Position numbers and translations under genes: made by a program. 46,606 nucleotides of DNA, from positions 1-46,606 of the forward strand of contig CANOYR010000011.1 in assembly GCA_947571655.1 (NCBI GenBank). Reading direction: 5' to 3'. Shown in pieces: positions 1 to 46,606 of this stretch. The stretch is from an uncultured Caryophanales bacterium. Lineage in GTDB: Bacteria; Bacillota_I; Bacilli_A; RF39; UBA660. The notes beneath the pieces were generated by a model, which saw only the letters and a program-made list of their open reading frames with translations, did no database searches and had not been told where the DNA came from. How positions within the stretch are numbered: position 1 is the stretch's first letter; each line of letters starts with the position of its first letter.

Positions 1-58
1 CATTTTTATTTTTGAAAGATATTCACATATATTTTTATAATTTCTTATATTTTTGCTT

Positions 59-307
59 TCAAAAGTAGTAAATTAGTAGTAAAAATTTAAATATTTTTTG
101 ATGCATAATTTTAAATATTAAAAATACTATGACATTGCACATTATTAAAAGTATAGTCTTATGAGTGGGACTAGTGGCGTAGCCACTAAAGTCTTCGCCA
201 TAATAAGGTATAGTATTACCCTTGTTATGTAGCGTGTAGTATGTATCATAATAATTTTCAATATTTTCTAAAGCATTATTTAATTCATTGTTAATTCTTT
301 CTATCTT
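59..307 (-). pseudogene. Open frame that may be the shifted 3' part of the 291-626 gene
   Basis: On the minus strand a second frame stays open for about 82 codons, from just after a TAA at 308-310 to a TGA at 59-61. Its first 50 residues look like real protein (it includes ENYYDTYYTLHNKG and YYGEDFSGYATSP), and the last 30 are hydrophobic. It has no ATG near its beginning and no ribosome binding site. It starts exactly where the 291-626 gene stops, so a one-base indel near 293-299 would join the two into a protein of about 190 residues. It could also be chance, or the tail of a decayed gene. No family was recognised. Confidence 0.35.
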
Positions 308-757
308 TTATAAGTTTCTTAGTTCTTTTTCTTGTCTCTGAATCAACTACATTAGGCAAACAGTCCATATAACTTAATTGATAAAAATCTGTTTTACTCA
401 TTTGTTCTAGTTCTATTTCATTATTTATATCTGAAATATTATGAATTGCCTCTCTTATATTTTCATTACTTAAACATTCGTTTTCTCTTAAAGTGTCCGC
501 AATTGATGAATGTTTTTCAATTTTGTAGTCAGTCTCTTTATCAAAAGGTATTGTACCTAAATACTTATTTCGTCCTTTTATCTTCTTATTCAAGAATATA
601 TTTTTTATTTTTATTAATTTAATCATATAAGAATTCCTTTCTTAGACACTTATATTATATACTATTTTTCATATAAATTCATAAAATTTTGTTCAAATTA
701 ATATGACAATTAAATATAAATTAACTTTGTTTTAAAAGTAGTAAAATGGTAGTAAAT
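61..757. repeat. Paired direct repeats with GTAGTAAA units around the 291-626 gene
   Basis: Positions 61-84 and 734-757 are 21 of 24 identical. Each copy contains two GTAGTAAA units spaced 11 bases apart, close to one helical turn. The two copies lie about 670 bases apart on either side of the 291-626 gene. They could be protein-binding sites, the scar of an insertion, or chance in very AT-rich DNA. The left copy also overlaps the end of the 59-307 reading frame. Confidence 0.3.
291..626 (-). CDS. Unknown 111-residue charged protein, possibly truncated by a frameshift
   Basis: This is a lysine- and glutamate-rich protein with no signal peptide, membrane segment or motif that I recognise. An AAAGGA ribosome binding site sits about eight bases before the ATG at 626, and a TATAAT box lies at 651-656 further upstream, so transcription into it is plausible. 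The protein ends in KDRKN, and a coding-like frame follows directly in another phase (59-307), so it may be the N-terminal part of a longer broken gene. It lies at the accessory left edge of the window, away from the housekeeping genes. No function is proposed. Confidence 0.5.
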   Translation of the reverse strand: MIKLIKIKNIFLNKKIKGRNKYLGTIPFDKETDYKIEKHSSIADTLRENECLSNENIREAIHNISDINNEIELEQMSKTDFYQLSYMDCLPNVVDSETRKRTKKLIKDRKN

Positions 758-837
758 ATATTCAAATTCATACTTACATCTTTATAAATAAAGAGTTTTT
801 ATAAATAATACGTATTTTTATTATCAAAAACAAAGAA

Positions 838-860
838 GATTATCAAAGATTTTGATAATC
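838..860 (-). terminator. Probable terminator of the lipoprotein gene
   Basis: The arms GATTATCAAA and TTTGATAATC form a ten-base-pair hairpin. On the minus strand it is followed by a T-rich run. It lies about 30 bases downstream of the stop of the lipoprotein gene at 893. Confidence 0.6.
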
Positions 861-892
861 TCACTTGTAAACTGTGATTTTATTTTTTTGTC

Positions 893-1447
893 CTATTGGA
901 GAGATACAATAGAGCATTTACCATCTAAACTATCTGAAAAAGTTGCTCCAAAGGTTTGATTATCTTTTACCCAAATATATCTTTTAAAAGTAGGTGCTTT
1001 AGTCGCTAAATAACCTTCAATTCCTTCAAATTTTTCAACCATTTCTTCATAAGTAAATGTAGTTCCATTTTTTATTGAATTTTGAATATCATAGCAAATC
1101 GATAACTTAAGGTTTTCACTTTTTATTTTGTCTTTGTCCATCGTTGCAGTAATCGTCCCTAAATCATCTTTATACTCCACTTCTATTTTTGATTTTTCTG
1201 TTAATTGCCAAACATAAGCATCTGTTTCATCCTTTTTCTCTCCATCAAAGCCAATGATTTCATTTATTTCTTCGACTTTCATTTCTGGTTCAATTAGTTT
1301 AATGCACTCTTCTGCTTCACAATTACCCTTTGATTTTTCTTCTACCTCGTTTTTTAATTTTTCATTTTCTTTTTGTTCTGTACAACCTGTTGCCATTCCT
1401 AAAATTAAAATGCCCCCTACTAAAATAGTTAATAATTTTTTTTTCAT
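893..1447 (-). CDS. Lipoprotein with two BLIP-like (SmpA/OmlA-like) repeats
   Basis: A start at ATG 1447 is chosen because GGAGG lies seven bases upstream; a TTG six bases earlier is too close to it. The N-terminus has a short basic stretch, a hydrophobic core and a lipobox ending in ATGC, which predicts a lipid-anchored extracellular protein. A charged linker follows, then two similar units that each begin near a cysteine: CIKLIEPEMKVEEINEIIG and CYDIQNSIKNGTTFTYEEMV, each followed by a tryptophan-containing strand. This pattern fits the BLIP-like fold found in small Gram-positive lipoproteins that may bind other proteins. No neighbour hints at the partner. A hairpin at 838-860 ends the transcript. 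Confidence 0.7.
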   Translation of the reverse strand: MKKKLLTILVGGILILGMATGCTEQKENEKLKNEVEEKSKGNCEAEECIKLIEPEMKVEEINEIIGFDGEKKDETDAYVWQLTEKSKIEVEYKDDLGTITATMDKDKIKSENLKLSICYDIQNSIKNGTTFTYEEMVEKFEGIEGYLATKAPTFKRYIWVKDNQTFGATFSDSLDGKCSIVSLQ

Positions 1448-1571
1448 AATCAATCCTCCATTTCAATAACTTTCTTTTTCATTATATCAAAAAATAGTAA
1501 ATCATACATTTATATCTTAAAGTATACTTTTAATTTAGATTATAACTCTATTAGATTTTTTTCATAATCTT

Positions 1572-1940
1572 TTACATAGTATCTAATATTAGTTCTACCT
1601 TTTTGAATGATGATATGGCCTTGGCCTTCACTCTCAAGTTTTTCTTTTGGAGTTCTATTCCTTCTGGATATTTACAATTAAGTTCTCCATTATTTTTTAA
1701 TATTCTCCAATAAGGGGTTTCATCATCTTCTCTTTGATAACTTGCCCAAGCAACTACCGTTGTAAGTTTTCCGAAAGGAACTTTCTTCATTACCTTATCA
1801 TAGAAAATAGGTGGTGCAAAATACATATTATCTCCATCGTATCTTTTAATACTTAGCTCATCTGTTATTTTCATAAATTTAGGCATATCCTTATTATCCT
1901 TAAGCATCGCATTAAAGTCTTTTTTACTTTCATTAGCCAT
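1572..1940 (-). CDS. Alkyltransferase-like (MGMT-family) DNA-binding protein without the reactive cysteine
   Basis: The start is ATG 1940 (MANESKK), with GGAGG ten bases upstream; an ATG seven codons earlier overlaps that site. The central region has the MGMT DNA-binding pattern: KVPFGKLTTVVAWASY resembles the family's VPxGKVTTY segment, and YWRILKNNGELNCKYP replaces the usual PCHRV active site. The alkyl-accepting cysteine is therefore absent. Proteins of this kind (ATL) bind alkylated guanine and flag it for excision repair rather than repairing it themselves. The protein has a longer acidic N-terminus than a minimal ATL. It stands alone, next to a restriction-modification pair transcribed away from it. 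Confidence 0.65.
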   Translation of the reverse strand: MANESKKDFNAMLKDNKDMPKFMKITDELSIKRYDGDNMYFAPPIFYDKVMKKVPFGKLTTVVAWASYQREDDETPYWRILKNNGELNCKYPEGIELQKKNLRVKAKAISSFKKVELILDTM

Positions 1941-2401
1941 CGTTCTTTTTCCTCCACTCAATATAATATATTAAATACTATATTAATACAATAAGATGTT
2001 TTTAAATTTTTTACTAGTTTAGGAATTACTGTTTCCTAATCGTTTTGTTACTTCAATTGTAGTATTTTTTACCGAATTAGTCATGATACTTATCACAACT
2101 TTTATCATTATTATTTTCTTTCTTTGATATCTTACAAATTCAAACCTTTTTTTGTACATTATGTTTTATTTAATCTAAATATTTATTACTTATTATATAA
2201 TTTGGTAGTATTTTAGAAAAATGGATGATTTTTAATAATGGTAAAACCGGTGAAAGATTTTAAAATATAATTATACACAAACATTAAAAAGTGATATAAT
2301 AAATAACTATAATAAATTTATTAAGAAATTAACAGAAACGATAACGACAAATAGCAAATACAATGTTATAATATTTTTATAATTTTTATTGTAAAATATG
2401 T
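1941..2401. other. Intergenic stretch without a supported gene
   Basis: These 460 bases separate the divergent ATL-like and restriction genes. They are very AT-rich and contain TATAAT-like sequences (for example near 2361), one of which probably serves the restriction gene. A 21-codon minus-strand frame at 2019-2084 was seen but is not convincing. Confidence 0.5.
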
Positions 2402-2407
2402 GGAGGG
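2402..2407 (+). promoter_or_regulatory. Ribosome binding site deciding the restriction enzyme start
   Basis: GGAGGG lies five bases before ATG 2413. It is inside the codons that would be used if translation began at ATG 2398, so 2413 is the likely start. Confidence 0.75.
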
Positions 2408-2412
2408 TTACT

Positions 2413-3213
2413 ATGAATTATTGGACAAATCTAAGTATTGAATTTGCTCAACAACGAAATTATTTAGATCAATTATATAAGGTGTACCCTATTACACCAA
2501 ATCTAAGAAGAACAATACCAAAGAATAAAGAAAATAAAGTAAGAAAAGCTTTTAATGATAATAGTAATGTTATGTTAGTTAAAGAATTATTAGAATTAGA
2601 TTTATTTCCAATTAAAGATTCATATGTAGCGTATTTAAAACGTGATAAATCTGCAATTGATAGAAATCCTCAAACAATTAATAGAATTGCAGGGACATTG
2701 TTCCAAATGGGAATTGAAGAAATTATTGATAAATGTACAGAACCAAAAGAAACTAATAGACAAATAGGACCAATGTTTAAGAGATGGATTGATAAGGGTA
2801 CTATTGGTGTCCCTATAATCCATAGTGCAGAAAATTTTTTAAATTATGCTGATAATTGTATTTTTAATGCTTCTGATGCCGAAATGGAAAAATTTGCAAG
2901 AAAATATTTAGGATTTAAAAGAGAAAAAGGAATAGACTTTATAGCAAAATTTAATAATAAATACATAATTGCAGAAGCTAAATTTCTGACAGACATGGGT
3001 GGACATCAAAATGCACAGTTTGATGATGCTGTTAGAACTATGCAATCTTCTTTTGAAGATAAGATTGTGGATAATGCGATTATTCCTATTGCAATAATGG
3101 ATGGAGTTCTTTATATCAATGGATCTTATAAATTATACAAGTATCTTCAAAATAATCCTGAACAAATAATTATATCTACATTATTATTAAGAGAATTTTT
3201 ATATTCTTTATAG
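2413..3213 (+). CDS. Type II restriction endonuclease, PD-(D/E)xK type
   Basis: The protein has 266 residues from the start chosen by its ribosome binding site. The catalytic core can be read as GID (Asp165), then EAK (Glu178, Lys180) in GIDFIAKFNNKYIIAEAKF, followed by FLTDMGGHQNAQFDDA. This is the D-x12-ExK arrangement of many type II enzymes. The GGHQNAQF segment reminds me of the Tsp45I-type restriction family, though I cannot verify the specificity. It ends nine bases before an adenine/cytosine methyltransferase gene that would protect the host's own sites, so the two form a restriction-modification operon. A weak TATAAT-type promoter lies around 2361. Confidence 0.8.
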   Translation: MNYWTNLSIEFAQQRNYLDQLYKVYPITPNLRRTIPKNKENKVRKAFNDNSNVMLVKELLELDLFPIKDSYVAYLKRDKSAIDRNPQTINRIAGTLFQMGIEEIIDKCTEPKETNRQIGPMFKRWIDKGTIGVPIIHSAENFLNYADNCIFNASDAEMEKFARKYLGFKREKGIDFIAKFNNKYIIAEAKFLTDMGGHQNAQFDDAVRTMQSSFEDKIVDNAIIPIAIMDGVLYINGSYKLYKYLQNNPEQIIISTLLLREFLYSL

Positions 3214-3222
3214 GAGTACATT

Positions 3223-4347
3223 ATGGAATTGAAATTTGATAATAAATTATCTGAGAAGCAAATATTATCAAATGCTAGTAAAGTAAAAAGTAATTTTGTC
3301 TTATCTGATGAAAATTCATTATTATTCAAAGGAGATAATTTTCAAGTTTTATCTATTTTGTTAAATAAATTTAAGAATAAAATTAACTTGATATATATTG
3401 ATCCCCCCTTTAATACAGAACAAGAATTTTTTATTTCAGAAGATGGGAGAGCAAACTCTATTAGCCATTCAAAAAATGATATTATTGCATATTCAGATAA
3501 AATGAGTACAGATGAATATTTAGAGTTTATCAGAGAAAGATTAATTTTATTAAGAGAACTACTTTCAGATGAGGGCTCTATATATTTACATATAGATTAT
3601 AAAATCGGGCACTATATAAAAATTATAATGGACGAGGTATTTGGAAAAGAAAATTTTAGAAATGATATTGCAAGAATTAAGTCCAACCCTAAAAATTTTT
3701 TCAGAAAAGCTTATGGTAACGAAAAAGATTTAATTCTTTTCTATACTAAAAATTATAAAAAAAATATTTGGAATGATATCAAAGTTCCCTTAGATAAAAA
3801 TGAAATTGCAAATAGATTTAATAAATTAGATGTTAATGGAAGAAGATATACTACGATTCCTCTTCATGCACCAGGTGAAACAAAAAATGGACCAACTTCA
3901 AAATCTTGGAGAAATATTTCTGTTCCAAAAGGTCGTCATTGGAGAACAACTCCAGAAGAGTTTGATAAAATGGATGAGGCGGGTTTAATTGAATGGTCTT
4001 CAACAGGAAATCCAAGAATTAAAAAATATGCAGATGAGCATACTGGAAAAAAAATACAAGATATATGGAGATTTAAAGATCCACAAAAACCTAAGTATCC
4101 AACAGAAAAAAATAGCCAAATGTTAGAACAAATTATACTACAATCATCCAAAAAAAATGATTATGTATTAGATTGTTTTGCTGGTTCAGGCTCAACATTA
4201 AAAGCATCTAGCAAGTTAGATAGAAAATGGATTGGTGTTGATAGTTCTGATGTTGCCATTAGTATTATAAAAGACCAGAAATTAGGAAATTATAATTACT
4301 ATGATCTTGAGAATGATATTCAAGAAGAAATTAAGAATACAATTTAA
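3223..4347 (+). CDS. DNA methyltransferase of the restriction-modification pair (beta class)
   Basis: This enzyme transfers methyl groups from S-adenosylmethionine to DNA. The catalytic motif IV, DPPF, is at residues 60-63, and the AdoMet-binding motif CFAGSGST is near residues 316-324. This order (catalytic motif first) marks the beta class of N6-adenine or N4-cytosine methylases. TAGGAG, formed partly by the stop of the restriction gene, is the ribosome binding site, so translation is probably coupled. The stop at 4345-4347 may be premature: an adjacent frame stays open and acidic to 4421. It probably modifies the sequence cut by the 2413-3213 enzyme. Confidence 0.85.
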   Translation: MELKFDNKLSEKQILSNASKVKSNFVLSDENSLLFKGDNFQVLSILLNKFKNKINLIYIDPPFNTEQEFFISEDGRANSISHSKNDIIAYSDKMSTDEYLEFIRERLILLRELLSDEGSIYLHIDYKIGHYIKIIMDEVFGKENFRNDIARIKSNPKNFFRKAYGNEKDLILFYTKNYKKNIWNDIKVPLDKNEIANRFNKLDVNGRRYTTIPLHAPGETKNGPTSKSWRNISVPKGRHWRTTPEEFDKMDEAGLIEWSSTGNPRIKKYADEHTGKKIQDIWRFKDPQKPKYPTEKNSQMLEQIILQSSKKNDYVLDCFAGSGSTLKASSKLDRKWIGVDSSDVAISIIKDQKLGNYNYYDLENDIQEEIKNTI

Positions 4348-4421
4348 AAGATGAATTTTATCAGCAAACAAGTGAAGAAATTTATCAAGATTATGATTAT
4401 GAATATTTAAGAAAACTATGA
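4341..4421 (+). pseudogene. Out-of-phase acidic tail after the methyltransferase
   Basis: One base back from the methyltransferase frame (-1 phase), codons run from 4341 to a TGA at 4419-4421 and encode NLKDEFYQQTSEEIY followed by QDYDYEYLRKL. The composition is protein-like and it directly continues the acidic end of the methyltransferase, so the stop at 4345 may come from a one-base indel. No classic slippery site is present. It could also be the end of a separate lost gene. Confidence 0.35.
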
Positions 4422-4640
4422 AAATAATTTAGAATATTATAAATTAAACTTAATATTTTAATATGATGATTTCTTCTAAAAAATAGCAATTAAGTCCTTT
4501 TATAAATGTCTATGATTAAGAAATAGGTGTTCTTAAGAAACAACTGTGGTATTTATTAAAAGAATTATTAATAATATTTGATGTATATGCTAAAATTATA
4601 AAGTTCCCTTTTAAGAATCTCCTCACTTTCTTTTGAACAT
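4422..4640. other. Intergenic stretch, nothing recognised
   Basis: This AT-rich spacer lies between the convergent methyltransferase and tRNA transcripts. No open frame with a ribosome binding site and no clear terminator for the plus-strand operon was found. Confidence 0.4.
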
Positions 4641-4671
4641 TAAAAAAATCAATTCCATTTCTAGAATTGAT
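4641..4671 (-). terminator. Terminator of the tRNA transcript
   Basis: The arms ATCAATTC and GAATTGAT form an eight-base-pair hairpin. On the minus strand it is followed directly by seven T residues. It lies about 47 bases after the end of tRNA-Leu. Confidence 0.75.
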
Positions 4672-4717
4672 ATTTATCATTAAGCTCTAACTATAAAAGT
4701 TCGAGCAGATTCTTCTC

Positions 4718-4803
4718 TGGTGCAAGAAAAGGGATTTGAACCCTTACAGTTTAAAACTACTAGCGCCTGAAGCTAGTGCGTCTACCTATTCCGCCATTCT
4801 CGC
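4718..4803 (-). tRNA. tRNA-Leu (anticodon CAG)
   Basis: The minus strand folds as a class II tRNA of 86 bases including an encoded CCA. The acceptor arms are GCGAGAA and TTCTTGC with one G-U pair. The anticodon stem CTAGC/GCTAG encloses the loop TTCAGGC, giving CAG, which reads CUG. A long variable arm and a TTCAAATC T-loop are present. It lies 50 bases downstream of tRNA-Arg in the same direction, so the two are probably cotranscribed. Confidence 0.92.
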
Positions 4804-4853
4804 AAGAAATATATTAAAGCTTAATTTTAGTAAATTAAGTCTGCTGTTCCACC

Positions 4854-4928
4854 TGGTGTCCTCGGTAGGAATCGAACCTACATTTGATCCTTAGGAGGGA
4901 TCTACACTATCCATTATGTTACGAGGAC
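4854..4928 (-). tRNA. tRNA-Arg (anticodon CCT)
   Basis: The minus strand folds as a tRNA of 75 bases with an encoded CCA. The acceptor arms GTCCTCG and CGAGGAC pair perfectly. The anticodon stem GATCC/GGATC encloses CTCCTAA, giving CCT, which reads AGG. The T-loop is TTCGATT. A TATAAT box at 4946-4951 on the minus strand is correctly placed to start the two-tRNA transcript about ten bases before this gene. Confidence 0.93.
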
Positions 4929-4945
4929 ATAAAAATTCATAAGAT

Positions 4946-4951
4946 ATTATA
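4946..4951 (-). promoter_or_regulatory. -10 box of the tRNA-Arg/tRNA-Leu transcript
   Basis: TATAAT on the minus strand lies 17 bases upstream of the tRNA-Arg gene. No strong -35 box is visible at the standard distance, which is common for stable RNA promoters only when other elements help, so the assignment is moderate. Confidence 0.5.
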
Positions 4952-5010
4952 GCATACTTTTACTCTTCTTATGGTAATTTTTTATTGCTTTCTTTGAAAT
5001 TATTCAATTC

Positions 5011-5517
5011 CTATCTTAGATAATTAACGAAACATACAAACATAAATGACATAGCAGCTGATAACTGATGTCTTGTCGCATAGCATTTTTCACTAATAGA
5101 AACAACATCATCGACAATATCTACTAACCAACTTTCAAAATATTTCGGAACTTTTGGTATTACTGGGAACATATGAGTTTTGATAATATCACTTTCCATA
5201 TCTGTTAATTCAAAATACTTTTTTGCATTCTCTAAGGCATATTCTGGATGTTTCATTAACGTTTTTAGTTTAACTTTTCTATTTACTTTGTCATTTTCTT
5301 CAAAGAAGAAGTCATGTAATAGTGCCGCTCTTGCGATTTGACGATAGTCTAAAGTAAATACTTTCCCAATTTTATAAGAATAATAGGATACTCTTAATGA
5401 GTGGTCCATTCTATTATTTCCATGATGAACAATGGATTCCAGTCTTTTAAACTCTTTATTTTCTAAGATATCTTGAACTAGAGCTATGTAATCCTTCTTA
5501 TCTGTATGGTTTTTCAT
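5011..5517 (-). CDS. HD-domain phosphohydrolase
   Basis: This 168-residue cytoplasmic protein carries the HD metal-binding signature: an early histidine in MDHSLRVSYYSYKIG, then LLHDFFFEE, then HPEYALENAKKYF and IIKTHMFP. HD proteins of this size usually hydrolyse phosphate esters of nucleotides or act on nucleotide second messengers; the substrate cannot be read here. GAGGTG lies five bases before the ATG. It ends just upstream of the tRNA promoter on the same strand and stands apart from comEC, which has its own terminator, so it is probably a single-gene unit. Confidence 0.8.
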   Translation of the reverse strand: MKNHTDKKDYIALVQDILENKEFKRLESIVHHGNNRMDHSLRVSYYSYKIGKVFTLDYRQIARAALLHDFFFEENDKVNRKVKLKTLMKHPEYALENAKKYFELTDMESDIIKTHMFPVIPKVPKYFESWLVDIVDDVVSISEKCYATRHQLSAAMSFMFVCFVNYLR

Positions 5518-5581
5518 ATATTCACCTCAATAAATTTTACTCCAATCTTTTTTATTATAACACAAAAACAAAATTATCAAT

Positions 5582-5604
5582 AAAAAAAGGAGAAATTTCT
5601 CCTT
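5582..5604 (-). terminator. Terminator of the SEDS-comEA-comEC transcript
   Basis: AAGGAGAAATTTCTCCTT is a perfect nine-base-pair palindrome. On the minus strand it runs into seven T residues. It lies about 40 bases after comEC. Confidence 0.8.
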
Positions 5605-5643
5605 AATCTATGTAAAGCGCTCTTTCAAGCGACTTACTATATA

Positions 5644-7725
5644 CTATGGCGGAAATAAGAAAAAAGTTACATTTTTTTGAAATTTTATTAAAATACTTCC
5701 ATGCACACTTGTCATATATACTTCCTTTGAAATTTCTTTTAAGTGATTGACTACACTTAAATTGGGATGTCCATAGTGATTATTGAGTCCAACTGATATT
5801 AAAGAATAGATGGGCTTTGTTTTTTGTAAAAAGGAAAATTGAGAGCTAGTCTGTGAACCATGGTGCCCCACTTTTAAAAAAAGAAGTTTAGGTAATTCAT
5901 AGTTTTCCATTATATATTTTTCAGTTTGAATACTAGCATCTCCCATTAAAAGAAAGTAGTTCTTTTCTATTTTTCCAAGAAGTACAATACTACTATCATT
6001 TTCTGTTTCCATTTTTTTATTTAAAGAGAAAAAGGTAAATTTACCAATCGAAAATACTGATTTTTCGCTTAATGTTGTATAAGGGATTTTTTTGTTTTGT
6101 AATTGATTGATGATACGTTTTTCTTCTTTCGTAAAACTTCCTTCATTCAAGTAAACCTTTTTTATTGGAAATTTTTCAATTAATGGATATGCTTCCCCTA
6201 AATGGTCATAATCTCCGTGGGTTAAACAAAGAATATCGATTTTTCTAATTCCTAAGGATTGAAGAAGTAGGTTTAGTTTTTTCGTATAAATTTCTCCTTG
6301 ATTGTTAAAAAAGCTTCCGCCTGTATCTACTAACATTGTTTGATTGTTTGAGTGTATTAATAAGGAATCTCCTTGACCTACATCAATCATTAGAAAATAG
6401 GACTGTGGAAAAAGAAAGTTCCAATGATAAAGGATAAATATTAAAAGTAGAATTCCACTAATTGCCTTCTTTCTTTTGATATTCTTTATAATTAAAAATA
6501 GGAAAATATAATATACAACTATCCACCACCATGGTGGACGATGAAAGATAAAAATAAGAGTATCCAAACTTGAGAGAAATTTTGAAAGAACTTCAAATAT
6601 TTTTCCTAAATAAAAAGCAGGAAAAGATAAGAGAGGAAAAAAGAAAGATAGCACTTGAAGTGGAAAAAAAATTATTGTAACAAATGGAATCAAAATTAGA
6701 TTCCATAAAATACTTAATAAATTTGTAGAATAATAATAGTTTAAAGTTAATGGTAAACTAATGATAAAAGCTAGAATTGAAAGAAAAATGGAACTACCTA
6801 TTTTTGTTTTTTTAGAAAAAAAAGTTTTTGATTCCCATAGAAAAAAGCTAAGAACCGTTGAAAATTGGAATCCTGCATCAAATATATAGAATGGCTTAGA
6901 AAATAAAATAATACTAATCATATAAAGAAAACATCGATTTTTTGACCAATTTAATTGATAACATTTGGAAAATGTGATTAGTTCAAAAAGAAGAAATGCA
7001 CGATATGCTGAAGGAATAAAGTCTATCAGATATAAGTAACTAAATAGGATTGTACTTAATATTAATAAAGAAAAAGGAGAGTCTTTTTTCTTTCTAATTA
7101 TTAAATGAGAAATTCCTAAAGCTAATAGAGAAAAGTGCATTCCCGAAATAGAAAATAAATGACTAATTCCATTTATTCGAAAACTCTCTTTCATAGATTC
7201 CTCTATCTTAGAAGAATCACCTAATAAAAATAAAGAAAGATAATTTTGATTTTTTCTTTTAGAAATTACGGTTGTTATTTTTCTTTTTATATTTAATATT
7301 TTGTCTTTACTTCTACCTATAACGGTGATTTGATTTGCTTGAAATATAACTTTTTCTCTATGGTACCATAGATAGTATTTATAATTAAAACCATTCAAAA
7401 TGGTATTTTTTTTCGGTGTTTTAAATTTCCCAAAGACTACTACCTGATCCCCTACTTTTATTTCTTTTTTTTGATTTAAGAATATTCGAAGATTCGATTT
7501 TTTCTTTTTATGAATCCATATTTCTACTGTTTTTTCTTTTTCTTTTTCTTTCACTTTGACAACAATACCTGTTATCTTTTTATCTGTTTCCTTCCATGTA
7601 GATGGAAGTGGTCTTGTAACTTGATAAAAACAAGATAAAAGTGCAAGAAAAAAGATTCCTCCTGAAAAGAAATTAGAGGATAATATATGGCTCCAATTGC
7701 GCAAAAATTGTATCTCCAATCCCAT
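5644..7725 (-). CDS. comEC: ComEC/Rec2 DNA uptake channel protein
   Basis: ComEC forms the membrane channel that carries single-stranded DNA into competent cells. The 693-residue protein shows the three usual parts: an N-terminal soluble DUF4131/OB-like region after two membrane segments, a long multi-pass competence domain (FSISGMHFSLLALGISHLI), and a C-terminal metallo-beta-lactamase domain with VGQGDSLLI and the metal motif THGDYDH. Later motifs include GDA and VGHHGS. The start overlaps comEA by 53 bases, and only a weak GGTGGAAG precedes the ATG, so translation is probably coupled. The metal site looks intact, so this should be a full-length, working type. Confidence 0.93.
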   Translation of the reverse strand: MGLEIQFLRNWSHILSSNFFSGGIFFLALLSCFYQVTRPLPSTWKETDKKITGIVVKVKEKEKEKTVEIWIHKKKKSNLRIFLNQKKEIKVGDQVVVFGKFKTPKKNTILNGFNYKYYLWYHREKVIFQANQITVIGRSKDKILNIKRKITTVISKRKNQNYLSLFLLGDSSKIEESMKESFRINGISHLFSISGMHFSLLALGISHLIIRKKKDSPFSLLILSTILFSYLYLIDFIPSAYRAFLLFELITFSKCYQLNWSKNRCFLYMISIILFSKPFYIFDAGFQFSTVLSFFLWESKTFFSKKTKIGSSIFLSILAFIISLPLTLNYYYSTNLLSILWNLILIPFVTIIFFPLQVLSFFFPLLSFPAFYLGKIFEVLSKFLSSLDTLIFIFHRPPWWWIVVYYIFLFLIIKNIKRKKAISGILLLIFILYHWNFLFPQSYFLMIDVGQGDSLLIHSNNQTMLVDTGGSFFNNQGEIYTKKLNLLLQSLGIRKIDILCLTHGDYDHLGEAYPLIEKFPIKKVYLNEGSFTKEEKRIINQLQNKKIPYTTLSEKSVFSIGKFTFFSLNKKMETENDSSIVLLGKIEKNYFLLMGDASIQTEKYIMENYELPKLLFLKVGHHGSQTSSQFSFLQKTKPIYSLISVGLNNHYGHPNLSVVNHLKEISKEVYMTSVHGSILIKFQKNVTFFLFPP

Positions 7726-8371
7726 TTACATTTAATAATTCTTCCACCTGTTGAAATCCTCCATTTTGCTCTCGATAACTGATAATTGCCTGAGCCTTAC
7801 TTTCTCCAATCCCAGGTAAAGTCATTAATTCTTCTAAATTTCCTTGATTGATGGAAACTTTTGAGCTTTCTTCAGAAGAATTTTCTCCCTCATTTATACA
7901 GGCATCATTAACAATTGGAGTATTAGGACACTCAACTTCTTTCCATTGCTTTTTTTCTTCATTTTGTAATGCTAGAATTTCTTCTTTAGTATAAATAATA
8001 ATTACCATTTCATCTTCTACTTTTTTACTAAGATTAATTAATGAAACATCTGCATTTTCTTTTAATCCCTTTGCTAGATTGATTACATCCTGTACCCTTT
8101 TCCCCTCTTCCACCTCATAAACTCCTGGTTCTTCAATTGCACCCTTGATGTCTACAGTGATTATTTTGGTTTCTATTTCTACTATATCTAATTCTTCTTT
8201 TGGTTCTTTTAGTTCTATTTCAAATTCTTCTACTTTCTTTTTTTCTTCCTTTATAGAATCATATTTTAAATAATAATAGGAAAGCGCTACTAAACACCCT
8301 ATTAAAAGAACTCCTAAAATTATTAGAATTGTTTTTCTGTTTTCCTCTATCCAATAACGTATTTGTATCAT
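7673..8371 (-). CDS. comEA: ComEA-type DNA receptor
   Basis: ComEA binds incoming double-stranded DNA at the cell surface and delivers it to ComEC. The 232-residue protein has one N-terminal membrane anchor, a charged stalk, an SLBB-type domain (VDIKGAIEEPGVYEVEEG) around residues 72-130, and C-terminal helix-hairpin-helix motifs (LMTLPGIGESKAQAIISYR and LLNVNGIGDTIFAQL). AGGAGG lies nine bases before the ATG. The gene starts 22 bases after the SEDS gene and overlaps comEC, so all three form one transcript. Confidence 0.92.
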   Translation of the reverse strand: MIQIRYWIEENRKTILIILGVLLIGCLVALSYYYLKYDSIKEEKKKVEEFEIELKEPKEELDIVEIETKIITVDIKGAIEEPGVYEVEEGKRVQDVINLAKGLKENADVSLINLSKKVEDEMVIIIYTKEEILALQNEEKKQWKEVECPNTPIVNDACINEGENSSEESSKVSINQGNLEELMTLPGIGESKAQAIISYREQNGGFQQVEELLNVNGIGDTIFAQLEPYIIL

Positions 8372-8393
8372 AAAAAATAACCTCCTAATAAGA

Positions 8394-9578
8394 TTATTTA
8401 TATTTCTTTATCAGTCGGTTACTTTTTTTTGATTTTTCTTTTCTTTTTTCTCGATATAGGCTGTTTTCAAAATTAATTCTTTGGACGAAGGTTAATCCTA
8501 AAATTAAACACATTGTAAAACTTCCTCCATAACTCATAAATGGTAGGGGAACTCCAGTCATTGGAATTAATCCCATCACTCCACCGAGATTGATTGAAAT
8601 ATGTAGTAGGATATAGAAAGCTACTCCCATACAGATTAAATATCCTCTACTATTGTAGCATTCTTTTGCTATTTTAATGGTTCTTCCGATTAATGCAAAG
8701 TAAAGAATTAGTAATAACGCAGCTGCAATAATCCCATTTTCTTCTACAATAATTGGAAAAATAAAATCTGTATGAGCTTCTGGTAAATATAAATACTTTT
8801 GGGTACTTTTTCCAAGCCCCACTCCCTTAATTCCACCATTATTCATTGCAATATAACCATTACAAAGTTGATTTCCATCTCCATAGAAATTTTCACTACT
8901 ACAGGGATCACTAAAATCTAAACGTTTTTGCTGCCGTTCGTTTAGTACAGAAAGACCTCCATTCGATATAATAAGATTTAAGATAAGAATAAGACAAATT
9001 CCAAGAAAAGCAATCTTTCCTTTGATTTCTTTCGATACTGGAGCCATAAAAAATATACTTGCTACAATAACACTAAAAATGATAGTAGTTCCTAAGTCTG
9101 GTTCAATAAAAATTAAAAGAGCAATCACCATGCAAAGAATGATTGGATATAATGCTGTTAAATAATTTGATAACTTTTCTTTATTACTTTCGTAATAGCC
9201 TGCTAGCCAGATAATAGAAATGATTTTAGCAAATTCACTTGGCTGAATGGAAAAGAAACTAAAATTTATCCAACTTTTAGAATTATTTCCTATTTCTCCA
9301 TATAATAAGAGAAAAGCCAGTAAACCAGCTACACCAATCATCCCAATACTTGCAAAAAATTTATAGGTTTTACTATGAAATGGTAGGATAATAAAAGAAG
9401 CAACAAGGCTTATTATAATAAAAATTGCCTGTTTGATAAAATAGCGATATGGAGAAGCTCCATACTTCATGAAAGCTGTAATATTTCCTGCTGAAAAAAT
9501 ATTAATGAGTCCAATTACAATTAAAAGGAGAGTTACAATCAATAATGGTTTATCTATGCTTTTTAAAATCTTTTTCAT
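8394..9578 (-). CDS. SEDS-family peptidoglycan polymerase (FtsW/RodA)
   Basis: SEDS proteins polymerise lipid II into glycan strands together with a class B penicillin-binding protein. The 394-residue protein has about ten membrane segments and the family signature GVPLPFMSYGGS near the end. A large outer loop (around residues 215-265) contains two cysteines and LYLPEAHTDFIFPIIVEENG, which is typical of the family. FtsW (division) and RodA (elongation) cannot be told apart with certainty from motifs; the long charged C-terminal tail is more FtsW-like. It heads the comEA-comEC transcript, an unusual link. A second SEDS gene lies at 13203. Confidence 0.88.
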   Translation of the reverse strand: MKKILKSIDKPLLIVTLLLIVIGLINIFSAGNITAFMKYGASPYRYFIKQAIFIIISLVASFIILPFHSKTYKFFASIGMIGVAGLLAFLLLYGEIGNNSKSWINFSFFSIQPSEFAKIISIIWLAGYYESNKEKLSNYLTALYPIILCMVIALLIFIEPDLGTTIIFSVIVASIFFMAPVSKEIKGKIAFLGICLILILNLIISNGGLSVLNERQQKRLDFSDPCSSENFYGDGNQLCNGYIAMNNGGIKGVGLGKSTQKYLYLPEAHTDFIFPIIVEENGIIAAALLLILYFALIGRTIKIAKECYNSRGYLICMGVAFYILLHISINLGGVMGLIPMTGVPLPFMSYGGSFTMCLILGLTFVQRINFENSLYREKRKEKSKKSNRLIKKYK

Positions 9579-9691
9579 ATACTCTCCTTTCTATTCTGTT
9601 TTTATCATATCATATTTTAAATACTTTCGACTTTCTGAATTCTTCTTCTTTACAAAAATAGACTTTTGTAATAACATTCTTTGATCTAATG

Positions 9692-9708
9692 GAATACCTT
9701 ATATTAGG
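9692..9708 (+). promoter_or_regulatory. Motif shared with the coat gene, candidate sporulation promoter
   Basis: GAATACCTTATATTAG lies just before the ribosome binding site of the YjcZ-like gene. It matches 14 of 16 bases with 12254-12269, upstream of the coat gene. It may be a -10 region of a sporulation sigma factor; no matching -35 was found. Confidence 0.4.
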
Positions 9709-9731
9709 TAAGAAAAAAAGGAGGGAAAATT

Positions 9732-9902
9732 ATGTATTATTACGGAGGAGGATCTGGTTGCGGATGCTCTAATATGAGTTATGCTCCTTGCTACCCATAT
9801 TTCCAATCATGCTGTAATGGAAACAACACTTCTAATTACGCAATCGTTTTAGTATTATTCATACTGTTAGTCATTGTAATCGGTTCTAGATTTAGCCGTT
9901 AA
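9732..9902 (+). CDS. YjcZ-type tiny membrane protein, sporulation-associated
   Basis: This 56-residue gene begins at ATG 9732 with AAGGAGGG seven bases upstream. The N-terminal half is rich in Tyr, Gly and Cys (MYYYGGGSGCGCSN, then FQSCCNGN). The C-terminal half is a single membrane segment, YAIVLVLFILLVIVIGS, closely resembling the FALIVVLFILLIIVG end of the YjcZ family of tiny Bacillus proteins made during sporulation. A strong terminator follows within five bases of the stop, so it is a one-gene transcript. The cysteine pairs could crosslink it into the spore surface; that is inference. Confidence 0.8.
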   Translation: MYYYGGGSGCGCSNMSYAPCYPYFQSCCNGNNTSNYAIVLVLFILLVIVIGSRFSR

Positions 9903-9928
9903 AAAAGATAGCCTTGTGCTATCTTTTT
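9902..9928 (+). terminator. Terminator of the YjcZ-like gene
   Basis: AAAAAGATAGC and GCTATCTTTTT form an eleven-base-pair hairpin with a five-base loop, and the T run is part of the second arm. Confidence 0.85.
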
Positions 9929-10012
9929 ATTGGAATTTTTAGAAACAATTTGAATATCATCTAAAAACGTGATATACTATGACAGAATAAAAAGCAAAAG
10001 TGGTGATGGAAG

Positions 10013-10558
10013 ATGTTAAAAATGAAGGATATTTTGGATGAAAAAAATCCAAAGCTTCGTCAAATTAGTAAAGAAGTTACTTTCCCGATGAATCAAGAAG
10101 ACTTAAAAAATATCGATTTAATGGAAGAATATCTAATTAATAGTCAAATTGAAGAAAGAGCTGAAAAGTATGATTTACGTCCAGGTATGGGACTATCGGC
10201 TGTTCAAATTGGTGTTTTAAAAAGATATATTGTAATTGTTGATGATACAGAAGAAGGATTTGAGTCTTATGTTGTAATTAATCCTAAAATTATTTCTAAT
10301 TCGCAAGAGATAATTTATGTAGAAAGTGGTGAGGGATGCTTATCTGTCAATCGTGAGTGTGAAGGAATCGTTCCAAGATATGCTAGAGTAACTATTGAAG
10401 GTTTTGATACTGAGGGAAATAAAATCCGAATACGTGCAAGAGAGGAGCTTGCGATTGCTTTTCAACATGAAATCGATCATCTAAACGGGATTTTATTTGT
10501 CGATAAGATTGATCCAAAGAATCCTTATAAAAATATAAATCAATATCGTCCAATTTAA
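10013..10558 (+). CDS. def: Peptide deformylase
   Basis: This enzyme removes the formyl group from the first methionine of new proteins. All three metal-site motifs are intact: GMGLSAVQIG (residues 58-67), EGCLS (107-111, with the cysteine ligand) and HEIDH (152-156). The 181-residue length and the insertion between motifs fit the type II enzymes of Gram-positive bacteria. GGTGATGGAAG precedes the ATG, and a second ATG lies three codons in, so the exact start could be 10022. It stands alone between a sporulation gene and a convergent kinase. Confidence 0.95.
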   Translation: MLKMKDILDEKNPKLRQISKEVTFPMNQEDLKNIDLMEEYLINSQIEERAEKYDLRPGMGLSAVQIGVLKRYIVIVDDTEEGFESYVVINPKIISNSQEIIYVESGEGCLSVNRECEGIVPRYARVTIEGFDTEGNKIRIRAREELAIAFQHEIDHLNGILFVDKIDPKNPYKNINQYRPI

Positions 10559-10580
10559 AACCAGAATTCTGGTTTTTTTT
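10559..10580 (+). terminator. Terminator after def, possibly bidirectional
   Basis: AACCAGAATTCTGGTT is a perfect palindrome followed by a T run on the plus strand. On the minus strand four T residues follow, so it may also end the kinase transcript, whose stop codon lies in the T run. Confidence 0.8.
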
Positions 10581-11739
10581 ATTTATCTTTTAACAGAGGT
10601 AATTTGATTATGATTTTTGTTCCTTTTCCTAATTTAGAATGGTAATCTATTTTACCACGATGTAAGTGAATAATTTCTTCTGATAAGTGAACTCCTACTC
10701 CTGTTCCTGCTGATTTTGTAGTAAAGAATAGCTCTCCTAAATGATGAAAATTCTCTTCTGAAATTCCTTCTCCTGTATCTGTTACTGTAATTATTAATTC
10801 GCTTTCTTTTACTTGATGTACAATTGAAATACTTTTGGCATTTGCTTCTAAACTATTTTTAATCAAATTAATAAATACTTGTTTTAATCGATCATAATCG
10901 GCAAATAAGAAAAGTTCTCCCTTATTTTTTGGTACCTTTAATGTGCATTTCTTTTCTTTTAGTAACAATGTTAATGTTTCCTCTAAATCTTCCATTAATA
11001 GATAAAAATCCATGATATCTGGATGAATTGTAACATTATGAATACTCATAAAATCTTCCATGATAACTAAGGTTCTTGCAATTTCGCTCTTTATAATTGG
11101 AATATATTTTTGAGCTTTTTTTGTATCTTTCGGATTTAACATATCTAAATAACCTTTACAAACCGCGATTGGATTTTTAATTTCATGTGTAATTTTAAAT
11201 AAATTCTTTTCTAATTCTGTCATACTTCCCTCTTCTATAAGAATTGGTGTCGTTTTTAGAAGTAAAAAATCTTGAATAATTAGAAGGAAAAATAAAGCTA
11301 AAATGGAAAACGGTGGAAAAGTATTTTTTTGAAATAGTAAAATTGATAAAAGAAAACCTTTCCAAATAAGTGCGATTTCCTCTTTTTTTCTATTTTCTTT
11401 GGAACAAAAGAGAAAAATACTTAAATATCCAAGAAGGATTAGAAAGCTCCAAAAACAAAGAGTGGTATCGATTGTAAAAAGAATACATCCAAAAAGAAAA
11501 GATAGGAAAATTCCAATGAAGTATTCTCTTTCTCTATAGGCTAATAGAATTAATGAGTCTAATAAAAAGTAGCGTGTAATTGATGGTTGAAGAAATAGAA
11601 TTAAAAAGGAACCTAATATAAAAATTTGATAGTTTTCTATTATTTTTCTACTTACTTTTTTAGAAACATATTCTGTATAAATATAATATAAAAAGTAAAA
11701 TGCACCGATTGATAGAAAAATATCTTGAAAAAAACACAT
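10579..11739 (-). CDS. Orphan membrane histidine kinase, candidate sporulation kinase
   Basis: The 386-residue protein has several membrane segments in its first 165 residues and no large outer sensor domain. It then carries the kinase core: the H-box FKITHEIKNP with His185, the N-box NLIKNSLEAN, then DTGEGIS and GTGVGVHLSEEII. No response regulator lies beside it. This multi-pass layout resembles sporulation kinases such as KinB, which feed phosphate to Spo0A through a relay. Two tandem Spo0A-box sequences overlap the -35 region of its promoter, which supports a place in the Spo0A circuit. AGAGAGG precedes ATG 11739. Confidence 0.8.
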   Translation of the reverse strand: MCFFQDIFLSIGAFYFLYYIYTEYVSKKVSRKIIENYQIFILGSFLILFLQPSITRYFLLDSLILLAYREREYFIGIFLSFLFGCILFTIDTTLCFWSFLILLGYLSIFLFCSKENRKKEEIALIWKGFLLSILLFQKNTFPPFSILALFFLLIIQDFLLLKTTPILIEEGSMTELEKNLFKITHEIKNPIAVCKGYLDMLNPKDTKKAQKYIPIIKSEIARTLVIMEDFMSIHNVTIHPDIMDFYLLMEDLEETLTLLLKEKKCTLKVPKNKGELFLFADYDRLKQVFINLIKNSLEANAKSISIVHQVKESELIITVTDTGEGISEENFHHLGELFFTTKSAGTGVGVHLSEEIIHLHRGKIDYHSKLGKGTKIIIKLPLLKDK

Positions 11740-11763
11740 ATCTATGGCCTCTCTTTCAAGACT

Positions 11764-11797
11764 ATTATATGTGTTTTTCTTGTCGAATATTGTCGAA
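11764..11797 (-). promoter_or_regulatory. Kinase promoter with two tandem Spo0A boxes
   Basis: TATAAT at 11764-11769 (minus strand) is the likely -10 box. Two exact TGTCGAA sequences lie at 11781-11787 and 11791-11797 on the plus strand, ten bases apart, and cover the position of the -35 box, which itself is poor. TGTCGAA is the known Spo0A recognition core. The placement fits direct activation or repression by Spo0A. Confidence 0.65.
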
Positions 11798-11840
11798 AAA
11801 TGGAAATTTCTTTCCTTTTATGTCATAATTTTGTACTTTT

Positions 11841-12155
11841 TTATTTTAAATCATCAATATATTTTTTTAATTGTTTACTCTCAGCACCAAGGATAATTTT
11901 TAATTGATTGTCAATTTCCACAATTCCCTTTGCACCAAGTTTTTGAATTGCTTCTTTATTAACAATATTTACATCCTTTAGGGTTACTTTAAATCTAGAA
12001 AGATTCGTTTCTGTTGAAATAATATTCTCTTTTCCACCTAAATACTCTACTAATTTATTTAATTCTAAATGAGCATCTTTTTTTGTTGCCTTTAGAATTG
12101 CTAAGGCTATTACTATTAAAACTAGGATAATAATCCCATATTCTAAATAATCCAT
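11841..12155 (-). CDS. Membrane-anchored EIIB-like protein lacking the active cysteine
   Basis: The start is ATG 12155 (MDYLEY), with GGTGAT six bases upstream; an ATG six codons earlier overlaps it. An N-terminal membrane segment (residues 5-21) precedes a domain like the glucose-family PTS EIIB. SRFKVTLKD and the downstream NKEAIQKLGAKGIVEI match the family's TRLRVTVKD and DKEALKALGAKGVV patterns. The phosphorylated cysteine, two residues before the TR pair in active enzymes, is replaced by Asn here. It therefore cannot pass phosphate in the usual way and may have a structural or sensing role. It is divergent from the coat gene. Confidence 0.65.
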   Translation of the reverse strand: MDYLEYGIIILVLIVIALAILKATKKDAHLELNKLVEYLGGKENIISTETNLSRFKVTLKDVNIVNKEAIQKLGAKGIVEIDNQLKIILGAESKQLKKYIDDLK

Positions 12156-12253
12156 TTTTATCACCACTTTCATTATACAATAAATCGATAGAATTGAAAA
12201 GTAATTTCACGATTAGTTTTTGGGTAATCATATACACAAAATATTAAAATTTT

Positions 12254-12270
12254 GAATATCCTATATTAGA
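12254..12270 (+). promoter_or_regulatory. Motif shared with the YjcZ-like gene, upstream of the coat gene
   Basis: GAATATCCTATATTAG lies about 80 bases before the coat gene start and matches 9692-9707 at 14 of 16 positions. It is a candidate site for the same sporulation-stage sigma factor. Confidence 0.4.
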
Positions 12271-12348
12271 TAATTTTAAAAGATACAATTTCGGTAATCA
12301 TCAAGAATAAAAGAATTATCATTGATTTCTAAGAAAGGAGGAATAAAG

Positions 12349-12774
12349 ATGTGCAAAGATGAAAATACAAACAGAAATGAGGAATGTTGTATTGCTAATA
12401 TTTTAAAGGTAATTGTTACTTTACAAAATAGAAGTGATAAGTTTGATTGCTTAGCAGAAGGCTGCGATCGTCCTTTTCTAGGACCAATCCCTACAACTAT
12501 TTGTTTCAATACTCGACCAATTGAACTTTATCGTTGTAGTGATGGAGGGCTTTGGACTTTCCCTTATACATTAAATGGTATTACTGGTACAAGTAGCGTT
12601 TTACGTGTTGAAAATGTCGAAGGATGCTGCTGTACTTGTCGTGTTTTAGCACCAAACTCTGATACGACAGCAGATGCAAATCCATATGTTGGAACAGATG
12701 CTTTTATTACGATTAATCTAAACTGCGTCGGTGCACTACGTTGCCTTCCTGATACTTACATCAACTGTGTATAG
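12349..12774 (+). CDS. Spore coat protein of the CotY/CotZ family
   Basis: CotY/CotZ proteins form the cysteine-rich crust, the outermost layer of the spore. The start is ATG 12349, with AAAGGAGG eight bases upstream. The 141-residue protein has many cysteines and the family landmarks: LQNRSDKFDCLAEGC, then GCDRPFLG, then VLRVENVEGCCCTCRVL, and the closing INLNCVGALRCLPDTYINC, which corresponds to the DLDCFCAINCL pattern of Bacillus CotZ. It is transcribed alone and shares a terminator with the convergent next gene. Its presence shows that the organism, or its recent ancestor, makes spores. Confidence 0.85.
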   Translation: MCKDENTNRNEECCIANILKVIVTLQNRSDKFDCLAEGCDRPFLGPIPTTICFNTRPIELYRCSDGGLWTFPYTLNGITGTSSVLRVENVEGCCCTCRVLAPNSDTTADANPYVGTDAFITINLNCVGALRCLPDTYINCV

Positions 12775-12786
12775 TAAATAATAAAG

Positions 12787-12807
12787 GACCGTTATAAACG
12801 GTCTTTT
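12787..12807. terminator. Shared terminator between coat gene and convergent gene
   Basis: GACCGT and ACGGTC pair around a five-base loop. TTTTATT follows on the plus strand and CTTTATT on the minus strand. The stop codon of the minus-strand gene (12792-12794) lies inside the hairpin. Confidence 0.8.
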
Positions 12808-13124
12808 ATTATGATATCTTCAATTTCTATGACGGGAATTACTTCTCCATCAATCGTAACAATACTATTTTTCACTTTTCCAGCAATTTTTGTATGATAG
12901 TTCTTTCTTTTGGTAATGATTTCTACTTCAATATTAAAAATATATCTTCTACTTTGGAACAATCGTTTTAACTTTTCTTCTACACTCATTTCTCTATTTA
13001 AATCATCTGTATATTTTTCTGTTTTCGAAGTGTTTTCTGAATTTGGGATATGATAAACATCTCGATTTACTTTCATTTGATTTCTAATTTCTTTTTTATA
13101 AATATTTGGTAATTCTTTTTTCAT
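12792..13124 (-). CDS. Unknown 110-residue protein beside the coat gene
   Basis: The first 60 residues are charged and probably disordered (YHIPNSENTSKTEKYTDD). The last 50 form a predicted beta-rich unit, YIFNIEVEIITKRKNYHTK and then GKVKNSIVTIDGEVIPVIEI. This layout, a disordered start followed by a small beta barrel-like end, recalls spore coat morphogenetic proteins such as CotO, but the resemblance is loose. Its stop codon lies within the terminator of the convergent coat gene. It faces the second SEDS gene across a 78-base divergent promoter region. A sporulation role is inferred from position only. Confidence 0.6.
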   Translation of the reverse strand: MKKELPNIYKKEIRNQMKVNRDVYHIPNSENTSKTEKYTDDLNREMSVEEKLKRLFQSRRYIFNIEVEIITKRKNYHTKIAGKVKNSIVTIDGEVIPVIEIEDIIIKDRL

Positions 13125-13202
13125 AAGATTCCTCCCTATCTTACTTTATGTCTTGTATAATTTTTTTAAAACTAAGAATACTAAAAAAAGAGGGATTTTA
13201 AT

Positions 13203-14333
13203 ATGAAAAAGAGAAATTATATTATAAATTATTCACTTCTTTTTTGTTTATTTTTTTTCATGATTATTAGTATTATTACAATTTTTAGTGCTTCTGATTA
13301 TCTTTCTCCCTCTCTTGGAAAATTATACTTAAAACAATTTTTTTGGTACTGTTCTGGCTTTTTTTTAATTTTTTTGATTGCTAAAATAGGAAATCAAAGA
13401 ATGAAAGGATGGGCTTGGATTTTTTATTTTATCGGAAACTTTTTATTATTATTGTTGTTGTTTTTTGGAAAACCCATTAATCACAGTCGATGCTGGTTTG
13501 TGATTCCTGGAATTGGTTCTTTTCAACCAAGTGAGTTTATGAAAATTTTTTTAATTTTAATTGTTAGTCAAGTAGTTAGCTATGAAATAAAGGATAAAAA
13601 TAATCTTACTTTTAAAGATGAAGTTTTACTCATCGGAAAAATTTTTTTTATTTTTCTTCTACCAACTGTTCTTACTTTTTTAGAACCTGATACTGGAGTC
13701 ATTTTCCTTTATTTCATTATTTGTCTTTCTATTTTATTTATCTCGCCAATTCGAAAACGATGGTTTCTTATTGGAGGCGGAATTGGAATTACTTGTCTAT
13801 TACTTTTTCTTTTCTTTTATTTTAAAAAACAAAGTCTTTTTATTGACATCTTTGGGACTGATTTATTTTATCGGATTGATCGATTATTGGATTGGAAAAA
13901 TGGAACAGGATTGCAACTTGAAAACTCATTAACAGCGATTGGTTCTAGTGGTTTATATGGTCATGGGTTTCATCAAACTCCACTTTATTTTCCAGAATCA
14001 GGAACTGATTTTATTTTCTCTGTTTTTGCCTCTAATTTCGGACTTGTAGGAAGTTATTTGTTGTTGATTGTTTTGTTTATTTTTGATTTTTCTTTATTTA
14101 AAGTCGCTAGAAATACAAAGGATTTTTCGAATCAGGCAATTGTTATTGGAGGAACTTCCATGCTTATTTATCAGCAATTTCAAAATATTTCTATGACACT
14201 TGGAGTTTTACCAATTACAGGAATTACGCTTCCTTTTATTAGCTACGGTGGTTCTTCCTTGCTTTCTTATATGTTTCTCTTAGGAATTATATTTAATATT
14301 TATCATGATTCCAATCGGAAAATTAATCGATAA
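13203..14333 (+). CDS. SEDS-family peptidoglycan polymerase, second copy
   Basis: This 376-residue membrane protein carries the same family marks as the 8394 gene: SFQPSEFMKI in an inner loop, FLEPDTGV, the outer-loop segment LYFPESGTDFIFSVFASNFG, and the closing GITLPFISYGGSS. It is shorter and more divergent, with a Phe- and Leu-rich composition and no charged tail. One of the two copies is expected to act in division, the other in elongation or spore cortex synthesis (SpoVE-like). The location beside the coat gene makes a SpoVE-like role reasonable but unproven. A strong terminator follows directly. Confidence 0.87.
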   Translation: MKKRNYIINYSLLFCLFFFMIISIITIFSASDYLSPSLGKLYLKQFFWYCSGFFLIFLIAKIGNQRMKGWAWIFYFIGNFLLLLLLFFGKPINHSRCWFVIPGIGSFQPSEFMKIFLILIVSQVVSYEIKDKNNLTFKDEVLLIGKIFFIFLLPTVLTFLEPDTGVIFLYFIICLSILFISPIRKRWFLIGGGIGITCLLLFLFFYFKKQSLFIDIFGTDLFYRIDRLLDWKNGTGLQLENSLTAIGSSGLYGHGFHQTPLYFPESGTDFIFSVFASNFGLVGSYLLLIVLFIFDFSLFKVARNTKDFSNQAIVIGGTSMLIYQQFQNISMTLGVLPITGITLPFISYGGSSLLSYMFLLGIIFNIYHDSNRKINR

Positions 14334-14334
14334 A

Positions 14335-14370
14335 ACCTCATTTCTTTAGTATGAGAAATGAGGTCTTTTT
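14335..14370 (+). terminator. Terminator of the second SEDS gene
   Basis: ACCTCATTTCT and AGAAATGAGGT form an eleven-base-pair stem with an eight-base loop, followed by CTTTTT. The reverse strand gives four T residues, so it may also serve the convergent surface-protein gene. Confidence 0.85.
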
Positions 14371-14387
14371 ATGGTCTTTAATTGCTT

Positions 14388-15335
14388 CTAAGAGACTGGT
14401 GCTAGAACAGTTACTTCTACCGTCTGTGAAATTCCATTTTGACTGGTTACTTGAATTGTTGCAGTTCCCACTGCGTTTGCAATTAAGATGGTTCTTCCAT
14501 CTTCTGTCTTGGCGATTGATACAATTTCTGGATGACTAGAAGTCCACGTTAATGTTTGATTGGTCGTTGTAACTGGAGTAAAGGTAGCTGATATTTCTTG
14601 AGTACTGCCAACAAGCATTGGGGCAATATCACTTAAAGTTAATGCTGTTGCTTCGATTGTTTCCCCCTTTGTTACCGTTTTCGCACTAGCATAAACATTG
14701 AGTTCTACATCAAATAAGGTATTTCCTACAATTTTTTCTAAATCCTGATTTGAGATTCCTACTGCATTACTAGAAACCCAAATTCTTAAGCGAAAGCTTT
14801 TTTCAAAATCCGCTGTATTCGCTGGAATTTGTCCCTGATAAATGGTTTTTTCAATCTCTTCACTTGCAGAAATTACTTCTGTTTGTTTTAAAATATCGAA
14901 TGTCTTTACTTTTCCAGAGGAAGTTGTAAGTTCAGTTTCTTTTTCCTCTTCCCCACTAATTTCTGTTAAATACACTTTTACATCACTTTCTGATAAAATG
15001 GAAGATGCTTTTTTTCTTAAAGTAATTTCATATGGAATTTCAGGATTTTTTAAAGAATCTCCGATAATTCTAAAATCAAATATATATTTGTCTGAATTCG
15101 ATGTTTTTCCAAGACTGTCATCTACTGGTGTGAAACTAGTAATTGCTAAACCACGATCAGAATATAAATTTTTAGAGTAAATTAGAGAAATCTTCCCTTC
15201 ATTTAGGTTATTTTCTATTGCTTCTTGTTTTTCATAAGTAAAAAAGGCAAAACTCACACCTACAGTAATTAAGATAAGGGAAATCACACCTAAAATTGAC
15301 AATAAAATCTGGATACTACTGTCTTTTCGAACCAT
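14388..15335 (-). CDS. Secreted or anchored surface protein with a Big2 domain
   Basis: An N-terminal membrane segment (ILLSILGVISLILITVGVSFAFF) follows a short basic start. The segment ends in SFAFFTY, which recalls the signal region of TasA/camelysin-type exported proteins. The middle 180 residues are beta-rich without a known motif. The C-terminal 90 residues fit a bacterial Ig-like Big2 domain (TLTWTSSHPEIVSIAKTEDG followed by AVGTATIQVTSQNG). There is no LPXTG signal, so attachment would be through the N-terminal segment. It lies between a SEDS gene and a glycolipid-type glycosyltransferase, which suggests an envelope role; the function is unknown. Confidence 0.7.
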   Translation of the reverse strand: MVRKDSSIQILLSILGVISLILITVGVSFAFFTYEKQEAIENNLNEGKISLIYSKNLYSDRGLAITSFTPVDDSLGKTSNSDKYIFDFRIIGDSLKNPEIPYEITLRKKASSILSESDVKVYLTEISGEEEKETELTTSSGKVKTFDILKQTEVISASEEIEKTIYQGQIPANTADFEKSFRLRIWVSSNAVGISNQDLEKIVGNTLFDVELNVYASAKTVTKGETIEATALTLSDIAPMLVGSTQEISATFTPVTTTNQTLTWTSSHPEIVSIAKTEDGRTILIANAVGTATIQVTSQNGISQTVEVTVLAPVS

Positions 15336-15477
15336 TTGAGTCTTCCCTCCCCGATTATTCTACTATTATCAGTATATCAAAAATAGAGAAAAAAACAAGA
15401 ATTTCATTCAATTCTTGTCCTAAAACTATAAAATTGGAAGCCATTTTCAAATATTTTGAATGTTTTTTTCTTCTTTC

Positions 15478-16482
15478 TTATTTCATAACTTCTTTATAAA
15501 CTTTTTTTAGTTGTTTTCCAACGATTTTTATATCCCTTTCTTGAGCCCTTTGATAAGCGTTTTTTGTAACTGAGGGTAATTCTTTATTCAATATTTTTTT
15601 GATTTTTTCTTCAAACTCATTCACATCTTTGGCTTTATAAACGTCGTATCCATCCTCAAACCAATCTTTAAAAATAGGAATATCACGAATAATGGCATTG
15701 GTTTTACAAGCACAGGCTTCAATAATCGGAATTCCCTCAGTTTCTTCTAATGTCGGAAATAAATAGAGATTACATCCATTCAAGGCAGCTCTAATTTCTT
15801 CTTTTTCTACGTATCCTGCAAATTTTAAGTTTTCTAACTTTGTATTTACAGCATCTCTTACTTTTTTTGTGGTTGCTGCTAGAGGACTATATCCAAACCA
15901 TATGAATTGATATTCTGGTAGTCTTTTAGCAAGTTCCACAAAGTCAACAATTCCTTTTCTCTCAATATATAAACCGATTCCAATAATTACTTGATCGTTT
16001 TTTTTATATCCGTACTTCTTTCTAAAATCTTCTCCATATTTAGAATTTTCTTTAAAAAATTCTAAATCGATTCCGTTAGAAATATCATAAATCTTTTTAT
16101 TTTCTAAACCTTGATATCCTTCTAATAATTTTTTAGAGTATGGAGTTGGTGTTATTATGACATCACCTAATGAATAACATTTGATTAACCACCATTTAAA
16201 TAGTTTTGAAGTTTGTTTGGATAAAATAAATCCATTTTTGTAGTCTTCTTCCGTACTATGTGCGTGATATACAATTTTTTTACCTTTTTTTTTGGCTTTT
16301 TTTGCTAAAAGGTAGGATTTTAAAAAATAAGTATTGATATGAAGAATGTCATAGTCTTCTTTTGGATTTAGCGTATATTCAATATGTTCATTTTCTAAAG
16401 CTGTCATTTGATGTTTAATAGCTTTTCCTAAGCCACTCTTTCCAATTGTTTTTAGTCCCTCTGCATATAATAATACTTTCAT
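15478..16482 (-). CDS. GT4 glycosyltransferase, probably glycolipid synthesis
   Basis: The 334-residue protein has the two-domain GT-B fold. The N-terminal domain holds IGKSGLGKAIKHQ and ILHINTY, typical of the Gram-positive diacylglycerol glucosyltransferase branch. The C-terminal domain has IGIGLYIERKG and the nucleotide-sugar motif EETEGIPIIEA (an E-x7-E pair). Such enzymes transfer glucose from UDP-glucose to diacylglycerol at the inner membrane face, making lipid anchors for lipoteichoic acid. Another sugar acceptor cannot be ruled out. No partner transferase is adjacent. It is separated from the pilus operon by about 100 bases. Confidence 0.78.
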   Translation of the reverse strand: MKVLLYAEGLKTIGKSGLGKAIKHQMTALENEHIEYTLNPKEDYDILHINTYFLKSYLLAKKAKKKGKKIVYHAHSTEEDYKNGFILSKQTSKLFKWWLIKCYSLGDVIITPTPYSKKLLEGYQGLENKKIYDISNGIDLEFFKENSKYGEDFRKKYGYKKNDQVIIGIGLYIERKGIVDFVELAKRLPEYQFIWFGYSPLAATTKKVRDAVNTKLENLKFAGYVEKEEIRAALNGCNLYLFPTLEETEGIPIIEACACKTNAIIRDIPIFKDWFEDGYDVYKAKDVNEFEEKIKKILNKELPSVTKNAYQRAQERDIKIVGKQLKKVYKEVMK

Positions 16483-16589
16483 AAAATTTCCTCACTTTTA
16501 TTTCATTATATCAAAATTTCTTTGATTTCCCAATATTTTCTGGTGAGTTTATTTTTCCGTTTCATTGATTTTTCTTTTATCAAGAGCTT

Positions 16590-17291
16590 TTAAGAAGATA
16601 GAAATTGAATAATCACAGGAGATAAAATTAACAGTAAGATGATTGGAACAAATAAAAGAACTGATACAACACTTACTTGAATTGGCATTTTATTAATTCT
16701 TTCTTTGATTTCCATAATTCTCATTTGGCGGATATAATCCATCTGTTGGTGTAGTGTTTTTTCAATATTGTTTCCATAGATATTGGATTGTCTTAGACTT
16801 AAAATCATGTTTTGAATGGTTAGAGATGGAATTTTTATTTTTAATGTTTCCAATGCCTCTTCTAAGCTTTTTCCATAGTTCATTTCTCTTAATGCTTCTT
16901 TAAATTCTAACGATAAATCTCCTTCTACATTGCTTGCTGCTAAGTTAAGAGAATCTGTTAAGTTTCTTCCAGATTCTAAGGATAAAGCAACTACTTCAAA
17001 GAATAAAATTGCTTCTTTTTCTAATTTTCTTCTGTATTTTTCAATGCGATAATCTAAGAAAATTTTTGAAAAAGAATGATAATAAATTATCGTAAGAAGG
17101 AAATTTAACCATAGATTCTTATAATTTATTATAAAAAGAAAAAGAAGAAAAATGATGGTAGTAAGTAATCTAATATTTAGAAATGTATATACAGTAATAT
17201 TAGAGGAAGACCCTAAAAACACGCATTTTTCATGGTATTTTTTAATTACTTCTCTTCGGTAAAGTTTATTTTCTATTCTTCCACTTTTCAT
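16590..17291 (-). CDS. tadC: TadC-like inner membrane pilus assembly protein
   Basis: This is the second of two GspF-type platform proteins of the Tad machinery; it sits in the membrane and links the ATPase to pilin extrusion. The 233-residue protein has membrane segments near residues 50-80 and at the C-terminus (VSVVSVLLFVPIILLLILSP). Between them is the GspF core, with FFEVVALSLESGRNLTDSL and LRQSNIYGNNIEKTL. It starts 12 bases after tadB, so the genes are cotranscribed. It is the last gene of the operon. Confidence 0.85.
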   Translation of the reverse strand: MKSGRIENKLYRREVIKKYHEKCVFLGSSSNITVYTFLNIRLLTTIIFLLFLFIINYKNLWLNFLLTIIYYHSFSKIFLDYRIEKYRRKLEKEAILFFEVVALSLESGRNLTDSLNLAASNVEGDLSLEFKEALREMNYGKSLEEALETLKIKIPSLTIQNMILSLRQSNIYGNNIEKTLHQQMDYIRQMRIMEIKERINKMPIQVSVVSVLLFVPIILLLILSPVIIQFLSS

Positions 17292-17302
17292 AAGGTCCTC
17301 CT

Positions 17303-18313
17303 TTAATCCTCTATTCTCATAATATTGTGGATTATGACAAGATAAATCAAATATAATGCAATAGTTAGAAATAAAAGCAGATATCCTATAGGACTTTTAA
17401 AAAAGGCCTCAAAATAAGTTCGATTAAAAATATGAATAATCAAAACAATTATAAATGGTAGACTTACAAGTATTTTAAAAATAGCATTCGCAGAGGCAGT
17501 CGTTGCTTTCAATTCCTGAATTAATTTTCTTCGTTCTAAAAAATTAGCTTCTATTGATTCAAAAATCGTACTAATATCTCCTCCTGTTCGATTTAGTATG
17601 ATTAAGGAAGTTGTAATATAATTGACATCTTCTGTTGGCACTCGATGAGAAAATCGTTCAAAAACAGTTTCTAAATCTAGTCCAAATTTTAAATCCAAAT
17701 TCATTTTATCGAATTCTTCTTTTAAAGGACCTACAATTTCTTTAGAAACAGCTTCTAGGGATTGGGTTATACTTTTACCTGCCTTTAATGAATTTCCCAT
17801 AATAGTAATCGCTTTTATTAAATCTTCTTCTATTTGATGAATTCTAGCTCTTTTTTTACTTTCCCAGTAGATATCTGGAAGAAAAAATCCCAAAAGGATA
17901 AAGAATAAAGTTCCAAAAACAGAAGGTAAAAATATATGAAATCCACAGGAAAATAAATAGAATCCTAGGAAAAAAGATGCCCAAATTATTTTTTTAGATA
18001 GAAACTCAATTAAGAAGAGATCATTCGTTTCTTTTTGTATAAGATAGGTTTCATACCTTTTACTATACCTTTTAAAAATTTGAAATTTTGAAATACTTCT
18101 GGAAATTCTTTCTAGAATATCCAGTCCTACCAAGTAGAGAGTATCTCCTACAGAACTTCCTGGTTCTATCAAAGAATCAATTGTATATGCTTCTAGACGC
18201 CTAGAAAGATGGTAAATTCTAAAAAAATTGGAAATTACTATATAAATTCCTAAGAATAAAAGTAGTAGGCTACCAGTAATGATAAACATGATTGATAATT
18301 GTGGTGTCATCAT
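17303..18313 (-). CDS. tadB: TadB-like inner membrane pilus assembly protein
   Basis: The 336-residue protein is the first GspF-type platform protein. It has an N-terminal membrane segment, a pair in the middle, then the cytoplasmic GspF domain (IKAITIMGNSLKAGKSITQ and LNRTGGDISTIFESIEANF), and two C-terminal membrane segments. With TadC it would form the heteromeric base on which the TadA ATPase works. It begins 18 bases after tadA ends. Confidence 0.87.
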   Translation of the reverse strand: MMTPQLSIMFIITGSLLLLFLGIYIVISNFFRIYHLSRRLEAYTIDSLIEPGSSVGDTLYLVGLDILERISRSISKFQIFKRYSKRYETYLIQKETNDLFLIEFLSKKIIWASFFLGFYLFSCGFHIFLPSVFGTLFFILLGFFLPDIYWESKKRARIHQIEEDLIKAITIMGNSLKAGKSITQSLEAVSKEIVGPLKEEFDKMNLDLKFGLDLETVFERFSHRVPTEDVNYITTSLIILNRTGGDISTIFESIEANFLERRKLIQELKATTASANAIFKILVSLPFIIVLIIHIFNRTYFEAFFKSPIGYLLLFLTIALYLIYLVIIHNIMRIED

Positions 18314-18331
18314 AAAGCCTCCCTTCTTTTC

Positions 18332-19693
18332 CTATGATTCTTTTTTTCTTGTTCCTTTCTTTAAAGGTTCAAAAATATCATCAATGCTACTAATTCCTCT
18401 ACTTGTTATTGTTTTGTAAACTTTTGGTATATAATTATATAAGATAAATTCTCCATTCACTTCCCCATTTTGAGTAAGGCCTTTTCTTCGGAAAGCAAAA
18501 ATTTCTTTTAATTCAATTTCTCCATTTTTCATTCCGATTACTTCAGAAATGCTAGTTATTTTTCTTCTACCATCACTCAATCTTTCTACTTCGATTACTA
18601 TATCAATTGCATTGTCAATATATTCTCTAATCGCACTAATTGGAATTTCCATTTCTCCCATTAAAACCATTGTTTCTAATCGGTGTAAGGCATCGATTGG
18701 ACTATTCGCATGTAGTGTCGTAATACTACCATCATGTCCTGTATTCATTGCCTGTAACATATCAAAGGCCTCTTTTCCACGAACCTCTCCGACAATAATC
18801 CGATCAGGCCTCATTCGAAGAGAATTTCTTACTAAATCTCTAATCGTGATTTCTTTTTTATTGTCATAATTTGTGTTTCTTGTTTCTAAAGAAATAACAT
18901 GTCCTTGTCTTAATTTTAGTTCTATTGCATCTTCAATCGTGATAATTCTCTCTTCTTCTGGGATAAAGTTTGATAATACATTTAAAATGGTTGTTTTTCC
19001 ACTTCCTGTTCCGCCACATACAATCATATTTAGTTTTGATAATACTGCTGCTTCTAAAAATCTTGCCATATAAGGAGTTAATGTCCCTAAACGAATTAAG
19101 TCTTCGATGGTATTTAGATGATCACTAAATTTTCTAATTGTCAAAATAGGTCCTTTTAAACTAAGAGGTGGAATAATGGCATTAATTCTAGAACCATCTG
19201 GTAAATGAGAATCTACCATCGGATTTGAGATATCAATCGTTCTCCCAAGTGGTTGAATCATTCTTTGAATCGTCCTTAAGATATGATTATGATTAATGAA
19301 GGAAATCGTGTCGTCCTTGATAATTTTTCCATCAATTTCAATGTAAATATCACTCGGTCCATTTACCATAATCTCTGTTACATTTTTATCTTCTAATAAT
19401 TCTGTAATTGGACCAAATCCATGAATTTCATTTTCAATAAGATTGAAAATATGTTCTCTTTCTAGATTCGATAAATTGTATCCTTCTAAACTATTTTCAA
19501 TTTCTGAGTTTATGTATTCTTTTAAAGGAATGTTTTCTGGAATCTTGTTATCTAGAATATTTTCTATAATTTTTATTCTTAATTGATCTAATAACTCTTT
19601 ATCTTGAAAAACATCATAGTCTTTTATTATATTGATTGGTTGCTCTAATGTTTTATCTAGTTCGAATTCTTCAGTTAATGTTTTCCTCGCCAT
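18332..19693 (-). CDS. tadA: TadA/CpaF secretion ATPase
   Basis: This hexameric ATPase powers Tad pilus extension and retraction. The 453-residue protein has the CpaF N-terminal region, [20 protein letters not shown], the Walker A motif GGTGSGKTT around residue 225, the Asp box, the Walker B region RIIVGEVRG, and the His box ITTLHANSP. All are intact. GGGGAGG lies nine bases before the ATG, and the gene overlaps tadZ by 23 bases. No secretin is expected in a one-membrane bacterium. Confidence 0.93.
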
Positions 19694-20459
19694 AATTTTC
19701 TTCCTCCCCTATTAAATCTTTTGCCATTTTAAAAAGTTTGGTTTCATTTTTCTGATATTTCTTTTGCCAAGTTTTTTGGTCCAAAACAGGAATGATTCCC
19801 TTTACTAGATACTCTGTGATATTTTTAATGTGATAATCTGTAGGTAGAAAATCATCAATTTTCCAATGAATCATGGTTCGAATATCAAAGTTACTAAAGT
19901 AATTTTCATGAGGAACTAGACTATAATTTAGAATTACTCGAAGGTGATCCATCTCGATGTCTTTCATAATACTCATGAAATTTTTACTGTTTTTTAAATC
20001 TAGTAAGTCATTTGTCATTAAATAAACAAGAGTGTCTGAGTTGTCATAAATCACAATATTATCTTTTGAAAATCCGTGAGTCGTATCAATTAAAATCACA
20101 TCATATATGAAGGAGGCTCTTTCTAAAAAAGGAATCAAATAGCGAATTTCTATTTTGGTAATTTGTCTTGGATCTTTTGGACAAGCAATGACGTCAATTG
20201 CCTCGTTATAAGAAGATACATATTCCAAAACTTCTGTATAACGATTGTGTAAAAAATCATCCATGACGTTGTAAATGGTTTTTTCTGCTAGTACATTTAG
20301 GGAAACTGCTAAGGAACCTCCACTAAAATCCAAGTCTAATAATAGTATTTTTTTGCCAAGTCTTTGGTAAATTCCTGCCAAATTTAGGAGAAAGATACTT
20401 TTTCCTACTCCACCTTTGGAAGATGTAATTGTAATTATTTTTCCCTTTTCATTTCTCAT
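19671..20459 (-). CDS. tadZ: TadZ/CpaE-like MinD-family ATPase
   Basis: This protein probably positions the pilus machinery in the cell. The 262-residue ORF shows the deviant Walker A motif SKGGVGKS at residues 14-21, then LLLDLDFSGG and the LIDTTHG Walker B-type strand. The N-terminal receiver-like domain of the larger CpaE proteins is missing, so it is the short form. It overlaps tadA and follows the TadG-like gene by 12 bases. The C-terminal half is divergent from ParA and MinD, as expected for the family. Confidence 0.85.
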   Translation of the reverse strand: MRNEKGKIITITSSKGGVGKSIFLLNLAGIYQRLGKKILLLDLDFSGGSLAVSLNVLAEKTIYNVMDDFLHNRYTEVLEYVSSYNEAIDVIACPKDPRQITKIEIRYLIPFLERASFIYDVILIDTTHGFSKDNIVIYDNSDTLVYLMTNDLLDLKNSKNFMSIMKDIEMDHLRVILNYSLVPHENYFSNFDIRTMIHWKIDDFLPTDYHIKNITEYLVKGIIPVLDQKTWQKKYQKNETKLFKMAKDLIGEEENYGEENIN

Positions 20460-20471
20460 ATTTTTCTTCTC

Positions 20472-20816
20472 CTATGAAGTACATTCTACAGATATTTGAA
20501 TTGTACTTTTCTTGTTTAAAAATAATCCTGATATTTCTTTTTTTAAGACTATTTTTATTGGTGAATGATTCCATTCTACCTTTATCTCTTCAATGGTTGA
20601 ATCATTTTTCTGAATGAGTTCTCTAAGTTTTGTTTCTTCTTTATTTTTTAATACTACTTGACATCCAATTTCAGCGATATGTTTTAACTTTTTTTTCTCG
20701 TAAGTGATATTATAATATGAAAAAAGAGCAAGGATTCCTAAAATCAGGATTGGTAAGATTAAAAGAAATAAAACTAGAACCTGACCATTTTCACTTTTCA
20801 GATGATTCCATTTCAT
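20472..20816 (-). CDS. TadG/TadF-like minor pilin
   Basis: The 114-residue protein has a short N-terminal leader ending in ENG, then QVLVLFLLILPILILGILALF, the pilin-like membrane segment of TadE/F/G proteins, followed by a small outer domain. The glutamate at position 5 of the mature segment, present in the Flp and TadE genes upstream (QALVEY, QALIEF), is Leu here, as in TadG-type proteins. It overlaps tadE by 26 bases. It is probably a minor component of the pilus or its tip. Confidence 0.72.
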   Translation of the reverse strand: MKWNHLKSENGQVLVLFLLILPILILGILALFSYYNITYEKKKLKHIAEIGCQVVLKNKEETKLRELIQKNDSTIEEIKVEWNHSPIKIVLKKEISGLFLNKKSTIQISVECTS

Positions 20817-21174
20817 AAGGAACAGTCCTTTCTATTTTTATTTGATGAAAGTCTTTCAATAGAAGAGAAAGGCCTGGTGTTAATAGAGGAATTTCTAATG
20901 TGGTTTTTACTTTTAGATAGGATTCCTGATATTCTGTTTCTAGAGTTGCTTTTTGTGCTTGTCCTTCATTTAAAATTTTTAAGGCTTCTTCATAATTATT
21001 TTTTTTGGTTAGTATTTCTAAGCTATTTTGTAAACGATTTTCTAATTGTATTTTTTCAAAAAAAAGGCGTCCAAAGTCAATCAATGCAAAAAGAATCAGT
21101 AGTAATACTGGTAAAATTAATATGAATTCAATTAATGCTTGTGCATTTTCAGATTTTCCTCTCACTTTCGCCAC
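20791..21174 (-). CDS. tadE: TadE-like pseudopilin
   Basis: The 127-residue protein begins with a basic leader, then ENA before QALIEFILILPVLLLILFAL, the TadE segment with the conserved Glu5. A prepilin peptidase should cut before the Gln. The outer part is a short coiled or beta region ending in an acidic tail. It lies between flp and the TadG-like gene and shares the operon. No peptidase gene (TadV/CpaA type) is in the window, so that enzyme must be encoded elsewhere. Confidence 0.82.
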   Translation of the reverse strand: MAKVRGKSENAQALIEFILILPVLLLILFALIDFGRLFFEKIQLENRLQNSLEILTKKNNYEEALKILNEGQAQKATLETEYQESYLKVKTTLEIPLLTPGLSLLLKDFHQIKIERTVPYEMESSEK

Positions 21175-21223
21175 CCCTATTATGTTTTATTATATCATAA
21201 TTTAAAAAAAGAGGAAATCTTTT

Positions 21224-21442
21224 TCAAGATTCCTCTTTTTCTTCGGAACATTTTCCCTCTCCTGCTTTTTTTCCAGGAATATACTCTACTCCTGCAACAG
21301 AACAGGAAGTTTTGGTGATGGAATCCATTAAGTATCCACCTAGAATTTTTACTACGGCAACAATTACAACTGAAATCAGTGCAATGATTAATACATATTC
21401 TACAAGTGCTTGTCCTTTGGTATTACAGCTTCCTAGTTTCAT
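21224..21442 (-). CDS. flp: Flp-type major pilin
   Basis: This 72-residue protein is the likely major subunit of the Tad pilus. It has a ten-residue leader with a Gly at the cut site, then QALVEYVLIIALISVVIVAVV, with the Glu-Tyr pair that defines Flp pilins. The small C-terminal part has two cysteines (Cys47 and Cys64 approximately), which could form a disulphide. It is the first gene of the operon, behind a good sigma-A promoter at 21471-21499. High expression is expected from that position. Confidence 0.9.
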   Translation of the reverse strand: MKLGSCNTKGQALVEYVLIIALISVVIVAVVKILGGYLMDSITKTSCSVAGVEYIPGKKAGEGKCSEEKEES

Positions 21443-21470
21443 ATGACCCCGTCCTTTACTTTATAATTTT

Positions 21471-21499
21471 AGTTTATAGGAATTAAGGAAATTTGTCAA
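21471..21499 (-). promoter_or_regulatory. Sigma-A promoter of the Tad pilus operon
   Basis: TTGACA at 21494-21499 and TAAACT at 21471-21476, both on the minus strand, are 17 bases apart. They lie 30 bases before the flp start. The -35 box overlaps that of the divergent DUF192 gene. Confidence 0.8.
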
Positions 21500-21521
21500 T
21501 TTTTGATTTTATATGTATAAT
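21493..21521 (+). promoter_or_regulatory. Divergent promoter of the DUF192 gene
   Basis: TTGTCA at 21493-21498 and TATAAT at 21516-21521 are 17 bases apart on the plus strand. The -35 box is nearly the same bases, read backwards, as that of the flp promoter, so one polymerase binding may exclude the other. Confidence 0.65.
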
Positions 21522-21543
21522 AATTACGGTGGTGAGTAAAACT

Positions 21544-21870
21544 TTGAAATTAAAAACAAATACAAAAGAGATTGATATTGAAATATGTGATACTTTTTTT
21601 AAAAGATTTCTTGGTTTTATGTTTCAAAGAAAGGTGATTACTACTGGAAAATATTTTCCAAATTGTAATTCCATTCATACTTTTTTTATGTTTCAGGGAA
21701 TTGATTTAGTTTTTTGTGATGCTTCTGGAAATATCGTAAAAAGATATGAAAATTTTCAAAAAATGAAAATTTTACTTCCTGTTAGGGGAGCTTGTTGTGT
21801 TTATGAACTTCCTTTAAATACAGTGAAAGATTTAAAAAATGAGACGAAACTCACGTTTATCAAAGATTAA
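21544..21870 (+). CDS. DUF192 family small protein
   Basis: The start is taken as TTG 21544, because GGTGAG lies seven bases upstream and transcription should begin near 21528, which rules out earlier codons. The 108-residue protein shows the DUF192 pattern: FFKRFLGFMFQRK, then CNSIHTFFMFQGIDLVFCD, then VRGACCVYELPLNTV. The family is widespread, small and beta-rich, and its biochemical role is unknown. It is divergent from the Tad operon and shares its -35 region, which suggests common or reciprocal control. A long bidirectional terminator follows. Confidence 0.75.
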   Translation: MKLKTNTKEIDIEICDTFFKRFLGFMFQRKVITTGKYFPNCNSIHTFFMFQGIDLVFCDASGNIVKRYENFQKMKILLPVRGACCVYELPLNTVKDLKNETKLTFIKD

Positions 21871-21912
21871 AGAAAAAGATAAGAGAAGCAAATTTCTCTT
21901 ATCTTTTTCTTT
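21869..21912. terminator. Bidirectional terminator between DUF192 and Hpt-receiver genes
   Basis: A 19-base-pair stem with a short loop reads AAAGAAAAAGATAAGAGAA on one arm. T-rich arms lie at both ends, so it can stop transcripts from both sides. Confidence 0.9.
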
Positions 21913-22703
21913 TATAATGATTCGTGATATAAAATGGTTCTTTCGACAATTTTCTTTATATCGCTCTCATTGAATGGTTTGTTTAAGACATCAACAATTG
22001 GATACTGAAAAGCTTTTTCAATCATTTCTTTGGAAGCTTCTCCCGTAATAATGGAAACTGGAATTTTTGAAAATAGGTTCTCTTTTTTAAAGATTTCTAA
22101 TACCTCAAACCCATTTACATTTGGCATGTTTAAATCTAAAAGAATTCCAACAATTTTATTATTATCTAAGTTTTGTTCAATGATGGAAAGTGCTTCCTTT
22201 CCATCATTTGCGACTATAGTCGCAAATGTATCGTTGAATACTTTTTTAATGAAATTTCGAACAATATTAGAGTCATCAACTACCAAAATAGTTTTTTCTC
22301 CAACCAAATCTTCTCGATTTGTTTTTTCCTTCGGTGGATTTGTTGCTTCATCAAGGTATTGTTTTATTACTTCTAGGATGTGATCAGATTCATTCATCAA
22401 CTCATCAAAATGATTTTCTATATAATCTGTATTGTTTTCTCTTCCTGCCATTTCCTGTTGATAGGCAAGTTCTCTTAATTTTTCAAATCCTAAATAACCA
22501 GCATCACTCTTTAGTGAATGTACTAAAATGGTGTAATTTTCTATTTTCTTCGATTCTATTGATTCTTTTATTTCTTTTTTCTTTTCAGGAAAACTTAGGA
22601 AAAATTCTTTTAATATATCATTATAGGTATCCATATCTCCAAGTAACTCTAAACTTTTCTCGATATTTACTCCTCGACGGGCTAAAAATTCTTTTTTCTT
22701 CAT
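21912..22703 (-). CDS. Hpt and receiver-domain fusion protein
   Basis: This 263-residue cytoplasmic protein joins a histidine phosphotransfer domain to a response-regulator receiver. The Hpt motif VHSLKSDAGYLG places the phosphorylated His at residue 62. The receiver begins near residue 136, with ILVVDDS, the phosphorylated Asp190 in ILLDLNMP, Thr in ITGEAS and Lys in LNKPF. It has no DNA-binding or output domain, so it should work as a phosphorelay intermediate or signal by protein contact. No kinase is next to it; the nearest is the orphan kinase at 10579-11739. It lies beside the Tad operon. Confidence 0.85.
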   Translation of the reverse strand: MKKKEFLARRGVNIEKSLELLGDMDTYNDILKEFFLSFPEKKKEIKESIESKKIENYTILVHSLKSDAGYLGFEKLRELAYQQEMAGRENNTDYIENHFDELMNESDHILEVIKQYLDEATNPPKEKTNREDLVGEKTILVVDDSNIVRNFIKKVFNDTFATIVANDGKEALSIIEQNLDNNKIVGILLDLNMPNVNGFEVLEIFKKENLFSKIPVSIITGEASKEMIEKAFQYPIVDVLNKPFNESDIKKIVERTILYHESL

Positions 22704-22831
22704 ACATTCACATCCTATTCTTTTCTTTTAGTATAGCATAGCATCTCGGAGATTTCTAGCAATTTGACATTATTTTATCATTATGTTTTTTTATTTTCTT
22801 TGTTTTTTAAATTCCTCGAAAAAGAACTATC

Positions 22832-22863
22832 AAAAAAAGAAAATAGAAACTCAATCTATTTTC
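22832..22863 (-). terminator. Terminator of obg, containing its stop codon
   Basis: GAAAATAG and CTATTTTC form the stem, and a run of T residues follows on the minus strand. The obg stop (22856-22858) is inside one arm. Confidence 0.75.
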
Positions 22864-24130
22864 TATACTCAAAATTAAAATCTAATAGATGCACAATATC
22901 TCCTTCCTGCGCTCCCATTTCTTCTAATTTATCATCAATTCCCATTTTACGAAGTCTTTTGGTAAAACGAAGCATTCCATCTTCTGTTTGAAAATTGGTC
23001 ATTTTAAATAATTTTTCAATTTCTTCGCCATGGATTGTAAAGTCCCCATTATCTTCTCTCGTGATTGTATAAGGTTCCTCTTTTTTAAATTTATAAAGTA
23101 CATGACCTTCCAATTGATTTTCTTCATAAAGTGGGGTATCCAGAGTAGTATCTAATAAATCGGCAAGCGTTGTTAATACTGTTTCTAATCCTTCTTGATT
23201 CATCGCACTAATTGGGTAAATGGGTACTTTCACTTTTTTCTGAAATGCTTTTAAATTTTCATCGGCATTTTCTAAATCCATCTTATTTGCAATAATAATT
23301 TGTGGTTTTGCTACTAATTTTTCACTAAAGGATTTCAATTCATTTTGTATGACTTCATAATCATCTAAAGGATTTCTTCCCTCAAAACCAGACATATCGA
23401 TGATATGAGCAATTACTTTAGTTCTTTCAATGTGTCGAAGGAATCGATCACCTAGACCTTCTCCTTTACTAGCTCCTTCAATTAGTCCTGGTAAATCGGC
23501 CATTACGAAGCTTCTTCCATCTTTGGCTTTACATACTCCTAAATTTGGACTTAATGTCGTAAAGTGATAAGCTGCAATCTTTGGCTTTGACTTAGACACC
23601 TGTGAAATTAAAGTACTTTTTCCAACACTTGGTAATCCAACTAGTCCAACATCTGCGAGCATTTTTAATTCTACTTTTAAATATTTGACCTCTCCAGGCT
23701 CACCCTTTTCTGAAAAATTAGGTGCTGGATTTCTTTGAGTTTTAAAGGCTGTATTGCCACGTCCTCCACGACCCCCATAAGCAACAATTACTTGATCATT
23801 TTTTTCTTTTAAGTCTGCAACAATCAAACCACTATCTGTATCTGTAATGACAGTACCTTGAGGAACCCGAATTATGATATCTTCACTATTTTTACCATGA
23901 CAATTTTTTCCTTGCCCATTTTCTCCTTTTTTTCCTTTAATGATTCGATTATAACGAAGATCTAGTAAAGTATGAAGTCCTGTGTCTACTTTAAAAACAA
24001 TATTACTTCCGTGTCCACCATTTCCTCCGTAGGGTCCTCCTAGCGGAATATACTTTTCACGTCGAAAGGCAAGACATCCATCTCCCCCATTTCCTGCGTG
24101 TACTTCAATTGTAACTTCATCAATAAACAT
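22856..24130 (-). CDS. obg: Obg GTPase
   Basis: Obg is an essential GTPase that acts in late 50S ribosome assembly and stress control. The 424-residue protein has the glycine-rich Obg fold at residues 1-158 (AGNGGDGCLAFRREKYIPLG), the G domain (GLPSVGKSTLIS, DLPGLIEGAS, NKMDLENA, ISAMNQEG) and a C-terminal OCT domain from about 345. AAGGGGG precedes the ATG. In most Bacillota obg follows rpmA directly; here a Nudix gene and an acetyltransferase gene lie between them. Confidence 0.96.
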   Translation of the reverse strand: MFIDEVTIEVHAGNGGDGCLAFRREKYIPLGGPYGGNGGHGSNIVFKVDTGLHTLLDLRYNRIIKGKKGENGQGKNCHGKNSEDIIIRVPQGTVITDTDSGLIVADLKEKNDQVIVAYGGRGGRGNTAFKTQRNPAPNFSEKGEPGEVKYLKVELKMLADVGLVGLPSVGKSTLISQVSKSKPKIAAYHFTTLSPNLGVCKAKDGRSFVMADLPGLIEGASKGEGLGDRFLRHIERTKVIAHIIDMSGFEGRNPLDDYEVIQNELKSFSEKLVAKPQIIIANKMDLENADENLKAFQKKVKVPIYPISAMNQEGLETVLTTLADLLDTTLDTPLYEENQLEGHVLYKFKKEEPYTITREDNGDFTIHGEEIEKLFKMTNFQTEDGMLRFTKRLRKMGIDDKLEEMGAQEGDIVHLLDFNFEYRK

Positions 24131-24212
24131 CTGTTTTCCCCCTTTTCTTCTTATTTTTATTATATCATAGTCTATTTTGCTTTTTCTAAGATTTCTGTTA
24201 TCCTGTTTTATA

Positions 24213-24689
24213 TTAACTATTTCTTACTTTTATATATTGCTTAATTTTATCATTTTCTAGTTCCTGATATCCAAGAGAATTAGCAATTTTAATACTTCTT
24301 TTATTTTCAGGATGAATCAATAATTCAACTCCTTCAATTTCTTTAAAATTTTGAAAGGAAAAGTCAGTTGCTTCTTTTAAGAGATGTCGTCCATAGCCTT
24401 TTTTTCGATATTCTGGGTGAATCGTATAGCGAAGATTTATAAATTTTTTAAAAGTACTTTCATAAAAACAAACACAACCGATTAATTTTCTACCATCTAA
24501 GCTTACAATATACCCCTTGTTTTTTTCGATTCTATCGTCCCCTTCGGATAACATCAACTCTTCTTTTAGATGTTTCGAGAGATAATTATAAATTAAAATA
24601 TCTGAGTTTAATTCTTCTAAAAATCGTTCATACTGTCTTTTTTCTTTTTTATAATCTAAGAGAAAAAGACTTTTCATTTTCACTTTCAT
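24213..24689 (-). CDS. GNAT-family acetyltransferase
   Basis: The 158-residue protein carries the acetyl-CoA binding motif of the GNAT fold, IHPEYRKKGYGRHLLKEA, around residues 92-109, preceded by the strand GCVCFYES and followed by LLIHPENKRSIKIANSLGY. It would transfer an acetyl group to an amine on a small molecule or protein; the acceptor cannot be read. GAGG lies eight bases before ATG 24689. It lies between the Nudix and obg genes, with more than 80 bases on each side, so it may have its own promoter. Confidence 0.83.
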   Translation of the reverse strand: MKVKMKSLFLLDYKKEKRQYERFLEELNSDILIYNYLSKHLKEELMLSEGDDRIEKNKGYIVSLDGRKLIGCVCFYESTFKKFINLRYTIHPEYRKKGYGRHLLKEATDFSFQNFKEIEGVELLIHPENKRSIKIANSLGYQELENDKIKQYIKVRNS

Positions 24690-24826
24690 AAATTTTCCTC
24701 AACCTAATAACATTTTCTTGTCTTACTAAAAAGTTGTTCTATTATATCACAATCATCTTTTTTCGTAAAGTTTTAGTTAAGGAAGTAGTTGAATATTTTA
24801 CATCCTATTAAAGTTTATATTATATA

Positions 24827-25255
24827 TTAAGCTTCTTTTTTAAAATCGTCTTTTAAATAATTGATGATTGCCTTTTTTACTACTTTTTTCTCTTCTTCAT
24901 ATGTGATTTTTTCTAGTGCTTCTTCAATTGATAAAAATCTTGCTTCTTTTATTTCTTCTTGTTGAATTTTTATTTGAGTGGAAATTGCCTCTCCTAAAAA
25001 GAAAACGACATCTTTTATAACATTTGTCTTTGGTGAGTAGGTGATTTTTTCTCTAAAAGGTTTCATGATTGTTGTTTTTATATTTGTTTCTTCGAATACT
25101 TCTCTAAGAGCAGTTTCTTCTTCCGTTTCTCCTATTTCCATATGTCCTTTGGGAATTCCCCAGTGCCCTAAATTATGATGAATTAATAGGATATATGGTT
25201 CTTCTTTTTGATAAAAGACAATGATTCCACATGATTTTTCTTTTTTCACTAGCAT
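24827..25255 (-). CDS. Nudix hydrolase, Ap4A-type
   Basis: The 142-residue protein contains a full Nudix box, GHMEIGETEEETALREVFEETNI in outline (G-x5-E-x7-REVxEE), at about residues 37-59, preceded by GHWGIPK. The N-terminal SCGIIVFYQKEEPYILLIHH resembles the bis(5'-nucleosyl)-tetraphosphatases that clear Ap4A. Its start lies 30 bases after the rpmA stop and its ribosome binding site is near the rpmA terminator, so it is probably partly read through from the ribosomal operon. The exact substrate is an inference from the family branch. Confidence 0.85.
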   Translation of the reverse strand: MLVKKEKSCGIIVFYQKEEPYILLIHHNLGHWGIPKGHMEIGETEEETALREVFEETNIKTTIMKPFREKITYSPKTNVIKDVVFFLGEAISTQIKIQQEEIKEARFLSIEEALEKITYEEEKKVVKKAIINYLKDDFKKEA

Positions 25256-25261
25256 CCTCCT

Positions 25262-25295
25262 ATAAGAAAAAGAAGAATAGTTTTTCTATTCTTCT
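25262..25295 (-). terminator. Terminator of rpmA, containing its stop codon
   Basis: AGAAGAATAG and CTATTCTTCT pair around five A residues on the minus strand, followed by TTTTC. The rpmA stop at 25286-25288 lies in the stem. Confidence 0.75.
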
Positions 25296-25582
25296 GCACT
25301 CACACTATAAACACTTGCTTGTTTTTTATCTCTACCCACACGTTCAAATTTTACAATTCCTGAGATTTTTGCGAATAGTGTATCATCATTTCCACGTCCT
25401 ACATTATTTCCTGGGAAAATTTTAGTTCCTCTTTGACGATAAATGATAGAACCTGCAGTAACAAATTCACCGTCTGCAGCTTTCGCTCCTAATCTACGTC
25501 CAGCAGAATCACGCCCATTGGATGTAGATCCTTGTCCTTTATGGTGAGCAAAGTATTGTATATTTAATACTAATCTGTTCAT
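25286..25582 (-). CDS. rpmA: Ribosomal protein L27 with cleavable N-terminal extension
   Basis: The 98-residue protein starts with [12 protein letters not shown], the extension that Bacillota-type L27 carries and that the protease Prp removes before [14 protein letters not shown]. The mature body is typical ([20 protein letters not shown]). L27 reaches into the peptidyl transferase centre, so uncut protein would block translation. The protease gene prp lies directly upstream, 12 bases away. The usual HKKG after the cut is HHKG here, a mild variation. Confidence 0.97.
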
Positions 25583-25594
25583 GTATTCTCCTCC

Positions 25595-25897
25595 TTACTT
25601 GATTGTTATATTTTTTGGATAACTTTCTGACAATTCTCTTAATAAAGAAATCATATTTTTCATTAATTTGATACAAATTTCATCTTGTTCTTTAACTTCG
25701 ATAATCATCTTGTCTTTTTCTTCTTTTATCGTTAGATACTTAGGATTAATTTCTCTAATTCCATTCACTGTAGTAATTATAATACTACTTACGCTACTAC
25801 AGACGATATCTTTTCCATAATCATCATAACCAGCATGGCCAGTAATTGTGATTTTTTTTAATGTTTCCTGTTCCCTTTCGATTTTTACTTTTATCAT
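25595..25897 (-). CDS. prp: Prp cysteine protease for L27 processing
   Basis: This is the ribosomal-processing protease, formerly the YsxB group. The 100-residue protein has the catalytic pair in GHAGYDDYGKDIVCSSVS, with His21 and Cys33. It cuts the N-terminus of L27, encoded just downstream. It starts five bases after rplU ends and is cotranscribed with both ribosomal protein genes, the standard arrangement. Confidence 0.94.
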   Translation of the reverse strand: MIKVKIEREQETLKKITITGHAGYDDYGKDIVCSSVSSIIITTVNGIREINPKYLTIKEEKDKMIIEVKEQDEICIKLMKNMISLLRELSESYPKNITIK

Positions 25898-25902
25898 TTC
25901 AA

Positions 25903-26205
25903 TTACCCATTAATTTTCTTAATTTCAACTTTTGTATAAGGTTGTCGATGTCCAAGGGTTCTTCTGTTACTTCTGTCTTTTGATTTATATTTGAAGACAC
26001 GAATTTTCTTATTTTTTCCTTGTTTTAAAACAACACCTTCAACACTTGCTTTATCGATGTAAGGATTTCCTACTTTACTATCAAGCATTAAAACCTCATT
26101 AAAAACAACTTTGTCCCCTTCATTTAAAGCTAATTTTTCAATAAAAATTACGCTTCCTTCAGAAACAAGATATTGTTTACCACCTGTTTTAATCACTGCG
26201 TTCAT
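25903..26205 (-). CDS. rplU: Ribosomal protein L21
   Basis: The start is ATG 26205 (MNAVIKTGGKQYLV), with AAAGGAGGT eight bases upstream; an ATG eleven codons earlier overlaps the leader. The 100-residue protein matches L21 throughout, ending in RRTLGHRQPYTKVEIKKI. It binds 23S rRNA in the large subunit. It opens the rplU-prp-rpmA operon, whose promoter and leader RNA lie at 26218-26341. Confidence 0.96.
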   Translation of the reverse strand: MNAVIKTGGKQYLVSEGSVIFIEKLALNEGDKVVFNEVLMLDSKVGNPYIDKASVEGVVLKQGKNKKIRVFKYKSKDRSNRRTLGHRQPYTKVEIKKING

Positions 26206-26217
26206 GAATATACCTCC

Positions 26218-26306
26218 TTTATTAGATTTCTGACTCACTCTTAAGGTAGTATTACTACTTTTCTAACCTTTTCAATGTGGTTTGATACCATGGAAGGCTT
26301 CAAACA
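26218..26306 (-). ncRNA. L21 leader-like 5' untranslated region
   Basis: About 90 bases between the promoter and the rplU ribosome binding site can form hairpins, for example around GTAGTAATACTAC and in the segment containing GAAGCCTTCC. The position and conserved-looking segments fit the L21 leader known from Bacillota, where the protein is thought to repress its own operon. I identify it by position and appearance, not by a model search. Confidence 0.6.
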
Positions 26307-26312
26307 TCTAAA

Positions 26313-26341
26313 ATGATACCATAGAGTTTCTGTAAAGTCAA
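26313..26341 (-). promoter_or_regulatory. Sigma-A promoter of the rplU operon
   Basis: TTGACT at 26336-26341 and TATCAT at 26313-26318 on the minus strand are 17 bases apart. They lie about 110 bases upstream of the L21 start. Confidence 0.8.
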
Positions 26342-26441
26342 TCACTTTTAAGGAAAATCCCTTTATAAAATAAGTAAATCATAGAAAAAGACGATTTATA
26401 AAAATCGACTTTTGACAATTCTTAACGACATCTATAATTAC

Positions 26442-27299
26442 TTATAATGTTTTACACTTTTCTTTGCATTTATTATAGAAACATCCACTATAAAATCTTC
26501 CTGCTTTTTCTGGATTAGATAACGCCTTATTGTTAGAATAAAATCTTGGATCTGTAATCGTATCGATGTTAGAAAAATTAATATTTGAATACTCAATTCC
26601 TTGGCTTAATAATTGATTTTTAATAGCCATTTCCATATCGATATGAAAATCCCCACAAGTATCTACAATTGCTCTACTCCAAACATTAAAGTTTTTTACC
26701 CATTTAGGAATTCCAAAATAAGTAAAATTTTCTTTATGTGCATAAGGTGCTACATAAACGGAAATTTCCTCCTTTTTGGCATCAGTTTCTTCCCGAATGG
26801 CATCAATCATTTGAGAAGGTAATTCACGATCAATATATTCCCCACCACAGTGTGCCATTGCTACTACCTTGTTTTTTGTATCTTCTACAAAGACAACAGG
26901 ACAGTCAGCAACTGGATAGGCAAGTACAATTTCTGGAAGTTCTGCTCCAATCATTAAAATATCGGAATAAATATCTAAATCGTAAAGATCTTCATACCCT
27001 TCTATCATCTCTTCTGTTATTCTAACATAATGTCCATCTGGGTATTTAGAATTATATTTTTCTAAAAGTTCTTGTTTTTCTTTTTCTGTTTTTCCCTCTA
27101 AATTAGGTCTAGATTTTTGAATAGGCGTTAAAATTCTTAAACCATTAAAACCATGCTCTTCTCCAAAAAGTATCCTTCTTTTTGTAAAATCCTGCTTGAT
27201 TTCTTCTTTTGTCATTCCTTCTTTATAGAATCTAGGTGCTGTATTCATATTCCCATCTAAAATCGTACTATAAAAATAGTTTAAATTAATATCTACCAT
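26442..27299 (-). CDS. YfiH/laccase-domain protein with an altered metal site
   Basis: The family (YfiH, YlmD, human LACC1) includes enzymes with purine nucleoside phosphorylase or deaminase activity that use a His-Cys-His zinc site. The 285-residue protein keeps the Cys in ADCPVVF and the second His in MAHCGG. The first His, normally in a QVHG motif, seems replaced in LTPIQKSRP. The end, TDPRFYSNNKALSNPEKAGR, fits the family tail. It is cotranscribed after the 27320-28711 gene. It is a divergent branch whose activity is uncertain. Confidence 0.7.
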   Translation of the reverse strand: MVDINLNYFYSTILDGNMNTAPRFYKEGMTKEEIKQDFTKRRILFGEEHGFNGLRILTPIQKSRPNLEGKTEKEKQELLEKYNSKYPDGHYVRITEEMIEGYEDLYDLDIYSDILMIGAELPEIVLAYPVADCPVVFVEDTKNKVVAMAHCGGEYIDRELPSQMIDAIREETDAKKEEISVYVAPYAHKENFTYFGIPKWVKNFNVWSRAIVDTCGDFHIDMEMAIKNQLLSQGIEYSNINFSNIDTITDPRFYSNNKALSNPEKAGRFYSGCFYNKCKEKCKTL

Positions 27300-27319
27300 A
27301 GTTTTTCCTCCAAAATCAA

Positions 27320-28711
27320 TTATTTATAGACTTTCTGACTATTTTCAGTTACTTCTTGAACTTTTTCTACTGTTTCAAAAAAATCTATTGCATCTTCTGC
27401 ATACCAATGATAATTCAATTCTTCTAAAATTTCTCTTTCTATGTCATCCGTAATTTCTTCTGTTTTATAAAGCATATCATTAATTTGATTATAATGACCA
27501 AAAATTACTTGTTTAATTAGAAATTCAATTGGGTCATAGGATTTTGGTCCATAAAGACCATAATGTTGAGATTGGTACTTCAATTCAATTAATAAGTACT
27601 TATATAGTTCTTCTTGATTTTCTGGTAACACTGGAAGATTCGATACAACTTTTCCATCTTCGATACGATAAAAAACTGTTTGCTTATCTGATACTACTCC
27701 TAATTTTAGATTGACTGCTTCTTGTATAGTAAAATAATTATATCCCTCTTTACCTAGATTTTCTTTTCTTTCTTCTCCATTTCCATAGTCTCCATGAATT
27801 ACTTCATCTACTATTTTGGAGCCACTTCCAATTAGAGCACAATATCTTTTCGTATTCGTATTTTCATCTAATAATCCATGTGCAATATAATCCCCTTGAT
27901 TGGCAACCATTTCTCTCATTAATGGATTATACATATATTGGATAATAACACTATCTGCATACTCTTTGATATCTTCTATCAGGTTTTCCGATTCATCTAC
28001 GAAATGATATTTTTCATTCATAGCTCTTAAAGTCTCATCGCTTAAATATTTTAAATTCATTTTCGTATAATATGCCGCTGCTGCTTTTTCTTTAAATTCC
28101 TTTACAACTTCATTTAATTCTTCTTCTGATGCTTCTAGATGACTCTCTTGATATTCTTTCTTATATCCATATACAAGAAAGTCCTCTACTGTTGTATCAA
28201 TATGATATTCTGTTGCAAAGGTCGTATTTTCTTCACTATCCATCTTTTCTGCATACTCTTTAATTCTTTTTTCTGCTTCTTGAAGATTGTTTGGATTAAA
28301 GCGGAAGGTATTAATTTTTGTAGTAATTTCATAGAAGTCTAGCACTTCCTTTACATAGTCTTCCACATCTTCTTCCGTAATTTCTGATACATACTCTGCG
28401 ATTTTTTTATATTTAGGAGATTTTTCTAGTAGTTCTTCTACTTCTTCCTCTACTGTTTTTTCTTCTTCTGTTTCACTAGAATCTTCCTTAAGACTTTCTA
28501 GATACTCATGGTGTTGCATTATCACTTTCTCTAAATCTTCAAGATTGTTCTTGATTTCATCTATGTTATCTTCGATTCTACCTAAATCCATAACCATTTC
28601 TGTGCAACTTTGGTTGAATGTGTCATTATAATGATTAAATGCTCTTACACCAAGTAAAATACCACCAAGCGCTGTTGCAGTAACCGCCACTTTTAAATTT
28701 TTAATTTTCAT
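27320..28711 (-). CDS. Unknown membrane-anchored coiled-coil protein
   Basis: The start is ATG 28711 (MKIKNLKVAV), with AAAGGCGGGGG upstream. One N-terminal membrane segment is followed by a coiled coil (residues 40-75) and an acidic linker rich in Glu. The rest is a helical, acidic domain of about 360 residues with no motif I recognise. The bulk probably lies outside the cell, since the membrane segment looks like a signal anchor. A good promoter (TTGAAA and TATAAT, 17 apart) lies at 28738-28766, and the YfiH-like gene follows 20 bases later. Confidence 0.6.
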   Translation of the reverse strand: MKIKNLKVAVTATALGGILLGVRAFNHYNDTFNQSCTEMVMDLGRIEDNIDEIKNNLEDLEKVIMQHHEYLESLKEDSSETEEEKTVEEEVEELLEKSPKYKKIAEYVSEITEEDVEDYVKEVLDFYEITTKINTFRFNPNNLQEAEKRIKEYAEKMDSEENTTFATEYHIDTTVEDFLVYGYKKEYQESHLEASEEELNEVVKEFKEKAAAAYYTKMNLKYLSDETLRAMNEKYHFVDESENLIEDIKEYADSVIIQYMYNPLMREMVANQGDYIAHGLLDENTNTKRYCALIGSGSKIVDEVIHGDYGNGEERKENLGKEGYNYFTIQEAVNLKLGVVSDKQTVFYRIEDGKVVSNLPVLPENQEELYKYLLIELKYQSQHYGLYGPKSYDPIEFLIKQVIFGHYNQINDMLYKTEEITDDIEREILEELNYHWYAEDAIDFFETVEKVQEVTENSQKVYK

Positions 28712-28737
28712 CGAACCCCCGCCTTTCAACGTGTCTT

Positions 28738-28766
28738 ATTATAACACAAAAAAGTAATATTTTCAA
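28738..28766 (-). promoter_or_regulatory. Sigma-A promoter of the 27320-28711 gene
   Basis: TTGAAA at 28761-28766 and TATAAT at 28738-28743 on the minus strand, with a spacer of 17 bases. Confidence 0.8.
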
Positions 28767-28795
28767 GGAATTCTAAAGGAAATCTAAGTACTTTC

Positions 28796-30412
28796 CTACG
28801 ATATCATATTAATAAATTGATTTAAACTTGTTTTCTTATAAATCACATAACGAGGAATATAATAATTTGATACACTTTTCGTGGCTTTTTTATTTCCTCC
28901 CGCAAAAGCAAGAGGGATTCCAACTTCTTTGATGGCGGATTCTAGAGTTTTACTCGTCTGGTAAAATGGATAACAGAAAGCAAGTTTTCCAACCCCTTTT
29001 GAAAGAGACAAATTAAGGTCAGCAACGATTTCTTCTTTCGATAATAATAACGGTTTATAACCACAATTCGATTCCTTACAATAATTGTTATGATGAAGTT
29101 CATCTCCATGAGAATAAATTTCTAAGTATGGTGTTTTCTGATATTTTGAAATATCCCACCATCCAGTAATTAAGAATAAACTCGCATGCATTTGATACTC
29201 TTCTAAAATGGCCGGTAAATGCGTATCAGTTCCCATCGCCCCGTCATCGACTGTTAATAAAACAGACTTTTCAGGAATCACCAGATTTCCCATTTTCCAA
29301 TCATAAAATTCTTGCATTGTTAATGTTTTATAACCATTGTCCTTTAGATAACTTAGTTGCTTCCTAAAATTTTCAGTTGATATGCAAATACTCTCTGTAC
29401 AAGCCTCTGTATTCGCATCATAAAAGAAATGATAATTTAACACTGCTACAGATTCTTCGTTTGTTTTTGGTTGTTCCACCTTTTTAGGAACTCCAGAAAG
29501 CATTTCCTCTATTCTTTCTTTTGTCGTAGTATTGGAAATTAGATAATGATAGTGGGTCGAATCTCCTATTTTAATTTGCTGATCTCCTTCATGGAAATAA
29601 TAAGGTTCTAAATTTGTTTCCATAGAAAAGGCATATTTGTCTAGGAGATCTTTCCATTTTTCTTTTTGAGATTCATTTCCAATGAAAAATATCTTTTTTT
29701 CTGATAAACTACCTATTCCATTTACCCAATTAGAAAACTCTGTTTTTGTAAGAGAAGTATATCCTTTTTCTTTTAAAATTTCCATTACTTCTTCTATTTT
29801 TTCTTTCGATATATCTTCTGTAAACTGAAAAACACTTAATTTTTGTAGAAGTGTGGTTGTTTCCTTATCTTCTAAAGTAAAATGACCTTTTATAGAATAG
29901 ATTTCTCCTAAAAATGAAACGTAGTAATCTTCATTCACTGTCAATAATACGTCAAATACTAAAGATTCTGGTAAAGAAAGTACAAGTGAATCTTCTTTAT
30001 ATAGCTCTGTTTTTTCAGTTGTTAATTTTTTAGTAGCAATAAAGTTTCTTAAAGATGTGTCCTCTATATGAGAAATTTTTTCTAAATTTTTGTAATCAAT
30101 ATAGTAATTTAAATCTTTTATTTTGAAGTAAATATCTTCAAAGGTGTTAATTTTTGTTTTTTCTAATGGTAGAAAGATTCCTGTTTCTACAAATCCTACT
30201 TCTTGGTATCCATTTTGCTTCTTTTGATAGATTTTCTTTTTGGAAGAGGTCCGAACTTCTTCGGAAAAAGAGTTTTTTATTTCAGAAAGTATTTTCTCTT
30301 GTTCCTTTTGTTTTTCTTTTAATTCTATTTGATGTCTTATAGCAATTCCAGCAAAACAGAACACCATCATAAAAAATAAAACAATAGGAACGATTACTTT
30401 TTTCCTTTTCAA
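28796..30412 (-). CDS. Membrane-anchored polysaccharide deacetylase (NodB family)
   Basis: The start is TTG 30412, because AGGTG lies six bases upstream and the transcript should begin near 30423. One membrane anchor is followed by a long extracellular region and a C-terminal NodB domain (from about residue 325). The catalytic signs are LTVDDGA (Asp-Asp pair), SHGDELHH (metal histidines) and LAFCYPF. It would remove acetyl groups from a cell-wall or surface sugar polymer, for example peptidoglycan or poly-N-acetylglucosamine. The promoter holds a Spo0A-type box and a perfect palindrome, so expression may be tied to sporulation. Confidence 0.82.
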   Translation of the reverse strand: MKRKKVIVPIVLFFMMVFCFAGIAIRHQIELKEKQKEQEKILSEIKNSFSEEVRTSSKKKIYQKKQNGYQEVGFVETGIFLPLEKTKINTFEDIYFKIKDLNYYIDYKNLEKISHIEDTSLRNFIATKKLTTEKTELYKEDSLVLSLPESLVFDVLLTVNEDYYVSFLGEIYSIKGHFTLEDKETTTLLQKLSVFQFTEDISKEKIEEVMEILKEKGYTSLTKTEFSNWVNGIGSLSEKKIFFIGNESQKEKWKDLLDKYAFSMETNLEPYYFHEGDQQIKIGDSTHYHYLISNTTTKERIEEMLSGVPKKVEQPKTNEESVAVLNYHFFYDANTEACTESICISTENFRKQLSYLKDNGYKTLTMQEFYDWKMGNLVIPEKSVLLTVDDGAMGTDTHLPAILEEYQMHASLFLITGWWDISKYQKTPYLEIYSHGDELHHNNYCKESNCGYKPLLLSKEEIVADLNLSLSKGVGKLAFCYPFYQTSKTLESAIKEVGIPLAFAGGNKKATKSVSNYYIPRYVIYKKTSLNQFINMIS

Positions 30413-30429
30413 AAGTATCACCTGTCTTT

Positions 30430-30473
30430 ACTATAACATAAGTATACTTATTTACAATAGGGATTTTGTCGAA
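30430..30473 (-). promoter_or_regulatory. Deacetylase promoter with a palindrome and a Spo0A-type box
   Basis: TATAGT (30430-30435) and TTGTAA (30452-30457) form a minus-strand promoter with a 16-base spacer. ATAAGTATACTTAT, a perfect 14-base palindrome at 30438-30451, fills most of that spacer. TGTCGAA lies on the plus strand at 30467-30473, ten bases upstream of the -35 box. Confidence 0.55.
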
Positions 30474-30483
30474 CTATTTAAAA

Positions 30484-31200
30484 TTAGCGAATATAACGTG
30501 CTTTTTCAATTAGATATTGTTCTACTGTTTCATAGTTTCCACGATTTAATTGCTTTTCTAAATATGGTATAATTGAATTAGAGCCTATTTCTTTATTTAT
30601 TTTTTTCATAATTAGTTCATTTTTTCTTTTTCTAATTTCATTACATTGATTCATATCTTGAATTAAAATTTGTTTTGTTAATGCTTCAATTGCTCTTTGA
30701 TTGTATCTTAAATATTGTTCTATTGTAAAGGCAGAATTACTCTGATATTTTCCAGGATCAACAATCATCATTTTTTCTTTGTCCTCATCATATACATAAT
30801 TATGAAAACCTACATCTGCCATTAAAATATAATTAGTAGCGAGAAATTTGGATTCATTACTCCATATTTTTAAATTTTGAATAAATGATTTCCCATCCAT
30901 TTTTGTCGCACCATAAGGTCTTTTTTTTCTTCGATTAATTTTTTTAACTACATATCCTGCATAAGTAAAGTTATCATTATTTTGATATATCAAATAAATT
31001 GGTAAATTAATTTGATGAGTATTTAATGTAGATAACAGGGCATGATACTCATATTTTTCTTGATGAAGACGTAAATCTTCCTCATAATAGATTTTATAAA
31101 GTGTTTCTTCACGTTTGTATAACTTTCCCTCAGAACCAAAAGAAAATGGCTTTTCATCTTCTTCAATCCTAATAACTTTTCCATTTACAAAGTACTCCAT
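30484..31200 (-). CDS. Divergent protein-kinase-like protein
   Basis: No family was recognised with certainty, but a kinase-like fold is suggested. FSFGSEGKLYK resembles a glycine-rich loop, the Lys in TLYKIYYEE may be the ATP lysine, and ADVGFHNYVY then VDPGKY imitate the catalytic Asp-Asn loop and the DFG motif. Active protein kinases have HxDxxxxN and DFG in similar order. The C-terminal 70 residues are helical and basic. Its target is unknown. It is placed between the RNase J-like gene and the deacetylase gene, with its own short spacers. Confidence 0.5.
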   Translation of the reverse strand: MEYFVNGKVIRIEEDEKPFSFGSEGKLYKREETLYKIYYEEDLRLHQEKYEYHALLSTLNTHQINLPIYLIYQNNDNFTYAGYVVKKINRRKKRPYGATKMDGKSFIQNLKIWSNESKFLATNYILMADVGFHNYVYDEDKEKMMIVDPGKYQSNSAFTIEQYLRYNQRAIEALTKQILIQDMNQCNEIRKRKNELIMKKINKEIGSNSIIPYLEKQLNRGNYETVEQYLIEKARYIR

Positions 31201-31257
31201 AGAATCCCCTCTTTTTATAGACTTTCCATAGCATACTATAATTTCTATGATTTTTCA

Positions 31258-31288
31258 AGAAAAAAGAAACGATTCATTCGTTTCTTTT
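31258..31288 (-). terminator. Terminator of the RNase J-like gene, overlapping its stop
   Basis: AAAGAAACGA and TCGTTTCTTT form a ten-base-pair stem, with T residues after it on the minus strand. The stop codon at 31287-31289 overlaps the outer stem. Confidence 0.8.
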
Positions 31289-32942
31289 ACACTTCTTGAA
31301 TTACTGTAATAATCATTGGTTTACATTCCGTTTCTTTGTAAAAATATTTTCCTAAAGTTTCACGAACTTCGTTTTTTATTTTTGTATAATCTACACGATG
31401 TTGCTCAAAATTGATATTTCTTTCAATGATTTCCAATGAACGATTTTTTGATTCTTCTATCACATCTTGATGCTCTTTTGCATAGATAAATCCTCTTGTT
31501 AAAATTTCTGGTCCTGCTAAAATTTTCTTAGTTGCTCTATTTAGAGTTGCACTGATGATGACAATTCCATTTTCTCCAAGCATTTCTCTATCTTTTAAAA
31601 CTAATTCTCCAATATCTCCATTACTTTTTCCATCGATTAGGATTTCTCCCACTGTTATTTTTTCTTTGTTATCAATTAAAACACCATTTTCAAATTCTAC
31701 AATATCTCCATTTTGTTTTAATAAAATGTTTTCTTTTGGAATTCCAAGTTCTTCCGCAATTGTTGCATTCATATATTGATGACGGTATTCTCCCTTAACA
31801 GGAAAGTAATATTTAGGATTCATTAGGTTAATCATTAACATTAAATCCTCTCTTGAAGCATGATGTAGCAAATGCTTTTTACTAGATAAGCATACAACAT
31901 TAATATTTGCCCTTGCAATATCATCCATAACTATTGCCAGTCTTTTTTCAATTCCTTCATAGCTAGGTTCTGTGATAAAAATTGTATCGGTTTCACGAAG
32001 TTTGATATATTTATCAAAGCCTTTCACCACTCTTTCTAAATTAGCAAATGGCTTTTCTTTCTCATCAGAAATTAATACGATAACTCCCTTATCATTAAGA
32101 TTTGATAAATCACCAATTCGATTGATATCAATTGTTAAATAGTTCATTTCAATTGATTTGTGAATTAAATCTTGAAGACGTTTTCCCATCACGACAATTT
32201 TTCTTTTGGTTTTCATAACCTCATTAAATATCTCTTGAACACGATAAATATGAGCTGGTAGAATCGTTGCGATAATTCTATTTTCGTTATGATTAAATAC
32301 TTCTCGAATCACGCCACGAACACGGTTATTTGGCGAGGTATGACCTGCTTTTTCTGCATAAAAAGACTCACAAAGAAGGCATAGAACTCCTTGCTTTCCA
32401 ACATAGGCAAGTTTTCCTATATCTGTTTTATAATGTCCCATCATAGTAGAATCAAAAACAAAGTCTCCTGTATAACAAATCGCACCATCTTTCGTATATA
32501 AAACATAACATACAGCATCTGGAATAGAATGAGTCACACTAATTGGAAATAATGATAAATCTTTTCCAAATTCTAATTTGGAATGGGGTCTTATTTCCCT
32601 TAATTTTGCATTTTCAACTCCTGCTTCTAATAAATCACGTTTTATAATTTCCATTGTATATTTGGTTGCATAAACTGGAACATTTGGAAGTGATAATAAC
32701 ACATCACTAATTCCTCCCATATTACTTTCATGCCCATGTGTTATAAAAATTCCCTCAATATTTTTTTCGTTTTCTTTTAAGTAATCAATATTAGGAACAA
32801 TATAGTCTACTCCTAACATTTTATTATTATCGTATTTTAATCCCGCATCGAAAACAAAAATATGCTTGTCCACATTGACTACATACATATTTTTCCCGTT
32901 TTCATTTAAACCACCTAAACTAAATATTTTAATTTTACTCAA
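31287..32942 (-). CDS. RNase J-like protein with a degenerate active site (J2-like)
   Basis: The start is TTG 32942 (MSKIKIFSLGGLNENGKN), with AAAGGAG 11 bases upstream, and this N-terminus fits the family. Overall it aligns with RNase J, a metallo-beta-lactamase/beta-CASP enzyme of RNA decay. The usual HGHEDH metal motif is HGHESN (about residue 70), and the C-terminal PVHGE is PVKGE. The GSQGE-type motif is also lost (SDEKEKPF), while THSIPD and YTGD remain. These losses suggest a weak or inactive subunit, like RNase J2 in other Bacillota, which works with an active J1. No J1 gene is in the window. Confidence 0.78.
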   Translation of the reverse strand: MSKIKIFSLGGLNENGKNMYVVNVDKHIFVFDAGLKYDNNKMLGVDYIVPNIDYLKENEKNIEGIFITHGHESNMGGISDVLLSLPNVPVYATKYTMEIIKRDLLEAGVENAKLREIRPHSKLEFGKDLSLFPISVTHSIPDAVCYVLYTKDGAICYTGDFVFDSTMMGHYKTDIGKLAYVGKQGVLCLLCESFYAEKAGHTSPNNRVRGVIREVFNHNENRIIATILPAHIYRVQEIFNEVMKTKRKIVVMGKRLQDLIHKSIEMNYLTIDINRIGDLSNLNDKGVIVLISDEKEKPFANLERVVKGFDKYIKLRETDTIFITEPSYEGIEKRLAIVMDDIARANINVVCLSSKKHLLHHASREDLMLMINLMNPKYYFPVKGEYRHQYMNATIAEELGIPKENILLKQNGDIVEFENGVLIDNKEKITVGEILIDGKSNGDIGELVLKDREMLGENGIVIISATLNRATKKILAGPEILTRGFIYAKEHQDVIEESKNRSLEIIERNINFEQHRVDYTKIKNEVRETLGKYFYKETECKPMIITVIQEV

Positions 32943-33417
32943 GGTGCTCTTCACTCCTTTCTTTTTTTATTTTTTTTAATTGATAATGATTAAAATTCAT
33001 TGACTCTAAATATTTTTCCTTTTTTTGAAAATAGCAATTTCCTATTTCTTCTAATCGATTAGAATCAGAAATTTTCTTTAAGGATTCTATATAATCAATC
33101 ATGTTAATTATATATTTTACTTCTAAGTATATATTTTCTTGAATACAAAAAAATTCATCTTGAAAGTCAGTTACAGGAAAAAAAACAGAATATTTTTCTA
33201 AAAAAACTATTTGTTTTAAAAGATCTTCTAAATCCTTTTCACTGAATGTGATTGCTTCTTGTAAATGATAGAAATCCTCATCTAAATTTGGATCTTTTAA
33301 AATCCATTTATTTGTTAAAATCATTCTAACTACGTATTCTTTTAGCATTTGAAATAAAAAAATTGATGATGTTACTTTTATTTTTAAGTCTGTAAATGAA
33401 TCAAAAGATTGCCTCAT
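32935..33417 (-). CDS. Unknown 160-residue helical protein between the RNase genes
   Basis: The protein is predicted to be mostly helical and charged, with no membrane segment and no known motif. It lies between the RNase III gene (48 bases upstream) and the RNase J-like gene, which it overlaps by eight bases. The overlap implies coupled translation with the RNase J-like protein. A role in RNA turnover is possible from context only. Confidence 0.6.
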   Translation of the reverse strand: MRQSFDSFTDLKIKVTSSIFLFQMLKEYVVRMILTNKWILKDPNLDEDFYHLQEAITFSEKDLEDLLKQIVFLEKYSVFFPVTDFQDEFFCIQENIYLEVKYIINMIDYIESLKKISDSNRLEEIGNCYFQKKEKYLESMNFNHYQLKKIKKERSEEHLE

Positions 33418-33464
33418 TTTAAAATCCCCCGAAATACTTTTCTATTATAACCCATAATTTTATT

Positions 33465-34136
33465 TTAATCAATTGTTGCTAGTTTTTCTAGAGCATTTTT
33501 TGCTGCTTCTTGTTCTGCTTCTTTTTTACTATGAGCACTACCGATCCCATAAATAATACCATCTACACTTACTTCTACAGTAAATTGTTTGTTATGAGCT
33601 GGTCCTTCTTCTTTTATCGTTTCGTATTTTAATCCTCGTTGTTCTGTTTGAATATATTCTTGAAGTGAGCTTTTGTAGTCATTAAAAAATACAATTTCTG
33701 GGTTTTCTATGTAAGGCACAATAATTTTTAGAATGGTTTTTCGAACTGTTTCATATCCTAAATCTAGATAAATAGCTCCCATAAAGGCCTCAAAGATATC
33801 GGCTAAGATTACTTTTTTAAAGCGTCCTCCTTCTTGTTCTTCTCCATGTCCTACCTTAATATAATTACTAAATTGTAAGTCAGAAGCATAAGTAAAGCAA
33901 GCATTTTCACAAACATAGCTTGCTCTAATCTTGGTCATATCTCCTTCTTTCATATTTTTATGTTTATAAAGATAATCACTGATTACTAACTCTAAAACAG
34001 CATCTCCTAAGAACTCTAAACGTTCATAATCATTTTTTAAATGATTTTCATGAACATAGGAAGAATGTGAAAAAGCAAGTTGATAAAGTTTTTTATTTTT
34101 TGGTTCAATTTCTAATTTTTTAAATAATTTTTCCAT
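33465..34136 (-). CDS. rnc: Ribonuclease III
   Basis: RNase III cuts double-stranded RNA in rRNA precursors and some mRNAs. The 223-residue protein has the signature YERLEFLGDAVLELVISDYL at residues 39-58, the acidic ADIFEAFMGAIYLD region with the second metal ligands, and a double-stranded RNA binding domain from about 152 (SSLQEYIQ, then GIGSAHSKKEAEQEAAKNAL). All catalytic residues are present. It heads a run of three genes with RNase J-like at the end. Confidence 0.95.
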   Translation of the reverse strand: MEKLFKKLEIEPKNKKLYQLAFSHSSYVHENHLKNDYERLEFLGDAVLELVISDYLYKHKNMKEGDMTKIRASYVCENACFTYASDLQFSNYIKVGHGEEQEGGRFKKVILADIFEAFMGAIYLDLGYETVRKTILKIIVPYIENPEIVFFNDYKSSLQEYIQTEQRGLKYETIKEEGPAHNKQFTVEVSVDGIIYGIGSAHSKKEAEQEAAKNALEKLATID

Positions 34137-34225
34137 TGTTTTCCTCTATTTCATAGTTTTTTTATTTGTCGATTCTAAATCTATAAATATGGTACTACAA
34201 AATAATTAATTTATCAAGAAGAGAA

Positions 34226-35707
34226 CTAAAATCTTTTCTTATAGGTAAGAACTTTTGATTCTATAATCGTATTGATCATATTGTCTTCTGTAATTGCTCG
34301 TGTCTTTTTCATTCTTCGATACAAATCTGTATATTCTTGATTCACTGTTTTTGTAAATAAATTGTTTTGATTTGTTCTTGCTTTCATAGCAGTCGTTTTG
34401 ATTGTTTCTATTGTTTCTTCTTCATTTAAAAATTTAAGTAATTTTATTTTTCCTTCGGCTCCTTCTTTTGCTTCAAAAATAGGTAGATAAAAATCATAGA
34501 AAATTTTTCTTAAATAAAGCATATCCTTTTTCTCTATGATTTGTTTTATAAAGTGCTCTTTATTAAAACAATCAAATGGAATTACTTTTTCTTTGAAATC
34601 TAATTCTAAAATGGTATTTTGATTATTTTTCATTTCTTCTAACAAAATTTCATCTGTTAATTTTTGAATTTTTTCCATTCTTGCTTTTTGGATATTTCTA
34701 TCTTCTTGGATGATTACAAGCTTTATTCTCTCTAGTATTGTAGCGATGATACCACCTCTAGTATATTTAAAACTAAAATAATTGGTTAGGTAAATGAAAC
34801 GTCTTAAAAATTTCTTTTTGTTTCTAATATTTATTAGAGATTCTTTTTCTTGAGTGATTTTCTTTTTTGTATTGGTACTCATATCACTAGTTAATAATTG
34901 GTCTAAAAGTTGAATTGTTTTATCTAGATAAGTATCACATCCACTTCCAAGAGAACAGATATGAAATTTGTGGTCTGATAACTCACTATTGATTCCTTTA
35001 ATTTCTTTTATTTTTGATGAGTCTTTTTTCTCTTCTTCTAAAAATTGGTTTATTATTTTTAAGGAGCTTTCTTTTAATGCAGGAGTATCTTCCAATTGAT
35101 AAATACGATTTAGTAATTGCTCTTCTATCTGTTTATTCGTTGTATTTCTCTCTGATGGATATTTTTCAATTTTTCGAAGTTCTTCTTTGATTTCTTCACA
35201 TAGAGTAACATTCCTTTTCGCATCTTCTACTTCTTGATTACTGTTTTCTTGAATTCTTAATTTTAAGTCTTTTCTATTAAGAATGGATTTATGAACTTCA
35301 TTTTTTAGTTCCCAAAATGGTCGTTCCATCTTTTCTATAAAGTCAATCTCATTTTTTCTAGTTTTTTTTGAGTGATTGATGTTTGATTTTTTTATATATC
35401 TAACTAAATTTCTATAGTATCGTCGATATTGATAATTGACTTCTTGAGAATTTAGATAAACCTCTTCTAATTGATTTAGTATTTGTAGACTTGTGTATCC
35501 TTCCTTGATTCCATTTCTTACAATTTTATATAAAAATTCTATTTCTTCAAAAAATACTTCTATACTTTTCTGTAATCCTTCAAATTCTTCTTCTTTTAAA
35601 GATTCAATCACTTCGCAAATTTGACTTTTTCTAACATCTTCTAAAAAGGTTCGTTTTTCTTCCTCTTCTATTTTTTCCATCATTGTTTCAAATTTAAGTT
35701 CAAACAT
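34226..35707 (-). CDS. Unknown 493-residue highly charged helical protein
   Basis: This large cytoplasmic protein has no membrane segment or recognised motif. It is rich in Glu and Lys and probably forms long helices or coiled coils (for example EEEKRTFLEDVRKSQICEV). Two cysteines and a His lie close together in HKFHICSLGSGCD, too sparse to call a metal site. It stands alone between rnc and yidD, with 90 bases on the rnc side. A similar protein from an uncultured relative is likely to be the only match, so no function is proposed. Confidence 0.6.
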   Translation of the reverse strand: MFELKFETMMEKIEEEEKRTFLEDVRKSQICEVIESLKEEEFEGLQKSIEVFFEEIEFLYKIVRNGIKEGYTSLQILNQLEEVYLNSQEVNYQYRRYYRNLVRYIKKSNINHSKKTRKNEIDFIEKMERPFWELKNEVHKSILNRKDLKLRIQENSNQEVEDAKRNVTLCEEIKEELRKIEKYPSERNTTNKQIEEQLLNRIYQLEDTPALKESSLKIINQFLEEEKKDSSKIKEIKGINSELSDHKFHICSLGSGCDTYLDKTIQLLDQLLTSDMSTNTKKKITQEKESLINIRNKKKFLRRFIYLTNYFSFKYTRGGIIATILERIKLVIIQEDRNIQKARMEKIQKLTDEILLEEMKNNQNTILELDFKEKVIPFDCFNKEHFIKQIIEKKDMLYLRKIFYDFYLPIFEAKEGAEGKIKLLKFLNEEETIETIKTTAMKARTNQNNLFTKTVNQEYTDLYRRMKKTRAITEDNMINTIIESKVLTYKKRF

Positions 35708-35841
35708 CCTTTCTCCCTCCTTTAATGATGTTTATTTTAACTAAAACCATAATCACTGTCAAGAATCGCTTTCTTCTCATTTTATTTTTATTATAAATTT
35801 TATTTTCTTTTTTTAAATCGTTTCAAAAGAAAAAGAATCTG

Positions 35842-35870
35842 TTGTAAAGAATTCAAAAAAATAGTAGAAT
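35842..35870 (+). promoter_or_regulatory. Sigma-A promoter of yidD and the substrate-binding protein
   Basis: TTGTAA (35842-35847) and TAGAAT (35865-35870) are 17 bases apart. Transcription would start close to 35877, just before the GGTGA binding site. Confidence 0.75.
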
Positions 35871-35888
35871 AGTTTTATGGTGAATTGT

Positions 35889-36134
35889 ATGAAGTACCTA
35901 CTTGTTGGATGGATTAAAATCTATCAATTGATTCCTGGACCTTGGCATAATAACTGTAGGTTTCAGCCTACTTGTTCTAATTATGCAATTGAAGCAATTC
36001 AAAGATTCGGGGCTTTTCAAGGGTCTATTTTAATGATTAAAAGAATTTTAAGATGTAATCCGTGGGGAGGGTTTGGTTATGATCCTGTGCCACAAAAAGG
36101 AGAAAAAAATGAAAAAGGGAAAATTAGTTTTTAG
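35889..36134 (+). CDS. yidD: YidD membrane protein insertion efficiency factor
   Basis: YidD helps YidC/Sec insert membrane proteins. The start ATG 35889 follows GGTGA by five bases; an ATG four codons earlier lies on the probable transcription start. The 81-residue protein has the family core: YQLIPGPWHNNCRFQPTCSN, with the conserved cysteines, then GSILMIKRILRCNPWGGFGYDPVP. It overlaps the next gene by 26 bases. yidC itself is not in the window. Confidence 0.93.
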   Translation: MKYLLVGWIKIYQLIPGPWHNNCRFQPTCSNYAIEAIQRFGAFQGSILMIKRILRCNPWGGFGYDPVPQKGEKNEKGKISF

Positions 36135-36975
36135 TATATTTTTAATACTTTGTTTATGTACAGGATGTTTAAAAAAGGATAATTTAGAAGGAATTGAGGT
36201 GGTAACCACTGCCTATCCATATGAATATATTGCCAATTATTTATATGGAAGTCATTCTTTAGTTACTTCTATTTATCCTGATGGAACAGATATTAAAAAT
36301 TATGATTTAAGTGATAAAATTATTAGCGATTATAGTAAAAAGGAATTGTTTATTTACAGTGGGTTGGGAAACGATAAAAATTTAGCATTAGAATTACTAG
36401 AAAAGAACAAAAATATGATGATTATTGATGCAACCTCTGGAATGGAAACGACTTATGGAGAAGAAGAATTATGGCTTAATCCATCTAATTTATTAATGAT
36501 TAGTCAAAATATTAGGAATGGTTTGAATGAATATATTACCAATAATTATTTAAAAAAGGAAATTGATGAGGCTTATCAAAATATTAAAATTGAGTTATCT
36601 GAGTTGGATGCTGAAATTCGATTGACTGCACAAAATGCAGCTAGAAAAACAATTGTTGTAAATAGTGATTCCCTTTTATTTTTAGAAAAATATGGATTCA
36701 CAGTAATTTCTTTAGATAATCAAAATAATGCAGTATCTGAAAAAACATTTAATGATGTAAAGGAAATGATTTTAAACGGAGAGGTTAAACATTTATTTCT
36801 TTTAGATAAAACAGAGTCTAATGAAATTATCAAAGAATTAATTGCACAAACAAAAGTAGAAACTTTTAAATATAAGGTTTTAGATAATATTACAGATACG
36901 GAACGAGATACTGGAGAAGATTATATTTCTTTAATGACTAGTAATATTGAATTGTTAAAAAATGAACTATATTAA
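36109..36975 (+). CDS. ZnuA-like substrate-binding lipoprotein lacking the metal histidines
   Basis: The start is ATG 36109 (MKKGKLVFS), with AAAAGGAG seven bases upstream. A signal peptide ends at CTGC, with lipidated Cys20. The body matches cluster A-I zinc/manganese receptors in outline: VVTTAYPYEYIANYL, then YSGLGND, and ELWLNPSNLLMISQNI. All the metal-binding histidines are replaced, as in DIKNYDL for DPHxYE, EEELWLNP for HxWLDP and VNSDSLLFLEKYG for the next His. It therefore probably does not bind zinc. No ABC permease or ATPase gene is adjacent; instead it is coupled to yidD. Confidence 0.75.
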   Translation: MKKGKLVFSIFLILCLCTGCLKKDNLEGIEVVTTAYPYEYIANYLYGSHSLVTSIYPDGTDIKNYDLSDKIISDYSKKELFIYSGLGNDKNLALELLEKNKNMMIIDATSGMETTYGEEELWLNPSNLLMISQNIRNGLNEYITNNYLKKEIDEAYQNIKIELSELDAEIRLTAQNAARKTIVVNSDSLLFLEKYGFTVISLDNQNNAVSEKTFNDVKEMILNGEVKHLFLLDKTESNEIIKELIAQTKVETFKYKVLDNITDTERDTGEDYISLMTSNIELLKNELY

Positions 36976-37006
36976 AAAACTACTGATTCATGATTCAGTA
37001 GTTTTT
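36975..37006. terminator. Bidirectional terminator between the lipoprotein and Tim44-like genes
   Basis: AAAAACTACTGA and TCAGTAGTTTTT form a stem of 12 pairs with T tracts on both strands. It ends just two bases before the Tim44-like stop codon. Confidence 0.85.
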
Positions 37007-37008
37007 AT

Positions 37009-37692
37009 TTATCTTGATAGTGGCTTGTCTTCTTTCGCAATGATTACCCAATGAAATTTTCTATTAACAATGTTAGAACCGCACCGAATACATTGATTTC
37101 TTAGAATAATATCGGTTATATAACCACAAGCTGGACATGCAACGCTTTCTTTTGGAGTATGTCTCTTTACTAAGGTAATTATATATTCCTTTTCGAATCT
37201 TCTTGTTTTGCTTCCTCCAATGACTCTGTTTTCATTTCCTATTTTTTCTTGACTTCCTGTTTGTGGAGACATATCTAACATGTATTCAATAAATGATATT
37301 TTCATCCATACTTTCGCAATTTCTGTACCATCTTTATTAATCAGACTGATTAGACGAGAAAAGACTGGCTTTATATCGGTAACAATATTTTTTATTTGAC
37401 GATCTTTACTTATTTTAATTTCTCTTAAATAATTATTATAAATATTGTCTGATAGAACATCTTTTAGAAATTCATATCTTTCTTTTTGTACTCCATCAAT
37501 GATATCTCGATATAACTCATAGATAGCCATCGCAAATTTATCTCTGTTATAATTTTTTCCGATGTCTTTTAAATAACGGTTGGATACTTCCATAAACTGG
37601 CTTTCTTTACTAGACAGACGAATTAATAAAAAAATACAAACAATAGTTATAATAGAAAAAATGATAATTCCTCCAATAAAGAATATCATCAT
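37009..37692 (-). CDS. Tim44-like membrane protein with a zinc ribbon
   Basis: The 227-residue protein has one N-terminal membrane segment, a Tim44-like domain (LKDVLSDNIYNNYLREIKIS, then ITLVKRH) and a C-terminal zinc ribbon with CPACGY and CIRCGS. Tim44-like domains bind membranes or unfolded chains. The domain order suggests an inner-face anchored assembly factor. The ATG overlaps the stop of the thioredoxin-like gene as ATGA, so the two are translated together. A role in membrane protein quality control is inference. Confidence 0.72.
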   Translation of the reverse strand: MMIFFIGGIIIFSIITIVCIFLLIRLSSKESQFMEVSNRYLKDIGKNYNRDKFAMAIYELYRDIIDGVQKERYEFLKDVLSDNIYNNYLREIKISKDRQIKNIVTDIKPVFSRLISLINKDGTEIAKVWMKISFIEYMLDMSPQTGSQEKIGNENRVIGGSKTRRFEKEYIITLVKRHTPKESVACPACGYITDIILRNQCIRCGSNIVNRKFHWVIIAKEDKPLSR

Positions 37693-38306
37693 ATGCGGTG
37701 TCTCCTTTCATAAATCATAATTAAAATTGTAGCAAGTCCAATCACAGTTCCAATAGAAATCAGTATGATACTTGCTCTATATTTTGAATTTAATGGTTTT
37801 TGTTGGGTATTGGTAGAAGAAGTTTGTATTGGTCCCATTTCTTCAATTGTATAGTCGTCATTTTCCTTATATTCGATAGGATTTCCTTCTAAATCTGTAC
37901 GATATCCAATATTTAAAATCGTTGTTCCAAATTTATTCTCATATTCTTTTAGGGAATATTCATATACATTTTTTTGCATTTGTGATTTTTTACTTTGGGA
38001 AAACCCTAAGTAGGTCTTATCACCAATAATTGTAAACGGAACTCCACTTTCTGTTACTTCATATATAGCCTTTGCCTGATTCATTAAGCTAAGGTTAGCA
38101 TCACTAGATATTTCATATTTATAAATTCTCATATTGGGATATCTTTGTTTTAGTGCTTCTAAATAGGCTTTTTCTTGACTGCAAAAATTACAATCATCGC
38201 TATAAAAGAAATAAACATTTACTTCATTCATCGCATATCCATGGATTGGAAAAATGAATAGGAAAAGAGTTAAAATTAGAATCCAAGTTTTTTTCACTTC
38301 AATCAC
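37689..38306 (-). CDS. Exported thioredoxin-fold protein with a CxxC motif
   Basis: A signal peptide (residues 5-25) is followed by a thioredoxin-like domain with FFYSDDCNFCSQEKAYLEAL, in which the two cysteines form a CxxC redox site. VPFTIIGDKTYLGF resembles the cis-proline loop. A linker and a C-terminal membrane segment (ASIILISIGTVIGLATILIM) place it on the outer face of the membrane. It probably oxidises or reduces disulphides in exported proteins. It is translationally coupled to the Tim44-like gene. Confidence 0.8.
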   Translation of the reverse strand: MIEVKKTWILILTLFLFIFPIHGYAMNEVNVYFFYSDDCNFCSQEKAYLEALKQRYPNMRIYKYEISSDANLSLMNQAKAIYEVTESGVPFTIIGDKTYLGFSQSKKSQMQKNVYEYSLKEYENKFGTTILNIGYRTDLEGNPIEYKENDDYTIEEMGPIQTSSTNTQQKPLNSKYRASIILISIGTVIGLATILIMIYERRHRI

Positions 38307-38363
38307 CCTACTTTTCTATTGATATTATATCATAGTTCAGTTAGATGGACAAAGAAAAAAGAA

Positions 38364-39116
38364 TCAATTCGTTTTATTGATTCCTTCTATTGTTTCTAAT
38401 TCTTTTTGACATGGGTCATAAATAGAATTAAAAATATCAATATCGTTTACAATCATGTACATTTTTTTTAAGAAATCTTTTGTTTCTTGAATGGTATCAA
38501 TTGCCTCATCTTCATTCATTACATTTTCTACCATTAAAAGAGTTTTTTCCTCAGATTTCTGCTTTGACCAATAAGGGCATAAGCTAGGACCTGCTAATGA
38601 GTAGAAATCTAATTGTTGCTTTAAAAAGTAAGGGCTTGTGTCTATTAGAATTGCCCCGATTTTGGCAAATTGAGCGAATTCTCTTAAGTATAGTACTATT
38701 TCTGAACTTGAACTCTTAAGATAAAGATTGCTATTTGGATACTTATTAATTATCTTGGTTACTTCCTCTACAAATCGTTTGTTATCTTTTCCATGCTCCC
38801 CCATTGTGAAGATGAATGATTTTAGATCATTTTGAAATTGGTGAAGTGTTTCTTCTAATGTCATAATTTGTTCTGGATTTACTCTTGTTCCAATATTATA
38901 ATTTTTTAATTGTCTTAGAGTTGAATCTTTAATTTTAATATTGGGAAATTTTTTTAGAGTATCCCCTGTTGCAATTACAATTTGATGATCTTTTGTCATA
39001 TTGAGATTTAAACTAATTCCAGATAGGTCTTTATTGGATAAGGCGAGGGAAATTCCTTTTTCAGTATTTAAAGCTGTATTCTTGCTTCCAATGCCATTTT
39101 TTATAATATAATCCAT
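38364..39116 (-). CDS. Glycerophosphodiesterase-like pseudoenzyme
   Basis: The N-terminal 75 residues follow the GDPD pattern: KNTALNTEKGISLALSNKD, then ISLNLNMTKDHQIVIATGDT, then TLRQLKNYN and MTLEETLHQF. In active enzymes these positions hold HRG, ExD and HD, which bind the metal and cut the diester. Here they read KNG, SLN and TG, so catalysis is very unlikely. The rest, about 170 residues, keeps the barrel-like order. No secretion signal is seen. It stands alone between the thioredoxin-like and DUF1848 genes. Confidence 0.65.
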   Translation of the reverse strand: MDYIIKNGIGSKNTALNTEKGISLALSNKDLSGISLNLNMTKDHQIVIATGDTLKKFPNIKIKDSTLRQLKNYNIGTRVNPEQIMTLEETLHQFQNDLKSFIFTMGEHGKDNKRFVEEVTKIINKYPNSNLYLKSSSSEIVLYLREFAQFAKIGAILIDTSPYFLKQQLDFYSLAGPSLCPYWSKQKSEEKTLLMVENVMNEDEAIDTIQETKDFLKKMYMIVNDIDIFNSIYDPCQKELETIEGINKTN

Positions 39117-39175
39117 AATTTCCTCCTACCATACTATATGAATTTTATTGTTATCTGTTCACTTTTTGAACCTCT

Positions 39176-40063
39176 TTATTTTGTTCTTCTTTTTATTATA
39201 TCCTCTTTTTCTAATGCTCCTATTAATAAGGTAGAATCTTCTATGTGGTGGGAAAAATTATCGTTTACTTTTTTTTCATCATAATTTGCATAGCAATATT
39301 TACAAAAATGTTGACATGAATTGTAAACTCCTATATCAACCATCTGTACACAATTGCATTTTTTTCCTTTTCGGGCAGTCCAATTTTTATATGTTTTTAA
39401 AGTCTTTTTAAAAGCAAGTTCGTGAGACAGACAATCTTCTTTTTTGAAACCATATTCGATTAGGTTTCTATCTTCAAAACAAGTTTGGACAGTCATTCCA
39501 TTTTTTTTTGCACTCTTACTGAAGTTTTTACCAATTTTCTCATAATCTTCTTCTTTCAATAATTTATTATTCAGAATATTTTTATTTTTTCTAACGTTTT
39601 TATAATCATCCATAAAGGAAATAATCAAGTGTTTTACATATCCATTTAATAAAGTACATAATTTATCAAAAGCCTTTATATGATATTCCACTGTATATTT
39701 ATCATTAATTAATATTGGATCATACCGAATATATAAATTTTCAATTCCAATGATGTCTGATAGTTTTTTTATTGCTTCAATTATGTTCTTTTTACATGGA
39801 ACATTAGGTTCTATGTCATTTTTATAAGGAGTCAAAGTCACATGAAATAGAATTGGATGGTTAATTTCTGTTAATTCTTCTAAAATGGGAATGGGATTTT
39901 TTGTACAAAATAGGATTAAATCGACGTCTTTAAAATAAATTCTATTTACTAGTTTCTGATAGAATGGATTTCTAACATCTACAAAGCCTTCTTTATAACG
40001 ATTCATAAACCATTTGGAATAGAATGCTACAATATCTGTTCTACCACTTACATTGAGAATCAT
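39176..40063 (-). CDS. DUF1848 radical-SAM-like iron-sulphur protein
   Basis: The start is ATG 40063 (MILNVSGRTD), with AAGGAG nine bases upstream; an earlier ATG directly touches that site. The 295-residue protein shows the DUF1848 pattern: SGRTDIVAFYSKWFMNRYKEG, then ILFCTKNPIPIL, FHVTLTPY, and IRYDPI. A C-terminal cysteine group, CNCVQMVDIG followed by CQHFCKYCYANY, resembles an iron-sulphur cluster site. The biochemical reaction is unknown. It is the last gene before the decayed stretch at 40064-40674. Confidence 0.8.
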   Translation of the reverse strand: MILNVSGRTDIVAFYSKWFMNRYKEGFVDVRNPFYQKLVNRIYFKDVDLILFCTKNPIPILEELTEINHPILFHVTLTPYKNDIEPNVPCKKNIIEAIKKLSDIIGIENLYIRYDPILINDKYTVEYHIKAFDKLCTLLNGYVKHLIISFMDDYKNVRKNKNILNNKLLKEEDYEKIGKNFSKSAKKNGMTVQTCFEDRNLIEYGFKKEDCLSHELAFKKTLKTYKNWTARKGKKCNCVQMVDIGVYNSCQHFCKYCYANYDEKKVNDNFSHHIEDSTLLIGALEKEDIIKRRTK

Positions 40064-40674
40064 AAATTTCATCTCCTTAAAATTTTTGTTAATCAATACC
40101 AATTTAAACCTTATGTTCAATCTATTTATTATTGAACGGAGTTATCATAATTCTATTCTTAATTTTCTTATATTTTTTATGATACATCGTTTATTGTTCA
40201 TTTTTATTCATCAATTTTAAATTCTACTACAATCCATTTATTATTTACTTCTTTTACAAGTCTATATTCCTCATTTTTTAGTTACTTATGTGCTATTTAA
40301 AAATTCTGTTTTTCTATTAAAATTATTTTAAGTATATCATAATATGATATTGGTTATAAAGATTTTAATAAAGTTTATTAGATTCATAATCTTTTCATAA
40401 AATATATTTTTTATAGAAGTACCAAAGATTTTATTTATCTTTAAGCATTTAAAAGAATAATAATACTTATATTATGAGTATAGAAAAAAAACTCACAAAC
40501 CATTTTTTGGTATGTGAGAATTTATTTCAATGGTACGATTACCAATAGGGTTATGCACACCAAATATTAAACAACTCATTTGTATTTGATGTATAAATTA
40601 TAACGCCAATTTTCTTATCAAACAATATATTTTAAATTTTTGTTTATATTTCTTGAAGTTTCTAATATAAGACA
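40064..40674. other. Gene-poor stretch with short coding-like remnants
   Basis: About 600 bases hold no complete gene. Two minus-strand fragments look coding: 40204-40281 (EEYRLVKEVNNKWIVVEF and then KIDE) and roughly 40551-40635 (KKIGVIIYTSNTNELFN and WCA), both ending in proper stops. They have no starts and are probably remnants of lost genes. A terminator at 40484-40518 lies between them. Confidence 0.4.
40484..40518 (-). terminator. Terminator downstream of the HAM1-like gene
   Basis: CTCACA and TGTGAG, extended by partly paired bases, form a hairpin at 40492-40518, followed on the minus strand by eight T residues. It probably ends the WYL-SIS-HAM1 transcript. Confidence 0.75.
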
Positions 40675-41295
40675 TTAGTTAGTATTCATATCTTTTACCA
40701 ATCTTTTTGAATTTTTATAATTACTTATATACCACTCTATAAATTCATCTGTAGCACTAGTTCTATTATCAGGTCTATTATTTCTTTCTTCATCTGACAT
40801 TTCAGCTAAAGTTTTACTACAATTCATTGGTATAAACACAAACCATAAATTTGATTTAGCTCTTTTGTTTTGTTCTCCTCTTATTTCATGTGAAAGTGTA
40901 CCTTTGCTAACTCCGAAGAATTGAAAATAATCATTGCCATCAAAGAATGTTAAGCAATCAAGAAAATAGCAATTCCTATTCTGAGTTTGTTTCATTATTT
41001 CTAATAGCTCTACAATATTTGATGAAATACCACTTCTTTTAACAAAAGCACCAGGATATCCAGGATTGCTAGGATAATCTTCTATATAAAAACCAGAATC
41101 AGCAACAAAAACAGGTGTTCCTAATATTTCAAATGATTGCCTAGCTTTTTCTTTTGATATAAATTCTATATCATTAATATCTGGTTCTTCTAAATCACAT
41201 TTAAAATAATCTATTGTGATTCCCGCATTTTCAAACTTTTCTTTTACAGAAACATATTTACCATAATTTCCAGTTATATAAGTTAAGTTTTCCAT
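40675..41295 (-). CDS. HAM1/ITPase-like nucleotide pyrophosphatase
   Basis: The family hydrolyses non-canonical purine NTPs such as ITP and XTP. The 206-residue protein has the N-terminal phosphate-binding segment TYITGNYGKYVSVKEKF, the metal site region VADSGFYIEDYPSNPGYPGAF, and KTLAEMSDEERNNRPDNRTSA near the end. The substrate pocket residues differ from the housekeeping enzyme, so the substrate could be another nucleotide. It starts one base after the SIS gene, and its ribosome binding site lies inside that gene, so the two are translated together. It is in the accessory right arm. Confidence 0.75.
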   Translation of the reverse strand: MENLTYITGNYGKYVSVKEKFENAGITIDYFKCDLEEPDINDIEFISKEKARQSFEILGTPVFVADSGFYIEDYPSNPGYPGAFVKRSGISSNIVELLEIMKQTQNRNCYFLDCLTFFDGNDYFQFFGVSKGTLSHEIRGEQNKRAKSNLWFVFIPMNCSKTLAEMSDEERNNRPDNRTSATDEFIEWYISNYKNSKRLVKDMNTN

Positions 41296-41296
41296 A

Positions 41297-42379
41297 TTAC
41301 ATTTCTCCTTTATATTTATATAATTTTTTTACTACTTGTGGATTATATTCAGGCATTGTAAGATTGATACCTTTATCTTCTGCTACTTTTTTAGATAAAA
41401 AATACATTTGTAAAGCTAAATAATATTCTTTCCAAAATATGCTTACATCTTCATCTAAAGTGTGAAATAAGAAAATATTAGGATATTCTTGTGTTAATAT
41501 TGGTAATAATTCATTATCTAAGTTCTTCATTTGATGTGTTAAATAAATAATAGGACTTTCAGGATTTTGAAATAGTAAATTGCTTCTACCATGACAATAT
41601 GACCCTTTATCATGAACAACAACACCAGAAGTTCCTGTTTCTATCATATTAGATTCTAAAATAGAAGATGAACAAGTTGTGTCATACCCTGACATAATTT
41701 GGATTAAATTTGTATCTTTGAAATTGAAGTCAAGATTATTAATTCGATTTTTACTTTTTTCTAATAATTGTTTCAATTTCTCATTTATTTTTGCCAAATC
41801 TTCGCTTGATAATTCCGACTTTTTTTCTTCTTTTAATATACTTAGTTCTAAAAACATTAACATGGGTGCAAGTGTAGGAATAATTGAAATAAAACTTTTT
41901 TCTCGTTCTTTATATTTACCATTACTCCAATAAAGAATATCAAATAAAGATGCTGATTCATTTTTGAAATAACCTGAGTCATGTGTGTAATCATCTTCTT
42001 GATGGACATATTCACTGGTAATTAAATACCCACTGCCAGGGAAATCTCTAAGTATATCTAATACTCCATTTGACTTGCCACTACTAGAAAGTACAATTAA
42101 ATTTTTAAATTGATTAATATTTCCTTTATAAAAATAATCTCTTGGTTCGATTACCTCACATAAAGTTTCTCTTGATTCTAAGAACATTTTAAGATAATAA
42201 GCTACAGCTTTAGAACCTCCAGTTGCAACAATTAATGTAGGAACATTTCTAAATAAATATCCTGCTTGTCTACTAAACCCAAAATTGGTAAATAAATTAG
42301 GATCATTTATTTGTAATAATCTTTCTTCAATTTTTGAAAAATTAATTTCAGTTTCTTCAGTATGTTTGTGATTTATCAT
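41297..42379 (-). CDS. SIS-domain protein (GlmS-isomerase-like)
   Basis: The 360-residue protein has two SIS-type domains, found in enzymes or regulators that bind phosphosugars. Signs are LIVATGGSKAVAYYL near residue 50, LIVLSSSGKSNGVLDILRD, and in the second half IETGTSGVVVHDKGSYCHGRSN. The layout resembles the isomerase half of GlmS, without the glutamine amidotransferase domain. AAAGGAGA lies nine bases before ATG 42379. It follows the WYL regulator by 57 bases and precedes the HAM1-like gene by one. The true substrate is unknown. Confidence 0.78.
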   Translation of the reverse strand: MINHKHTEETEINFSKIEERLLQINDPNLFTNFGFSRQAGYLFRNVPTLIVATGGSKAVAYYLKMFLESRETLCEVIEPRDYFYKGNINQFKNLIVLSSSGKSNGVLDILRDFPGSGYLITSEYVHQEDDYTHDSGYFKNESASLFDILYWSNGKYKEREKSFISIIPTLAPMLMFLELSILKEEKKSELSSEDLAKINEKLKQLLEKSKNRINNLDFNFKDTNLIQIMSGYDTTCSSSILESNMIETGTSGVVVHDKGSYCHGRSNLLFQNPESPIIYLTHQMKNLDNELLPILTQEYPNIFLFHTLDEDVSIFWKEYYLALQMYFLSKKVAEDKGINLTMPEYNPQVVKKLYKYKGEM

Positions 42380-42436
42380 AATAAAATCTCTCCTTTTTCT
42401 AGTTATAGAATAACAAAAGAAGAGGTAATATATATG

Positions 42437-42916
42437 TCAGTTATAAAAATTTTCTAAAATTTCTATTGATTTAATTCTATTAATGTAAAAATGTCTTATT
42501 TCTTGCTTTTTTTCACAGTAAGCGGCAACTCCCCATTCATTTCCTAAAAGAATTAAATCATAGGGATGAATAGTTCTTTTTGAAGCACTTTTCTCATCTT
42601 TAGAATAATACTCTATAAAACATTTTCTTTTTTCTTTTATAGCTCTATTAATTAAGTTAAATAAATCTTTGTTTTTAATATTTATAGCATTTGGTGTTAT
42701 AAATCTTTTAGGAACATTTATATTTTGATTTAATACATAACCACCATAAGGCCCTTTAATAGTATCAATAAAAATCCCAGCTTTTTCTATTTCTTCTTTA
42801 TAAACTCTAATCATTCTTTGAGTAACTTCTAGTTTCTCTGATAACTCTTTTATACTATATTTTCTTCCTGAACTTAAATATTCAAGCATAGTAAGAACAT
42901 TACTAATTTTAGACAT
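42437..42916 (-). CDS. HTH-WYL transcription regulator
   Basis: The start is ATG 42916 (MSKISNVLTML), with AGGAGGTG four bases upstream. The 159-residue protein has an N-terminal DeoR-type helix-turn-helix (YSIKELSEKLEVTQRMIRVY) and a C-terminal WYL domain (HPYDLILLGNEWGVAAYCEK), in which the family Trp-Tyr-Leu is Trp-Gly-Val. WYL domains often sense nucleic acid or nucleotides and control phage defence or stress genes. It probably regulates its own operon with the SIS and HAM1-like genes. Confidence 0.82.
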   Translation of the reverse strand: MSKISNVLTMLEYLSSGRKYSIKELSEKLEVTQRMIRVYKEEIEKAGIFIDTIKGPYGGYVLNQNINVPKRFITPNAINIKNKDLFNLINRAIKEKRKCFIEYYSKDEKSASKRTIHPYDLILLGNEWGVAAYCEKKQEIRHFYINRIKSIEILENFYN

Positions 42917-42994
42917 ATAGCACCTCCTAAATTTAATAAACACCTATCATAAATAATATAAAAGATAATTTTCTTTCTTTTTAATTATTGAAAT

Positions 42995-43846
42995 CTAATC
43001 AATTTTATTCTTCACTTTAATTTCTAATTGTTTTCTTTCTTTTTCTAATTCCTTTAAACTTTTTTTAGGAGTTGGTAATTCTTCAGGCATTGTTCCACCT
43101 AGTTCTTTTATTGTTTTTCTTATTTTACTACCTACTTCATAATGAGCTTTATTTGCTTCTTTCTCAGTTTTAATATTTTCTTTCTTTAATTTTTGCTCTG
43201 TTTGTGAAATTCTAAATAAATTTGCAATTAATTCATCACTACCCATGTTATCCAATATATCTTCTCTATATCTAAGTTTCTTTCTTTTAGCAATATCATC
43301 TGCCGTTTCACCATTGTATAATCCTTTATATCCATAATTGTGAAATTTATCATAATTCTTAACTCCAGCATTTTTAGCCATTTGATTCAACGAATAATTT
43401 CCTTTTTTGGTTAAGTTTCTTTGATAAAATCTTTTTTCATCTTCTGTTAACTCACTATATTCTTTTTCATTTATTTCTTGTTTTCTTGTTTGTATTGCAA
43501 AGTAGGTTTGACCTAAAGCAACTACTTCCTTTCTTGGATCAGCATTCTGAACAATTAAGTAACAAGCATATCTATTCAATTTGTAATCTAATATTTTTTT
43601 TACTCCGCCATTGGGCATTTTGGATGTTTTCCTGACCTCAGGAAAACATCCAACTATATTATAGTTACTATTTTCACAAGCTACCATTGCATTTTTTATA
43701 ACCTTATGAAAGTTTTCCCATTTACTATATTCTAGTGCCATCATTAATTCTCTAGCATTCCAATATTCATAGCCATTTTCATCGATATGTTTTATATCTT
43801 CAAAAGTAGTATTATTTTTTATATTTTTACTTATTATTTTATTCAA
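42995..43846 (-). CDS. dinD: DinD-type DNA damage-inducible protein
   Basis: The start is TTG 43846, with GAGGGGGG nine bases upstream; no ATG is nearby. The 283-residue protein has an N-terminal BRO-like region (YEYWNARELMMALEYSKWEN) and the DinD middle (KLNRYACYLIVQNADPRKEV, then ALGQTYFAIQTRKQEI), plus a long charged helical tail. In Escherichia coli DinD is SOS-induced and affects RecA filaments. A perfect 14-base inverted repeat lies inside the gene at 43622-43651. It is part of the mobile-looking right arm. Confidence 0.85.
   Translation of the reverse strand: MNKIISKNIKNNTTFEDIKHIDENGYEYWNARELMMALEYSKWENFHKVIKNAMVACENSNYNIVGCFPEVRKTSKMPNGGVKKILDYKLNRYACYLIVQNADPRKEVVALGQTYFAIQTRKQEINEKEYSELTEDEKRFYQRNLTKKGNYSLNQMAKNAGVKNYDKFHNYGYKGLYNGETADDIAKRKKLRYREDILDNMGSDELIANLFRISQTEQKLKKENIKTEKEANKAHYEVGSKIRKTIKELGGTMPEELPTPKKSLKELEKERKQLEIKVKNKID
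43622..43651. repeat. Perfect inverted repeat inside dinD
   Basis: The arms GGATGTTTTCCTGA and TCAGGAAAACATCC are fully complementary over 14 bases with a CC centre. It lies inside coding sequence with no T run, so it is not a simple terminator. Confidence 0.75.
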
Positions 43847-43902
43847 ATTATTTTCCCCCCCTCGTAGTGATTATTCTACCATAATTTAAAGATTTAATCT
43901 AT

Positions 43903-44235
43903 TTAATTTATAAAATTATCTCTATATCTATTATTTGCATCCAAAAATTCTTGATAGCATCTATCATTTTCTAATGAAATATTTTTGGCAAAGCCCATAT
44001 TAACAAAGAATTGTGCTAGTAATTTTTTAGTAAATGTTTCTCTATAAAGTAATCTATTTAATTTAGAATCTATATCATTCATCATATCTAAACTTGATTC
44101 TTGATACATAGCTAAATCTATACATTTTCTTATTACTTCAGATCTATTTTTTAGTTTAAATTTTTTCATTAATGTATCTAAATGTTTCAAATCAATTTCA
44201 TCAAATTTTATACTACATATTTTTAATTTTTTCAT
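43903..44235 (-). CDS. Ribbon-helix-helix DNA-binding protein
   Basis: The 110-residue protein begins with a beta strand (KKLKICSIKFDEIDLKHLDTL) and then KKFKLKNRSEVIRKCIDLAM, the ribbon-helix-helix pattern of CopG/Arc-type proteins. The rest is helical, possibly for dimer or partner binding. Such proteins repress plasmid genes, act in partition, or assist relaxases at oriT. GGAGGTG precedes the ATG. Two inverted repeats begin about 60 bases upstream and may be its binding sites. No relaxase or ParA is visible in the window. Confidence 0.75.
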   Translation of the reverse strand: MKKLKICSIKFDEIDLKHLDTLMKKFKLKNRSEVIRKCIDLAMYQESSLDMMNDIDSKLNRLLYRETFTKKLLAQFFVNMGFAKNISLENDRCYQEFLDANNRYRDNFIN

Positions 44236-44298
44236 ATATCTTTTTCACCTCCATTTCTAAATTAAGAAACTTTTTTAATAACAACAGGATATGGGAAT

Positions 44299-44383
44299 GC
44301 ACCACCAAATCATCTTTACCTTATAAATAAAGGTTTTAAGATGATTTTTGGTGCACCACGAACCTTTTCGCACTTGCGAAAAG
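44299..44383. repeat. Two adjacent inverted repeats upstream of the RHH gene
   Basis: At 44299-44354 an imperfect inverted repeat pairs GCACCACCAAATCATCTT with AAGATGATTTTTGGTGC. At 44364-44383 CTTTTCGCA and TGCGAAAAG form a nine-base-pair hairpin with a two-base loop. Together they may be an operator, a partition site or a transfer origin for the element. They lie between the RHH gene and a 51-codon gene. Confidence 0.6.
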
Positions 44384-44467
44384 TATTACAATTCTATATT
44401 TTTAGTATTACTATTTAATATAAATATCTTTAAATATATAGCTTAACTTATTATTACAAGGGTAATA

Positions 44468-44623
44468 CTAAATCTTATTTTGCTTATTTTTATTAACTTC
44501 AATTTCTAACTCATTTTTATAATTTTCTTCTATAACTTTTGGAATAAATTCTAATAATAATTCCTTATCATTATGAAAATATTTCATTAGTTGTGGTATT
44601 AAAAATTTAAAAAAATAATTCAT
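44468..44623 (-). CDS. Small 51-residue protein of unknown function
   Basis: ATG 44623 is preceded by AAGGGGGG at a distance of about nine bases, similar to the site before dinD. The product, starting MNYFFKFLIPQLMKYFHND and ending NKNKQNKI, is hydrophobic at first and highly charged afterwards. No family is recognised. It lies between the recombinase terminator and the inverted repeats. It may be a regulator or partner of the recombinase, but that is only positional. Confidence 0.5.
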   Translation of the reverse strand: MNYFFKFLIPQLMKYFHNDKELLLEFIPKVIEENYKNELEIEVNKNKQNKI

Positions 44624-44645
44624 AATTATCAACCCCCCTTAAACT

Positions 44646-44670
44646 AAAAAAGAAGCAAATCTCACGCTTC
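44646..44670 (-). terminator. Terminator of the serine recombinase gene
   Basis: GAAGC and GCTTC pair around a nine-base loop, followed by six T residues on the minus strand. The TGA stop of the recombinase (44662-44664) is in the loop. Confidence 0.6.
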
Positions 44671-46374
44671 AATTTGTAATATTTTAAATTTATTTTTTTC
44701 AAATTTATTCTTTTTTTGTTGTGGAATTATTTGTATTACTTCATCAAAACTAAACTCATTTATATCAAATAACTCTCCCTCAATTTCTGTTTCTTTTACA
44801 TTATAAAAGTTTCTTAATGTATTAATATAGTTTTCAGTTTCTTCTTTATTTTTATAATTAGAAATAATTAAATCTCTATCTTCAACATTAATAATCATAT
44901 CAAAGCAATCATTTCTAAACATATAACCAATATTCTCAATTTCATTTTTATTGAAGATAATATTAGTAATTGTTACATTATGTTCTTTATCAATTTTAAC
45001 TTCAAACTCATCAATATATTTATTAATAATATATTGTTTTTGTTCTTGTGTTAATTCCATCCATAGATTATTTTGTTTCACATAATCTGATTTTATTTTT
45101 ATTTTTTCAATTTCTTTTAGATTAAAAAATGTATTAATATCTTGCTTATAATCTAGTGAATTTTGTATTTTTTCTAACTCATTTATTTTATTTTTCACAA
45201 TATCTATTTCTGAATTTAATGTTTTAATTTCTTTTTGTAAATCGTTTGGTTCTAGTAAGCCATCAACAAATGCTTTTTTAATTCTTTTATCTTTTTCTTC
45301 TAATTCTAATAATTTATTTTCATATTTTATTATTTCATTAGAAGTATCTTTATTCATTATAGGTTTAAACGAATTATCAATAATTAAGAAGAAATCTAAC
45401 ATATCATTTAAAAATTTAAGTATAGTTTTTTCAATTTTCTTTTCGCTAATTCTCAAAGTACAATGAGAGCATTGATAATAAAAATGTTTCTTTCCAGTTT
45501 TACTTGTACTAGAACTTCCACCCATAATTTTATTACATTTAGGACATCTAACTTTTTGCATAAAGATAAATGAATGTTTTCTAGTATAATTCTTTAAATT
45601 CTTTTCTTTTCGCTTTTGAACCATTTTAAAGTTAGTTTTATCTATAATTGCAGGAACAACTCCCTCAAACACCTGAATTTCTTTACTATCTTTTTTTCCA
45701 TGAACTACATTACCAATATATAACTGATTAGATAGTATTTTATCTACTGTTGTAGTAGGCCATCTTCTATTTAATAAATTTTCTTCTTTAAATAATTTAC
45801 ATATAGAACATACTGACATACCATCTAAATAGAGTCTAAATATTCTTCTTACAACTTCTGCTTCAACCTCATCAATGACAATTGTTTTATCTTTTCCATT
45901 TTTAGTATAGCCAAGTGGTGGTTGCCCTGAAATATGACCTTTTCTTGCCGCACCAATCATACCAAATTTAGTTCTTTCAGAACATCTTTCAATTTCTAGT
46001 TGTGCAAGTATTGTAGTTATTCTAATAAAGAATTTACCAGTTGCTGTATCTGTATTAATATCTTCTGATATGCTTTCTAAACTACAATTATATTCTTCTA
46101 ACATCTTACAAATACTTTCTAAATCTTGAATAGAACGAGTTAATCTATCTAGTTTATAAACTATTATTTTATTAATCTTTCCATCTTTCATATCTTGTAT
46201 CATTTCTTGAAACATTGGTCTTTTCATGCTTTTTGCCGAAACGCCTTCTTCACGATACACTTTATATATTTCATATTCTTTATAATCACATAGTTTTTTA
46301 AGTCTATCTTCTTGTTCATCCAAACTATGTCCATATCTACTTTGATCCTCAGTTGATACTCTTACGGAACACAT
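44662..46374 (-). CDS. Large serine recombinase
   Basis: This site-specific recombinase integrates and excises mobile elements through a phosphoserine link. The 570-residue protein has the resolvase domain (VRVSTEDQ with catalytic Ser7, then YKLDRLTRS), the recombinase domain (ARKGHISGQPPLGY), a zinc ribbon (CPKC at 277-280, CSHC at 302-305) and a long coiled coil. The N-terminus is short by three or four residues and lacks a ribosome binding site. The frame is open for nine more codons upstream (ending IIRYMCSV) up to a TAG. The start may therefore be damaged or lie at an unusual codon. Confidence 0.9.
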   Translation of the reverse strand: MCSVRVSTEDQSRYGHSLDEQEDRLKKLCDYKEYEIYKVYREEGVSAKSMKRPMFQEMIQDMKDGKINKIIVYKLDRLTRSIQDLESICKMLEEYNCSLESISEDINTDTATGKFFIRITTILAQLEIERCSERTKFGMIGAARKGHISGQPPLGYTKNGKDKTIVIDEVEAEVVRRIFRLYLDGMSVCSICKLFKEENLLNRRWPTTTVDKILSNQLYIGNVVHGKKDSKEIQVFEGVVPAIIDKTNFKMVQKRKEKNLKNYTRKHSFIFMQKVRCPKCNKIMGGSSSTSKTGKKHFYYQCSHCTLRISEKKIEKTILKFLNDMLDFFLIIDNSFKPIMNKDTSNEIIKYENKLLELEEKDKRIKKAFVDGLLEPNDLQKEIKTLNSEIDIVKNKINELEKIQNSLDYKQDINTFFNLKEIEKIKIKSDYVKQNNLWMELTQEQKQYIINKYIDEFEVKIDKEHNVTITNIIFNKNEIENIGYMFRNDCFDMIINVEDRDLIISNYKNKEETENYINTLRNFYNVKETEIEGELFDINEFSFDEVIQIIPQQKKNKFEKNKFKILQIEA

Positions 46375-46427
46375 ATACCGTATTATTTTAAAACACTAGA
46401 CATCATTAGTTTTGATTACACAATAAA

Positions 46428-46447
46428 TACCAATATCACTATTGGTA
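46428..46447. promoter_or_regulatory. Palindrome upstream of the recombinase, candidate operator
   Basis: TACCAATA and TATTGGTA are perfectly complementary around a four-base centre, about 55 bases upstream of the recombinase. It could be a regulator site or part of an attachment region. Confidence 0.5.
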
Positions 46448-46549
46448 CACAGTTAAAACAAGAAAAAGTCCATATTAAAAAATTAGATGTTACATTATCA
46501 TTAGGACTTTAAAATAGTATATTTCAAATTTAGAATAATTGTTGAATAG

Positions 46550-46581
46550 AAAAACTACTAATTTTAAATTTTAGTAGTTTT
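46550..46581 (-). terminator. Candidate terminator of a gene beyond the right edge
   Basis: AAAACTACTAA and TTAGTAGTTTT form an eleven-base-pair stem with a nine-base loop. On the minus strand it is followed by a short T run, so it would end a transcript entering from the right. Confidence 0.5.
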
Positions 46582-46606
46582 ATTATATACTTATTACATA
46601 AAATAA

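Follow-up and report, generated by a model that had tools for sequence, protein, structure and literature searches.

A conserved WYL-SIS-HAM1 operon with a predicted promoter-in-hairpin element ahead of its SIS gene

Introduction

Regulators of the WYL family work in more than one way. Activators such as PafBC combine a -26 box with sigma adaptation, and some members of the family bind to promoter DNA in the ligand-free state (PMC11804915). Two further reports describe WYL regulators that control defence systems (PMC9122588, PMC9122601). A switch of a different kind is found in phage T4, where long transcripts of gene e (lysozyme) form a hairpin that covers the ribosome site, whereas mRNA from an internal promoter begins too late to include the 5′ arm (PMC3014915).

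Two enzyme families are also relevant here. GlmS, a two-SIS-domain isomerase, uses the catalytic pair Glu488/His504 (PMC9272926). In the HAM1/ITPase superfamily, ITPA reads hypoxanthine and xanthine through its SHR signature (Arg178) and Phe149 (PMC5075207), and a HAM1-fold protein, KomB, works in the Kongming defence system (PMC12948488).

Here we describe an operon that links a WYL regulator to a SIS protein and a HAM1 protein. It lies in a stretch of 46,606 nucleotides (the window), contig C11 in a genome of 1.32 Mb and 93.7% completeness. We did not find a WYL-SIS-HAM1 operon described in the literature.

Results

Operon organisation and neighbourhood

The three genes had originally been predicted, from the window alone, to form a single minus-strand operon in an accessory region. 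The features concerned are:

42437-42916, minus strand: HTH-WYL regulator, 159 aa from the ATG at 42916, which is preceded by AGGAGG (Pfam WYL 6.5e-18, HTH_11 2.6e-7)
41297-42379, minus strand: two-SIS-domain protein, 360 aa (AlphaFold2 model)
41305-41310, minus strand: ribosome binding site of HAM1, AAGGAG, inside the SIS gene (from sequence)
40675-41295, minus strand: predicted HAM1-family NTP pyrophosphatase, 206 aa (Pfam Ham1p_like 3.4e-20, structure model and residues)
40484-40518, minus strand: intrinsic-terminator-like hairpin after HAM1, CTCACATACC-aaaaaat-GGTTTGTGAG followed by a T-run (by eye)
42995-43846: DinD, directly upstream of the WYL gene (PADLOC candidate PDC-S13)
43903-44235: RHH-like ORF, no Pfam match
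44662-46374: large serine recombinase, near the contig end

Most of this prediction stands. All three ORFs lie on the minus strand, and their order and tight spacing are kept in relatives. A single base (41296) separates the SIS stop codon from the HAM1 ATG, and the HAM1 ribosome binding site (41310-41305) is within the SIS gene, both as predicted. The proposed terminator is visible by eye as a hairpin and T-run, but is absent from the list given by a consensus terminator scan. Among the proposed neighbours, DinD and the large serine recombinase are present, while the ORF taken for an RHH protein lacks a Pfam match. The neighbours of HAM1 in the window are WYL, SIS, DinD and DUF1848. DinD also precedes WYL in one other locus (L039).

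The accessory character of the region was confirmed by comparison with three relatives of the genus. The site of the operon is variable, since a block conserved in these sister genomes ends at about 39.1 kb and is trailed there by unrelated genes. Borders of a mobile element around the large serine recombinase were not found.

Conservation, distribution and transfer

Complete WYL-SIS-HAM1 triples in this order were found at 43 loci, some of which are close relatives of each other. The gap between the SIS stop and the HAM1 ATG is 1 nt in 36 triples, 2 nt in six and 0 in one. The arrangement is far beyond chance, and the operon is real and conserved; the original prediction, which proposed a search for this neighbourhood in other genomes, depended on such co-occurrence.

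Within the order, 64 of 288 genomes had SIS relatives; the GTDB contig collection yielded 112 places, of which 80 were kept. Among 395 genomes of the class, strong SIS matches were confined to one taxonomic family, with weak and partial matches outside it (E 7e-6 to 7e-4), and the 10 strong matches to the regulatory element described below all fell within the same family. The SIS family and the element thus appear essentially limited to one taxonomic family. No relatives were detected in phages or plasmids by tblastn, or in viral contigs in three scans.

With the core proteins ObgE and RNase J as yardsticks, identities of the operon proteins are mostly 73-93% in comparisons with genomes where ObgE and RNase J reach only 59-65% and 53-57%, respectively. 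For example, HAM1 and WYL are 81-93% identical to their counterparts in four genomes of other genera (G068, G250, G160 and G081), where core identity is 53-65%. Conversely, a genome of the same genus (G291, core 92-93%) has a SIS of 49%, a HAM1 of 58% and a WYL of 72% identity. Judged by these comparisons, the operon moves horizontally between genera, since its identity is high where that of the core is low and low where that of the core is high. HAM1 is, by the same measure, exchanged independently of the WYL-SIS core, as pairwise identities correlate at only 0.37 for SIS and HAM1 (0.84 for WYL and SIS) and one locus (L137) has a HAM1 88% identical to that of the window with a SIS of 37% (global alignment).

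A few loci carry interrupted genes. The SIS frame is broken and HAM1 intact in L050, L082 and L099, with WYL also split in L050 and L082, through decay or assembly error. G068 likewise has an intact HAM1 beside broken WYL and SIS frames, which could also be an assembly error.

The partners vary. WYL-SIS is also found alone, with PfkB kinases and as PfkB::SIS fusions, and WYL-HAM1 occurs without SIS in G142 and in L340, L347 and L352. We had considered SIS and HAM1 as an obligate pair, and dropped this idea since both WYL-HAM1 and WYL-SIS loci occur. SIS and HAM1 are useful apart, and their separate occurrence argues against an obligate two-step pathway. Of the proposed association of the three genes, the conserved, co-oriented and tightly spaced unit is supported; the SIS/HAM1 pairing is not obligate. 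Operons of the fusion type (L031-L039 and L353) run WYL, HAD, a HAD/PRTase-like protein of about 775 aa, and PfkB::SIS; the HAD is NT5C-like, and the PRTase assignment of the large protein is weak (8.9e-4).

The SIS protein resembles isomerases and deglycases

The SIS protein gave no Pfam match above cut-off and only weak profile matches to solved SIS proteins, so its identity as a two-SIS-domain protein, as originally proposed, rests on the structure model. This model (mean pLDDT 89.7) matched 2aml with a VIA Z of 28.1 (3.7 Å over 328 residues), GlmS/GFAT with a Z of about 25-26 and FrlB with a Z of 22.4, and so falls within the double SIS fold (Z 22-28).

Ten residues (G55, S56, S98, E247, H256, K258, C262, H263, G264 and R265) are invariant in the 69 proteins aligned. 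E247 and H263 are 16 residues apart in 69/69, the spacing of the catalytic Glu/His pair of GlmS, an equivalence drawn from motif and spacing without a printed structural alignment. A C-tail is also present, in which position 357, set beside the catalytic C-tail Lys603 of GlmS, is Lys in 40 and Arg in 16 of the 69. The protein thus shares with the two-SIS isomerases and deglycases GlmS, NagB-II and FrlB the fold, the Glu/His pair and the phosphate-loop serines. It differs from them in sequence (11-17% identity), in having no glutaminase domain, in its invariant HxKxxxCHGR motif and in its partners (WYL, HAM1 or PfkB). From the model we predict a phosphosugar isomerase or deglycase of the GlmS/NagB-II/FrlB type.

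HAM1 keeps the catalytic residues and loses the base-reading ones

The HAM1 protein belongs to the HAM1/ITPase superfamily (Ham1p_like 73.2 bits against a cut-off of 22.5), and its model matched MJ0226 (1b78, Z 22.0 over 181 residues) and PH1917 (1v7r, Z 20.9). Residues N10, K13, E37, K50 and D66, which we take to be catalytic from general knowledge of RdgB, are invariant in 47/47 proteins, and activity is therefore to be expected. Fold and catalytic residues are thus those of RdgB/ITPA proteins, whereas the SHR signature and the aromatic base pocket are replaced: position 178 is Arg in only 21/47, without Ser-His ahead of it, and GFGYDP of PH1917 has become S-x-L-W-x-V-F (S148 and L150 in 47/47, W151 in 46/47). 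NCBIfam equivalog cut-offs were not reached.

Could this protein simply be the housekeeping RdgB of the lineage, placed behind the regulator by chance? No second match to PF01725 occurs in its own nearly complete genome, as might be expected of such an enzyme. However, SHR and GFGYDP are lost, the gene is mobile, and different HAM1 genes with higher scores occur in several relatives while others have none, which makes a housekeeping role very improbable. The fold is also that of KomB (8zsg and 9v0g; Z 19.8 and 19.4). KomB of 8zsg has EHTG in place of the catalytic DSG, while the window's HAM1 keeps the Asp and is not KomB-like in that respect. Neither a SIR2 protein (KomC) nor a deaminase (KomA) lies beside it, as they would in Kongming (KomABC).

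In sister genomes (L160-L163, L165, L168, L170 and L173) there is a second, divergent group of HAM1-like proteins (for example ILFATTNPAKVNRF...), often beside a gene of about 213-220 aa.

A conserved promoter pattern in the WYL-SIS gap

The gap between WYL and SIS contains an element that the original prediction missed. It is conserved in alignments of loci whose SIS proteins are only about 30% identical, with the layout GAC-N3-4-ATAYTNCC, 8 nt, TGN-TANNNT and then the Shine-Dalgarno sequence of the next gene. In the window it comprises:

42424-42438, minus strand: conserved box GACATATATATTACC (GAC-N4-ATATTNCC), overlapping the WYL stop codon; predicted recognition box for WYL and RNA polymerase
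42407-42415, minus strand: extended -10, TGT-TATTCT, 8 nt past the box
42388-42424, minus strand: hairpin whose 3′ arm holds the SIS Shine-Dalgarno sequence AGGAGAG (42394-42388)

We collected 79 distinct copies by the box alone, without using the -10 in the selection. TANNNT was nevertheless present at a fixed spacing in 77 of them (TGNTANNNT in 62/79), with the first T and A of the hexamer in 79/79, the last T in 77/79 and the G of the TG motif in 74/79. The box was found by inspecting these same gaps, which makes the count for the box itself partly circular; the -10 was no part of that pattern. The element has the layout of an extended -10 promoter and shows no recognisable -35.

Of 114 WYL homologues, 105 are followed by the strict motif, and a recognisable variant stands behind most of the other nine. 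Across 3.57 Mb of loci, part of them redundant, the strict motif occurred only seven times elsewhere, always in SIS-bearing loci with no adjoining intact WYL. When the genome of the window was scanned with a sequence model from 50 copies, this operon scored 38.9 bits and the next site 17.8 bits. The spacing within the box tracks the type of WYL protein, with N4 beside short WYL proteins in 49/50 cases and N3 beside long ones in 39/43, which suggests that WYL recognises the box, although shared ancestry also contributes. PafBC and other WYL factors (PMC11804915) are alike in that an activator-type box precedes the -10 and no -35 is recognisable. Unlike PafBC, the regulator of the window is a single short HTH-WYL protein (its 159 aa are too short for a WCX extension), and activation by it is predicted from the motif arrangement.

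The promoter pattern lies in a hairpin over the ribosome site

In 70 of 74 copies, the 5′ arm of the hairpin (CC + N8 + TGN) pairs with the region around the ribosome site of the gene that follows (the copy in the window has a fold z of -2.24). The mean energy of native copies was -11.6 kcal/mol, compared to -7.4 ± 0.26 kcal/mol when 3′ parts were swapped between loci; swaps within spacing classes only gave -11.3 vs -9.0 and -11.6 vs -7.0. Stem positions alternate between UA, AU, CG and GC pairs across copies, in covariation tests that use related sequences. As the -10 is at or near the loop, mRNA from the internal promoter would lack the 5′ arm. At the level of sequence this anatomy fits the T4 gene e leader, and the element may work in the same way; it differs in being bacterial, WYL-linked and placed before several unrelated genes. 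A search of Rfam gave only a chance match and no family for a promoter-in-hairpin element, which by that measure is previously unrecorded; our literature searches covered the operon.

The same region could instead be a DNA operator palindrome, or an RNA attenuator, for repression by WYL. An inverted repeat suits a dimeric repressor, and binding of promoter DNA without ligand is known for some members of the family. Yet the arms vary in sequence with pairing kept and do not form a conserved half-site, while the box and -10 keep both sequence and spacing. We consider repression at an operator or attenuator doubtful, and an activator promoter within an mRNA hairpin is the reading followed below.

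Genes of several kinds follow the element

After a family-wide search for the element and a reading of 20 regions, we took a census of the next genes. SIS (with WYL adjacent) was the most frequent (71), followed by NT5C-like HAD (6), HAM1 alone (4), PRTase operons with HAM1 upstream of WYL (3), CYTH (2) and NADAR (1). NADAR enzymes undo guanine ADP-ribosylation, according to two reports (PMC11543638, PMC11125620). The PRTase operons that were checked continue with radical SAM, thymidylate-kinase-like and queuosine-precursor-transporter genes. Further down the CYTH loci are beta-lactamase-like and GDPD genes, not nucleotide genes.

The HAM1 - WYL - element - PRTase operons are those of L336 (1704-5611), L339 (1759-7193) and L345. 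Those of L336 and L339 hold the radical SAM, thymidylate-kinase-like and/or transporter genes, suggesting salvage of a modified purine. One contig (L335, 2644-6664) carries two adjacent WYL-plus-element cassettes, one before NADAR and the other before NT5C-like HAD.

The common theme of the genes behind the element is nucleotides and nucleobases. The original suggestion that the operon handles a modified or sugar-linked nucleotide is favoured by HAM1, NT5C-like HAD, PRTase, the thymidylate-kinase-like protein, the queuosine transporter, NADAR and CYTH, and this theme places a modified nucleotide above plain sugar catabolism; the PfkB partners fit both. In the latter case SIS would act like FrlB or NagB-II on an intracellular glycated or amino sugar phosphate, PfkB would be the kinase that normally accompanies it, and HAM1 would be an independent house-cleaning gene that shares the regulator. 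The WYL-SIS-PfkB loci and PfkB::SIS fusions agree with this, as do the best fold matches of SIS (GlmS, NagB-II and FrlB) and the model matches of PfkB, among them kinases of the fructoselysine 6-kinase and ribokinase types, none of which reached the cut-off. Against it, no conserved transporter lies beside SIS, and the same element precedes HAM1, PRTase, HAD, NADAR or CYTH without SIS. Sugar-phosphate salvage is thus unlikely, and we continue with a modified nucleotide as the preferred substrate class.

A defence role finds little in its favour

The original prediction raised a possible defence role, to be checked by enrichment in defence islands. In such a role, infection would raise a modified nucleotide or ssDNA, WYL would fire, and HAM1 and SIS would deplete or alter a nucleotide that the phage needs. 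The control of defence systems by other WYL regulators, the mobility and patchy distribution of the cassette and the action of KomB in Kongming all speak for this. However, PADLOC gave nothing for HAM1, only a chance-level match for SIS (0.013) and only generic CRISPR-associated WYL models for WYL. No toxic effector is present, no known defence gene adjoins the operon (DinD being only a candidate), and relatives are absent from the phages, plasmids and viral contigs scanned. Defence, NUDIX and mobile families showed no obvious excess among 141 flank proteins compared to 122 proteins of 20 arbitrary regions, in a small test with hand-picked control regions. An anti-phage function is therefore improbable, and neither the defence role nor the expected enrichment was borne out.

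Two 5-hmdU DNA kinase helical-domain proteins and three UDG-superfamily proteins are among the 141 flank proteins (alignment A5); they are not in the top families of the control, and the numbers are too small to judge.

Discussion

We tentatively favour, at a little short of an even chance, a horizontally moving cassette for a modified nucleotide that is switched by its own WYL regulator. WYL with bound ligand would help RNA polymerase to start between WYL and SIS, at the promoter made up of the GAC..ATAYTNCC box and the extended -10. The resulting mRNA would start past the 5′ arm of the hairpin and leave the SIS ribosome site free, and HAM1 would be translated after SIS by translational coupling. 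In read-through mRNA from the WYL gene, the hairpin would fold and hide the SIS site, giving poor translation. Such regulation would join PafBC-type activation to the logic of T4 gene e.

HAM1 would cut a non-canonical NTP to NMP and pyrophosphate, without the usual residues that read hypoxanthine or xanthine. SIS would apply Glu/His isomerase or deglycase chemistry to a sugar phosphate or amine-sugar phosphate of a related damaged or modified species, and the two may act in one pathway. Several points count against this cassette: SIS and HAM1 each occur without the other, SIS with PfkB kinases equally suits sugar-phosphate metabolism, and the promoter and hairpin could share their site with an operator bound by WYL as a repressor.

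A broader, and less probable, possibility is that WYL and its promoter-in-hairpin switch form a mobile regulatory plug-in of a new class, joined in various gut Bacilli to six or more kinds of gene (SIS, HAM1, HAD nucleotidase-like, PRTase operon, NADAR and CYTH) and responding to one modified-nucleotide or nucleic-acid-damage signal.

If the proposed reading is right, one short element would predict the regulon of an uncharacterised WYL family. A HAM1 with an altered base pocket, a SIS of isomerase type and several nucleotide genes would be tied to a common signal, and the vague observation of WYL near nucleotide genes would become directly testable. The element would also be a chromosomal counterpart of the hairpin logic of T4 lysozyme.
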